From: Gammaproteobacteria bacterium
GTDB lineage: Bacteria; Pseudomonadota; Gammaproteobacteria; GCA-001735895
DNA: 43,313 nt
NCBI GenBank assembly: GCA_024638385.1
Contig: JAHEKJ010000018.1
Location: forward strand, 1-43,313
Direction: 5' to 3'
Part shown: positions 1 through 43,313 of the stretch, piece by piece
How the letters are laid out: every line of letters starts with the position of its first letter
How positions within the stretch are numbered: the first letter of the stretch is position 1
Notes under the pieces: model-generated
Database searches by the model: none
What the model was told of the DNA's origin: nothing
What the model saw: the letters and a program-made list of their open reading frames with translations, nothing else
Position numbers and translations under genes: made by a program

Positions 1-176
1 TGGCCAATTATCTCAACGTGTTGACGCTCGAGACGCAGACGCTCGCGCGCGCCTGCGGCAAGAGCCACGTGCATAACCTCGAGCCGGAAGATATGGTAGC
101 CTTGACTCTCGAGGCCGCCGCAATGGCGAAAGTCCCGCTGGCCGGCACCGACTGGATCCCGGGACAGAAATTCTGA
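1..176 (+). CDS. FMN-binding glutamate synthase-like protein, C-terminal end (partial)
   Basis: Only the last 57 codons are present. The frame begins at base 3 and stops with TGA at 174-176; the start lies left of the window. The visible tail contains NYLNVLTLETQTLARACGKS and a closing AMAKVPLAGTDWIPG segment. This resembles the C-terminus of stand-alone glutamate synthase domain-2 proteins (GlxD in rhizobia, MgsC of N-methylglutamate synthase in methylotrophs). Such subunits bind FMN and an Fe-S cluster and work with separate amidotransferase-like subunits to move an amino or methylamino group to 2-oxoglutarate. The gene downstream after 36 bp is a GlnT/GmaS-type ligase, the usual partner in both the glx and mgs clusters. 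Which cluster type this is cannot be decided because the other subunits lie outside. Confidence 0.75.
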   Translation, partial: ANYLNVLTLETQTLARACGKSHVHNLEPEDMVALTLEAAAMAKVPLAGTDWIPGQKF

Positions 177-212
177 ACGAAAAGCAATAAGCCGATATAG
201 GGGGAGCAACCG

Positions 213-1529
213 ATGGCCAAAGATCTCGAAGCGATCGCGAAAACCAAGAAGATCAAGTATTTCCTCGTCAGCTGGGTCGACCTGTTCGGCGTGCTGCGCG
301 CCAAGCTGGTGCCGGCGCGCGCGATCAAGGGCATGCAGAAAGACGGCGCCGGCTTCGCCGGTTTTGCCGCCTGGCTCGACATGACGCCGGCGCACCCGGA
401 CCTGTTCGCGATCCCGGATCCGGACAGCCTGATCCAGCTGCCGTGGAAACCCGAGATCGGCTGGGTCGCGGCCGACTTGTGGATGGACGGCAAGGAAGTC
501 GAGGCGTCGCCGCGGGTCGCGCTCAAGCGCCAGCTCGCGAAAGCGCAAAAGAAGGGTTACCGCATGAAGACCGGCGTCGAGTGCGAGTATCACCTGATCA
601 GCCAGGACGGCACCGAGCTCGCCGACCCGGCCGATACCCAGGCCAAGCCGTGCTATGACCAGCAGGCGCTGATGCGCCAGTATCCGGTTATCGGCGCGAT
701 TTGTGACTCGATGCTCGAGCTCGGCTGGAACCCTTACCAGAACGACCACGAGGATGCCAACGGCCAGTTCGAGATGAACTGGGACTACGACGACGCGCTG
801 CGCACCGCCGACAAGCACGTGTTTTTCAAGTACATGGTCAAGACCATCGCAGAGGAGCACGGCCTGCGCGCGACCTTCATGCCGAAGCCGTTTACTCACC
901 TGACCGGCAACGGTTGCCACGCGCACGTGTCGCTGTGGGACAAGGCCGGCAACAAGAACCTGTTCGCGACCGCGAAGAAGGACCCGCGCGGCCTCGGCCT
1001 GTCGTCGCTGGCCTACCAGGCGCTCGGCGGCATCATGCACAGCGCCGCGGACCTGACCGCGATCTTCAATCCGACGGTCAACAGCTACAAGCGCATCAAC
1101 GCGCCGCGCACGCTGTCGGGCGCGACCTGGTCGCCGAACGCGGTCACCTACGCCGGCAACAACCGTACCCACATGATTCGCGTGCCCGAGGATGGCCGCT
1201 TCGAGCTGCGCCTGATGGATGGCGCCGCCAACCCGTACCTGCTGCAGGCCGGCGTGCTGGTGGCGATACTCGACGGCATCGACAACAAGCGCGACCCGGG
1301 CGATCCGACTCATCTGAACATGTACGAGGAAGGGCACAAGGCCCGCGGCGCGAAGAAACTGCCGCTCAACCTGCTCGACGCGCTGCGCCAGTTCGACAAG
1401 AACAAGGTGCTGCGCGCCGGTCTCGGCGACGAGCTGGTCGACGCCTACGTCAAGCTCAAGATGCAGGCCTGGAACAGCTACGCCACGCACCTGAGCTCCT
1501 GGGAGCGCGATAACACGCTCGATTGCTAG
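213..1529 (+). CDS. glnT: Type III glutamine synthetase / gamma-glutamylmethylamide synthetase (GlnT/GmaS family)
   Basis: This is an ATP-dependent ligase joining glutamate to ammonia (GlnT) or methylamine (GmaS). The 438 residues fit the family length of about 435-445. Visible glutamine synthetase elements are the VECEY metal-binding strand near residue 122, HEDANGQFE near 179-187, the GNGCHAHVS histidine strand near 232-240, NPTVNSYKR near 286, NNRTH near 316 and the RFELRLMDG arginine strand near 329-337. The ATG at 213 follows a GGGGAG ribosome site at 201-206. The preceding gene ends 36 bp upstream and is glutamate-synthase-like, so the two are probably cotranscribed as part of a Glx or N-methylglutamate pathway. 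Sequence alone does not separate GlnT from GmaS, but the methylated-amine genes elsewhere in the window make GmaS plausible. Confidence 0.85.
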   Translation: MAKDLEAIAKTKKIKYFLVSWVDLFGVLRAKLVPARAIKGMQKDGAGFAGFAAWLDMTPAHPDLFAIPDPDSLIQLPWKPEIGWVAADLWMDGKEVEASPRVALKRQLAKAQKKGYRMKTGVECEYHLISQDGTELADPADTQAKPCYDQQALMRQYPVIGAICDSMLELGWNPYQNDHEDANGQFEMNWDYDDALRTADKHVFFKYMVKTIAEEHGLRATFMPKPFTHLTGNGCHAHVSLWDKAGNKNLFATAKKDPRGLGLSSLAYQALGGIMHSAADLTAIFNPTVNSYKRINAPRTLSGATWSPNAVTYAGNNRTHMIRVPEDGRFELRLMDGAANPYLLQAGVLVAILDGIDNKRDPGDPTHLNMYEEGHKARGAKKLPLNLLDALRQFDKNKVLRAGLGDELVDAYVKLKMQAWNSYATHLSSWERDNTLDC

Positions 1530-1541
1530 CCGCGCGGATAA

Positions 1542-1678
1542 AAGGGGTCAGTGTCGATCGATCCCGGACCGAAGGGGTCAGTGTCGATCGATCCCGAATC
1601 TGCTCGATGAGATCCGGGCCGGCAGTATTACGAACGTCGCACGGATCGAGGGCCGGCCGATCGATCGACACTGACCCC
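1542..1678. repeat. Palindromic intergenic element with duplicated left end
   Basis: A 25-bp unit starting AAGGGGTCAGTGTCGATCG occurs directly at 1542-1566 and again at 1572-1596. Its inner 20 bp (1574-1593) are perfectly inverted at 1659-1678. Together the ends form a non-coding palindrome of about 105 bp plus one extra left end. Ends of the form GGGGTCAGnGTC are typical of REP-like elements mobilised by RAYT (Y1) transposases. No transposase is present here, so this would be a non-autonomous copy. It lies between the glnT stop and the DMT transporter start and could also affect read-through. Confidence 0.7.
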
Positions 1679-1710
1679 GTTGAAGTGACGTGATTCGCGT
1701 AATTTCCGGA

Positions 1711-2634
1711 ATGAGCCTCAAGGCGCGGGCGAGCCTCGCCTGCGCCTACAGCGGCGTCGCCTGGGGCCTGTTCTGGATCCCGCTGCGCGGCCTCGATGCC
1801 GCCGGCGTCGACGGCGCCTGGGCGACGGTCGTGTTCTACGGCATTCCGCTGTTGCTGTTCCTGCCGTGGATTGTCCGCCACTGGCGGCGAATCCTGCGCG
1901 GCGGCTGGTCGCTGCAATGGATCGGCATCGCCACCGGGGCATCGCTGGCGTTTTACTCCAACGCGTTTCTCTACACCGAGGTCGTCCGCGGACTGGTGCT
2001 CTACTACACCACGCCGGTCTGGTCGCTGCTGCTGGCCTGGATCGTGCTGGGCGAGAAGATCACGCCGGCGCGCGCGCTCGCGATCCCGTTCGGGCTGGCC
2101 GGCATGCTGGTCATGTTCGGCATCGAATCCGGCTTTCCGTGGCCGCGCAACGTCGGCGACTGGATGGCGCTGATCGGTGCGCTCGGCTGGGCGGTCGCGG
2201 CGGTGCTGCTGCGTCGCGACGACGGCAGCCGCAGCACCGAGATTTGCGCGGTTTACTTTTTCTACGGCGTGATCACCGCGATCCTGATGGCGCTGTCGCC
2301 GATGACCGGCGATCTTGAAGTTCCCGAATGGGCGGTCGTCGTCGACATCCTGTGGTGGACGATCCCGATCGCGCTGATCATCATCCCGGGGGCTTATGCC
2401 GCCTACTGGGGCGCGCCGCACCTGAACCCGGGTGTGGTCGGACTGTTGTTCATGACCGAGCTCAGCGTCGGCGCCGTGACCGCGGCGATCTGGGCCGACG
2501 AACCCTTCGGCCTGCGCGAAATTCTCGGCATCCTGCTGATCACGATCGCCGGCCTGGCCGAGTACATCTACGCGCCGGTTCGCCGCGCGCTGCGCCGTGC
2601 CGTCGGCCTCGAGCCGCGCGACGGCATTCCGTAA
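1711..2634 (+). CDS. DMT superfamily (EamA/RhaT-like) transporter
   Basis: This is an inner-membrane protein of about 307 residues with ten hydrophobic segments in two repeats of five, the EamA architecture. Members export or exchange amino acids, nucleobases or other small metabolites, and the substrate here cannot be read from the sequence. I start at ATG 1711, giving MSLKARASLACAYSG directly before the first membrane segment. An in-frame GTG at 1690 would add seven residues and has no better ribosome site. The first repeat contains AWGLFWIPLRG and a YYTTPVWS stretch. The second ends in FGLREILGILLITIAGLAEY, the usual last helix. It stands alone behind the palindromic repeat, so its own promoter probably lies in or near that element. 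Confidence 0.8.
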   Translation: MSLKARASLACAYSGVAWGLFWIPLRGLDAAGVDGAWATVVFYGIPLLLFLPWIVRHWRRILRGGWSLQWIGIATGASLAFYSNAFLYTEVVRGLVLYYTTPVWSLLLAWIVLGEKITPARALAIPFGLAGMLVMFGIESGFPWPRNVGDWMALIGALGWAVAAVLLRRDDGSRSTEICAVYFFYGVITAILMALSPMTGDLEVPEWAVVVDILWWTIPIALIIIPGAYAAYWGAPHLNPGVVGLLFMTELSVGAVTAAIWADEPFGLREILGILLITIAGLAEYIYAPVRRALRRAVGLEPRDGIP

Positions 2635-2801
2635 GTGTCGCATTCGTGATACTTGCGGCGGCTCGCGCACCCTAAGATGCGGCCTGGTCCGATGCCGTCG
2701 GTGGACGATTACCGCCCGAATGGCCGGGGCAGGTCGAGGGCCTGTTCCGGAAACGGCAATCGGTATACTGTGTTCGTCTGACGCAATGTAACGGGAGAAT
2801 C

Positions 2802-3329
2802 ATGGACCAGCGCGAAGGCTACCGCCGATTCCTGTCGTGGCAATGCCGCCTGCGCAAGCTCAGCATGCGCGAGCTCGGCGGCCGACCGACCGGCGGCATG
2901 ACCGCGGGTGTCTACTCGGTCAAGGGCGGCGAGGAACAAAGCCGCATGAATTTCCTGATCCTGCGCCGCGATCTCGAGACCCGGACGACGGAATTGCGCC
3001 ACATCGTGCGCAAGACGCCCGACTCGCGCGAGTGGCTCAAGAATGGCCTGCGGCTGCTGGCCGAACGCCATTACCACGAGGAAGACCAGTTCGTCGATGA
3101 GCTGACCGCGCTGTTCGGCCTAGAGTCGTCGCTCGGCTACGCGCTGGTCAAGGCCGGCGAGTGCCGCCTGAAATTCGCCGAAAAAAGTGTCGCGTACGAG
3201 TTCGATTTCGACGTGGTCTCGCTCGACCGGGAAGATCCGCTGTTCCAGGCGACCTACTGGCACAATCACCTGTTCAACCCGGCGTTACCGGGCGAGGTGC
3301 ACGTGCTGCGCTTCAGTCCGCGCCTATAG
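2802..3329 (+). CDS. Conserved-looking protein of unknown function
   Basis: I do not recognise a family. The product is a 175-residue soluble protein without signal peptide or membrane segment. It has an N-terminal stretch rich in basic residues (residues 1-25), a glycine-rich segment GGRPTGGMTAG near 27-37, a central helical region with many charged residues, and a C-terminal beta-rich part ending in HVLRFSPRL. The ATG at 2802 is preceded by GGGAG at 2791-2795 at good spacing, and codon use matches the neighbours, which supports a real gene. Its stop codon TAG at 3327-3329 overlaps the reverse-strand stop of the amidotransferase at 3324-3326 within the palindrome CTATAG. Confidence 0.6.
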   Translation: MDQREGYRRFLSWQCRLRKLSMRELGGRPTGGMTAGVYSVKGGEEQSRMNFLILRRDLETRTTELRHIVRKTPDSREWLKNGLRLLAERHYHEEDQFVDELTALFGLESSLGYALVKAGECRLKFAEKSVAYEFDFDVVSLDREDPLFQATYWHNHLFNPALPGEVHVLRFSPRL

Positions 3330-4046
3330 CAGGCGCCTGAAATTTTCGTAGAGCAACCGCGCGAGGCGGTTCATCTCCGGCATGCCGCGGCGCGCGTCGG
3401 CATCGAAGGCGTCGAGCGCGCCGGCACCGAGACTCGACTCGAGCGCCACGCGGTATTCCGGAACCTCGCCCCAGGCGCGCACCGTATCCTCCCGCACCTC
3501 GACGTGAAACTGCACCGCCCAGGCGTTTTGCCGATAGCGAAAAATCTGGTAGCGCGTCGTCGGCGACGAGCCGAGCAGCGTCACGTCGGTATTGAACTCG
3601 AGCCCGCGCACCTCGCAGGAATGCCACTGTACCGCCTCGATCGTCTCCGGGTAATCGCCGAACAGCGCGTCGGATCCGGCCGCCGGCGACATCTGGATAT
3701 CGAGCACGCCGATTTCGGCCGGTTCGGATTTGACGACCAGCCCGCCGATGACCTCGCCGAGCAGCTGGCAACCGAGGCAAAAGCCGAGAAACGGTTTTTC
3801 CATCTCGACGACCCATTCGCGGATTCGCCGCTTCTCGTCGGCCAGCCACGGGTACTCTTCCTCCATCCAGGTATCCATCGGCCCGCCCATGCACAGCATC
3901 GCGTCGAACCCGCTCAGGTCCGCGGGAATCGTGTCACCCTCGTCGAGTTCGATCTGCAGCAGCTTGCAGCCGTCGGCTTCCATCAGGTCCTTGATGTAGC
4001 CGGGGTCCTCGATCGCGATATGCTGCAGCACGAGAATACTTTTCAT
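3324..4046 (-). CDS. Class I glutamine amidotransferase (GMP-synthase-like GATase1)
   Basis: This is a 240-residue stand-alone class I glutaminase-type protein. The nucleophile elbow GFCLGCQLL places the catalytic cysteine at residue 90. The QFHVEV motif supplies histidine 181 and glutamate 183, completing a Cys-His-Glu triad. An oxyanion-hole MGGPMDTW lies at 53-60. Relatives release ammonia from glutamine or hydrolyse gamma-glutamyl bonds, and many stand-alone members have unknown acceptors. The ATG at 4046 overlaps the stop of the gamma-glutamylcyclotransferase by four bases (ATGA), so translation is coupled. The neighbour suggests gamma-glutamyl metabolism, but no substrate is fixed by the sequence. 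Confidence 0.85.
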   Translation of the reverse strand: MKSILVLQHIAIEDPGYIKDLMEADGCKLLQIELDEGDTIPADLSGFDAMLCMGGPMDTWMEEEYPWLADEKRRIREWVVEMEKPFLGFCLGCQLLGEVIGGLVVKSEPAEIGVLDIQMSPAAGSDALFGDYPETIEAVQWHSCEVRGLEFNTDVTLLGSSPTTRYQIFRYRQNAWAVQFHVEVREDTVRAWGEVPEYRVALESSLGAGALDAFDADARRGMPEMNRLARLLYENFRRLL

Positions 4047-4549
4047 CGTTCGGTCTCGTAGATGGCCAGTTCGCGCCAGTGGCGTTCGGCGTCGTGGTCG
4101 TCGATCGACGGCGTCGCCCGGATCGTCTCGATGTAATCCTCGGGAAAGCCGTGCTCGAGCGCGCCGCGCAGCACGTGCTCCTTGTACCAGTGGAACGGTT
4201 GCTGCGTGTGGTCGATGTCGATCGCGTAGTAGGTAAAGACTTCGTGGCGGCCGCCGCCCGGCGCCGCGACGCGGATGTCGCGGCGTTCGTAACCGTAACC
4301 GTGGCACTCGATCTCGTCGAGCACGAGGCGATCGTCGAGCGTTACCCGGTAGATGACGCCGTAAACCAGGTCGCCCGGTTCGCCGGTGATCTCGATATCG
4401 CACTTGCCGGATTGCCCGCGATCGTTCTTGCGCCAGCACAGGCGATGGCCGTCGAGCGTCGCGACGCAATGGAGCTCGGCGCCGGGCAGGCGTTGCAGCA
4501 GTCGCCGGCTCGACAGGTTGGAGCCGAAGGCGAAGTAGTGGAGCCGCAT
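4043..4549 (-). CDS. Gamma-glutamylcyclotransferase (AIG2-like) family protein
   Basis: This is a 168-residue cytosolic protein of the GGCT fold. The YFAFGSNL substrate-loop motif is at residues 5-12, and the conserved acidic site DEIECHGYGYERR is at 78-90, with Glu81 the likely catalytic base. The family converts gamma-glutamyl amines or dipeptides to 5-oxoproline plus the free amine. It is the middle gene of a three-gene reverse-strand operon: 18 bp after the peroxiredoxin stop and overlapping the amidotransferase by four bases. In a window with two glutamine-synthetase-family ligases, a role in removing gamma-glutamyl groups from amines is attractive, but this is inference. Confidence 0.82.
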   Translation of the reverse strand: MRLHYFAFGSNLSSRRLLQRLPGAELHCVATLDGHRLCWRKNDRGQSGKCDIEITGEPGDLVYGVIYRVTLDDRLVLDEIECHGYGYERRDIRVAAPGGGRHEVFTYYAIDIDHTQQPFHWYKEHVLRGALEHGFPEDYIETIRATPSIDDHDAERHWRELAIYETER

Positions 4550-4567
4550 CGCGTGGCTGCGCCGCGG

Positions 4568-5035
4568 TCAGTCGAGCCCGCGCACGATCTCGAGGATCGC
4601 GGCGGCGTGGCCCTTGGCCTTGACCTTGTAGTCGGCGTGAACGAGCTCGCCGTGCTTGTCGATGACGAAGGTCGAGCGGCCGATGCCCATGTATTCGCGC
4701 CCCATGAATTTGCGCTTGCCCCAGGTGCCGTAAGCCTCGCACAGCGCGCCGTCGGTATCGGCGAGCAATTCGACGCGCAGGCCGTGCTTGGCAATGAACT
4801 TGCGGTGTTTTTCGCAGCTGTCCTTGCTGACGCCGAGCACGACGGTATCGGCGGCGGCAAATTCGTCGAGCAGCTCGGTGAATTCGTTGGCCTCGACTGT
4901 GCAGCCGGGCGTATCGTCCTTCGGGTAAAAGTACAGCACGACGTTTTGCCTGTCGCGAAACTGCGCCAGGCCGACGGGATCGCCGTCCTGGTTGACGCTG
5001 GTGAAATCGGGTGCGGGCTGGCCGGCTTCGAGCAT
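4568..5035 (-). CDS. bcp: Thioredoxin-dependent peroxiredoxin, BCP/PrxQ family
   Basis: This 155-residue peroxiredoxin reduces hydroperoxides using thioredoxin. The active-site segment YPKDDTPGCTVEAN places the peroxidatic cysteine at residue 45. The position that holds the resolving cysteine in E. coli Bcp (five residues on) is Asn50 here. Cys74 in SKDSCEKH is a possible alternative resolving residue. The chosen ATG at 5035 follows a GGGAG sequence. An upstream in-frame extension to 5182 lacks peroxiredoxin-like sequence. It is the first gene of the operon bcp-GGCT-amidotransferase and is divergent from the kelch gene, so the 128 bp between 5036 and 5163 should contain both promoters. Confidence 0.92.
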   Translation of the reverse strand: MLEAGQPAPDFTSVNQDGDPVGLAQFRDRQNVVLYFYPKDDTPGCTVEANEFTELLDEFAAADTVVLGVSKDSCEKHRKFIAKHGLRVELLADTDGALCEAYGTWGKRKFMGREYMGIGRSTFVIDKHGELVHADYKVKAKGHAAAILEIVRGLD

Positions 5036-5163
5036 GGTCTGAATCTCCCGGGAGTCTGGTCGAACAGTTGCGAGATGATAAAAGAGCGCGTGCGAAACAT
5101 CAAAGCGGCGCGATGCCGTGGCTGGGCATGGAACCGCTGCTGCGAGGGTCGGTCTGATTCGGC

Positions 5164-6081
5164 ATGAATCGCGCTTTGTCATCGCTGCTCGGCGGCCTGT
5201 TGCTCGGTCTCGTGTTACTCGCGCCGCCGCGCGCGCTCGCCTGGGAGCCGATCGCCAGTATGCCGACGGCGCGCTCGGAAACCGCCGCCGCCGTCTGGGG
5301 CGACTCGATCTACGTGCCGGGCGGCCTCGGCGGTACGCGCAGTTTCGAGGCTTACGATACCGGCAGCGGCCGGTGGCGCGCGCTGCCGCCGTTACCCGAG
5401 GGCCGTCACCATCCGGCGGTCGTCGCGCATGACGGCAAGATCTTCGTCTTCGGCGGCGCCGACGCCAGCTGGCGCGCGAGCGCCGCGAGCTTCGTGTTCG
5501 ACATCGCAGGCAACGCCTGGCGTCGCGGCGCGGACCTGCCGGCGGTGCGCTACGCCGCGGCCGCGGTCGTGCTCGACGATCAGATTTACGTCGTTGGTGG
5601 CGACGGTCCTGGCGGTCATACGCTGCGCTACGACCCGCAACGCGATCGCTGGTCGACGCTACCGCCGACGCTGCACCGCCGCGAGCATACCGGCGCCAGC
5701 GCGCACGATGGCAAGATCCTGATTGCCGGCGGCCGCTGGTCCGGCGTCGGCGAGCTCGATTCGACGGAGATCTACGACCCGGCCGCGCATCGCTGGCGAG
5801 ACGGCCCGCGCCTGCTGACGTCTCGCGGCGGTTTCGCCGTGGTCAACCACGCCGGTCGAATCTACGCCCTGGGCGGCGAGGTGATGATGTCGGGCAACGA
5901 GACGCTGACCAGCGTCGAACGATTCGACGGCGACGCCTGGGTATCGGCGCCGCCATTGCCGCGCGCGCTCCACGGACTGCCGGCCGCGAGCCACGGCGGC
6001 TATCTCTACGTGCTCGGCGGCTCGCGGCGCGCCGGCGCGATCGTCAACGACGGCGCGGCTTTCCGTTCGGATGCTTACTGA
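5164..6081 (+). CDS. Exported six-bladed kelch beta-propeller protein
   Basis: The product has 305 residues with a clear signal peptide (hydrophobic residues 6-24, cleavage near ALA-WEP) and six kelch repeats. Each repeat runs from a W-x(4)-P segment through a GxIYVxGG-type strand: about residues 27-52, 70-97, 118-144, 164-190, 210-238 and 258-284. Six repeats would close a complete propeller. It is therefore a periplasmic or secreted propeller, a fold used by NanM-type epimerases, galactose-oxidase-like enzymes and binding proteins. No catalytic signature is recognised. The gene is single, divergent from bcp and convergent with the hydrolase at 6099. Confidence 0.85.
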   Translation: MNRALSSLLGGLLLGLVLLAPPRALAWEPIASMPTARSETAAAVWGDSIYVPGGLGGTRSFEAYDTGSGRWRALPPLPEGRHHPAVVAHDGKIFVFGGADASWRASAASFVFDIAGNAWRRGADLPAVRYAAAAVVLDDQIYVVGGDGPGGHTLRYDPQRDRWSTLPPTLHRREHTGASAHDGKILIAGGRWSGVGELDSTEIYDPAAHRWRDGPRLLTSRGGFAVVNHAGRIYALGGEVMMSGNETLTSVERFDGDAWVSAPPLPRALHGLPAASHGGYLYVLGGSRRAGAIVNDGAAFRSDAY

Positions 6082-6098
6082 CGTCTGCTGGCTGCCGG

Positions 6099-6833
6099 TC
6101 AGCGGCTGACCTCGCCGAGAAACTCGAGGAAGCGGCGCCACGACTTGCGGTCGGCATCCTCGCGGTAGCGATCCGAGCCGAATACGGTGAACGCATGCGG
6201 CGCGCCGCTGTAGGTGATCATTTCGTGCCTGACCTTGGCATCTTCGAGTTCGTCGGCGAGCGCGGCGAAATCCTGCATCGAGATCGCGTTGTCGGCGGTA
6301 CCGTGCATCACCAGTATCTGCCCCCGGGTCGTGCCGTAATCCTGCCCGACGGGCGTCTTGAGACCGCCGTGAAAAGTCGCGAAGCCTTGCATGTCGGCGC
6401 CCGAGCGCGCCAGTTCGAGCACCGCCGCGCCGCCGAAGCAATAGCCCATCGCGATCGCATTGGCGCGCGTCGCGCCGAGCTTCGCCGCCGTGTCGAGTGC
6501 GCCGGCGAGCAACGCGCGCATCTTCGCGCGATCCTTGTAGAGTTCGCCGGTGTGCTGGCGCTTGTCGGCGACCTCGGTCGGGCGCACGCCCTTGCCGAAC
6601 AGGTCGGCGGCGAACACCGCGTAGCCTTCGGCCGCGAGCATTTCGGCGCGCCTGACCTCGTAGTCGGTCAAACCGTCCCAGTCGTGGACCAGTAGCACCA
6701 GCGGCGCATTGGCTCGCGGGCTGACGTAGTAACCCTCGTAGGCGCTGCCGCCTACCTCGTAGGTGACCGGTTGGCCGCTGGCGACGGCGCCCGAGCAGAT
6801 GAAAAGAAGCGCAAACATTACCTGGGTTTTCAT
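6099..6833 (-). CDS. Exported dienelactone hydrolase family protein
   Basis: This is a 244-residue alpha/beta hydrolase preceded by a signal peptide (residues 1-20). The nucleophile elbow GYCFGG carries cysteine rather than serine, as in dienelactone hydrolases. The acid is in HGTADNAI and the histidine in GAPHAF. The substrate could be a lactone or ester reaching the periplasm. The family is broad and many members have unknown activity. ATG 6833 was chosen because it starts the signal peptide; a longer version to 6893 adds a non-hydrophobic leader. It is divergent from msrA, sharing a 93-bp intergenic region that contains a perfect 14-bp palindrome. Confidence 0.88.
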   Translation of the reverse strand: MKTQVMFALLFICSGAVASGQPVTYEVGGSAYEGYYVSPRANAPLVLLVHDWDGLTDYEVRRAEMLAAEGYAVFAADLFGKGVRPTEVADKRQHTGELYKDRAKMRALLAGALDTAAKLGATRANAIAMGYCFGGAAVLELARSGADMQGFATFHGGLKTPVGQDYGTTRGQILVMHGTADNAISMQDFAALADELEDAKVRHEMITYSGAPHAFTVFGSDRYREDADRKSWRRFLEFLGEVSR

Positions 6834-6894
6834 TATCGATGTCCGGTGGCGGTTAAACCGCAGAATATACTCCCCGAACTCCCGGACTGACAAT

Positions 6895-6908
6895 TGGTCT
6901 TAAGACCA
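6895..6908. promoter_or_regulatory. Perfect 14-bp palindrome between divergent genes
   Basis: TGGTCTTAAGACCA lies between the dienelactone hydrolase start (6833) and msrA (6927). The symmetry extends imperfectly one or two bases on each side. Position and symmetry suggest an operator for a dimeric repressor controlling one or both genes. The half-site TGGT/ACCA resembles GntR-family half-sites but the spacing does not fit the classical one, so the regulator is not identified. Confidence 0.4.
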
Positions 6909-6926
6909 GTTTTCGAGGACAAGCCG

Positions 6927-7517
6927 ATGATGCGATCGACCCTGACCCTGACGATATGCCTGATGCTGCTCGGCGCGCCTGCCGCGCAGGCCGCGAAGGC
7001 CGTGCTCGCCGGCGGCTGTTTCTGGTGCATGGAGGCCGATTTCGAGAAACTCGACGGCGTCACCGACGTGGTTTCGGGCTTCACCGGCGGCAGCCATCCG
7101 GACCCGACCTACAACGGCGCCCACACGGGTCATTACGAGGCGGTCGAGATCACTTACGACCCGGCCGTGATCGACTACCAGGGACTGCTCGACCACTTCT
7201 GGGTCAATCACGATCCGTTCGACGATCGCGGCCAGTTCTGCGACAAGGGGCACGAGTACCTCGCCGCGATTTTTGTCATCGACGAGGAACAGCGCAAGCT
7301 GGCGGAAGCCTCGAAGCGCAAGGTCGTCGAACGATTCGCCGGCAAGACCGTGGTGACGCCGATTCTGCCGCTCGAGACTTTTCATCCGATCCGGGGCGAC
7401 GAGTCCTACCACCAGGATTTCTACAAGAAAAATCCGCTGCGCTACAAGACTTATCGCTGGGGTTGCGGCCGCGACCGCCGACTGGCCGAAATCTGGGGCG
7501 ACAGCAAGGCGCCCTAA
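6927..7517 (+). CDS. msrA: Peptide methionine sulfoxide reductase MsrA, exported form
   Basis: This enzyme reduces methionine-S-sulfoxide in proteins. The catalytic GGCFWCMEADFE motif puts the nucleophilic cysteine at residue 31, directly after an N-terminal hydrophobic signal sequence (residues 4-22). The enzyme is therefore periplasmic rather than cytosolic. The family segments FTGGSHPDPTYNGAHTGHYE and DRGQFCDKGHEYLAAIF are present. Total length is 196 residues. The ATG at 6927 has GAGGA eight bases upstream; the adjacent ATG at 6930 is possible. It probably repairs envelope proteins. No MsrB lies next to it. It is divergent from the exported hydrolase. Confidence 0.93.
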   Translation: MMRSTLTLTICLMLLGAPAAQAAKAVLAGGCFWCMEADFEKLDGVTDVVSGFTGGSHPDPTYNGAHTGHYEAVEITYDPAVIDYQGLLDHFWVNHDPFDDRGQFCDKGHEYLAAIFVIDEEQRKLAEASKRKVVERFAGKTVVTPILPLETFHPIRGDESYHQDFYKKNPLRYKTYRWGCGRDRRLAEIWGDSKAP

Positions 7518-7976
7518 CGCCGCTTGGTTCAGGCCAATTCTCAAGTTGTCGCGCTAAGTTACTGATTTCGAGGCTGTCAACCGACTGGCCCGGCAAAACG
7601 GGTCGAAAAAACCCGAACTATTTCGCGGTTAATGCATCGAGATGGGTCTAGAATCTTCCTAACCGAGGGGTCGCCCCGGGCGTCGGCGCAGTGGCGAACG
7701 GCTGGACAATTCGCCACGCGCGGCCCGGAAAAAACGGAACGGCGACCCCCCATGGATAAAATCGAAGAGCGATAGCGAGAGTCCTACCGGGACACGAACG
7801 AACCGCGCCGCCGACCGAGCAGGCAGGACGGCGGGCGTCAGCCTCGCGCTGACGGGCGACGCCACGCGAAAAAACACTTCGCGGCGAGCCGTTTCCCCGG
7901 CCTGTGTCGAACGAAGCGCAGCTGCGACGGAGTGCAAGCGATTTCGCCGACGCTCTCGCGCGAGCAATGGGGTGAC
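7518..7976 (+). other. 459-bp intergenic region with structured leader
   Basis: No convincing gene lies between msrA and the TAXI receptor. The region contains a weak hairpin at 7599-7615, a TAGAAT -10-like hexamer at 7649-7654 without a good -35, and a rod-like RNA structure at 7667-7749 (listed separately). Further on there are two hairpins, at 7836-7854 (7-bp stem) and 7865-7883 (6-bp stem CGCGAA/TTCGCG). If transcription starts near 7661, the TAXI mRNA has a leader of about 315 nt, unusually long for this compact region. Confidence 0.5.
7667..7749 (+). ncRNA. Candidate structured RNA element (leader or riboswitch-like)
   Basis: The segment folds on paper into a nested rod. P1 is GGGGTCGCC at 7667-7675 pairing with 7741-7749 (9 bp). 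P2 is CCGGGC at 7676-7681 with 7723-7728 (6 bp). A 4-bp stem pairs 7686-7689 with 7718-7721. P4 is GTGGCGAA at 7691-7698 with 7710-7717 (8 bp) closing an 11-nt loop at 7699-7709. A conspicuous 12-nt one-sided bulge, AAAAAACGGAAC, lies at 7729-7740. That is 27 Watson-Crick pairs in 83 nt. It is not a terminator because no T-run follows. I find no match to the c-di-GMP-I, glycine, ZTP or SRP consensus from memory. Confidence 0.4.
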
Positions 7977-8981
7977 ATGCGGGCATTTCTGGCCATTTTG
8001 GGGATCTTTCTGACGACGGCCAATCCGGTCGCGGTCGCGGCGGCGCAGGATCTCGAGTTTTTTCGTATCGGCACCGGCGGGGTCGCCGGAACCTACTACC
8101 CGATCGGCGGCATGATCGCCCACGCCATCAGTAATCCGCCGGGTTCGCTCCCGTGCGAATCCGGCGGCAGTTGCGGACCTCCGGGGCTACTGGTCATCGC
8201 GCAATCGGCCAACGGTTCGGTCGCCAACGTGCGCGACATCCAGCACGGGGTACTCGAATCGGGATTCGTCCAGTCGGATATCGCCTACTGGGCCTACACC
8301 GGCAGTGGCACCTTCCGCGGGCATGCGCCGTACCGCGATCTGCGCAGCATCGCCAATCTCTACCCCGAGAGCATTCATATCGTCGTGCGCCGAAATTCGG
8401 ACATCCGCGGCGTGCGCGACCTCGTCGGCAAACGCGTCTCGCTCGACGAGCCCGGTTCGGGCACCTTGATCGACGCCAGGCTGGTGCTCGGCATGTACGG
8501 CATTTCGACGGACGATATCGATGCCGAGTACATGAAGCCCGACCTCGCGATCGAGCGCATCAAGCGCAATCAGCTCGACGCGTTTTTCTTTGTCGCCGGC
8601 TACCCGGCGCGGGCGGTTTCGGAACTGGCCAGCGATACCCGGGTCCGACTGCTGCCGATCGACGGTCCGGCAGCGGAACGGCTGACGGCTCGCTACCGCT
8701 TCTTCGCGCGCGATCATATTCCCGAGGGCATTTATCCGGGGATACCGCGCGTCGCGACGATCAGCGTCGGCGCGCAGTGGCTGGTGTCGGCGGCGGTCGA
8801 CCCCGAGCTGGTGTACTCGATCACGCGTGCGCTGTGGAATCGCAACTCGCGGCGCCTGCTCGACAACGGCCACGCCAAGGGCAGGGCGATCACCCTCGAG
8901 TCCGCGCTCGACGGGATCGCCGTGCCGCTGCATCCCGGCGCGCAGCGCTTTTACCGTGAAATCGGGCTGCTCGATGACTAG
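7977..8981 (+). CDS. TAXI-family TRAP solute-binding protein without adjacent permease
   Basis: This is a 334-residue periplasmic receptor. After a signal peptide (residues 1-24) comes the TAXI hallmark FRIGTGGVAGTYYPIGG. It continues with VAQS-type and NVRD strands (SANGSVANVRDIQHG) and SLDEPGSGTLIDARLVL, and ends in PLHPGAQRFYREIG, all shared with the second TAXI protein at 29368. An insertion with two cysteines, CESGGSC, near residue 60 may form a disulfide. ATG 7977 starts the signal peptide; an upstream GTG at 7932 is possible but poorer. The next gene, 39 bp downstream, is a membrane GGDEF-EAL protein rather than a permease. The receptor may therefore serve sensing, or may share the permease at 30527. 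Confidence 0.88.
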   Translation: MRAFLAILGIFLTTANPVAVAAAQDLEFFRIGTGGVAGTYYPIGGMIAHAISNPPGSLPCESGGSCGPPGLLVIAQSANGSVANVRDIQHGVLESGFVQSDIAYWAYTGSGTFRGHAPYRDLRSIANLYPESIHIVVRRNSDIRGVRDLVGKRVSLDEPGSGTLIDARLVLGMYGISTDDIDAEYMKPDLAIERIKRNQLDAFFFVAGYPARAVSELASDTRVRLLPIDGPAAERLTARYRFFARDHIPEGIYPGIPRVATISVGAQWLVSAAVDPELVYSITRALWNRNSRRLLDNGHAKGRAITLESALDGIAVPLHPGAQRFYREIGLLDD

Positions 8982-9020
8982 GCGAAGCGGCAATGCGATG
9001 CGCCGTTCGCGGAGGCCGGC

Positions 9021-11009
9021 GTGGTAAGCCTGCGCAACCACAAGCTGCTGGCACGGCCGATCATTTCGGTTGCCCTCGTCGCGCTGCTGCTGGTCACGAC
9101 GCTGGGCGTCATCGTCTACGTGCAGAAGACCCTGCTCGACATCGAGGAAGCCTTGCCGATCACGCTGTCGAAACAGGAGCGCGACATCCGCGAGCTGGTC
9201 AACGAAATGGGCCGGCTGGTCAACAGCATCGAATTCGCGCGCGCGAGTCAGTCGCCGGTCCAGGTTCGTATCGTGTTTCGGCAGACCGGCGAAATCGAAA
9301 AGAACCTGGTTGCCGTTCGCGACAATCACCGCTTCAACGACGTGCTCGGCGTATCGACGATTCACGCGATTCTCAACCCGGCGATCTACGACATTCGCAA
9401 CTGGCTGTCGCAAGGCATTTACAACTTCGAGCCGACCTCGGCGCAAACCCTGAAAATGGTCGAGCTGCGCGCCAAGCAGGCCTACGACGAGGCCGAAAGC
9501 CTGCTGTCCAAGGTCGGCAAGACCGCGACCGACGTGCTGACCGCGCAGGCCGGCCGGATCGAGGATTTCCGCGCCGTCATGATCATGACGCTGTTCGCGC
9601 TGACGCTGATGACGGTCGGGCTCGTGATGCTCGGCTTCCGCCTGCAACGCATCGTGCTGGCGCTGCGCGAGAGCGAGGAAAAGATCCGCTACCGCGCGAA
9701 CTACGACGGGTTGACGCACCTGCCCAATCGCACCAACTTCATCGAGCACCTGACCGAGTCGATTTCGCGCGGCCGCCGATTTCCGGGCAAGACGGCCTTG
9801 CTGTTCATCGACCTCGATCGCTTCAAGACCGTCAACGACACGCTCGGCCATGACATCGGCGACGAATTGATCAGGCAGGTTGCGGTCCGTATCTGCAAGG
9901 CCGTGCGCGAAACCGACGTCGTCTCCCGTCTCGGCGGCGACGAGTTCACGGTGTTGCTGCCGGACCTGCACGACGAACTGCACGCGTCGGTCGTCGCCAA
10001 GGCGATACTCGCGCGCCTGTCCGAACCGTTCATTCTCGACGGCCACGAAATTTACTCGAGCGCCAGCATCGGCATCACGATCAGTCCGCAGGACGGCGAG
10101 CAGGCGCCGACGCTGCTGAAAAACGCCGACATGGCGATGTACGAGGCCAAGTACCAGGGTCGCAATACGTTTCGCTACTTCACGTCGCAAATGACCGACC
10201 GCGCGCGCCATTTCCTGAGGCTCGACAAGGAAATGCGCCAGGCGCTGGCGCAGGACGAGTTGCAGGTCCGATTTCAACCGATCTACGAGCTGGCCGGCCG
10301 CCGGATGGTCGGTGTCGAGGCGCTGCTGCGCTGGCAACACCCGACCAAGGGGCTGATACTGCCCGCGGATTTCATCGACGTCGCCGAGGAAACCGGGCTG
10401 ATCGAGGATATCGGTCTGTGGGTGCTCAGGCGCGCCTGTTCGGACGCGATGAGCTGGCTCGACGGCGACGTACCGGATCAGTTTTACCTCGCGGTCAACA
10501 TCTCGATGCGCCAGTTCAAGGGCGGTTTCGACCGCAGTCAGTTGAGCCTGGTTCTCGCCGAGACCGGCTTCCCGGCGCGCAACCTGGTGCTCGAGATCAC
10601 CGAGTCGCTATTGATGGAGAACGACCGGCGTATCCGCAATGTACTCGCCGAGCTTCGCGACATGGGCGTGCGGCTCGCGGTCGACGATTTCGGCACCGGC
10701 TATTCGGCGTTGTCCTACCTGCGTGACTTCCCGGTCAATACGCTGAAAATCGACCGCTCCTTCGTGCACGAACTGGCCTCCAACCGCAGCGACCGGCGCC
10801 TGGTCGAGGCCATCATCACGATGGCCCACGGACTCGACCTGGTCACGATCGCCGAGGGCGTCGAAACCTCGGCCCAGGGCGTTATCCTCGCCGATCTGCA
10901 TTGCGACATGGTGCAGGGGAATTACTACAGCGAGCCGCTCGACGCGAGCGACGTGAGCGCGCTGGTGCGCGCCGGCTCGCGGCTGCTGCGGGCGGTGCCG
11001 GACGCCTAG
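9021..11009 (+). CDS. Membrane-bound GGDEF-EAL c-di-GMP enzyme with periplasmic sensor region
   Basis: The product has 662 residues. A first membrane helix (about 11-34), a periplasmic helical region (35-184) and a second helix (186-207) precede the GGDEF domain (about 225-385) and the EAL domain (about 405-655). GGDEF is intact at 305-309 with an inhibitory-site RETD at 296-299, exactly five residues upstream. The EAL signature GVEALLRW is at 431-438, with DDFGTGYS at 555-562 and EGVET at 612-616. Both synthesis and hydrolysis of c-di-GMP look possible. It starts with GTG 9021 behind GGAGG at 9011-9015 and follows the TAXI receptor by 39 bp, so the two are cotranscribed. The periplasmic region is a natural docking surface for the receptor. 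Confidence 0.93.
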   Translation: MVSLRNHKLLARPIISVALVALLLVTTLGVIVYVQKTLLDIEEALPITLSKQERDIRELVNEMGRLVNSIEFARASQSPVQVRIVFRQTGEIEKNLVAVRDNHRFNDVLGVSTIHAILNPAIYDIRNWLSQGIYNFEPTSAQTLKMVELRAKQAYDEAESLLSKVGKTATDVLTAQAGRIEDFRAVMIMTLFALTLMTVGLVMLGFRLQRIVLALRESEEKIRYRANYDGLTHLPNRTNFIEHLTESISRGRRFPGKTALLFIDLDRFKTVNDTLGHDIGDELIRQVAVRICKAVRETDVVSRLGGDEFTVLLPDLHDELHASVVAKAILARLSEPFILDGHEIYSSASIGITISPQDGEQAPTLLKNADMAMYEAKYQGRNTFRYFTSQMTDRARHFLRLDKEMRQALAQDELQVRFQPIYELAGRRMVGVEALLRWQHPTKGLILPADFIDVAEETGLIEDIGLWVLRRACSDAMSWLDGDVPDQFYLAVNISMRQFKGGFDRSQLSLVLAETGFPARNLVLEITESLLMENDRRIRNVLAELRDMGVRLAVDDFGTGYSALSYLRDFPVNTLKIDRSFVHELASNRSDRRLVEAIITMAHGLDLVTIAEGVETSAQGVILADLHCDMVQGNYYSEPLDASDVSALVRAGSRLLRAVPDA

Positions 11010-11090
11010 CCCGCCCCTCTGCGGCGGCGTGGTTTGCGCGCCTCGGGCAGCGGAGTAATATAACCGGATCTCGAGCCACAGGATCTCACG

Positions 11091-12395
11091 ATGGGTTGCC
11101 AGTATTTCGATCCGTGCGCCGGCGGCGCCGACAGCTTTACGATCGCGATTCCCAGGTACACCTTCGGTCGCGGCTGTCTCGCCGAGGCCGGCACGCGCGC
11201 GAGCGCGCTCGGCATGACGCGCGTCGGCCTGTTCACCGACCCGCATTTGCGCGACAGCGCCTACGTCGCGAGCGTCATCGAGGCCCTGGGGCAGGCCGGG
11301 CTGGACGTCGCGGTATTCGACGAGATCACGATCGAGGCCGACGACGCCAGCGTCGAGCGCGGCGCGCGCTTCGTCGCCGACGGCAATTTCGATGGCGTGG
11401 TCTCGGTCGGCGGCGGCTCGGTCATCGATACGGCCAAGGCGTCGATGCTCTATGGCCTGCATCCGGTCGAGGATTTCCTCGACTATTTCGCGCCGCCGCT
11501 CGGCGGCGGCAAGCCGATGCCGAACCGGTTGCTGCCGCATCTCGCCTGTCCGACGACGTCGGGCACCGGCTCGGAATGCACGTCGATCTCGGTATTGCGC
11601 ATCACCGAACTCGAGACCAAGTTCGTGCTCGCCAACCCGGTGCTGCTGGCGCACGAAGCGCTGGTAGATCCGGCCTGTTGCGACACGCTGCCGCCGAGGA
11701 TCGTCGCGTCGACCGGGTTCGACCTGCTGTGCCACGCGCTCGAATGCTACACGGCGAAGGCTTATACGCGCTGGGAGCGGCAGCCCGACCCGCGCAAGCG
11801 GCCGCTGATCCAGGGCGCCAACCCGTGGAGCGACCTGCCGGCGGCGCGCGCACTCGAGATCGTCGGTCAATATCTCGAGCGCGGGGTCGCCGACGCCGCC
11901 GACCACGAGGCGCGCGACCAGCTGATGTGGGGCGCGTCGCTCGCCGGCATGGCCTTCGGCAATACCGGCACCCACCTCGGGCACGCGCTATCCTATGGCG
12001 TGACCCACCTGATGCGCAATATTACGACCGACGATTACCCGGTCGCGGCGCCGTTCATCCCGCACGGCATCAGCGTGATCCTGTCGGCGCCGGCGATTTT
12101 CCGCTACACCGCCGAGGCGGCGCCCGAGCGCCACTACGAGGCGGCTCGATTCCTCGCCTGCGATCTCGCTGACGCGACGCCGGCCGACGCCGGCGAGGCG
12201 CTGGCCACGCGGCTCATCGGGTTGATGCGTAAAACCGGAGTGCCTGTCGGGCTGCAAGCCGTCGGCTTTGCTCCGGCAGACGTGCCGGCGCTGGCGGCGT
12301 CGTCGGCGCGACAGGTGCGCGCGATAAACAACGCGCCGCGCGAAACCAGCCGGGACGATATCGAGAACATCTACGCGGCGGCGATGAGTTATTGA
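11091..12395 (+). CDS. Iron-containing alcohol dehydrogenase, hydroxyacid-oxoacid transhydrogenase-like
   Basis: This 434-residue type III (iron) alcohol dehydrogenase is longer than the usual 380-390 residues. Its extra segment around residues 225-245 (TRWERQPDPRKRPLIQGANP) is typical of the ADHFE1/HOT subgroup. Members couple 4-hydroxybutyrate oxidation to 2-oxoglutarate reduction. The nucleotide motif GGGSVIDTAK is near 102-111 and the CPTTSGTGSE signature near 153-162. Metal-ligand strands FDLLCHALE, THLGHALSY and PHGISV are present. The ATG at 11091 follows an AGGA site. An upstream ATATAA-like -10 at 11056-11064 suggests its own promoter. A DddB-like role (3-hydroxypropionate or a related alcohol from DMSP) is conceivable given dddP 6 kb away, but the HOT subgroup fits better. 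Confidence 0.85.
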   Translation: MGCQYFDPCAGGADSFTIAIPRYTFGRGCLAEAGTRASALGMTRVGLFTDPHLRDSAYVASVIEALGQAGLDVAVFDEITIEADDASVERGARFVADGNFDGVVSVGGGSVIDTAKASMLYGLHPVEDFLDYFAPPLGGGKPMPNRLLPHLACPTTSGTGSECTSISVLRITELETKFVLANPVLLAHEALVDPACCDTLPPRIVASTGFDLLCHALECYTAKAYTRWERQPDPRKRPLIQGANPWSDLPAARALEIVGQYLERGVADAADHEARDQLMWGASLAGMAFGNTGTHLGHALSYGVTHLMRNITTDDYPVAAPFIPHGISVILSAPAIFRYTAEAAPERHYEAARFLACDLADATPADAGEALATRLIGLMRKTGVPVGLQAVGFAPADVPALAASSARQVRAINNAPRETSRDDIENIYAAAMSY

Positions 12396-12579
12396 GCGAT
12401 TCCCGCGATTGCGCCAGCAACGGCGCGAGGAACACGAAGCAGGCGATCAGGAACAGGACGCCGCCGGCGAGGCCGAGCGGGTCGCCGGCGCGGAGACTCG
12501 TCGCGATGAAGCACATCGCGGACACGACAAAAAGGACCCAGCCGCATAACTGGAAGCGGGTTTGACAGTGCTCGTTCAT
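12214..12579 (-). CDS. Small two-helix membrane protein, 3' end overlapping the dehydrogenase gene
   Basis: The first 65 residues look like a genuine small inner-membrane protein. A short polar N-terminus is followed by two hydrophobic helices (about residues 12-29 and 36-56) joined by SLRAGDPLG. The frame then runs on without a stop for 56 more codons of low-complexity arginine-rich sequence antisense to the last 182 bases of the dehydrogenase gene. That tail does not look like protein. Either the stop codon has been lost or the product carries a divergent tail. No function is recognised. It may share the AT-rich region at 12600-12690 with the gene at 12833. Confidence 0.4.
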   Translation of the reverse strand: MNEHCQTRFQLCGWVLFVVSAMCFIATSLRAGDPLGLAGGVLFLIACFVFLAPLLAQSRESLNNSSPPRRCSRYRPGWFRAARCLSRAPVAPTTPPAPARLPEQSRRLAARQALRFYASTR

Positions 12580-12599
12580 CGGCGCGTCCCGGCAGTTTC

Positions 12600-12690
12600 A
12601 ACCTTCGAATAGTAATTGTTTATCTATTTCGCGGTAAATCGATATTTATTTGATCAAATAGATTATTTTCATTTATGAATCGGTCGGGAC
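12600..12690. promoter_or_regulatory. AT-rich divergent promoter region with 14-bp palindrome
   Basis: This is the most AT-rich stretch near the class V enzyme gene. It contains the perfect palindrome TATTTGATCAAATA at 12647-12660 and several TATTT/TAATT runs. It lies between the reverse-strand small membrane protein gene and the gene at 12833, so it probably holds promoters for both. The TTTGATC core resembles the GATCAAA core in the dyads upstream of the gene at 14204, which could mean a common regulator. No precise -35/-10 pair is assigned. Confidence 0.4.
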
Positions 12691-12832
12691 GTCGAATCCT
12701 GCCGATCGGCGAATGCCGCGTTACAACGGCCGGTGCGGATGTTAGCATCGCGCATTCGACGCCGCCGGGGGCGACCGGGAAGCGCCGCGCCGATCGGGTC
12801 CCGCGCCACGACCGATATCCAGGAGAGAGTCG

Positions 12833-14110
12833 ATGTTCGAGCCCGATCTGATGCAGCAAATCCGCGACCGGTTTTGTCACGTCGACCACTGCCCGTTCCA
12901 GGGCGCGCGGATCTTTTTCGAGAACGCCGGCGGCTCGCTGACGCTGAAATCGGTGGTCGAGGTCAATACCGAACTCGCCGGCCTGCCCGATAACCAGGGC
13001 CGCGACAACCCGGCCTCGCGCGAACTGGCGCGCATCATCGACGCGGGACGGCACGACATGCGGTTGTTCCTCGGCGTCGCCGACGGCCCGGTGTTCACCG
13101 GCGAGAGCGGCACCGAGCTGCTGTTCCGGCTCGTGCGCGCGGCCGCGCTCGGCACGCCGTCCGGCGGCAACCTCGTCGGCAGCACGCTCGAACATCCGGC
13201 GACCGCGAGCGCGGGCAAACGCTGGGCCGCGATCGCGGGCAAGGAGTATCGAGCAGTGAAGCACGACGATGCCAGCGCGACGGTCAGCGCGCAGGACTAC
13301 GCGGCAGCGGTCGATAGCGACACCCGCGTCGCGACGATCATCCACACCAGCCCGGTCACCGGCATGGCGGTCGATGTCGAATCGATCGTGCGCGCGATCC
13401 GCGCTCGGTCGCCGGATTGCATCGTTATCCTCGACGGCATTCAACATGCCGCGCACGGCGGTCTCGATGTCGATGCCTACGATATCGATGGCTATGCGGT
13501 GTCGGCTTACAAGGTGTTTTCGCGCCACAACTACGGTTTCGCCTGGGTATCGCCGCGGCTTGCGACCCTGCCGCACGATCACCTCGACGGCATGCCGGCG
13601 GATTTCTGGGAGCTCGGCACGCGCGACACCTCGGCGTTCGCCTGCACCAGTCAGGTGGTCGAGTATTTCGACTGGCTCGGTTCGCATTTCACCGATGCCA
13701 CCGACCGGCGCGCGCGCATCGTCGCCGCCGGCGCCGCGATCCACGCGCACGAGCGCGACCTGATTGCGCTGATGATCGACGGCGACGGCGCCCGGCGCGG
13801 GCTGCGCGACCTGCCGGAGGTAACACTGATCGGCGGGCCCGACAACCCGGCCCGCGAGGGCCTGGTATCGATCGTCGTCGCCGGCCGGCCGTGCGCCGGG
13901 GTCGTCGGCGAACTCAACCGCCGCGGCGTTCGCACCCACGTGCGCAAGGCCGACTATTTCTCGGGCAATATCCTCGAGCCGCTGGGATTGCCGACCTGCA
14001 TCCGCGTGTCGCTCGGTCATTACAATACCGCCGAGGAGGTCCTGACCTTCCTGCGCGAGTTCGAATCGATCATCGCCGCGCCGCGCGCCGCCGCGAGCGG
14101 CGGCGCCTGA
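12833..14110 (+). CDS. Class V aminotransferase / cysteine desulfurase-like PLP enzyme
   Basis: This is a 425-residue fold-type I PLP enzyme. The N-terminal ENAGGS strand (residues 29-34) begins the substrate pocket. VILDGIQHAAHGGLDVD carries the aspartate that contacts the pyridine nitrogen. VSAYKVFSRHNYG carries the Schiff-base lysine. The C-terminal TCIRVSLGHYNTAEEV is typical of the SufS/isopenicillin-N-epimerase group. It could be an aminotransferase, a lyase or a desulfurase; the mobile catalytic cysteine region of SufS is not recognised. The ATG at 12833 is preceded by AGGAG at 12821-12825. The gene heads the run ending at 21933, with a 93-bp gap containing tandem dyads before the next gene, so it may be either the first operon gene or separately regulated. 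Confidence 0.82.
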   Translation: MFEPDLMQQIRDRFCHVDHCPFQGARIFFENAGGSLTLKSVVEVNTELAGLPDNQGRDNPASRELARIIDAGRHDMRLFLGVADGPVFTGESGTELLFRLVRAAALGTPSGGNLVGSTLEHPATASAGKRWAAIAGKEYRAVKHDDASATVSAQDYAAAVDSDTRVATIIHTSPVTGMAVDVESIVRAIRARSPDCIVILDGIQHAAHGGLDVDAYDIDGYAVSAYKVFSRHNYGFAWVSPRLATLPHDHLDGMPADFWELGTRDTSAFACTSQVVEYFDWLGSHFTDATDRRARIVAAGAAIHAHERDLIALMIDGDGARRGLRDLPEVTLIGGPDNPAREGLVSIVVAGRPCAGVVGELNRRGVRTHVRKADYFSGNILEPLGLPTCIRVSLGHYNTAEEVLTFLREFESIIAAPRAAASGGA

Positions 14111-14132
14111 CCCGCCGGTGCCTGACCGATAA

Positions 14133-14151
14133 TTTTTGTTCAGATCAAAAA
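14133..14151. promoter_or_regulatory. Operator-like dyad 1 upstream of the dddP gene run
   Basis: TTTTTGTTCAGATCAAAAA has 6-bp inverted arms (14133-14138 and 14146-14151) around a 7-bp centre. The same core, TCAGATCAAAAAC, recurs 46 bp downstream as part of dyad 2. A spacing of 46 bp is four to five helical turns, as expected for cooperative repressor or activator sites. Confidence 0.45.
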
Positions 14152-14179
14152 CGATGCATGATGACGGGCGGCAAGGTGG

Positions 14180-14196
14180 TTTTGGTCAGATCAAAA
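14180..14196. promoter_or_regulatory. Operator-like dyad 2 upstream of the dddP gene run
   Basis: TTTTGGTCAGATCAAAA has 5-bp arms (14180-14184 and 14192-14196). The inner TTGGT-N3-ATCAA is one base away from the TTGGT-N3-ACCAA pattern of PdhR/FCD-type GntR regulators. It ends only 7 bp before the ATG at 14204, so a protein bound here would block transcription or initiation of the downstream genes. No regulator gene lies adjacent. Confidence 0.45.
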
Positions 14197-14203
14197 ACTG
14201 GTG

Positions 14204-15493
14204 ATGCTTGAACAATCGGCACAGCGAGACAACGGTTCGCTCGCCCCGGAGCGCAGCGACGAGTTCCGTCCACTGCAGGTGATCGGCGCCGGACCGGCCG
14301 GGATCGGCCTGGTGCTGGCGCTGTGCAATCGCGTCGCCGCCGCCGGTTCGAGCCGCGGCGCCGAGCGGGAACTGCTCGAATCGCTCGTCGTTTTCGAAGC
14401 CGGTGACCGGCCCGGCGGCACCATGGACCGTTACCGCGTCAACGCCAACACGAGTTCGCACGACGTCGTCCAGGGCATCGCCGACGGGACCCCGTTCGTC
14501 GCCGTGCGTGACGCTTACCTCGCGCATCCCGATACGCAGGACGAATTGATCCCGTTGCCGCGCATCGGCGAGTTGATGGTCGACCCGCTGGCGCGCGCGC
14601 TGGCCGATTTTCTCGGCCCGCGGCTGCGCTGCGGCGTCGAAGTCGCGCGCATCGAGATCACGCCGCACGGCTTTACCAGTTTCGACGCGGACGGCGATGC
14701 GCTCGCGACGAGCCGCAACCTGTTGCTGTGCTGCGGCGCGCGCGACGAACCGCTGCCGGCGCTCTTGCCCTACCGCGACCGCTGGGAAGGCTCGGCGCGG
14801 TTCCTGATGCGCGATTCGCTCGACGATCTGCCCGCGGGCGACGGCCCGGTGGTCATCGTCGGCGCGTCGCACAGCGCGTTTTCCTGCGCCTGGCGCCTGC
14901 TGTACGACCCGTTGTTCGCCGATTTTGCCGCCGGCCGCGATATCCTGCTGCTGCAGCGGCGCGCGCGCATCAAGCTGCGCGGTACGCCCGAATTCGCCGC
15001 CGCGCACGGAATCGCCTACGACCCCGTCGACGACGTCTGCCCGGACAGCGGGCTGGTGTTTCGTAACGGCGGCTTGCGCAAGGACGCGAAGCAGCTCTAC
15101 CTGGATATCCGCGATGGCCGCGAAAACCGGGTCAGGCTCGAGCAGATCGGCGATATCGCCGACTGCGGCGAAACCTTCGCGCGGGCGGGGCTGATCCTGC
15201 AGGCGACCAACTTCGCACCGCGGCTGCCGCGCGTCGAGCGCGACGGCGTCGCGCTCACCCTCGGCCGGCCGACGCGGGACGGCGAGCTGCACGATCTCGA
15301 AGCCGATCGAATCGTGCCCGGACTCTACGGCATGGGACTCGGGTTGAATATCCTGCCGGGCGGCGCGCCGCGCGGCGAGCCGAGCTTCGACGGCGGCATA
15401 CACGGCTTCCAGTCGTACCCGCTCGCGGTCGCGCCGAGAATCGTCGATCGCCTGGTTGCCACGCTGGAGGGGAAAATTGGCCGTGAAAACTGA
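14204..15493 (+). CDS. FAD/NAD(P)-binding oxidoreductase with two Rossmann motifs
   Basis: This protein of about 429 residues resembles N-hydroxylating or Baeyer-Villiger-like flavoproteins. It has an FAD-binding VIGAGPAGIGL near residue 27, an acidic strand ending LVVFEAGDRPGG near 63-74, and a second dinucleotide site VVIVGASHSAFS near 217-228. The C-terminal GLYGMGLGLNILPGG looks like the third FAD contact. No FMO fingerprint is seen, so the reaction is unassigned; a monooxygenase acting on a small amine or sulfur compound would fit the neighbours. GTG 14201 directly precedes ATG 14204, and neither has a clear ribosome site. The 3' end overlaps the next gene by 17 bp, indicating translational coupling with the FAD/GcvT fusion. 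Confidence 0.75.
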   Translation: MLEQSAQRDNGSLAPERSDEFRPLQVIGAGPAGIGLVLALCNRVAAAGSSRGAERELLESLVVFEAGDRPGGTMDRYRVNANTSSHDVVQGIADGTPFVAVRDAYLAHPDTQDELIPLPRIGELMVDPLARALADFLGPRLRCGVEVARIEITPHGFTSFDADGDALATSRNLLLCCGARDEPLPALLPYRDRWEGSARFLMRDSLDDLPAGDGPVVIVGASHSAFSCAWRLLYDPLFADFAAGRDILLLQRRARIKLRGTPEFAAAHGIAYDPVDDVCPDSGLVFRNGGLRKDAKQLYLDIRDGRENRVRLEQIGDIADCGETFARAGLILQATNFAPRLPRVERDGVALTLGRPTRDGELHDLEADRIVPGLYGMGLGLNILPGGAPRGEPSFDGGIHGFQSYPLAVAPRIVDRLVATLEGKIGREN

Positions 15494-17903
15494 AGTCCGC
15501 GCGGTAGTCATCGGCGGCGGCCTGATCGGCTGCTCGATTCTCTATCATCTGACCAAACTCGGCTGGACCGACGTCGTGCTGCTCGAGCGCGACGAGCTGA
15601 CCTCGGGCTCGACCTGGCACGCGGCCGCCGGCATCCACGGCCTGCACGATCACAACAACATCTCGCGCCTGCAGTACTACACGATGCAGCTCTACGCCGA
15701 GCTCGAGCGGGAGACCGGGCAGGGCTGCGGCATCTTCCAGCCCGGCGCGCTCTACCTCGCGCAGACCCGCGAACGCGAGCATCAGCTGCGCATCCAGGCG
15801 GCGAAAGCGAAATACTTCGGCGTCGATTTCCACGAACTCGATCGCGACGAGGCCGAGCGCATGCATCCGCTGGCCGATTTCGACGGCATTCGCTGCATCA
15901 TGCTCGAGCCCGACGCCGGCAACGTCGACCCGTCGGGCGTGACCCATGCCTACGCCCGGGGCGCGCGGGCGCGCGGCGCCGAGGTGCATCGTTTCACGCC
16001 GGTCGTCGCGACCCGGCCGCGCGCCGACGGCAGCTGGGACGTCGACACGCCGAACGCGACGATCCACGCGCAGGTCGTCGTCAACGCGGCGGGACTGTGG
16101 GCGCGCGAGGTCGCCGCGCTGGCCGGTATCAGGCTGCCGCTGATGCCGCTCGAACACCAGTATCTCGTCACCGAAACGATCCCCGAGATCGAGGCCCTCG
16201 GCCGGCGCCTGCCGCTGATCGCCGATCGCGACGGCGAGTACTACCTGCGCCAGGAAGGGCTCGGCCTGCTGGTCGGCGCCTACGAGAAAGACGGCCGCTA
16301 CTGGGCCGAGGAAGGCACGCCGCTCGACTTCGGCCACGACCTGCTCGCCGAAGATCTCGAGCGCATCGAGGACAACCTGCTGCGCGCGTTTACCCGCGTG
16401 CCGGTGCTCGCCGAGGCCGGCGTCAAGCGAGTGATCAACGGGCCGATGATCTGGTCGCCCGATTCGTCGGCGCTGATCGGCCCGGTCCCCGAGCTGCGCA
16501 ACTATTATTGCTGCTGCGGCGTCATCCCGGGGTTTTCGCAATCGGGCGGGCTCGGCCTGACGCTGGCGCAGTGGATCGTCGAAGGCGAGCCGAAGATGGA
16601 CCTGTTCGCGTGGGACGTCGCGCGTTTCGGCGAATGGGCCGACGCCGCGTTCACCCGGGCAAGGACGCTCGACCAGTACGCGCATCGCTTCAAGATTCAT
16701 TTTCCGTACGAGGAGCGCGCCGCCGGACGGCCGCTAAAGACGCGCCCGGCTTACGCGCGGCAGCAGGAGCTCGGCGCCGTGTTCGGACTGAGCTACGGCT
16801 ACGAGCACCCGCTGTGGTACGCCCCCGAAGGCGTCGAGCCGGTCGAAACCTATGGCTTCGAGCGGCAGAACTGCTTCGAACCGGTGGCGCGGGAATGCCG
16901 TGCGCTGCGCGATGCGGCCGGCATCATCGATATTTCCAATTTCGCCAAGTACCGAATCCGCGGCGCCGGCGCGCACGCTTACCTCGAGCGCCTGGTCGCG
17001 AACCGGGTGCCGACCGAATCCGGGCGCTCGTGCCTGACGCCGTTGCTCGGTCTGCGCGGCGGCATCGCCGGCGATTTCACGATCACGAAGCTCGCCGACG
17101 AGGATTTCCTGATGATCGGCTCGGGTATCGCCGAGCGCTACCACCGGCGTTTCTTCGCGCTGCCCGAGCGGGCCGCAAGCGCTCGCTTCGAGAGCTTCAG
17201 CGAGACATGGGCCGGGTTCAACGTCGCCGGACCGAAGGCGCGCGCGCTGCTTTCCGGACTGACCGACGCCGACCTGTCGAGCGAAGCCTTCCCGTTCATG
17301 CGCAACCGTCGCATCGAGGTCGCCGGCATCGACGCGGTTGCGCTGCGGGTCTCGTTCAGCGGCGACCTCGGCTGGGAAATCTACGTCCCGGTCGAACGTC
17401 AACTCGAGCTGCTGGACGCGCTGCTCGCCGCGGGCGCCGCGCACGGCGCGCGCCTCGTCGGCAGCCGCGCGCTGTTGTCGCTGCGCGTCGAGAAGGGTTA
17501 CGGCAGCTGGGGCCGCGAATATTCGCCCGAGTACTGGCCGCAGGAAGTCGGCCTCGACCGCCTGATCAAGCTCGACAAGGGCGAGTTCATCGGCCGTGAA
17601 GCCTATCTTGCGATCAAGGACCAGCCACCGCGGGAAAAGCTTTCGATCGTGCGCCTCGATACCGACGATGCCGACGCGGTCGGCGGCGAACCGGTGTTTC
17701 TGACCGACGGCACGCCGGTCGGCCGCGTCAGTTCGGGCGCCTGGGGCCATGGCGTCGGCGCGTCGATTGCGCTATGTTTCATCAAGGCCGCGCACGCGGC
17801 GCCGGGCACCCGCGTCGACGTCGCGATCCTGGGCCAGCCCCACGCCGGCGTCGTACTCGAACACCCGCCGTTCGATCCGGGCGGCAGCCGACTGAGGAGC
17901 TGA
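15477..17903 (+). CDS. Dimethylglycine/sarcosine dehydrogenase-like FAD-GcvT fusion
   Basis: This is an 808-residue enzyme of the DMGDH family: an FAD-dependent D-amino-acid-oxidase-type domain (about 1-375), an FAO_M linker domain, and a C-terminal GcvT-like tetrahydrofolate domain (about 430-800). It starts with the dinucleotide motif VVIGGGLIGCSILYHL. GSTWHAAAG contains the histidine that covalently holds FAD in relatives. Such enzymes oxidatively remove N-methyl groups from glycine derivatives and hand formaldehyde to tetrahydrofolate. I favour the TTG start at 15477, six bases behind GGAGG at 15466-15470; GTG at 15483 is the alternative. It overlaps the preceding gene, and dddP starts 1 bp after its stop. 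It is not DmdA, which lacks the FAD domain. Confidence 0.88.
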   Translation: MAVKTEVRAVVIGGGLIGCSILYHLTKLGWTDVVLLERDELTSGSTWHAAAGIHGLHDHNNISRLQYYTMQLYAELERETGQGCGIFQPGALYLAQTREREHQLRIQAAKAKYFGVDFHELDRDEAERMHPLADFDGIRCIMLEPDAGNVDPSGVTHAYARGARARGAEVHRFTPVVATRPRADGSWDVDTPNATIHAQVVVNAAGLWAREVAALAGIRLPLMPLEHQYLVTETIPEIEALGRRLPLIADRDGEYYLRQEGLGLLVGAYEKDGRYWAEEGTPLDFGHDLLAEDLERIEDNLLRAFTRVPVLAEAGVKRVINGPMIWSPDSSALIGPVPELRNYYCCCGVIPGFSQSGGLGLTLAQWIVEGEPKMDLFAWDVARFGEWADAAFTRARTLDQYAHRFKIHFPYEERAAGRPLKTRPAYARQQELGAVFGLSYGYEHPLWYAPEGVEPVETYGFERQNCFEPVARECRALRDAAGIIDISNFAKYRIRGAGAHAYLERLVANRVPTESGRSCLTPLLGLRGGIAGDFTITKLADEDFLMIGSGIAERYHRRFFALPERAASARFESFSETWAGFNVAGPKARALLSGLTDADLSSEAFPFMRNRRIEVAGIDAVALRVSFSGDLGWEIYVPVERQLELLDALLAAGAAHGARLVGSRALLSLRVEKGYGSWGREYSPEYWPQEVGLDRLIKLDKGEFIGREAYLAIKDQPPREKLSIVRLDTDDADAVGGEPVFLTDGTPVGRVSSGAWGHGVGASIALCFIKAAHAAPGTRVDVAILGQPHAGVVLEHPPFDPGGSRLRS

Positions 17904-17904
17904 C

Positions 17905-19239
17905 ATGGCGAGCAACCCGCACTCGATCCCGAATCCGAAGATCGATCCGGCGCGACAGCGTTCGGCGCGCCGCCCGGACAATACGCCCGACGACAACGAT
18001 CGCCTCGAGATCGGCCCGACGCCGCTGGCCTACGCCGAATGGCAAGCCGCCGGCCTCGAGTGTCCCGACCTGCCGCGCATGCGCCGGTACCGACTCGATC
18101 GAATCGTCGCCGGCCTCGCCGCGCGCGATCTCGACGCGGTGCTGCTGTTCGACCCGCTGTCGATTCGCTATGCGACCGACACCACGCATATGCAGCTGTG
18201 GAACTCGCACAACCCGTTTCGCGCCTGCCTCGTGACCGCCGACGGCCACATGGTCCTGTGGGAGTACGGCGGCTACGAGTACCTGTCGGCCTACAACCCG
18301 CTGGTGCGCGAGGTCCGTTTCGGCGCGTCGTTTTTCTACTTCGCCACCGGCCAGCGCACCGAGGAAAAAGCCGAAGCCTTCGTCGCGCAGGTCGTCGACG
18401 TGCTGCGGCAGCGCGTCGGCAACGGCCGGCGCGTCGCGGTCGACAAGATCCAGATCGCCGGATTGCGCGCGCTCGACGCGGCCGGCGTCGAGGTCATGGA
18501 CGGCGAGGAATTGATGGAGCGCACGCGCGCGATCAAGGGGCCCGACGAGATCCTCGCGATGCGCTGCGCGTTGCACGCCTGCGAGCAGGCGATTGCCGAG
18601 ATGCGCGCGCTGACCGAACCCGGCATGACCGAGAACGACGTCTGGGCGGAGCTGCACAAAGCCAACATCCGCCGCGGCGGCGAGTGGATCGAGACCCGTA
18701 TCCTGTCGTCCGGCCCGCGCACCAATCCGTGGTTCCAGGAATGCGGCCCGCGGGTGATCGGCAACGACGAGATCCTCGCCTTCGACACCGACCTGATCGG
18801 CTGTTACGGCATGTGCACCGACATTTCCCGCAGCTGGTTCATCGGCGACGGCACGCCGACGGCGCGGCAGAAGTCGCTGCATGCGATTGCCCTCGAACAC
18901 ATCATGACCAACGCCGATATCGTCAGGCCGGGCGTGGCGTTTCGCGAGCTGACCGAGCAGGGCCATCACTTGCCGGAAAAATTCATCCCGCAACGTTACG
19001 GCTCGAAATTCCACGGCGTCGGCCTGTGCGACGAATGGCCGGCGATCAAGTACCCGGTCGACTGGGACGAGCGCGGCTACGACGGCGAACTCGAAGCCGG
19101 CATGATGCTCTGCGTCGAGGCCTACATCGGCGAGGTCGGTGGCGCGGACGGCATCAAGCTCGAGGACCAGCTGCTGGTCACCGACGACGGTTACGAGAAC
19201 CTGACGCGTTGCCCGTTCGATCCGCTGCTGTCGATCTGA
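17905..19239 (+). CDS. dddP: DMSP lyase DddP (M24 metalloenzyme)
   Basis: DddP cleaves dimethylsulfoniopropionate to dimethyl sulfide and acrylate. The 444 residues match the family length. The whole sequence follows DddP: NTPDDNDRLEIGPTPLAYAEW near the start, LWNSHNPFRA at 98-107, GGEWIETRILSSGPRTNPWF at 258-277 and HGVGLCDEWP at 370-379. Metal ligands described for roseobacter DddP are all present with an offset of one residue: Asp294, Asp296, Asp306, His370, Glu405 and Glu420. The catalytic Asp376 and Tyr365 are also there. Generic creatinase or aminopeptidase P relatives lack this Tyr/Asp pair. The ATG at 17905 sits 1 bp after the previous stop, with GAGGAG at 17894-17899. The sulfatase-like gene follows after 88 bp. 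Confidence 0.92.
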   Translation: MASNPHSIPNPKIDPARQRSARRPDNTPDDNDRLEIGPTPLAYAEWQAAGLECPDLPRMRRYRLDRIVAGLAARDLDAVLLFDPLSIRYATDTTHMQLWNSHNPFRACLVTADGHMVLWEYGGYEYLSAYNPLVREVRFGASFFYFATGQRTEEKAEAFVAQVVDVLRQRVGNGRRVAVDKIQIAGLRALDAAGVEVMDGEELMERTRAIKGPDEILAMRCALHACEQAIAEMRALTEPGMTENDVWAELHKANIRRGGEWIETRILSSGPRTNPWFQECGPRVIGNDEILAFDTDLIGCYGMCTDISRSWFIGDGTPTARQKSLHAIALEHIMTNADIVRPGVAFRELTEQGHHLPEKFIPQRYGSKFHGVGLCDEWPAIKYPVDWDERGYDGELEAGMMLCVEAYIGEVGGADGIKLEDQLLVTDDGYENLTRCPFDPLLSI

Positions 19240-19327
19240 GGCGATGGCGCGCGGCCATTTCCCGCGCGACTGTCGATCCCGTAAAATGGCCCGGTCGTAA
19301 AGGTCGCGAAATCCCGGAAATTTGCGC

Positions 19328-20857
19328 ATGAACATCCTGTTTATCACCGCCGACCAGTGGCGCGGCGAATGTCTTTCGATCCTCGGGCATCCGCACGCCG
19401 AAACGCCGAACCTCGACGCGCTCGCGCGCGATGGCCTGCTGTTTGCGCAGCAATTTGCGCAGGCCACGCCGTGCGCGCCGAGCCGCAGCTCGATGCATAC
19501 CGGGCTTTACCTGCAGAATCACCGCTGCGTCGTCAACGGCGCGCCGCTGGACTCGCGCTTCACCAACTGGGCCCTCGAGGTCGGCAAGGCCGGCTATGCG
19601 CCGTCGCTGTTCGGCTATACCGACTCGGCGATCGACCCGCGCGGACTCGATTCCGGCGACCCGCGCCTGCGACACTACAGCGAGCCGCTGCCCGGCATCG
19701 AGACCTACACGCCGATGGTCGACGAAGTCTCGGCCGAGTGGGTCGAATACCTGCGCGACAAGGGATATCCGTTGCCGGACCGGCCGTGGAGCCTGTACGC
19801 GCAAACCGTGCCGGGGACCGACTGGGCCGATGGCGGCGACGCCGTGTTGCCGCTCGCGATCGCCGCCGAGGACCACGAGACCCATTACATGGTCGATCGC
19901 TGTATCGACTGGATCGGCGCCCGGCAGGGATCGTGGATAACGCATCTGTCGCTGCTGCGACCGCACCCGCCGTTCGCCGCGCCGGAACCCTATAACCGCC
20001 TTTACGATCCGCGGCAAATGACGGCCCCGAAGCGCCGCGAAGCGGCCGTCGACGAGGCGCGCCAGCACCCGCTGCTCGACTATTACATCAACCACAGCCG
20101 TTACCGCGCGCCCGACAATACCCGGCAGACGCAGCAGGATATGGCCAATTACTTCGGCCTGATGCGCGAAGTCGACGACAATCTCGGCCGGCTGTTCGAG
20201 GCGATCAAGGCGCGCGGCGAGTGGGATTCGACGCTGATCGTCTTCACCTCCGATCATGGCGAGCAGCTCGGCGATCACTGGCTGATGTCGAAGCTCGGCT
20301 ACTTCGACGAGTCTTACCACGTGCCGCTGATCATCCGCGACCCGCGGCCCGCGGCCGACGCGAGCCGCGGCCAGCAAATCGATGCCTTCACCGAGAGCGT
20401 CGACCTGATGCCGACGCTGCTCGACTGGCTCGGGCTCGAGATTCCGAGCCAGTGCGACGGTTTCTCGCTCAAGCCCGCGCTCGAGACCGGCCAATTGCCG
20501 GCCGGCTGGCGCGACTCGGTGTTTTGGGAATACGATTTCCGCAACGTGCGCGACGACGCCATCGAACGTCATCTCGGCATCACGCTGCACCAGTGCAACC
20601 TGTCGGTGCTGCGCGACCGGCGCTACAAGTACGTGCATTTCGGCGCGTTGCCGCCGCTGTTCTTCGACCTCGAGCGCGACCCCGGCGAGTTCGACAACCA
20701 GGCCGACAACCCGGATTACCGGGCCCGGGTGCTCGAATACGCGCAAAAGATGCTGTCGCTGAAGATGAACCACGCCGAACGCGGCCTGACCGAGACCATG
20801 CTCGGCGAGGGCGGCGCGGTGACGCGCCGCGCGCCGCTGCGCAAGCTGGCGTCGTGA
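19328..20857 (+). CDS. Phosphonate monoester hydrolase/phosphodiesterase-like member of the sulfatase superfamily
   Basis: This is a 509-residue alkaline-phosphatase-superfamily hydrolase. The formylglycine signature C-A-P-S-R has its cysteine at residue 49, requiring conversion by a formylglycine-generating enzyme not seen here. The metal-site strand ILFITADQWR is at the N-terminus and the FTSDHGEQLGDH motif near residue 300. The C-terminal ERRYKYVHFGALPPLFF-type segment (here DRRYKYVHFGALPPLFFDLE) is characteristic of the Rhizobium/Burkholderia phosphonate monoester hydrolase group. Those enzymes cleave phosphonate monoesters, phosphodiesters and some sulfate esters promiscuously. There is no signal peptide, so it acts in the cytosol. 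It overlaps the TauD-like gene by four bases. The natural substrate is open; a zwitterionic phospho- or sulfo-ester would suit the neighbourhood. Confidence 0.82.
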   Translation: MNILFITADQWRGECLSILGHPHAETPNLDALARDGLLFAQQFAQATPCAPSRSSMHTGLYLQNHRCVVNGAPLDSRFTNWALEVGKAGYAPSLFGYTDSAIDPRGLDSGDPRLRHYSEPLPGIETYTPMVDEVSAEWVEYLRDKGYPLPDRPWSLYAQTVPGTDWADGGDAVLPLAIAAEDHETHYMVDRCIDWIGARQGSWITHLSLLRPHPPFAAPEPYNRLYDPRQMTAPKRREAAVDEARQHPLLDYYINHSRYRAPDNTRQTQQDMANYFGLMREVDDNLGRLFEAIKARGEWDSTLIVFTSDHGEQLGDHWLMSKLGYFDESYHVPLIIRDPRPAADASRGQQIDAFTESVDLMPTLLDWLGLEIPSQCDGFSLKPALETGQLPAGWRDSVFWEYDFRNVRDDAIERHLGITLHQCNLSVLRDRRYKYVHFGALPPLFFDLERDPGEFDNQADNPDYRARVLEYAQKMLSLKMNHAERGLTETMLGEGGAVTRRAPLRKLAS

Positions 20858-21933
20858 GCCGGGCGACCGACGCGGCGCAGCCGCAGCCGTTGCCGGCCGA
20901 TCATCCCGGCCTGTGGCGTGCCGCCGAGCGCGATCGCGAGAGCTTTTGTGTCGACCTGCAGGCGCGTCACCTCGACGCGCTCGAGCGCGCGCTGCGCGCG
21001 GTGCAGGCGCGAACCGATGACCCCGAAGCGATCACGCGTGCCGACTTCGATCTCGGCGCGATCGAGGCCGACGTCGCGCGCTGGCGCGACGAGGTCATGC
21101 GCGGCAGCGGTCTGGTGATCCTGCGCGGGCTGTCGCCCGAGCGCTTCAGCCGCGACGAACTCGGCATGATCCACTTCGGTCTCGGCACGCATTTCGGCAC
21201 GGCGATGTCGCAAAGCGTCATGGGCGATCGGCTCGGCCACGTGATCGACGTCGGCGGCAAGGACCCCAAGGAGCGCGCCTACCGCAACAGCGCCGAACTC
21301 GACATGCATACGGATGCCTGCGACGTCGTCGCGATGCTTTGCCTGCAGAGCGCGCGCGAGGGCGGCATCAGCGGTTACGTCAGCGCGCTGGCGATCTACA
21401 ACGAGATCCTCGCGCGCGCGCCCGCGGCGATGCCGATCCTGATGCGGGGTTTCCATTACCACCGTTTCGGCGAGGAGGCCCCCGGCGAGGCGCCGGTTAC
21501 CGAGGAGCGGATCCCGGTGTTCAGCTTTCACGCCGGTGAGCTATCGGTCAACTACCTGCGCTCGTACATCGAGATGGCCGCCGAGGAGCTGGCGCGGCCG
21601 CTGTCTTGCGATGAAGTCGCGGCGCTCGACCGGGTCGACGAGATCGCGCTCGACAAGCGTTTCGCGCTGTGTTTCCTGACGCGGCCGGGCGAGGCGGTAT
21701 GGTTCAACAACCTGACGGTTCTGCACAATCGCACGGCCTTCGAGGATGCCGACGACCCCGCGCTGAAACGCCATTTCCTGCGCCTGTGGCTGGTCGCGCA
21801 CGACCCGCGGCCGGCCGACCCGCGGCTGCGCATCTACGAAGGCAAGGGGATCGCGCCGCAGCCGGGGCGCTCGACCTACTTCAGTCGCGAACTCGGCTTC
21901 AGCCGTTTCGAAGACGATGACGGGCGCATGTAA
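20854..21933 (+). CDS. TfdA/TauD-family 2-oxoglutarate-dependent oxygenase
   Basis: This non-heme iron dioxygenase of about 359 residues couples 2-oxoglutarate decarboxylation to hydroxylation. The iron-binding H-x-D is in LDMHTDACDVV near residues 150-154. The distal histidine is in NNLTVLHNRTAF near 291, followed by the 2-oxoglutarate arginine in RHFLRLWLV. The N-terminal 80 residues are family-variable. I start at GTG 20854, which overlaps the preceding stop in GTGA. The open frame continues far upstream but is antiparallel junk inside the sulfatase-like gene. Known relatives attack taurine, alkylsulfates, aryloxyacetates and trimethylammonium compounds, so the substrate cannot be assigned. 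It is the last gene of the dddP run. Confidence 0.82.
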   Translation: MSRATDAAQPQPLPADHPGLWRAAERDRESFCVDLQARHLDALERALRAVQARTDDPEAITRADFDLGAIEADVARWRDEVMRGSGLVILRGLSPERFSRDELGMIHFGLGTHFGTAMSQSVMGDRLGHVIDVGGKDPKERAYRNSAELDMHTDACDVVAMLCLQSAREGGISGYVSALAIYNEILARAPAAMPILMRGFHYHRFGEEAPGEAPVTEERIPVFSFHAGELSVNYLRSYIEMAAEELARPLSCDEVAALDRVDEIALDKRFALCFLTRPGEAVWFNNLTVLHNRTAFEDADDPALKRHFLRLWLVAHDPRPADPRLRIYEGKGIAPQPGRSTYFSRELGFSRFEDDDGRM

Positions 21934-21948
21934 ACCGCGCCGGCGGTT
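21933..21948. terminator. Hairpin in the 14-bp convergent gap
   Basis: AACCGC at 21933-21938 pairs with GCGGTT at 21943-21948 around a GCCG loop, just after the oxygenase stop and touching the reverse-strand stop of the response regulator. There is no T-run, so a Rho-independent terminator is not proven. It may act as a shared transcript end. Confidence 0.3.
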
Positions 21949-22871
21949 CAGCCGTCGAGACCCTTGCGCACCGTTGCAATGACCTCGTTGCCGTCGCCGA
22001 CGTATTCCAGGTCGTCGAAACTCGACAGGCGCGCGACCGCGATGCCGCGGCCGTGCGGATCGAAGGCGCGGTCCGGATCGAAGTCCATGTAGGGAGTCCA
22101 GTCGAATCCCTGGCCCTGATCGCGGATGCGGATTTGCACGGTCTCGTCGGCGACCTGGAATTCGAGTTCTATGAAACAACCGCGATGTTCGGCGGAGTTC
22201 AGCCGGCGCTCGACCTCGATTTGCCACATGCCGCGGCGCATCAGGCTGCTCTTTTCCTCGTAGCCGATCTTGAGGTTGCCGTGTTCGAGCGCGTTGATCA
22301 GCAGCTCGGAAATGCCGGTGACGACGCGGTGCGGCTCCGGGCACAGGTGCGCGACCTGCGACGCGACCAGGTTGCACTCGCGCAGATTGTGGATACGGAA
22401 GCGGCCGAAGGTCATCAGGTCGAATATCCGACGGCCTTCGCGCAGGGATTCGCGCAGCGACTTCATGTGCAGGCTGTCGTTGACCGCGCTGCGGACGACG
22501 GTCTTGAGCACGTCGCCGTCGTAGGGCTTGGTCAGGTAGTAGTATGCGCCGGCCTTGAGGCCGGCGATGATGTCGCGATTTTCGGCCTTGGCGGTCTGCA
22601 TGACGACCGGGACCTGCTCGAGCGCGTCGTGCGCCTTGATGTTGGCGAGCACCTCCATGCCGTCCATGCCCGGCATCATGCGGTCGAGGATGATGGCGTC
22701 GAAGCGGGTCGGGCTGGTCTCGAGCAACGACCAGGCTTCCTTGCCGTTGCTCGCGGTGACGAGTTCGTAGGCGTCGTTTTCGAGGTGCGCGCAGACGATG
22801 TCGAGGTTGATCGGCTCGTCGTCGACGATCAGTAGCGTGGCGCTGGTCTGGTCCAAATCCGGTATCTCCAT
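21948..22871 (-). CDS. Response regulator with receiver domain fused to RsbW-like ATPase domain
   Basis: The product has 307 residues in two parts. The receiver domain (about 11-130) has the acidic pair DDE at 17-19, phospho-acceptor Asp63 in ILDRMMPGMDG and Lys115 in YLTKPYD. The C-terminal part (about 165-305) is a GHKL/HATPase_c_2 domain with N-box SELLINALEHGN near 188-199 and G-box IRDQGQGFDW and GRGIAVA segments. It lacks a dimerisation/histidine domain. The C-terminus is therefore more like an anti-sigma-factor kinase (RsbW type) than a histidine kinase, and phosphorylation may switch a partner-binding or serine-kinase activity. No anti-sigma antagonist or sigma factor is adjacent. It is convergent with the dddP run and divergent from glnK. 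Confidence 0.85.
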   Translation of the reverse strand: MEIPDLDQTSATLLIVDDEPINLDIVCAHLENDAYELVTASNGKEAWSLLETSPTRFDAIILDRMMPGMDGMEVLANIKAHDALEQVPVVMQTAKAENRDIIAGLKAGAYYYLTKPYDGDVLKTVVRSAVNDSLHMKSLRESLREGRRIFDLMTFGRFRIHNLRECNLVASQVAHLCPEPHRVVTGISELLINALEHGNLKIGYEEKSSLMRRGMWQIEVERRLNSAEHRGCFIELEFQVADETVQIRIRDQGQGFDWTPYMDFDPDRAFDPHGRGIAVARLSSFDDLEYVGDGNEVIATVRKGLDG

Positions 22872-23571
<700 letters not shown>

Positions 23572-23581
23572 GGGGGTGGTG

Positions 23582-24871
23582 ATGAAAAAATCAGCCTTGT
23601 TGACAAGCGCGCTGCTGCCGCTGCTGAGTTTTCCGGTCGTCGCCGAGGATGGCCTCAACGGCGCCGATACGGCCTGGATCCTGACCTCGACCGCGCTGGT
23701 GCTGTTCATGACCCTGCCCGGGCTCGCGCTGTTCTACGGCGGCCTCGTGCGCACGAAGAACGTGTTGTCGGTACTGATGCAATGCTTCGCGATCACCTGT
23801 GTCGCGACGATCCTGTGGGTCGTCGTCGGCTACAGCATCGCCTTCGGTGACGGCGGTGCCGGCAACGCGGTCTGGGGCGGACTCGACCGCGCCTTTCTCG
23901 CCGGCATGACGCGCGACGCGCTCGCGGGCACGATCCCCGAGACCCTGTTCAGCATGTTTCAGCTGACGTTTGCGATCATCACGCCGGCGCTGATCGTCGG
24001 CGGTTTCGCCGAGCGCATGCGTTTTTCGGCGATTTTGCTGTTCACCGTGCTGTGGCTGCTGCTGGTCTACCTGCCGATCTGCCACTGGGTCTGGGGCGGC
24101 GGCTGGCTCGGCGAAATGGGCCTGCTCGATTTTGCCGGTGGCACCGTCGTCCACATCACCGCCGGCGTCGCCGCGATCGTGACTGCGATGGTCATCGGCA
24201 ATCGCCGCGGCTTTCCGCGCACGGCGATGATGCCGCACAACATGACCATGTCGATCACCGGCGCCGGCATGCTCTGGGTCGGCTGGTTTGGCTTCAACGC
24301 CGGCAGCGCGCTCGCCGCCGGCAGCGACGCCGGCATGGCGATGCTGGTCACGCACATCAGCGCGGCGATGGGCGCGTTCACGTGGATGATGATCGAGTGG
24401 TGGCGTTACGGCAAACCGTCGGCGCTCGGCGCGGTCACCGGCATGGTCGCCGGCCTCGGCACGATCACGCCTGCATCGGGCTTCGTCGGTCCGGGCGCGG
24501 CGCTCGTGATCGGATTCCTCGCCGGCAGCATCTGCTACTTCGCGACCGTCTACATCAAGCAGGGTCTGCGGATCGACGACTCGCTCGACGTGTTCCCGGT
24601 GCACGGCGTCGGCGGCATGCTCGGCACCATGTCGGCCGGCATTTTCGTCGCCGCCGGGCTCGGCGGCGCCGGGCTCGCCGACGGCATGACGATCGGCAGC
24701 CAGCTCGGCGTGCAGGCGATCGGCGTGATCGCGACGGTCGGCTGGACCGCCTTCGCGACCTTCGTGATCCTCAAGGTCGTCGGCCTGATCGTCGCGCTAC
24801 GCGTCGACGAGGAAGACGAAACCGTCGGCCTCGACCTGCGCTCGCACGAAGAATCCGGCTACAACTTCTAA
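23582..24871 (+). CDS. amtB: Ammonium transporter AmtB
   Basis: This is a 429-residue Amt/MEP/Rh channel with a cleavable N-terminal signal (residues 1-21) and eleven membrane helices. The pore twin histidines are His191 in GGTVVHITAG and His341 in DVFPVHGVGGMLG. The signature GMLWVGWFGFNAGSALA is at 229-245. The cytosolic C-terminus contains the VGLDLRSHEESGYNF tail that contacts P-II. ATG 23582 is chosen with the GGGGG ribosome site at 23572-23576; GTG 23576 is inside that site. It is cotranscribed with glnK and its transcript probably ends in the palindrome at 24877-24957. Confidence 0.96.
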   Translation: MKKSALLTSALLPLLSFPVVAEDGLNGADTAWILTSTALVLFMTLPGLALFYGGLVRTKNVLSVLMQCFAITCVATILWVVVGYSIAFGDGGAGNAVWGGLDRAFLAGMTRDALAGTIPETLFSMFQLTFAIITPALIVGGFAERMRFSAILLFTVLWLLLVYLPICHWVWGGGWLGEMGLLDFAGGTVVHITAGVAAIVTAMVIGNRRGFPRTAMMPHNMTMSITGAGMLWVGWFGFNAGSALAAGSDAGMAMLVTHISAAMGAFTWMMIEWWRYGKPSALGAVTGMVAGLGTITPASGFVGPGAALVIGFLAGSICYFATVYIKQGLRIDDSLDVFPVHGVGGMLGTMSAGIFVAAGLGGAGLADGMTIGSQLGVQAIGVIATVGWTAFATFVILKVVGLIVALRVDEEDETVGLDLRSHEESGYNF

Positions 24872-24876
24872 CCAGA

Positions 24877-24957
24877 TAGGGGGACAGTATACCTAATTAC
24901 CCTAATTTAGTTTCATCTAGCAACTGAATTGAGGTAATTAGGTATACTGTCCCCCTA
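24877..24957. repeat. Perfect 25-bp inverted-repeat element (RAYT/MITE-like)
   Basis: Positions 24877-24901 and 24933-24957 are perfect inverted copies of 25 bp starting TAGGGGGACAGTATACC, around a 31-bp centre. The element is strikingly AT-rich in a GC-rich neighbourhood. Ends of the form GGGGGACAGTATAC are familiar from REP-like elements associated with RAYT transposases. It sits between the convergent amtB and PhyH genes, where its hairpin could terminate both transcripts. Confidence 0.75.
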
Positions 24958-24971
24958 ATTCGGGCGGGCCT

Positions 24972-25775
24972 TTAGTCGTTGCGGGTGAAGACGAGGGGAA
25001 ATTCTGCGGTGTCTAGCGGGTCGCCGGGCGCGAGTTTGTCGGCGAGTCCCGGGAACGGCGGCGAGATTTCACCCGAGCGGGTCGCATAAACCGCGTCGTC
25101 ACCGAGCCAGCGCGCGGCGAAGCCGCGCCGCCGGGTCGGCGAACGGTTCGGCGGCGCGCCGTGCACGGTCAGGAAGTGAAACGCGATTGCATCGCCGGGA
25201 TCGAGATCCCAGCTGCGGATGTCGTAGTCGTCGCGCCGCGCGTCGATATCGGGCATGGACTCCAGTCGCGGGTCGTCGTGATCGTAATCGATGCCGGTGA
25301 ACTTGCGCGGCAGGAACCAGCGCCCCCAGTCGTGCGAGCCGGCGACGAACTCGGGGCAGGTCGCGCGCGCCACCGGGTCGAGCGGAATCCACAGGCTCAC
25401 GACCTGGCGCCCGTCGACGCAGTAGTACGGTTGGTCGTGATGCCAGGGCGTGGCCTTGTCGGTACCCGGTTCCTTGACCAGCACGTGTTCGTGAAAAATG
25501 CGCGCCTGGCGCGACTGCATCAGGTCGGCGGCGATCTCGGCCGCCGGCGAGTCGAACATGAACTTCCGGTATTCTAAAATTCGGTCCCAGTTACAGTAAT
25601 CGCCGAAGAACCGGCCAGCCTGGCCATCTTCGAGATAGTCGCGGCCGTAGGGGCCTGGGTCGCGCATGTTGGCGTCGACGCCGGCGCGCAGCGTGTCGAT
25701 CCAGTCGGTGAATACGCCGCGCAGCAGGGTTACGCCGTCGGCCGCAAACGCATCGATGGTGGCCCGATCGAGCAT
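24972..25775 (-). CDS. Phytanoyl-CoA dioxygenase (PhyH) family protein
   Basis: This is a 267-residue Fe(II)/2-oxoglutarate oxygenase. The iron-binding H-x-D is in TPWHHDQPYY (His112, Asp114). SLWIPLDPV follows, the usual core strand, then GDAIAFHFLTVHGAPPN with the distal histidine and an arginine-rich RRRGFAARWLGDD strand for 2-oxoglutarate. The family hydroxylates CoA esters, ectoine and many secondary metabolites; this member's substrate is unknown. ATG 25775 is chosen; the open frame upstream is antisense to the DUF1330 gene and not protein-like. It starts 4 bp after the DUF1330 stop and is therefore the second gene of a two-gene reverse operon. Confidence 0.85.
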   Translation of the reverse strand: MLDRATIDAFAADGVTLLRGVFTDWIDTLRAGVDANMRDPGPYGRDYLEDGQAGRFFGDYCNWDRILEYRKFMFDSPAAEIAADLMQSRQARIFHEHVLVKEPGTDKATPWHHDQPYYCVDGRQVVSLWIPLDPVARATCPEFVAGSHDWGRWFLPRKFTGIDYDHDDPRLESMPDIDARRDDYDIRSWDLDPGDAIAFHFLTVHGAPPNRSPTRRRGFAARWLGDDAVYATRSGEISPPFPGLADKLAPGDPLDTAEFPLVFTRND

Positions 25776-25779
25776 CGCT

Positions 25780-26067
25780 TCAGTCGTTGCCGTCGACGAT
25801 GCACAGATCGCGCTCCGAGGATTCGAGCGCGAAGGCGAGGGCTTGCTGGTAAGCCTCGGATTGGTAACAGCGCTCGGCATCCTCGAAACTCGGAAAGCGG
25901 ACGACGACGTTGCGCGCGCGCGGCGTGCCCTCGAGCCACGACGTGCGTGTCGCGCGGGCGAGGAACTCGCCGCCGTGGGCCGCGATCGCGTCGGTCGCGC
26001 GGCTGGCGTATTCGGCGTAGGTGTCGGCGTCGGTGACGTCGACGTGGGCGATCCAGTATGCGGCCAT
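25780..26067 (-). CDS. DUF1330 family protein
   Basis: This is a 95-residue ferredoxin-like-fold protein of the DUF1330 family. It begins MAAYWIAHVDVTD, continues with YAEYASRATDAIAAHGGEFL, and has the RNVVVRFPSFEDAERCYQSE segment, all typical of the family. The biochemical role of DUF1330 is not established; dimeric barrels of this fold often bind small ligands. It is the first gene of the operon with the PhyH oxygenase, which starts 4 bp downstream, and is divergent from the glycosylase gene at 26134 across 66 bp. Confidence 0.9.
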   Translation of the reverse strand: MAAYWIAHVDVTDADTYAEYASRATDAIAAHGGEFLARATRTSWLEGTPRARNVVVRFPSFEDAERCYQSEAYQQALAFALESSERDLCIVDGND

Positions 26068-26133
26068 GCAGGCTCCTGAAGCGGTCTGAGCGGGCTGGCC
26101 ATATTAGCACCAAACCATTATGGTCGGCAGCCT

Positions 26134-26745
26134 ATGGACCAACCGACGATCCGGCGGCATCTCGATGCGCTCGCGCTTGCCGACGCCGATTTGCGCGTCG
26201 GACTCGAGCGCGTCGGCTACCCGCTGCCGCGGATCCGCGAACCCGGCTTCGAGACCCTGCTCGCGATCGTCGTCGGGCAACAGATCTCGACCGCCGCGGC
26301 CGCGGCGGTTTTGGCGCGCCTGCGCGCGCTCGCACCGCGCCTCGAGCCGCATACGGTGTTGGCGTTGCCGGACGGCGCCCTGCGCGACGCCGGCTTGTCG
26401 GTGCGCAAGGTCGAGTACGTCACCGGTCTCGCCCGCGCGATCAGCGATGGCGATTTCGATCCGGCGGACCTCGACCGGCTCGACGACGCCGCGGCAATCG
26501 ACGAGATTACCCGATTGCGCGGCTTCGGCGTCTGGAGCGCGGAAATCTACCTGATGTTCTGCCTCGGCCGCGAGGACGTCTTTCCGGCCGGCGACCTGGC
26601 GCTGCGCGTCGGACTGCAAAGACTCAGGCGGCGAGACGAGCCGCTCGACGAACCCGCGGCGCGCGAGCTCGCGGCCGACTGGACGCCGCACCGCAGCGCG
26701 GCGAGCCTGTTCCTGTGGCACTACTATCGCGGCGCGCCGACCTGA
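26134..26745 (+). CDS. DNA-3-methyladenine glycosylase II-like (HhH-GPD) protein
   Basis: This 203-residue base-excision-repair glycosylase excises alkylated purines. It has the compact AlkA/MAG catalytic domain without the N-terminal AlkA domain. The segment FETLLAIVVGQQISTAAAAAV is at 39-59. A helix-hairpin-helix LRGFGVWSAEIYLM lies at 128-141, followed by the catalytic Asp154 in PAGDLAL. The conserved C-terminal WTPHRSAASLFLWHYYR helix closes the domain. The ATG at 26134 lies in a 66-bp region divergent from DUF1330. The next gene begins 40 bp downstream and may be cotranscribed. Repair of methyl lesions would suit a methylated-compound metaboliser, but the gene is common. Confidence 0.87.
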   Translation: MDQPTIRRHLDALALADADLRVGLERVGYPLPRIREPGFETLLAIVVGQQISTAAAAAVLARLRALAPRLEPHTVLALPDGALRDAGLSVRKVEYVTGLARAISDGDFDPADLDRLDDAAAIDEITRLRGFGVWSAEIYLMFCLGREDVFPAGDLALRVGLQRLRRRDEPLDEPAARELAADWTPHRSAASLFLWHYYRGAPT

Positions 26746-26785
26746 ACGCTTGTCGGCGCGAATCGGCGCGCCTATAGTAGCGGCG

Positions 26786-27583
26786 ATGGAAGACCTGATC
26801 GATCTCGAACGTTACTCGCTGCACCGCCTCGACAGCGAACCGGGGCGGGCGCTCGTCGCGCGCTGTATCGACGCGCTCGAGCAAAAAGGCATGTTCACGC
26901 TGCCGGGGTTGATGCGGCGCGCCGCGATCGATGCGATCCTGCCGGAGCTGCTGCGCAAGCTCGAACACGAATCGTTCCGCCACGCGCGCGAGCACAACAT
27001 TTATTTCGACGACGAAATCGATGGCGTCGCGCCGGACCATCCGGCGCTCGCGCGCGTCACCACGGTCAACCATACCCTGTGCGGCGATCAACTCGGCGAA
27101 GCCCTGTCGCGAGTCTACGCCTGGCCGGCGCTGATCGGATTCCTCGCCCGCGTCACGGGCAAACTGCGGCTCTACCCGATGGACGACCCGCTGGCCTGCG
27201 CCAACGTGCTCGCCTACCGCGACGGCGAAGGCCTGAACTGGCATTTCGACCGCTCGGAGTTCACCACGACCCTGCTGTTGCAGGCGGCCGAAGCCGGCGG
27301 CGAGTTCCAGTACCGTCGCGATTTGCGCAGTCCTTCCGACCCCAATTTCGGCGGCGTCGCGCGCCTGCTGCGCGGCGACGACGACGCGGTCGAGACGCTC
27401 GCGCTCGACGCCGGCGACCTCAACGTGTTCCGCGGCGTCAATACCGCGCACCGCGTCAGCCCGCCGCGCGGCCCACGCGCGCGGGTCGTTGCGGTGTTCT
27501 CGTACTACGAGTCCCCGGGCCGGGTCTTCAGCGTCGAGGAAAATATCGGTTTCTACGGCCGCAGCGAACCGCTGGCAAAGTAA
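26786..27583 (+). CDS. 2OG-Fe(II) oxygenase of the BesD/HalD/ArpA-like fold with intact H-x-D
   Basis: This is a 265-residue 2-oxoglutarate oxygenase. GLNWHFDRSEFTTTLLLQ carries His153 and Asp155, and GVNTAHRVSPPRGPRARVVAVFSYYE supplies the distal His222 and the 2-oxoglutarate arginine. The framing (LLLQ, GGEFQY, then VFRG) is that of the group that includes the radical halogenases BesD and HalD. Those halogenases replace the Asp by a small residue to make room for chloride; here it is retained, so hydroxylation is expected. The substrate is probably a free amino acid or amine, by analogy only. I use ATG 26786 because the upstream TTG at 26750 precedes an unlikely leader. The stop at 27581-27583 abuts the small RNA terminator. 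Confidence 0.8.
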   Translation: MEDLIDLERYSLHRLDSEPGRALVARCIDALEQKGMFTLPGLMRRAAIDAILPELLRKLEHESFRHAREHNIYFDDEIDGVAPDHPALARVTTVNHTLCGDQLGEALSRVYAWPALIGFLARVTGKLRLYPMDDPLACANVLAYRDGEGLNWHFDRSEFTTTLLLQAAEAGGEFQYRRDLRSPSDPNFGGVARLLRGDDDAVETLALDAGDLNVFRGVNTAHRVSPPRGPRARVVAVFSYYESPGRVFSVEENIGFYGRSEPLAK

Positions 27584-27699
27584 AAAAAACCGCGGCGCGA
27601 ACGCCGCGGCGGAGGAGAGGGACTGTGAGTCCCGCGAAGAGGAGGAGCGGTCCCACCGCGGGCTTGCCGGGCGAGACCTGGCTGTGCCGGGTCCGAGGC
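27582..27699 (-). ncRNA. Candidate small regulatory RNA with two CUCCUCC motifs and intrinsic terminator
   Basis: Read on the minus strand, this gap looks like a complete sRNA gene. A TACAAT -10 box lies at 27705-27710, and the predicted start is near 27699. A transcript of about 118 nt follows, and a strong terminator closes it: CCGCGGCG, TTCG loop, CGCCGCGG (27609-27590), then eight T (27589-27582). Inside are two further hairpins, GCGGT-GGG-ACCGC and GGGACT-CAC-AGTCCC (27633-27619). Two single-stranded CUCCUCC-type stretches flank the second hairpin. Unpaired CCUCC motifs complement ribosome-binding sites, as in the CcsR/cuckoo-type RNAs of other proteobacteria. The -35 region is weak. It could also be processed from the MATE mRNA. 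Confidence 0.55.
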
Positions 27700-27723
27700 C
27701 TGTCATTGTACCCTAAAATTATT

Positions 27724-27741
27724 AAAAAGGGTCAGAGACCC
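27724..27741 (-). terminator. Intrinsic terminator of the MATE gene
   Basis: On the minus strand GGGTC-TCT-GACCC (27741-27729) is followed by TTTTTAATAATTTT. The stem is only 5 bp but the T-rich tract is long. It begins 20 bp after the MATE stop codon and just precedes the -10 box of the candidate small RNA, separating the two units. Confidence 0.55.
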
Positions 27742-27760
27742 AGGTAATCAATCCTCCAGA

Positions 27761-29134
27761 TCAGGCGACCGCGGTCCGGCCGCGCAACCGGGTAAAGCGG
27801 TGGAAACGCCAGCTCAACAGGCAGGCGGCCACCGCGAGCCCGCCGGCCAGTCCCCACCACAGGCCGACGCCGCCGAGGCGGTAGTGAAATGCAAGCACCG
27901 AGCCGCCGCCGATGCCGATGATCCAATAGCCGAAACCGGCGATCCACAGCGGCACCAGATTGTCTTTCATGCCGCGCAGCGCGCGCGCGGCGGCCGCCTG
28001 CAGGCCGTCGAAGATCATGAACAGCGCGGCGATCAGCAGGAATTGTCGGGCGAGGGCCGCGACCGCTTCGAAGCCGGGATCCTCGGGTTCGATGAAGACG
28101 AGAATGATCGCGTCGGCGAAAGCCAATGGCACGACCAGCAACGACGAGGTGACCACGACGACCAGGCTCATGCCGAGAAAGCCGGCGCGACGCGCGGCGG
28201 CGAGATTGGCGCGCCCGGTTGCGTGCGCGACGCGAATCATCGTCGCCTCGGCGAATCCGAAGGCGATTACGAACGGCACGCCGACCCAGGCCGCGGTAAT
28301 CTCGTAGGCGGCGAGCGTCTTCGCGCCGATCACGCCCGACAGTATGGCGGCGGCGACGAACAGGCCAGCCTCGAGGAAAGCGAGGCCCGCGACCGGCGTG
28401 CCGAGCACGAGAATTTCACGGCAGGTCGCGGGGAGCATTCGCCAGCGACCGAGGAACAGCCCGTAGCCGCGAAATACCGGCTTGCGGTAGACATGCGCGG
28501 CGAGCGCGAAAAACATGTACCAGGACACGAAGGTGGTCGCGAGACCGGCGCCGAACAGGCCCAGTGGCGCGAGGCCGAATCCGCCATGGACGAACCACAC
28601 GGTCAAGGCGTACTGCAGCGCTACCGCGCTCGCCGTGATCACCAGCACCGAGACGGTTTGCGCCAGCACCGCGACATAGTTGCGCAGCACCGCGAACCAC
28701 AGTACCGGCAGTACCGCGGGGCTCAGGCCCTTGAGGTATTCGCGCGCCAGCTCAACGACCAGCGGATCCTGGTTGGTCACGATCAGCGCGAGATCGAGGT
28801 TCCAGATCAGCACCATCGCCGGCAGGCCGAGCCCGGTGGCGACGTAAAATCCCTGGCGGACGGACTGCCCGACATCGTCGCGGCGCCCGGCGCCGAGCGC
28901 CTGCGCGGCGAGCACGCCGACGATCGACAACAGCGCCATCAGGATCACCAGCACCTCGAACGACAGGTCGCCGGCGATACCGACCGCGGCCAGCGAATGG
29001 TAGCCGAGCTTGCCGACCACCATCTTGGTGACGATGAACATCGCGAACTCGGCAAAATAGGCCGCCGCCAGCGGCAGGGCGATGACGAAGAACTGGCGCA
29101 GCTCGTCGCGAAGTGTCGAGTCGATTGGCGGCAT
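27761..29134 (-). CDS. MATE family efflux transporter
   Basis: This is a 457-residue inner-membrane exporter with twelve hydrophobic helices arranged in two repeats, as in NorM/DinF-type MATE proteins driven by Na+ or H+. The first helix region contains LRQFFVIALPLAAAYFAEF and TKMVVGKLG. The internal repeat contains LGTPVAGLAFLEAGLFVAAA and MIRVAHATGRAN, the counterpart of the QALGAGRRDDVGQ loop in the first half. Substrates are usually cationic drugs or metabolites. ATG 29134 is preferred over a TTG at 29221 because the added 29 residues are hydrophilic and low-complexity. It is divergent from the TAXI receptor gene. Confidence 0.87.
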   Translation of the reverse strand: MPPIDSTLRDELRQFFVIALPLAAAYFAEFAMFIVTKMVVGKLGYHSLAAVGIAGDLSFEVLVILMALLSIVGVLAAQALGAGRRDDVGQSVRQGFYVATGLGLPAMVLIWNLDLALIVTNQDPLVVELAREYLKGLSPAVLPVLWFAVLRNYVAVLAQTVSVLVITASAVALQYALTVWFVHGGFGLAPLGLFGAGLATTFVSWYMFFALAAHVYRKPVFRGYGLFLGRWRMLPATCREILVLGTPVAGLAFLEAGLFVAAAILSGVIGAKTLAAYEITAAWVGVPFVIAFGFAEATMIRVAHATGRANLAAARRAGFLGMSLVVVVTSSLLVVPLAFADAIILVFIEPEDPGFEAVAALARQFLLIAALFMIFDGLQAAAARALRGMKDNLVPLWIAGFGYWIIGIGGGSVLAFHYRLGGVGLWWGLAGGLAVAACLLSWRFHRFTRLRGRTAVA

Positions 29135-29274
29135 CGGGAGACGAGAATCGGGTGTCGCGCTACTGTATTCGATTCGCGCCCGGAGCGGTAGAGTCGGCTT
29201 GCGGATCCCGCGGCCGGTCAAAATGTCATCAAACCAACTTGTTTTGATCTATAGCGTCCTTATGTTAATGTCTG

Positions 29275-29290
29275 TTGTCCCAGGACAACC
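29275..29290. promoter_or_regulatory. Operator-like dyad upstream of the TAXI-TRAP genes
   Basis: GTTGTCC-CA-GGACAAC is a 7-bp perfect inverted repeat in the 233-bp divergent region between MATE and the TAXI receptor, 78 bp before the receptor ATG. Just upstream is an AT-rich TTGTTTTGATC stretch (29240-29250) that could include a -35. The regulator is unknown. Confidence 0.4.
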
Positions 29291-29367
29291 ACGGGCGGTG
29301 CGGCGGATGCCGAAGCCCCGCGCTGCCGCAAAAAGAAATCGGCATAACAAAGGCAGGAGAATAATCC

Positions 29368-30333
29368 ATGAAAATCTTTAGCAGAATTGCGCTCGCAGCG
29401 TTGTTCGCCGGATCGGTATTCAGCGGCAGCGCGCTCGCGGCGCAGCAATTCATTTCGATCGGCACCGGTGGCGTCACCGGCGTGTACTACCCGACGGGTG
29501 GCGCGATTTGCCGGCTGGTCAACAAGGACCGCAAGCAGCACGGTATCCGCTGCTCGGCCGAGTCGACCGGCGGCTCGATCTACAACATCAACACGATCCG
29601 CACCGGCGAGCTCGAGTTCGGCGTGGCCCAGTCGGACTGGCAGTACCATGCCTATCACGGCACGTCGAAGTTCGAGGACCAGGGCGCGTTCAAGAAGCTG
29701 CGCGCGGTCTTCTCGGTTCACCCCGAGCCGGTGACCGTCATCGCCAGCGAGGGCTCGGGCATCAAGGAGTTGACCGATGCCAAGGGCAAGCGTCTCAATA
29801 TCGGCAATCCCGGTTCGGGTACCCGCGGCACCTGGGAAGTCATCGAGGAAGCGCTCGGCTGGAGTCGCGGCGACCTCAGGCTCGCCGCCGAGATGAAATC
29901 GGCCGAAACCGGCCAGGCGGTTTGCGACGGCAAGATCGACGCCTATTTCTGGCTCGTCGGCCACCCGTCGGCGCTGACCCAGGAGTCGCTTGCGACCTGC
30001 CCGTCGCGCCTCGTGCACGTACGCGGCTCGGCGATCGACAAGCTGGTCGCGGACAACTCGTTTTACCGCAAGGCCAAGATTCCGGCCGGCATGTACAACA
30101 ACAAGGAAGACATCGACACCTTCGGTGTCGGCGCGACCTTCGTGTCGAGCGCCGACGTCTCCGACGAGGTCGTCTACACGGTGGTCAAGGCCGTGTTCGA
30201 CAACTTCGATGACTTCAAGAAGCTGCACCCGGCGTTCGGCAATCTGACCGAAAAGGAAATGATCACGGAGTCGATCTCGGCGCCGCTGCATCCCGGTGCG
30301 GTGAAGTACTACAAGGAACGGGGCTGGATGTAA
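29368..30333 (+). CDS. TAXI-family TRAP transporter solute-binding protein
   Basis: This is a 321-residue periplasmic receptor with a signal peptide (1-24) and the TAXI hallmark ISIGTGGVTGVYYPTGGAIC. Further typical strands are STGGSIYNINTIRTGELEFG, LNIGNPGSGTRGTWEVIEEA and APLHPGAVKYYKERGWM at the C-terminus. AGGAG precedes ATG 29368. The fused permease begins 193 bp downstream after a stable hairpin, so this is the receptor of a complete TAXI-TRAP system. Such systems take up organic acids, amino acids or related anions in symport with Na+ or H+; the ligand is not predictable. It shares the domain architecture of the orphan receptor at 7977 but differs in the cysteine-bearing insertion. Confidence 0.93.
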   Translation: MKIFSRIALAALFAGSVFSGSALAAQQFISIGTGGVTGVYYPTGGAICRLVNKDRKQHGIRCSAESTGGSIYNINTIRTGELEFGVAQSDWQYHAYHGTSKFEDQGAFKKLRAVFSVHPEPVTVIASEGSGIKELTDAKGKRLNIGNPGSGTRGTWEVIEEALGWSRGDLRLAAEMKSAETGQAVCDGKIDAYFWLVGHPSALTQESLATCPSRLVHVRGSAIDKLVADNSFYRKAKIPAGMYNNKEDIDTFGVGATFVSSADVSDEVVYTVVKAVFDNFDDFKKLHPAFGNLTEKEMITESISAPLHPGAVKYYKERGWM

Positions 30334-30349
30334 GCTCCCGGGCAGGAAA

Positions 30350-30378
30350 CGAACGGGTCGCGGCATGCGGCCCGTTCG
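30350..30378 (+). terminator. Strong hairpin between receptor and permease genes
   Basis: CGAACGGG at 30350-30357 pairs with CCCGTTCG at 30371-30378 and the stem continues inward by four more pairs (one G-T wobble), giving about 12 bp with a GGCAT loop. It is followed by CTTTGT, only a weak T-run. Located 17 bp after the receptor stop, it probably stabilises the receptor mRNA or partly terminates, so that receptor exceeds permease. Confidence 0.6.
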
Positions 30379-30526
30379 CTTTGTGCGGTCGAACGCAATT
30401 GACGACCGCCGAATCATGAAAGACCGAGCCGCGCGCCCCCGGGCGCGCGGATTCGGCGCGGCGTTCGCGCGGAGACAGCAAGCGCCAGCTTCTTTCGGAT
30501 AATAAGCAGTAGCGAGGGTAGGGGAA

Positions 30527-33268
30527 ATGTCGGACCAGAAAGACAAGCCGGACCAGGCGCCGGAAAACGCTAGCGATCAATCATCGTTACCCGAACACGA
30601 ACCCGCGGCCGCGCCCGCGCAAGGGGCGGCGGATGCCACCGAAGGCAAGCAGCGCAGCATGGCCGACGACCTGGCCGCGATGGTCGACACCGGCGCGCGC
30701 GCGCCGCACGGCTGGCAGGCCAAGTTCATCGCCGGCACCGCTTTCGTCTGGGCCCTGTTTCAACTCTATTTCGCATCGAATTTCCCGTTCTGGCTGACCG
30801 ACGTCACCGGCATCAGTCTCGTTGTCACCAATTCCGACGCGCGCCTGATTCACCTGGCCTTCGGCTTTTTCCTCGCGGCCCTGGCGTTTCCGCTGTTCAA
30901 GAACAGCCCTCGCGACCGGATACCCTGGTATGACTGGGTCCTCGCCGCGGTCGGTGTCGCGACCTGTCTCTACATCGTCGTGCTGCGCGACGAAATCGCC
31001 GTGCGCGCCGGCCTGCCGACCCAGGGCGACCTGATCGCGTCGACGGTCGGCATGCTGATACTCGGCATCACCGTCTACCGCGCGCTCGGCCTGCCGCTGC
31101 TGATCATCGCGAGCGTATTCGTGGCCTACGTATTCTTCGGCAACGCGACCTGGCTGCCTGAAACGATCCAGTGGAAGGGTGCGTCCTACGGCAAGGCGAT
31201 GTGGCATTTCTGGATGCAGAACGAAGGCGTATTCGGCGTCGCGCTGGGGGTCTCCGCGTCACTGATCTTCCTGTTCGTGCTGTTCGGCTCGATTCTCGAG
31301 AAAGCCGGCGCCGGCAACTATTTCATCAAGATCGCGTTCGCGCTGCTTGGCCACTTCCGCGGTGGCCCGGCCAAGGCCGCGGTGGTCGCGTCGGCGATGT
31401 CGGGCCTGTACTCGGGATCGTCGATCGCCAACACGGTCACGACCGGGACCTTCACGATTCCGCTGATGAAACGCACCGGCTTCACTCCGGAGAAGGCGGG
31501 CGCGGTCGAGGTCGCGTCGTCGACCAACGGCCAGCTGACGCCGCCGGTCATGGGCGCGGCCGCGTTCCTGATCGCCGAGTTCACCGGTATCAGCTACACC
31601 GAAATCCTCAAGCATGCGCTGGTGCCGGCGCTGGTGTCGTACATCGCGCTGGTCTACATCGTGCATCTCGAGGCGATGAAGCTGGGCTTGAAGGGGCTCG
31701 AGAAGCCGCCCTCTTCGCTGACCCTCATGACCAAGGTGATCGGATTCCTGAGCGGCTTCATCGGTATCGCGGTGCTCGGCCTGATCGTCTACTTTGGCCT
31801 CGGCTGGATCAAGGAGGTTGCGCCCGGCGCGGCCTTCTGGATCGTTGCCTTCGGCTTGGGTGCGGCCTATATCTACCTGGTTTACCTCGCGTCGAAACAA
31901 CCCGATCTGGTAGTCGATCCGCCCGACGCGCCGATCCTCGAATTGCCGCGCGCCGGCGCAACCGCGATGACCGGTCTGTACTACATCCTGCCGATCGTGC
32001 TCCTGATCTGGTGCATCGTCATCGAGCGCCTGTCGCCCGGCCTGTCGGCTTTGTGGGCCACGATCGCGATGATCATCGTGACCCTGACGCAGGACATGCT
32101 CAAGGAATTCTTCCGCAAGACGGGTAACTACGGCCCGGCGTTCCGCGCCGGCGTCGGCCACTGGGTCGAGGGTATGATCGCCGGCTCGCGCAACATGATC
32201 AGCATCGCCGTCGCCACCGGCGCGGCCGGCATCATCGTCGGCACGGTTTCGCTGACCGGCGCGCACCAGGTGGTCGGCGAATTCGTCGAGTTCCTGTCCG
32301 GCGGCAGCCTGATCGTCATGCTGATCCTGGTCGCGGTCATGAGCCTGATCCTCGGCATGGGCCTGCCGACGACGGCCAACTACATCGTCGTGTCGTCGCT
32401 GATGGCGCCGGTCATCATCATGCTCGGCGCCAAGAGCGGGTTGATCGTGCCGCTGATTGCGGTGCACCTGTTCGTGTTCTACTTCGGCATCCTCGCCGAC
32501 GACACGCCGCCGGTCGGCCTCGCCGCGTTCGCCGCGGCGGCGATCTCGGGCGGCGACCCGATCAAGACCGGTATCCAGGGTTTCGCCTATGACATCCGCA
32601 CCGCGTTGCTGCCGTTCCTGTTCATCTTCAACACCGACCTGCTGCTGATCAACGTGGGCTGGGCGAAGGCGATATTCGTGTTCATTATCGCGGTCATTGC
32701 GATGATGCTGTTCGCGTCGGCGACCCAGAGCTTCATGTTCGTGCGCAACAAGATCTGGGAATCGGTCGTGCTGCTGCTGGTCGCGTTCACGCTGTTCCGC
32801 CCGGGTTTCTGGCTCGACATGGTGCAGCCGCCGTATATCGATCACGAACCGGCCCGGGTCTACGAAATCATCGACAAGGTACCGGACGGCGCGAGCCTGC
32901 TGGTCGAGGTCAGCGGACCCGATTTCGATACCGGCGAACTCACGTCGACCAACATTCTGATCGAGCTCAAGGCCGGTGCGAGCGCCGATGATCGGCTCAA
33001 GGGCGCCGGGCTCACGGTCATCGTCGACGGCGACAAGGCGCTGATCGAGGAACCGTTCCCGGGGACGCCGTTCTTCGGCACGCTCGGCAGGGAGTTCGAC
33101 TACTACGGCGACGAGCCGGTGCAAATCGCCGTGGTCAAGGAAGAGGCCGAGCGGATCTGGAAAGAGCTTTTCTATATCCCGGCGCTCGTCGTGCTGGCCT
33201 TCGTGATGTTTTCGCAGAAGCGCCGCCAGCGCCGCGAGCAACAGCAGGGCGCGCCGGCGACCGCCTGA
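30527..33268 (+). CDS. TRAP transporter fused permease (4TM/12TM, DctQM fusion)
   Basis: This is a 913-residue inner-membrane protein. A hydrophilic acidic/basic N-terminus (1-60) precedes about four helices equivalent to DctQ, and then a 12-helix DctM-like domain. The latter contains KAAVVASAMSGLYSGSSIAN, EVASSTNGQLTPPVMGAAAF and LGMGLPTTANYIVVSSLMAP, the duplicated transport loops. The C-terminal 200 residues form the extra domain (DUF3394-type) often found on TAXI-linked fused permeases, with a final helix near 880-898. The ATG at 30527 follows AGGGGA. It works with the receptor at 29368. The TAXI receptor at 7977 could use it as well. Confidence 0.93.
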   Translation: MSDQKDKPDQAPENASDQSSLPEHEPAAAPAQGAADATEGKQRSMADDLAAMVDTGARAPHGWQAKFIAGTAFVWALFQLYFASNFPFWLTDVTGISLVVTNSDARLIHLAFGFFLAALAFPLFKNSPRDRIPWYDWVLAAVGVATCLYIVVLRDEIAVRAGLPTQGDLIASTVGMLILGITVYRALGLPLLIIASVFVAYVFFGNATWLPETIQWKGASYGKAMWHFWMQNEGVFGVALGVSASLIFLFVLFGSILEKAGAGNYFIKIAFALLGHFRGGPAKAAVVASAMSGLYSGSSIANTVTTGTFTIPLMKRTGFTPEKAGAVEVASSTNGQLTPPVMGAAAFLIAEFTGISYTEILKHALVPALVSYIALVYIVHLEAMKLGLKGLEKPPSSLTLMTKVIGFLSGFIGIAVLGLIVYFGLGWIKEVAPGAAFWIVAFGLGAAYIYLVYLASKQPDLVVDPPDAPILELPRAGATAMTGLYYILPIVLLIWCIVIERLSPGLSALWATIAMIIVTLTQDMLKEFFRKTGNYGPAFRAGVGHWVEGMIAGSRNMISIAVATGAAGIIVGTVSLTGAHQVVGEFVEFLSGGSLIVMLILVAVMSLILGMGLPTTANYIVVSSLMAPVIIMLGAKSGLIVPLIAVHLFVFYFGILADDTPPVGLAAFAAAAISGGDPIKTGIQGFAYDIRTALLPFLFIFNTDLLLINVGWAKAIFVFIIAVIAMMLFASATQSFMFVRNKIWESVVLLLVAFTLFRPGFWLDMVQPPYIDHEPARVYEIIDKVPDGASLLVEVSGPDFDTGELTSTNILIELKAGASADDRLKGAGLTVIVDGDKALIEEPFPGTPFFGTLGREFDYYGDEPVQIAVVKEEAERIWKELFYIPALVVLAFVMFSQKRRQRREQQQGAPATA

Positions 33269-33306
33269 CGCGTGACCCGCGTCGCGACCCGGGATAGCGA
33301 CGGCTG

Positions 33307-34152
33307 ATGTCGCCGGGGATCGCGGCGCTGGTATTGCTTGCCGCGCTGCTGCACGCGAGCTGGAACGCGATGGCGAAATCGGGCGGCACGCCCGAGTACA
33401 GCATCGCCTCTTACCGTCTCGTCAGCGCGGTCTGCTGCCTGCCGTTGCTGTTTTTTTTCCCGCTGCCGCTGGCGGCCGCCTGGCCGCCGCTGATCGCGTC
33501 GGTGCTGATCCACACGGCTTACTACGTGACGCTGTCGAAATCCTACCGCGCCGGCGACCTGTCGCAGGTCTACCCGCTGTTTCGCGGCCTCGCGCCGGTG
33601 CTGGTCACGATCGGCGCGATCGGCTTTGCCGGCGAATGGCTGGCGCCGGGCGCGATGATCGGCATCGCGCTGGTCAGCGCGGGGCTGATCAGCATTACCT
33701 TTGCCGGCGGCAGCCTCGGCAAGATCCCGCCGCTGGCATTGCGCTGGGGACTCGCGACCTCGGTGCTGATCGCCGCCTACACGATCGCCGACGGCCTCGG
33801 CGTCCGCGCGGCCGGCAATCCGTTCAGCTATATCCTCTGGCTTTACGTGTTCGAGCCGATCCCGATCGGCCTGTGGTTGCTCGCCCGGCGGCGCGCGCAG
33901 TGGTTCGGCTACATGGGGGCCAAGCCCGGCAAAATTGCTGTCGGCGCGCTGTCCGCGGCGATCGCCTACGGGCTGGTCATCTACGCAATGGGGGTCGCGC
34001 CGATGGCGCTGGTTTCGTCGCTGCGCGAAACCAGTGTAATATTCGCCGCATTGATCGGAACGCTGATGTTCCGAGAACCCTTCGGTCGTCAGCGGGTGAT
34101 CGCCGCGGTGCTGGTTTGCATCGGCGTCGCGTTGATCAAAATTCTGGGGTAA
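33307..34152 (+). CDS. DMT superfamily transporter (EamA type)
   Basis: This is a 281-residue inner-membrane protein with ten helices in two repeats. It begins SPGIAALVLLAALLHASWNAMAKSGG, a start shared with the subgroup of EamA proteins found near phosphonate-utilisation genes. The C-terminal SLRETSVIFAALIGTLMFREPFG followed by a final helix is the standard EamA ending. It lies 38 bp after the TRAP permease and 6 bp before the desulfhydrase homologue, so it belongs to the same transcription unit. It may export a product or import a related substrate; the direction and ligand are not determined by sequence. Confidence 0.85.
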   Translation: MSPGIAALVLLAALLHASWNAMAKSGGTPEYSIASYRLVSAVCCLPLLFFFPLPLAAAWPPLIASVLIHTAYYVTLSKSYRAGDLSQVYPLFRGLAPVLVTIGAIGFAGEWLAPGAMIGIALVSAGLISITFAGGSLGKIPPLALRWGLATSVLIAAYTIADGLGVRAAGNPFSYILWLYVFEPIPIGLWLLARRRAQWFGYMGAKPGKIAVGALSAAIAYGLVIYAMGVAPMALVSSLRETSVIFAALIGTLMFREPFGRQRVIAAVLVCIGVALIKILG

Positions 34153-34158
34153 AGCCTT

Positions 34159-35172
34159 ATGTCGTTAACCGAAAAATTTCCGCGGGTCGAGCTGAGCCAC
34201 AAGCCGACCCCGCTCGAGCGCCTCGACAACGTCAGCGCAGAATTCGAAACCAACGTCTGGATCAAGCGCGACGATTGCACCGGGCTCGCGCTCGGCGGCA
34301 ACAAGAGCCGCCAGCTCGAGTATTATCTCGGGCAGGCGCTCGAGCAGGGCGCGGACACGCTGCTGACCACCGGCGCGGTGCAATCCAACCACGTGCGCAT
34401 GACCGTCGCGGCGGCGCGCAAGACGGGCCTCGAGGTCGAGGTTCAGCTCGAGCACCGTGTCGATCGCAAGCAGCGCGAGTATCACCATTCCGGTAATCCC
34501 TACCTCGTGCGCCTGATGGGCGCGAAAATTCACTACTACCCCGAGGGCGAGGACGAGGCGGGCGCCGACCGCGCGCTCGAGGCCCGCGCCGACGAGCTCG
34601 CGCGGCTCGGGCGCAAGGCTTACGTCATCCCGTTGTCCAATGCGCACACGCCCTACGGCGCGTTCGGCTACGTCGACGCCGCCGAGGAGTTGTTGCGCCA
34701 GCTCGAGGAGCGCCAGATTTCGCCGACCCGGTTCATCGTGCCGACGGGCTCGGCCTCGACGCATACCGGCTTTCTGCTCGGCATGCGCGCGCACGGTTGC
34801 GCAGCGCCGGTCCACGGCGTTTGCGTTCGCCGCAACGCCGAGGCCCAGCACGGCCGCGTTCGCGCCAAGCTCGATGCCGTCATCGAGGCCCTGGGTCTCG
34901 ACCTGATCGTGTCCGACGACGATATCCTGTGCGACGACAGCGTGCTGGCGCCGGGCTACGGGCTGCCGAGCGAGGCCGTGGTCGAAGCGATCAAGTACCT
35001 CGCCCGGCGCGAGGGCATCCTGCTCGATCCGACCTACTCCGGCAAGACCTTCGCCGCGCTGCTCGCGCTGCTGCGCGCCGGCGGATACCGGCCGCAGGAT
35101 CATTTCGTGATCCTGCATACCGGCGGCAGCGTCTCGTTGTTTGCCTATCCCGAACTGGTCGAGGAGGATTGA
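34159..35172 (+). CDS. D-cysteine desulfhydrase / L-cysteate sulfo-lyase family PLP enzyme
   Basis: This is a 337-residue fold-type II PLP enzyme of the ACC deaminase/DcyD/CuyA family. The Schiff-base lysine is Lys49 in LALGGNKSRQLEY. TTGAVQSNHVRMTVAAARKTG is the phosphate-binding and substrate region. IVPTGSASTHTGFLLGMRA is the second phosphate loop and DPTYSGKTFAALL the pyridine side. Family members release sulfide from D-cysteine or sulfite from L-cysteate, or open ACC. The exact activity cannot be read from motifs. It is 6 bp downstream of the DMT transporter and 84 bp upstream of a 2-hydroxyacid dehydrogenase in a gene set headed by a TAXI-TRAP transporter, which makes an imported amino- or sulfonate-compound a sensible substrate. 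Confidence 0.85.
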   Translation: MSLTEKFPRVELSHKPTPLERLDNVSAEFETNVWIKRDDCTGLALGGNKSRQLEYYLGQALEQGADTLLTTGAVQSNHVRMTVAAARKTGLEVEVQLEHRVDRKQREYHHSGNPYLVRLMGAKIHYYPEGEDEAGADRALEARADELARLGRKAYVIPLSNAHTPYGAFGYVDAAEELLRQLEERQISPTRFIVPTGSASTHTGFLLGMRAHGCAAPVHGVCVRRNAEAQHGRVRAKLDAVIEALGLDLIVSDDDILCDDSVLAPGYGLPSEAVVEAIKYLARREGILLDPTYSGKTFAALLALLRAGGYRPQDHFVILHTGGSVSLFAYPELVEED

Positions 35173-35256
35173 AGGCGTCGATTTTTTGCTGGACGGGTCT
35201 TCCCGCGATACCTAAAATCGAGCGTTTTTCGAACCCCGAAAATCCGAGGACGCGCC

Positions 35257-36228
35257 ATGGCCAAACCCAAAGTCATCGTCACCCGCCGCTGGCACCCCGA
35301 AGTCGAGCAGGTCTTGCAGGAGCGTTACGACGCGCAGTTCAACGAAGACGATCACCCGATGACTGCGGCCGAGCTGCAGGACGCGCTGCGCAGCGCCGAC
35401 GCGGTGCTGCCGACGGTCTCGGACAAGGTAAGCGCCGAGGTGCTCGGCATCGACGGCATCCGCGCGCGCATCCTCGGCAGCAACGGCGTGGGTTTCAATC
35501 ACATCGATCTCGACGCCGCAAAGGCGGCCGGGTTAACCGTGACCAATACGCCCGAGGTGCTGACCGATTGCACCGCCGACCTCGCGCTCGCGCTGATGCT
35601 GGCGGTCGCGCGCCGGGTCGGCGAGGGCGAGCGCCACCTGCGCGCCGGCGAATGGAGCGGCTGGCGGCCGACCCACATGATGGGCACCAGCGTCAGCGGC
35701 AAGACTCTCGGCCTGATCGGCATGGGCCGGATTGCGCGCGCGGTCGCGCGCCGCGCGCACCGCGGCTTTGACATGAAGATCATTTATCATGATCCCTTCC
35801 CGCCGCGCGCCGAGGATCTCGAAGGACTCGACGCGCTCCAGGCCGGATCGCCCGAAGAGGTCTATGCCGCGGCCGATTTCGTCAGCTTGCATTGCCCCGG
35901 CGGCAAGGAAACCTATCACCTGGTCGGCGCCGATGCCTTCAGGGCGATGCAACCGGGTGCGTTTCTGATCAACACCGCGCGCGGCGACGTCGTCGACGAG
36001 GCAGCGCTGGTGGCGGCGCTCGAGGCCGGCGAAATCGCCGGCGCGGGGCTCGACGTGTTCGAAAAGGAACCCGCGGTCACGCCGGCGCTGCTAGAGATGG
36101 AGAACGTCGTCCTGCTGCCGCATCTCGGCAGCGCGACCCATGAGACGCGCAAGGCGATGGGCATGCGCGTGGTCGAAAACATCGACGCCTTTTTCGGTGG
36201 CGAAACGCCGCGCGACAAACTGGTCTGA
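35257..36228 (+). CDS. D-2-hydroxyacid dehydrogenase, glyoxylate/hydroxypyruvate reductase-like
   Basis: This is a 323-residue NAD-dependent enzyme. The nucleotide fold GLIGMGRIARAVARRA is at 152-167 and the second-strand ending IIYHDPF is at 175-181, where Asp179 favours NAD over NADP. Catalytic residues are Arg242 in NTARGDVVDE, Glu271 in DVFEKEP and His289 in LPHLGSAT. The VGFNHIDLDAAKAAGLTVTN and EVLTDCTADLAL segments are those of glyoxylate reductases (GyaR/GhrB type). It would interconvert glyoxylate and glycolate, or hydroxypyruvate and glycerate. The 84-bp gap upstream allows read-through from the desulfhydrase homologue. Confidence 0.88.
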   Translation: MAKPKVIVTRRWHPEVEQVLQERYDAQFNEDDHPMTAAELQDALRSADAVLPTVSDKVSAEVLGIDGIRARILGSNGVGFNHIDLDAAKAAGLTVTNTPEVLTDCTADLALALMLAVARRVGEGERHLRAGEWSGWRPTHMMGTSVSGKTLGLIGMGRIARAVARRAHRGFDMKIIYHDPFPPRAEDLEGLDALQAGSPEEVYAAADFVSLHCPGGKETYHLVGADAFRAMQPGAFLINTARGDVVDEAALVAALEAGEIAGAGLDVFEKEPAVTPALLEMENVVLLPHLGSATHETRKAMGMRVVENIDAFFGGETPRDKLV

Positions 36229-36268
36229 CTGCGGCCCCGGCGTCGCCCCGAAAAACGTCATCCAGGCT

Positions 36269-36295
36269 TCAAGTTTTTGCTCCGGCTGCCGATCC
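36269..36295 (+). promoter_or_regulatory. Sigma-28 (FliA) promoter of the chemoreceptor operon
   Basis: TCAAGTTT (36269-36276), an 11-bp spacer and GCCGATCC (36288-36295) match the flagellar consensus TAAAGTTT-N11-GCCGATAA at 13 of 16 positions with exact spacing. It lies 62 bp before the ATG of the periplasmic sensor gene, whose downstream neighbour is a chemoreceptor. It implies a flagellar FliA regulon in the organism. Confidence 0.8.
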
Positions 36296-36357
36296 CGGTG
36301 GCCAGACCCCTGTGTATTGTTTCGGGGTATCTCACAACGCAGAGGAGCAGAAACGCA

Positions 36358-36930
36358 ATGAATTCACGAATTGTCCCAGCCGTCCTGGGAATAGTTCTGG
36401 CCGCGCTCGGCGCGAATGCGCTGGCCGACGAAGTCAGCGACAGCCTGACCACGCTCGCCCGGACCGAGGTTCAGGAGTGGCTGGACAGCGCCATCGTTCG
36501 CGATCAGATCAAGGCGCAAAACAGAAAGCACGGCGGCATGTCCGAAGCCGATATCATCGCGCTCGACCAGCAATGGCGCGCGGAGACCGGGGCCAGCGAC
36601 CAGCCGCTGATTCGCCAGGTACTGGCAACGCCCCTGTCGTCCTACCTCGCCGAGATCAAGGAGAAATCGGGCGGCAAGTACACCGAAATCTTCGTGATGG
36701 ACATGGTCGGTCTCAACGTCGGCCAGAGCGACATCACGTCGGACTACTGGCAGGGCGACGAGGCCAAGTGGCAGCAGACCTTCAAGGCCGGGCCGCAGGC
36801 CATTCACATCGGTGACGTCGAGATGGACGAGTCGACCCAGCAGCTGCAGGTTCAGCTGAGCCTGCCGGTGGTCGACAACGGCGCCGTGATCGGCGCCGTC
36901 ACGATCGGCGTCAACGTCGACGCGCTTTGA
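36358..36930 (+). CDS. Stand-alone periplasmic Cache/PDC-like sensor protein
   Basis: This is a 190-residue exported protein: signal peptide (1-23), then a single Cache-like domain containing [18 protein letters not shown] and [17 protein letters not shown]. These are strands seen in the periplasmic sensor domains of chemoreceptors and histidine kinases. It has no membrane anchor or output domain. GAGGAG at 36342-36347 precedes the ATG. The chemoreceptor gene starts 25 bp after its stop, and both lie behind a FliA promoter. It probably binds a small ligand in the periplasm and acts with that receptor, although free Cache proteins may also serve other sensors. Confidence 0.82.
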
Positions 36931-36955
36931 TTCGGGTTTGTCGCCGGAGAGAACC

Positions 36956-38533
36956 GTGTGGAATAGACTGAGCATCACGTCGAGGTTGATTATTTCGCTG
37001 GCACTCGTCGTGGTGCTCGGCTTTTCCACGCTCGTGATCGAGCAGTGGTTCACGCTCAAGGACGGACTGCACGCGCTCGAGAACCGCAATCGCGGCTCGA
37101 TCGCCGCGCTGATGTCGCAAACCATCAGCGGCGCGGTGCGCTGGAAAAAACCCGAGGTCGTCGAAAAGGCCTATGCCGAGTTCGTCAAGAGCTCGGGCTC
37201 GGAGGTCGCCGCGATCGTCGTCACCGACGCGAGCGGCGGCGTGCTGACCGAGTACGTCAATCCCGACAACGCGCCCGCGGACGTGACGCAGCGCCTGACG
37301 CAGCACATGGCCGCGCTCGGCGGCGACGCCGGGTCGACCGTCGAACTCGGCGGATACTCGCTGCTGGCGGCCCCGGTTCGCGATGCGAAAAAGAACACCG
37401 TCGTCGGCTACCTCGGGATGGCTTTCTCGAACCGCAAGCTCGACGCCATCGTCAACAATCAGGTCCGGGTGTCGACGCTGATTTCCGGCGTGACGGTATT
37501 GCTGGTCGTGCTCGCGAGCTTCGTGCTCGTGCGGTCGCTGTTCACGCGGCCGATGATCAAGCTGATCGAAGTCACCAACGATCTCGCCAACGGCGAGGGC
37601 GACCTGACCCAGCGACTGCATATCAACTCGCGCGGGGAACTCGGCGCGCTGGCCGATTACGTCAACAAGTTTCTCGACAAGCTGCAATCGGCGATCGCGA
37701 CGATCATCGCCTCGGGCACCGAGATGCGCGAATCGCTCGACAAGGCGAGCAGCGTCGCCGCCGAGAACCGCACGCTGCTCGACCAGCACTCGTCGGAGCT
37801 CGACCAGGCGGCGAACTCGGTGCAGACGATGTCGCAGCGGCTCGGCCGCATGTCGGAATCGGCCCAGGGCCTGGCCGGCACGACCACCGACGCCAAGGTC
37901 GAAGCCGAGAGCGCGGATCGCATGGCCGACGACGCGGTTTCCGCCGTCTCCAGCCTGACCGCGAAAATGCAGGAATCGGAAGCGGTGATCTCGATGCTGC
38001 GCGAGCAGTCGGACAGCATCGGCTCGGTGCTCGGCGTCATCGAGGGCATCGCCGAGCAAACCAATCTGCTCGCGCTGAACGCGGCGATCGAGGCCGCGCG
38101 CGCCGGCGAACAGGGCCGCGGTTTTGCAGTCGTCGCCGACGAGGTGCGCACGCTGGCGAGCCGCACGCAGCAATCGACCGAGCAAATCAAGGGTATTATC
38201 GAGGGCCTGCAATCCGGCGCGCAGAACGCGGTCGACACGATGGAGCAGAGCCAGGTCGACGTGACCCGCTCGGCCGATCAGATCAACCAGGTCAAGCGCT
38301 CGCTGGCGCAAATCGTCGAGCACATGGAGCGCATTTCGGTGACCAACAACGAGGTCGCCGGCGAGATCGAGGAGCAGTCGCACGTCGCCAGCGGCATCTC
38401 GAGCAATATCGACGAGTTGAACAAGCTGAGCGACTCGATCCTCGGCAACGGCATCAGCACCGCGCAGTGTTGCGAGCAATCCTCGGCGATGAACGACAAG
38501 CTCAACGAGCAGGTCGCATTCTTCAGGGTCTGA
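36956..38533 (+). CDS. Methyl-accepting chemotaxis protein
   Basis: This is a 525-residue receptor. Helix 1 is at about 7-27, a short periplasmic single-Cache-like domain at about 30-160, helix 2 at about 170-190, then a HAMP domain ([26 protein letters not shown]). The cytoplasmic signalling rod has the highly conserved tip [38 protein letters not shown]. No CheB/CheR-binding pentapeptide is seen at the C-terminus, which ends [21 protein letters not shown]. The GTG start at 36956 has GGAGAG six bases upstream; a TTG at 36938 is less likely. It is cotranscribed with the periplasmic sensor from the FliA promoter. The stop is 4 bp from the reverse-strand dehydrogenase stop. Confidence 0.93.
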
Positions 38534-38537
38534 TCTT

Positions 38538-39683
38538 CTAGAGGCAGGCTTCGAACAGGCGGCGGGTGTTGTCGGCGTCCATCGGCGTCGGGTTGCCGCC
38601 GACGCTCGGATCCTTGAGCGCCTGTTCGACCAGCCAGTCCATGTCCGGATCCTTGACACCGAGTTCGGTCAGGTTGGCCGGGATGTCGAGTGACGCGTTG
38701 AGTTCGTTGACGTAGTCATAGAAGCCGTCGAAGCCACCCGCGATGCCGAGATAGGCGGCGAGCCGCTCGATACGCGCCTCGATCGCGGCGCGATTGAACT
38801 GCAGCACCGGCGCCATGACCACCGCGTTGGTGGTGCCGTGGTGGGTGTTGTAGAACGCGCCGATCGGATGCGACAGCGCGTGGATCGCGCCGAGCCCTTT
38901 CATGAACGCGGTCGCGCCCATCGCCGCGGCCGACATCATGTGCGCGCGCGCTTCGAGATCGTTGCCGTCGGCCCAGGCGCGCGGCAGGTACTCCTTGACC
39001 AGGCGCATGCCCTCGATCGCGATGCCCTGGCTCATCGGGTGGTAATGCGGCGAACAGTAGGCCTCGAGGCAATGCGCGAAAGCGTCCATGCCGGTGCCGG
39101 CGGTAATCTTCGCCGGCATGCCGACGGTCAGTTCGGCATCGCAGATCACGATCGATGGCAAGATTTTCGGATGAAAGATGATTTTCTTTTCGTGGGTCTC
39201 GGAGTTCGACAGGACACCGGCGCGGCCGACCTCGGAGCCGGTGCCGGCGGTCGTCGGCACCGCGATGATCGGCGCGACCGCGTCGGCGTCGGCGCGCGTC
39301 CACCAGTCGCCGATATCCTCGAAGTCCCACACCGGCCGGGTCTGGCCGCACATGAACGCGACGACCTTGCCGAGATCGAGACCCGAGCCGCCGCCGAAGG
39401 CGATCACGCCGTCGTGGCCGCCGTCCCGGTAAGCCGCGAGTCCGGCTGCGAGGTTTTTCTCGTTCGGGTTCGGATCCACCTCGGCGAACAGCGCGTGGTC
39501 GAGGCCGCCGGCCTCGAGCAAATCCAGGGTACGCCGCGTGATCGGCAGGCCGGCGAGCCCGCGATCGGTCACCAGCAGCGGCTTCTGCATGCCGACCGCC
39601 CGGCACGCCTCGGCGATTTCGGCGATGCGGCCGGCACCGAAGCGAATGGAGGTGGGGTAGGACCAGTTTCCGGTGAGTTGCAT
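38538..39683 (-). CDS. Iron-containing alcohol dehydrogenase
   Basis: This is a type III alcohol dehydrogenase of about 381 residues. FGGGSGLDLGKVVAF is the nucleotide-binding motif, VPTTAGTGSEVGRAGV the phosphate loop, and the metal-binding strands are GTGMDAFAHCLEAY, GAIHALSHPIGAFYNTHHG and the following histidines. I prefer ATG 39683; ATG 39692 would add three residues but leaves no room for a ribosome site. It is 28 bp downstream of the glutamine-synthetase-family gene and is the last gene of the minus-strand TRAP unit. It would oxidise or reduce an alcohol/aldehyde intermediate. The whole subgroup has broad substrates, so DddB-like, 4-hydroxybutyrate or aminoalcohol roles remain open. 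Confidence 0.87.
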   Translation of the reverse strand: MQLTGNWSYPTSIRFGAGRIAEIAEACRAVGMQKPLLVTDRGLAGLPITRRTLDLLEAGGLDHALFAEVDPNPNEKNLAAGLAAYRDGGHDGVIAFGGGSGLDLGKVVAFMCGQTRPVWDFEDIGDWWTRADADAVAPIIAVPTTAGTGSEVGRAGVLSNSETHEKKIIFHPKILPSIVICDAELTVGMPAKITAGTGMDAFAHCLEAYCSPHYHPMSQGIAIEGMRLVKEYLPRAWADGNDLEARAHMMSAAAMGATAFMKGLGAIHALSHPIGAFYNTHHGTTNAVVMAPVLQFNRAAIEARIERLAAYLGIAGGFDGFYDYVNELNASLDIPANLTELGVKDPDMDWLVEQALKDPSVGGNPTPMDADNTRRLFEACL

Positions 39684-39711
39684 TATCGTCATCCCGTCGT
39701 CATGGTTGTCG

Positions 39712-41079
39712 TCAGGCCCGCTCGAAGCCGCGACGGACCTCGTAATCGGTGACCTTGCTGAAAAAATCCTCCAGTTCCCACTCGGCGTTGCGCACGTAGT
39801 GGTCGATCACGTCGGCGCCCATCGCGTCGCGCAGCATCGCCGATTTCTTCAGCGCCTGCGCGGCCTCGCCCAGGGTCGACGGAATCTCGCGCGCCTTGCG
39901 CGCGGCGTAGGCGTCGCCCTTGAACTCCTTTTCCAGCTCGAGCCTGTTTTCGATGCCGTCGATGCCGGCCGCGATCTGCGCCGCGATCGCGAGGTAAGGG
40001 TTCAGGTCGCTGCCGCCGACGCGGCATTCGACGCGCACGTTGCGGGTACCGTCGGCGACGACGCGGTAACCCGCGGTGCGATTGTCCAGCGACCAGATCG
40101 CCTTGGTCGGCGCGAAAGTGCCGGCCATGAAGCGCTTGTAGGAATTCACGTAAGGCGCTAGGAAAAACGTGTTTTCGCTGGCGTGCTTGAGCAGGCCGGC
40201 AAGATAGTGGCGCATCATCTCGGACATGCCGTACTCGGCGTCCGGATCGTAGAACACCGGCTCGCCGCCGGTCGAAACCAGCGACTGGTGGATGTGACTC
40301 GACGACCCGGCCGCGTCGTGGCTCCACTTGGCGAGAAAGGTAACCGCGCGACCTTGCTGAAACGCGATTTCCTTGACCGCGTTCTTGACCAGTACGTGGT
40401 TGTCGGCCATCTCGAGCGCGTCGCCGTAGCAGACGTTGATCTCGGCCTGGCCGGGGTCGGCCTCGCCCTTGGTGTTCTCGACGCGCACGCCGGCGCCCTG
40501 CAGGCCGTTGCGGATCGCGCGCATCAGGTGCTCTTCCTTGGTCGTCTGGAAGATGTGGTAATCCTCGTTATAGGGACTGATCGTGGTCATGTCCCGGTAA
40601 CCCTTGTCGCGCAATTCTTCGAAGCTTTCGCGAAACACGAAAAACTCGAGTTCGGTCGCGACCGCGGACGCAAGCCCCATCGAATTCAGGCGTTCGATCT
40701 GGTGCTTCAACACCGCGCGCGGCGAATGCGGCACCGGCGCGTGCGTGTGATGATCGAGCAGGTCGCACAGCACCAGCGCGGTGCCATCGAGCCACGGCAG
40801 CACGCGTAGCGTCGCGAGGTCCGGCTGCATGACGTAGTCGCCGTAGCCGGCCGACCAGCTGGTCGCCGCGTAGCCGTCGACGGTGTACATCTCGAGGTCG
40901 GTCGCGACCAGGTAGTTGCAGCAGTGGGTTTCCTCGTGCGCGCTCTCCAGGAAAAACCCGGCCTGGAAACGCTTGCCCATGAGCCTCCCCTGCATGTCGG
41001 GGATCGCGGTGATGACGGTGTCGATGGTTCCGGCCGCGACCTGTTCGCGCAGCCCGTCCAGTGTCAGATTGCCTGGCAT
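39712..41079 (-). CDS. Glutamine synthetase family gamma-glutamyl ligase (PuuA/GlnA-like)
   Basis: The 455 residues make a GS-fold ligase related to gamma-glutamylputrescine and other gamma-glutamylamide synthetases rather than housekeeping GlnA. Visible elements are the ATELEFFVFRES metal strand, TKGEADPGQAEINVCYGDAL, WSHDAAGSSSHIHQSL with the conserved histidine, FLAPYVNSYKRF, and the substrate arginine strand VRVECRVGGSDLNPYLAIAA. The N-terminal TLDGLREQVAAGTIDTVI and DMQGRLMGKRF are typical of this group. The amine acceptor is unknown. It follows the TRAP receptor gene after a terminator hairpin and precedes an iron alcohol dehydrogenase by 28 bp. The set suggests import and gamma-glutamylation of an amine or aminoalcohol. 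Confidence 0.87.
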   Translation of the reverse strand: MPGNLTLDGLREQVAAGTIDTVITAIPDMQGRLMGKRFQAGFFLESAHEETHCCNYLVATDLEMYTVDGYAATSWSAGYGDYVMQPDLATLRVLPWLDGTALVLCDLLDHHTHAPVPHSPRAVLKHQIERLNSMGLASAVATELEFFVFRESFEELRDKGYRDMTTISPYNEDYHIFQTTKEEHLMRAIRNGLQGAGVRVENTKGEADPGQAEINVCYGDALEMADNHVLVKNAVKEIAFQQGRAVTFLAKWSHDAAGSSSHIHQSLVSTGGEPVFYDPDAEYGMSEMMRHYLAGLLKHASENTFFLAPYVNSYKRFMAGTFAPTKAIWSLDNRTAGYRVVADGTRNVRVECRVGGSDLNPYLAIAAQIAAGIDGIENRLELEKEFKGDAYAARKAREIPSTLGEAAQALKKSAMLRDAMGADVIDHYVRNAEWELEDFFSKVTDYEVRRGFERA

Positions 41080-41093
41080 CTTGTTATTCGCTC

Positions 41094-41124
41094 AAAAAAA
41101 CGGGGGCGTATAGCATACGCCCCC
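41094..41124 (-). terminator. Intrinsic terminator after the TRAP receptor gene
   Basis: On the minus strand a 10-bp perfect stem (41124-41115 with 41111-41102) around a 3-nt loop is followed by C-G and seven T. It lies between the TRAP receptor stop (41144) and the ligase start (41079). It should end or attenuate the TRAP transcript, so the ligase and dehydrogenase are either read through at a lower level or separately initiated. Confidence 0.85.
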
Positions 41125-41143
41125 GGGTTTCTGCCGATCAAGC

Positions 41144-42187
41144 TCAACCGTAACGGTAGGGCCGACCGGCCTTGGCCATGTCGGAATTGTACTGCTTGAA
41201 GATGTTGACGACCTTGCGCTTGGTCGGCGATTCGGCGGCAATCTCTTCCCAGAACTTGACCGCGGCGGCCTCGACCTTGTCCCAGTCCTTGTCGGGGATC
41301 GTGGTCAGCTTCATCTTCGTGCCGTTGACGCGCAGCGATGCCTCGCCGCCCCAGTACCACCACTGGCGGTAGTAGTGCGAGCTGTCCATCGTCAGCGCGA
41401 GCAGGCCCTTGAGGTTCTCCGGCAACTGGTTGTAGCGCTCCATGTTGGCGAAGAAGTGGCCGATCCACGCGCCGGAGATGTTGTTGGTCAGGAAGTAGTC
41501 GGTAACGTCCGCCCAGCCCACCGTGTAATCCTCGGTGATGCCCGACCAGGCCACGCCGTCGAGCTCGCCGGTCTGCACCGCGACCTCGATGTCTTCCCAC
41601 GGCAAGGTCACCGGCACGACGCCGAACTGCGCGAGGAACCGACCCGCGGTCGGGAACGTGAACACGCGCTTGCCCTTCAGGTCGGCGAGGCTGCGGATCG
41701 GATCCTTGGTCGCGAAGTGGCACGGATCCCAGGCGCCGGCCGACAGGTGCTTGACGCCGACCCTGGAATATTCGGCGTCCCAGATCTCGTTCAGGCCGTA
41801 CTGGTTGAACAATACCGGCACATCGAGCGAGTAGCGGCTGGCGAACGGGAAGTAACCGCCGAACACGGTGACCTCGGTCGGCGAGGCCATCGAGTCGTCG
41901 TCCGACTGCACCGCATCGATCGTGCCTTTCTGCATCGCGCGGAACAGCTCGCCGGTCGGCACCAGCTGGTCGGCGAAGTACAGCTCGATCTGCATGTCGC
42001 TGCCAGCGATTTTATTGAACGCCTTGATTGCCGGCACGACGACGTGCTCGGCCAGCGCCGGTCCGGCGTAGGTCTGCAAGCGCCACTTGATCGTGGTCTT
42101 GGCGGAGACGTGTACCGCCGGGGCGCCGAGCGCGGCCGCGCCGAGGCCGACGCTCGCGGTCTTCAGGAATTTACGTCTGTCAGTCAT
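41144..42187 (-). CDS. TRAP transporter substrate-binding protein DctP, Tat-type signal
   Basis: This is a 347-residue periplasmic receptor of the DctP family. The N-terminus DRRKFLKTASVGLGAAALGAPA is a twin-arginine signal, so the protein is exported folded. The core contains DMQIELYFADQLVPTGELFRA, KGKRVFTFPTAGRFLAQFG with the conserved substrate-binding arginine, and EVAVQTGELDGVAWSGITED. The latter segments resemble the subgroup binding 2-oxo acids or related carboxylates (TakP/FcbT type). It lies 69 bp downstream of dctM, in the order dctM-dctP on the minus strand, and is followed by the terminator at 41094-41124. A carboxylate or zwitterionic ligand is expected; the specific one is unknown. 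Confidence 0.92.
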   Translation of the reverse strand: MTDRRKFLKTASVGLGAAALGAPAVHVSAKTTIKWRLQTYAGPALAEHVVVPAIKAFNKIAGSDMQIELYFADQLVPTGELFRAMQKGTIDAVQSDDDSMASPTEVTVFGGYFPFASRYSLDVPVLFNQYGLNEIWDAEYSRVGVKHLSAGAWDPCHFATKDPIRSLADLKGKRVFTFPTAGRFLAQFGVVPVTLPWEDIEVAVQTGELDGVAWSGITEDYTVGWADVTDYFLTNNISGAWIGHFFANMERYNQLPENLKGLLALTMDSSHYYRQWWYWGGEASLRVNGTKMKLTTIPDKDWDKVEAAAVKFWEEIAAESPTKRKVVNIFKQYNSDMAKAGRPYRYG

Positions 42188-42256
42188 AGTGTCCTCCGTT
42201 TTTTACTTCGTGTTGTATGGTTATTCTGTCCCGGAGCGACTCGTCGGCGCCGCGCC

Positions 42257-43313
42257 TTACTGACCGTAGACGTACTGCGGCAGCCAGAGCGCGATTTCCG
42301 GGAAACTCATCAAGAGCACCAGCGCGAGTATCATAACGCCAACGAATGGCAGAATCGAACTGTAGATATCGCGCAGCGTGATCTCGGGCGGCGCCATCGC
42401 GCGCATCAGGAACAGGTTGTAACCGAACGGCGGCGTCATGTATGCGATTTGCGTCGTGATCGTGTAGAGCACGCCGTACCAGATCAGGTCGAAACCGAGC
42501 GCCGCGACCAGCGGTACGTACAGGGGCGCCACGATGACCAGCATCGCGGTGTCGTCGAGAAAGGTGCCCATCAGTAAAAACGACAGCTGCATCAGGACCA
42601 GGATCACCCACGGATCGAGGCCGAGTCGTTCGGTGAAAAGATTGTCGATCGCATCGACCGCGCCGAGGCCGTCGAAGACCGCGCCGAAGCCGAGCGCGGC
42701 GAGGATGATCCACATGAACATGCACGAAATCGCGAGCGTATTGCGGATCGAGGTGTCGAACACCTTGCGCGTCATGCGGCCTTTCAGCACCGCGGCGAGA
42801 AACGCGGTCATCGCGCCGATCGCCGAGCTCTCGACGAGGCTGGTCCAGCCGTTGATGAACGGCACCATCATCGACGCGAAGATCACGATCGGCAGCAGCC
42901 CGGCGCGCAGCAGGCGCAGCTTTTCGCGCGTCGAGATGTCTCTTAGCTCCTCGGGCGGCAGCACCGGACCGAGCTGCGGCTGCAGGCGGCAGCGGATCGC
43001 GATGTAGAGGATGAACATCGCCGCCATCATCAGCCCCGGCAGCACGCCTGCGAGCCACAGCTGGCCGACCGGCTGGCGCGCGATCATCGCGTAGAGCACG
43101 AGCACTACCGACGGTGGCACGAGGATGCCGAGCGACGAGCCCGCCTGGATGACCCCGGTCACCATGCGTTTGTCGTAATTGCGCCGCAGCAGCTCGGGCA
43201 GCGCGATGGTCGCGCCGATCGCCATGCCGGCGACCGACAGGCCGTTCATCGCCGAGATCAGCACCATCAGCCCGATCGTGCCGATCGCGAGCCCGCCGTG
43301 CACCGAACCCATC
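42257..43313 (-). CDS. TRAP transporter large permease DctM (5' end outside window)
   Basis: The last 351 or so residues of a 12-helix DctM permease are visible; the first roughly 80 residues lie beyond the right edge. Typical segments are AIGATIALPELLRRNYDKRM, QAGSSLGILVPPSVVLVLYA (the first transport-loop motif) and FLDDTAMLVIVAPLYVPLV with AYMTPPFGYNLFLMRA (the second). The C-terminus ends with the hydrophobic helix before LWLPQYVYGQ. It is expressed ahead of the receptor at 42187. A small DctQ subunit is not in view and presumably lies just upstream, outside the window. Confidence 0.93.
   Translation of the reverse strand, partial: MGSVHGGLAIGTIGLMVLISAMNGLSVAGMAIGATIALPELLRRNYDKRMVTGVIQAGSSLGILVPPSVVLVLYAMIARQPVGQLWLAGVLPGLMMAAMFILYIAIRCRLQPQLGPVLPPEELRDISTREKLRLLRAGLLPIVIFASMMVPFINGWTSLVESSAIGAMTAFLAAVLKGRMTRKVFDTSIRNTLAISCMFMWIILAALGFGAVFDGLGAVDAIDNLFTERLGLDPWVILVLMQLSFLLMGTFLDDTAMLVIVAPLYVPLVAALGFDLIWYGVLYTITTQIAYMTPPFGYNLFLMRAMAPPEITLRDIYSSILPFVGVMILALVLLMSFPEIALWLPQYVYGQ

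Follow-up and report, generated by a model that had tools for sequence, protein, structure and literature searches.

A minus-strand anti-Shine-Dalgarno element flanked by MATE transporter and 2OG oxygenase-like genes, perhaps the orphaned 3′ end of a small-protein gene

The window analyzed here is a stretch of 43,313 bases from a gammaproteobacterial genome (the home genome), and the element of interest lies in it between two convergent genes, a MATE family transporter gene on the minus strand (27761..29221; Pfam MatE, 131.6 bits) and a HalD/2OG-Fe(II) oxygenase-like gene (2OG gene) on the plus strand (26750..27583; Pfam HalD, 36 bits against a cut-off of 26). The two stop codons are 177 bases apart with the element in between, on the same strand as the upstream MATE gene, and the stop codon of the 2OG gene touches the element's T run. 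Along the minus strand the MATE gene is followed by a hairpin with T5 (27729..27741) and, ∼50 nt past its stop codon, by TACAAT (27705..27710), a possible −10 box.

Downstream of this box, all on the minus strand, come hairpin 1 (SL1; GGUCUCGCCCGGC...GGGACC, 27649..27678), anti-Shine-Dalgarno (aSD) stretch 1, CUCCUCC (27641..27647), hairpin 2 (SL2; GGGACU-CAC-AGUCCC, 27619..27633), aSD stretch 2, again CUCCUCC and found only in the window (27611..27617), and an intrinsic terminator (27582..27610) with a 9-bp stem and TTCG loop, identified by sequence and terminator scan, whose hairpin spans 27610–27589 and whose T8 run ends at 27582. The sequence and the predicted fold thus contain every part named in the preliminary description, namely TACAAT, three hairpins, two CUCCUCC-type stretches, and a TTCG terminator with eight T. 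Its statement that both CUCCUCC stretches are single-stranded also agrees with the prediction, in which the mean unpaired probability is 0.69 for aSD stretch 1 and 0.78 for aSD stretch 2.

The motif counts of the element exceed chance. CTCCTCC occurs exactly twice in the 43,313 bases of the window, both strands counted, and both copies belong to the element; dinucleotide shuffles of the 119-nt stretch contained at least two copies in 11 of 5000 cases. Within 298,830 bases of the home genome (window included), only 1 of 57 terminator-like sites had CTCCTCC at most 45 nt upstream, and this site was the element, while a stricter terminator finder gave 2 of 21 sites in 613,370 bases partly picked through earlier hits. 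On its own, the pattern CTCCTCC-N12-30-T7 shows no strong enrichment across the 31 genomes of the genus (31 raw matches vs 19 in a backward control, with overlapping T runs counted twice). The folding energy is modestly low (z −1.95; 10 of 200 shuffles equally good), and the opposite strand folds equally well (z −1.96). Because the complement carries GGAGGAG twice in addition to folding this well, and CsrA prefers GGA, the plus strand might be the active one: the 2OG mRNA would extend 3′ into a GGA-rich stretch to which a CsrA/RsmA-type protein binds; with both the T run and the terminator conserved in relatives lying on the minus strand, we regard this as highly improbable.

Consistent with the earlier remark that no family could be assigned, the Rfam search of the window yielded zero families at gathering score. 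Under a loose threshold, the element matched ncS54 (20.6 bits, cut-off 43), ncS025 (20.2 bits, cut-off 46), suhB/MmgR RF00519 (19.6 bits, cut-off 41), anti-hemB (18.2 bits, cut-off 49.5), CcsR1 (11.7 bits, cut-off 65.3), and RF02278 (11.5 bits, cut-off 50), the last a family whose name, ‘toxic small RNA’, is said to originate with Kimelman in 2012. A control terminator located after a tRNA matched several of the same families (ncS025, 19.4 bits; RF02278, 18.8; suhB, 13.2; anti-hemB, 12.6), so the weak matches of the element carry little weight, and its identification as ncS54, ncS025, suhB, or anti-hemB was rejected as largely terminator-driven. RF02278 searches are noisy: at E≤1, all 31 genus genomes had matches, none above the cut-off, as did 10 of 14 control genomes, and the eight matches in the home genome did not include the element's place.

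The preliminary description also took the element for a small RNA transcribed from TACAAT and shielded from read-through by a terminator of the MATE gene. Taken as a whole, its interpretation is supported in part. The box is there; a usable −35 and a sigma-70 call are lacking. A sigma-70 scan of 27000–28500 returned zero promoters, and a good −35 hexamer is absent at 16–18 nt from TACAAT (by eye, 1–2 of 6 positions match at a spacing of 17–18 nt, whereas a match of 4 of 6 requires a spacing of 19 nt), making this a weak promoter. We consider it unlikely that the element has a promoter of its own. The hairpin with T5 after the MATE gene likewise exists, but its stem is only 5 bp and it is a weak terminator at roughly chance expectation (2 terminator-like sites in the scan vs 1.5 expected from shuffles). 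The element could be nothing other than the terminator region of the MATE gene, its CUCC stretches and hairpins having no activity in trans, a reading suited by its position shortly after the MATE stop codon on the same strand, by the weakness of the first terminator, by the failure to find a promoter, and by the commonness of terminator-only matches elsewhere, and at odds with the rarity of twin CTCCTCC in the home genome. Further evidence on this point comes from related genomes.

In relatives, this location holds a third gene, here called MNP, which encodes a small secreted repeat protein of ∼195 residues with a signal-like start and MNP repeats, and for which no Pfam match was found at E≤1. 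The MATE gene was present in 25 of the 31 genus genomes (E≤1e-60), the 2OG gene in 24 (E≤1e-50), and a primary MNP copy in 14 (L141–L154); with weaker paralogs (L155–L170), 17 of 31 genomes match at E≤1e-6. In the eight genomes where a single contig carries all three genes, the order is MATE, MNP, 2OG, and the MNP gene shares its strand with the MATE gene. Among the remaining six MNP genomes, contigs break in some, kilobases separate the MNP and 2OG genes in G017 and G028, the MATE gene was not found in G029, and the 2OG gene is located elsewhere in G003. The home genome, which is 91% complete, had no MNP match at E≤1e-6, and its MATE protein falls inside a 16-row clade (support 100/100) made up of 11 MNP carriers and 5 rows without MNP. 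Because the home genome lacks the gene while lying within an MNP clade, the MNP gene was probably lost there. No remnant of its reading frame was seen, by eye and in three frames, between TACAAT and the first aSD stretch. A profile of the relatives' MNP promoters found no site in the window; at the right place it scored −18.2 (rank 11 of 86,576), a value that AT-rich sequence equals, and the window promoter was rejected as a homologue of the MNP promoter.

The MNP 3′UTR is short, consisting of [U]ACCUCC followed by a GGGAU...AUCCC hairpin and then a GCCGCGGC terminator, which has the form GCCGCGGC...GCCGCGGC-T(6-9) and is the counterpart of the terminator of the element. Of 13 such 3′UTRs aligned, 12 have CCTCC and every one has CTCC. 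Across 12 genomes (pairwise means), the ACCTCC and stem columns are 80–100% identical and the loop ∼30–50%, as compared to 45% mean pairwise identity at fourfold-degenerate sites of the MNP gene and 68% for its protein. The pair count gives weak support: in a set of 14 that includes the window, its alignment fitted to the model, 96% of the cells at paired positions are paired, and three pairs are changed on both sides, a number that 11 of 500 shuffles also attain; the window itself supplies one of these double-sided changes (hairpin 2, U-A to C-G). The position of aSD stretch 1 matches the conserved CCUCC, and SL2 corresponds to GGGAU...AUCCC. SL1 has no counterpart in the relatives' MNP 3′UTR, nor has the second CUCCUCC, whose place there is taken by a spacer that is not conserved. 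The preliminary description had named lack of conservation of the hairpins and CUCC motifs in relatives as grounds for refuting it. One CCUCC, hairpin 2, and the terminator are kept; because hairpin 1 and the second CUCCUCC are without counterpart, this test came out half and half. As in the MNP 3′UTR, an aSD stretch is followed by a hairpin and a GC-rich terminator at the same site and on the same strand, but the element lacks a reading frame, its linker is longer, and it carries another aSD stretch and an additional 5′ hairpin. That its aSD stretch and hairpin 2 match 3′UTR parts conserved far beyond fourfold sites argues against a mere MATE terminator region, and we hold that explanation to be doubtful.

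The relationship was also approached with R1, a covariance model of 13 relatives' MNP 3′UTRs from which the window was left out. R1 matched 27581..27643 on the minus strand at 24.7 bits (E 0.00069 within the window; runner-up 12.8 bits), and in the home genome the element was the best among the matches listed (24.7, 21.6, and 20.5 bits; E 0.067), with 150 of 2754 first-look candidates scored. Elsewhere, true copies scored 62.5–85.2 bits and non-family matches in other genomes reached 28.3 bits, so the score of the element falls inside the noise of other genomes and is not decisive alone. Because of position and strand, descent of the element from MNP 3′UTR elements is nonetheless likely. The element is also missing from this site in three other genomes (G005, G021, and G026) in which the MATE and 2OG genes are side by side and MNP is missing, so it seems tied to the MNP gene rather than kept for itself, which counts against long independent retention. 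When the region was compared by BLASTN with 57 related genomes, the sole full-length match was to itself; the next best, a 34-nt match in G003, was discarded as a terminator after a tRNA.

The explanation that we favor, by a little better than even chances, sees in the element the 3′ end of an MNP gene, left orphaned: an aSD-bearing RNA end that is perhaps now a free small RNA (sRNA). In the ancestral state, the MNP gene would have stood between the MATE and 2OG genes with a 3′UTR made up of aSD, hairpin, and terminator; in the window species the coding part would have gone and the RNA end stayed, with the second CUCCUCC and the new 5′ hairpin added. An RNA of ∼70–118 nt could be processed from read-through transcripts of the MATE gene or start at the weak TACAAT promoter, although the chance that the element is transcribed as a separate RNA falls just short of even. 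Its exposed CUCCUCC would pair with Shine-Dalgarno (SD) sequences of other mRNAs and reduce their translation. We base this on a precedent shown by others: in the Neisseria RNAs NmsRA and NmsRB, two aSD stretches base-pair with the SDs of targets (PMC5362039). Regulation in trans by the element itself is a tentative proposal. When targets were predicted among 35 crude window genes, 7 of 35 formed duplexes of ≤−10 kcal/mol, and because the prediction lacked a control set we claim no target. The weak promoter, and the fact that the homologue in relatives is the 3′UTR of a protein gene, leave a free-standing sRNA gene with its own promoter unsupported.

Applied to 274 genomes of the class, R1 had matches in 16 at E≤0.001, of which 12 have, ahead of a GGCGCGG-type terminator, a CUCCUCCAUCCUCCUUUGGUGG-like sequence; TTGACA and TATTAGA/TATAAT lie upstream in many of them. 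Of 12 class loci submitted to Rfam, 10 match RF02278 at 32.9–48.5 bits, under the cut-off of 50, and we list as RF02278-like sRNAs in Gammaproteobacteria the class loci L201–L203, L207, L208, and L210–L216 together with genus loci L217–L219, L221, and L284–L287. R2, a covariance model of 11 class and 5 genus loci of this stand-alone type, has 99% paired cells and five pairs changed on both sides, a number attained in none of 500 shuffles. It scores 53–71 bits in 8 of the 31 genus genomes (G008, G010, G011, G012, G016, G018, G024, and G027), five of which belonged to its training set. None of these eight carries a primary MNP gene, and the stand-alone sRNA and the MNP gene occur together in 0 of 31 genomes at the levels used. 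In MNP genomes, R2 matches the MNP 3′UTR at 24–35 bits in 9 of 14, as its best match in 7 of 14. A promoter box, TATATTAG-N6-CTTATAT/CTAATAT, is strongly conserved and common to MNP genes, their paralogs, and the stand-alone sRNA. A weight matrix from 13 MNP promoters placed its best site at the sRNA promoter in 8 of 8 stand-alone loci (10.0–20.8), as compared to a maximum of 3.8 over 48 unrelated loci (141,971 bases); in a mixed control set, the top eight were all MNP-paralog loci (15.3–26.6). The stand-alone sRNA and the MNP gene may share a regulator or an origin.

Two further readings were weighed. The element could itself be a free-standing, trans-acting double-hairpin sRNA of the RF02278/NmsR kind, transcribed from a TACAAT promoter of its own. 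Its order of SL1, aSD, SL2, and terminator is that given for NmsR (PMC5362039), and it is the best R2 match in the window (18.1 bits, E 0.01; next 9.4); however, it is not among the home-genome matches of R2 at E≤0.05, which are on contigs C115 and C94, its RF02278 score is far below the cut-off, its place is absent from the home-genome RF02278 matches at E≤1, its SL2 loop is without aSD, and its promoter is weak, and we judge this improbable. Alternatively, sRNA gene and mRNA tail might convert into one another within the genus, the window species having lost the frame and kept the RNA end as a secondary free sRNA; where the MNP gene is present (14 of 31 genomes), it is flanked by the promoter box on one side and the aSD double hairpin on the other. 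We regard this reading as rather unlikely. The orphaned 3′ end remains our preferred account.

Related RNA ends were seen elsewhere. All 13 length-picked further weak R2 matches (L290–L302) lie after an open frame whose end resembles that of a phasin; these tails have a conserved 3′UTR with a UUACUCCUCC-type aSD and terminator, and 11 of 13 contain CUCCUCCAA, the two divergent ones being in G011 and G027. The home genome has such a tail at G000:C115:2562-2613 on the minus strand (L275), with a second CCCUCCUCCC upstream, behind a gene matching Phasin_2 at 52 bits. The MNP promoter box is absent at 9 of 9 phasin loci (best −2.5); a PhaR-like link was looked at and set aside, as that box is missing there. 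A GUUAAAACC-CCUCCUCCUCCUCA-GGUUUUGAC hairpin with an aSD loop precedes the terminator in G030, G002, G004, G025, and G013 (L224, L229, L230, L236, and L241). In five genomes the same gene has CTCCTCC between its stop codon and its terminator (L071, L073, L080, L087, and L138, the last at G000:C93:27096-27136 on the minus strand, after a gene that we take by eye to be aminotransferase-like), and a conserved GACUCCUACUCUUA...AGAGUAUUUAGCCGGC element with a terminator was found in four (L225, L227, L228, and L239).

The unassigned sRNA candidate is now connected with a conserved 3′UTR element and, more broadly, with other aSD RNA ends in an uncultured gammaproteobacterial genus. One signature appears to take four forms, as free sRNA, secreted-protein mRNA tail, phasin mRNA tail, and orphan, a series that would be suited to asking how mRNA tails and regulatory RNAs interconvert and that suggests that RF02278-like RNAs extend beyond Betaproteobacteria.

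Among known systems, CcsR/cuckoo RNAs carry CCUCCUCCC in hairpin loops, whereas the aSD motifs of the element are in linkers; the GUUAAAACC-CCUCCUCCUCCUCA-GGUUUUGAC hairpin comes nearer to the CcsR layout. The element also lacks tandem copies, its neighbor is MATE rather than a DUF1127 gene (none was present among the neighboring genes scanned), and its CcsR1 score is low, so the likeness put forward earlier does not amount to membership, although acting like an aSD RNA is still our best guess at its function. What it shares with CcsR/cuckoo is an aSD-type motif, and the Rhodobacter RNA is processed from the transcript of a small-protein gene (PMC10253847), a parallel to the MNP 3′UTR. MmgR/suhB (RF00519) likewise has an aSD-type linker between hairpin and terminator, and MmgR controls phasins in alphaproteobacteria (PMC8401924), making the phasin tails a lead worth following. 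RF02278 is a toxic small RNA of Betaproteobacteria whose overexpressed members inhibit growth (PMC5688073 and PMC11722255). With its Burkholderia double-hairpin RNAs (PMC5688073) and Bordetella S17 (PMC11722255), the element has in common a short RNA, CU-rich aSD stretches, a hairpin, and a terminator; in RF02278, however, the aSD is in the loop of the double hairpin's first hairpin, whereas the element has a predicted CAC loop and aSD stretch 2 in a linker. Compared by description rather than sequence, NmsRA/NmsRB have three stem-loops and two aSD stretches, one of them between SL1 and SL2 (PMC5362039), and in its predicted fold the element too has two single-stranded aSD stretches so placed; the second is in the SL2 loop in NmsR but between SL2 and the terminator in the element, and NmsR genes have promoters whereas that of the element is weak. 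We liken the element to these groups rather than assign it to them: by analogy, it may act as RF02278- and NmsR-type RNAs do.
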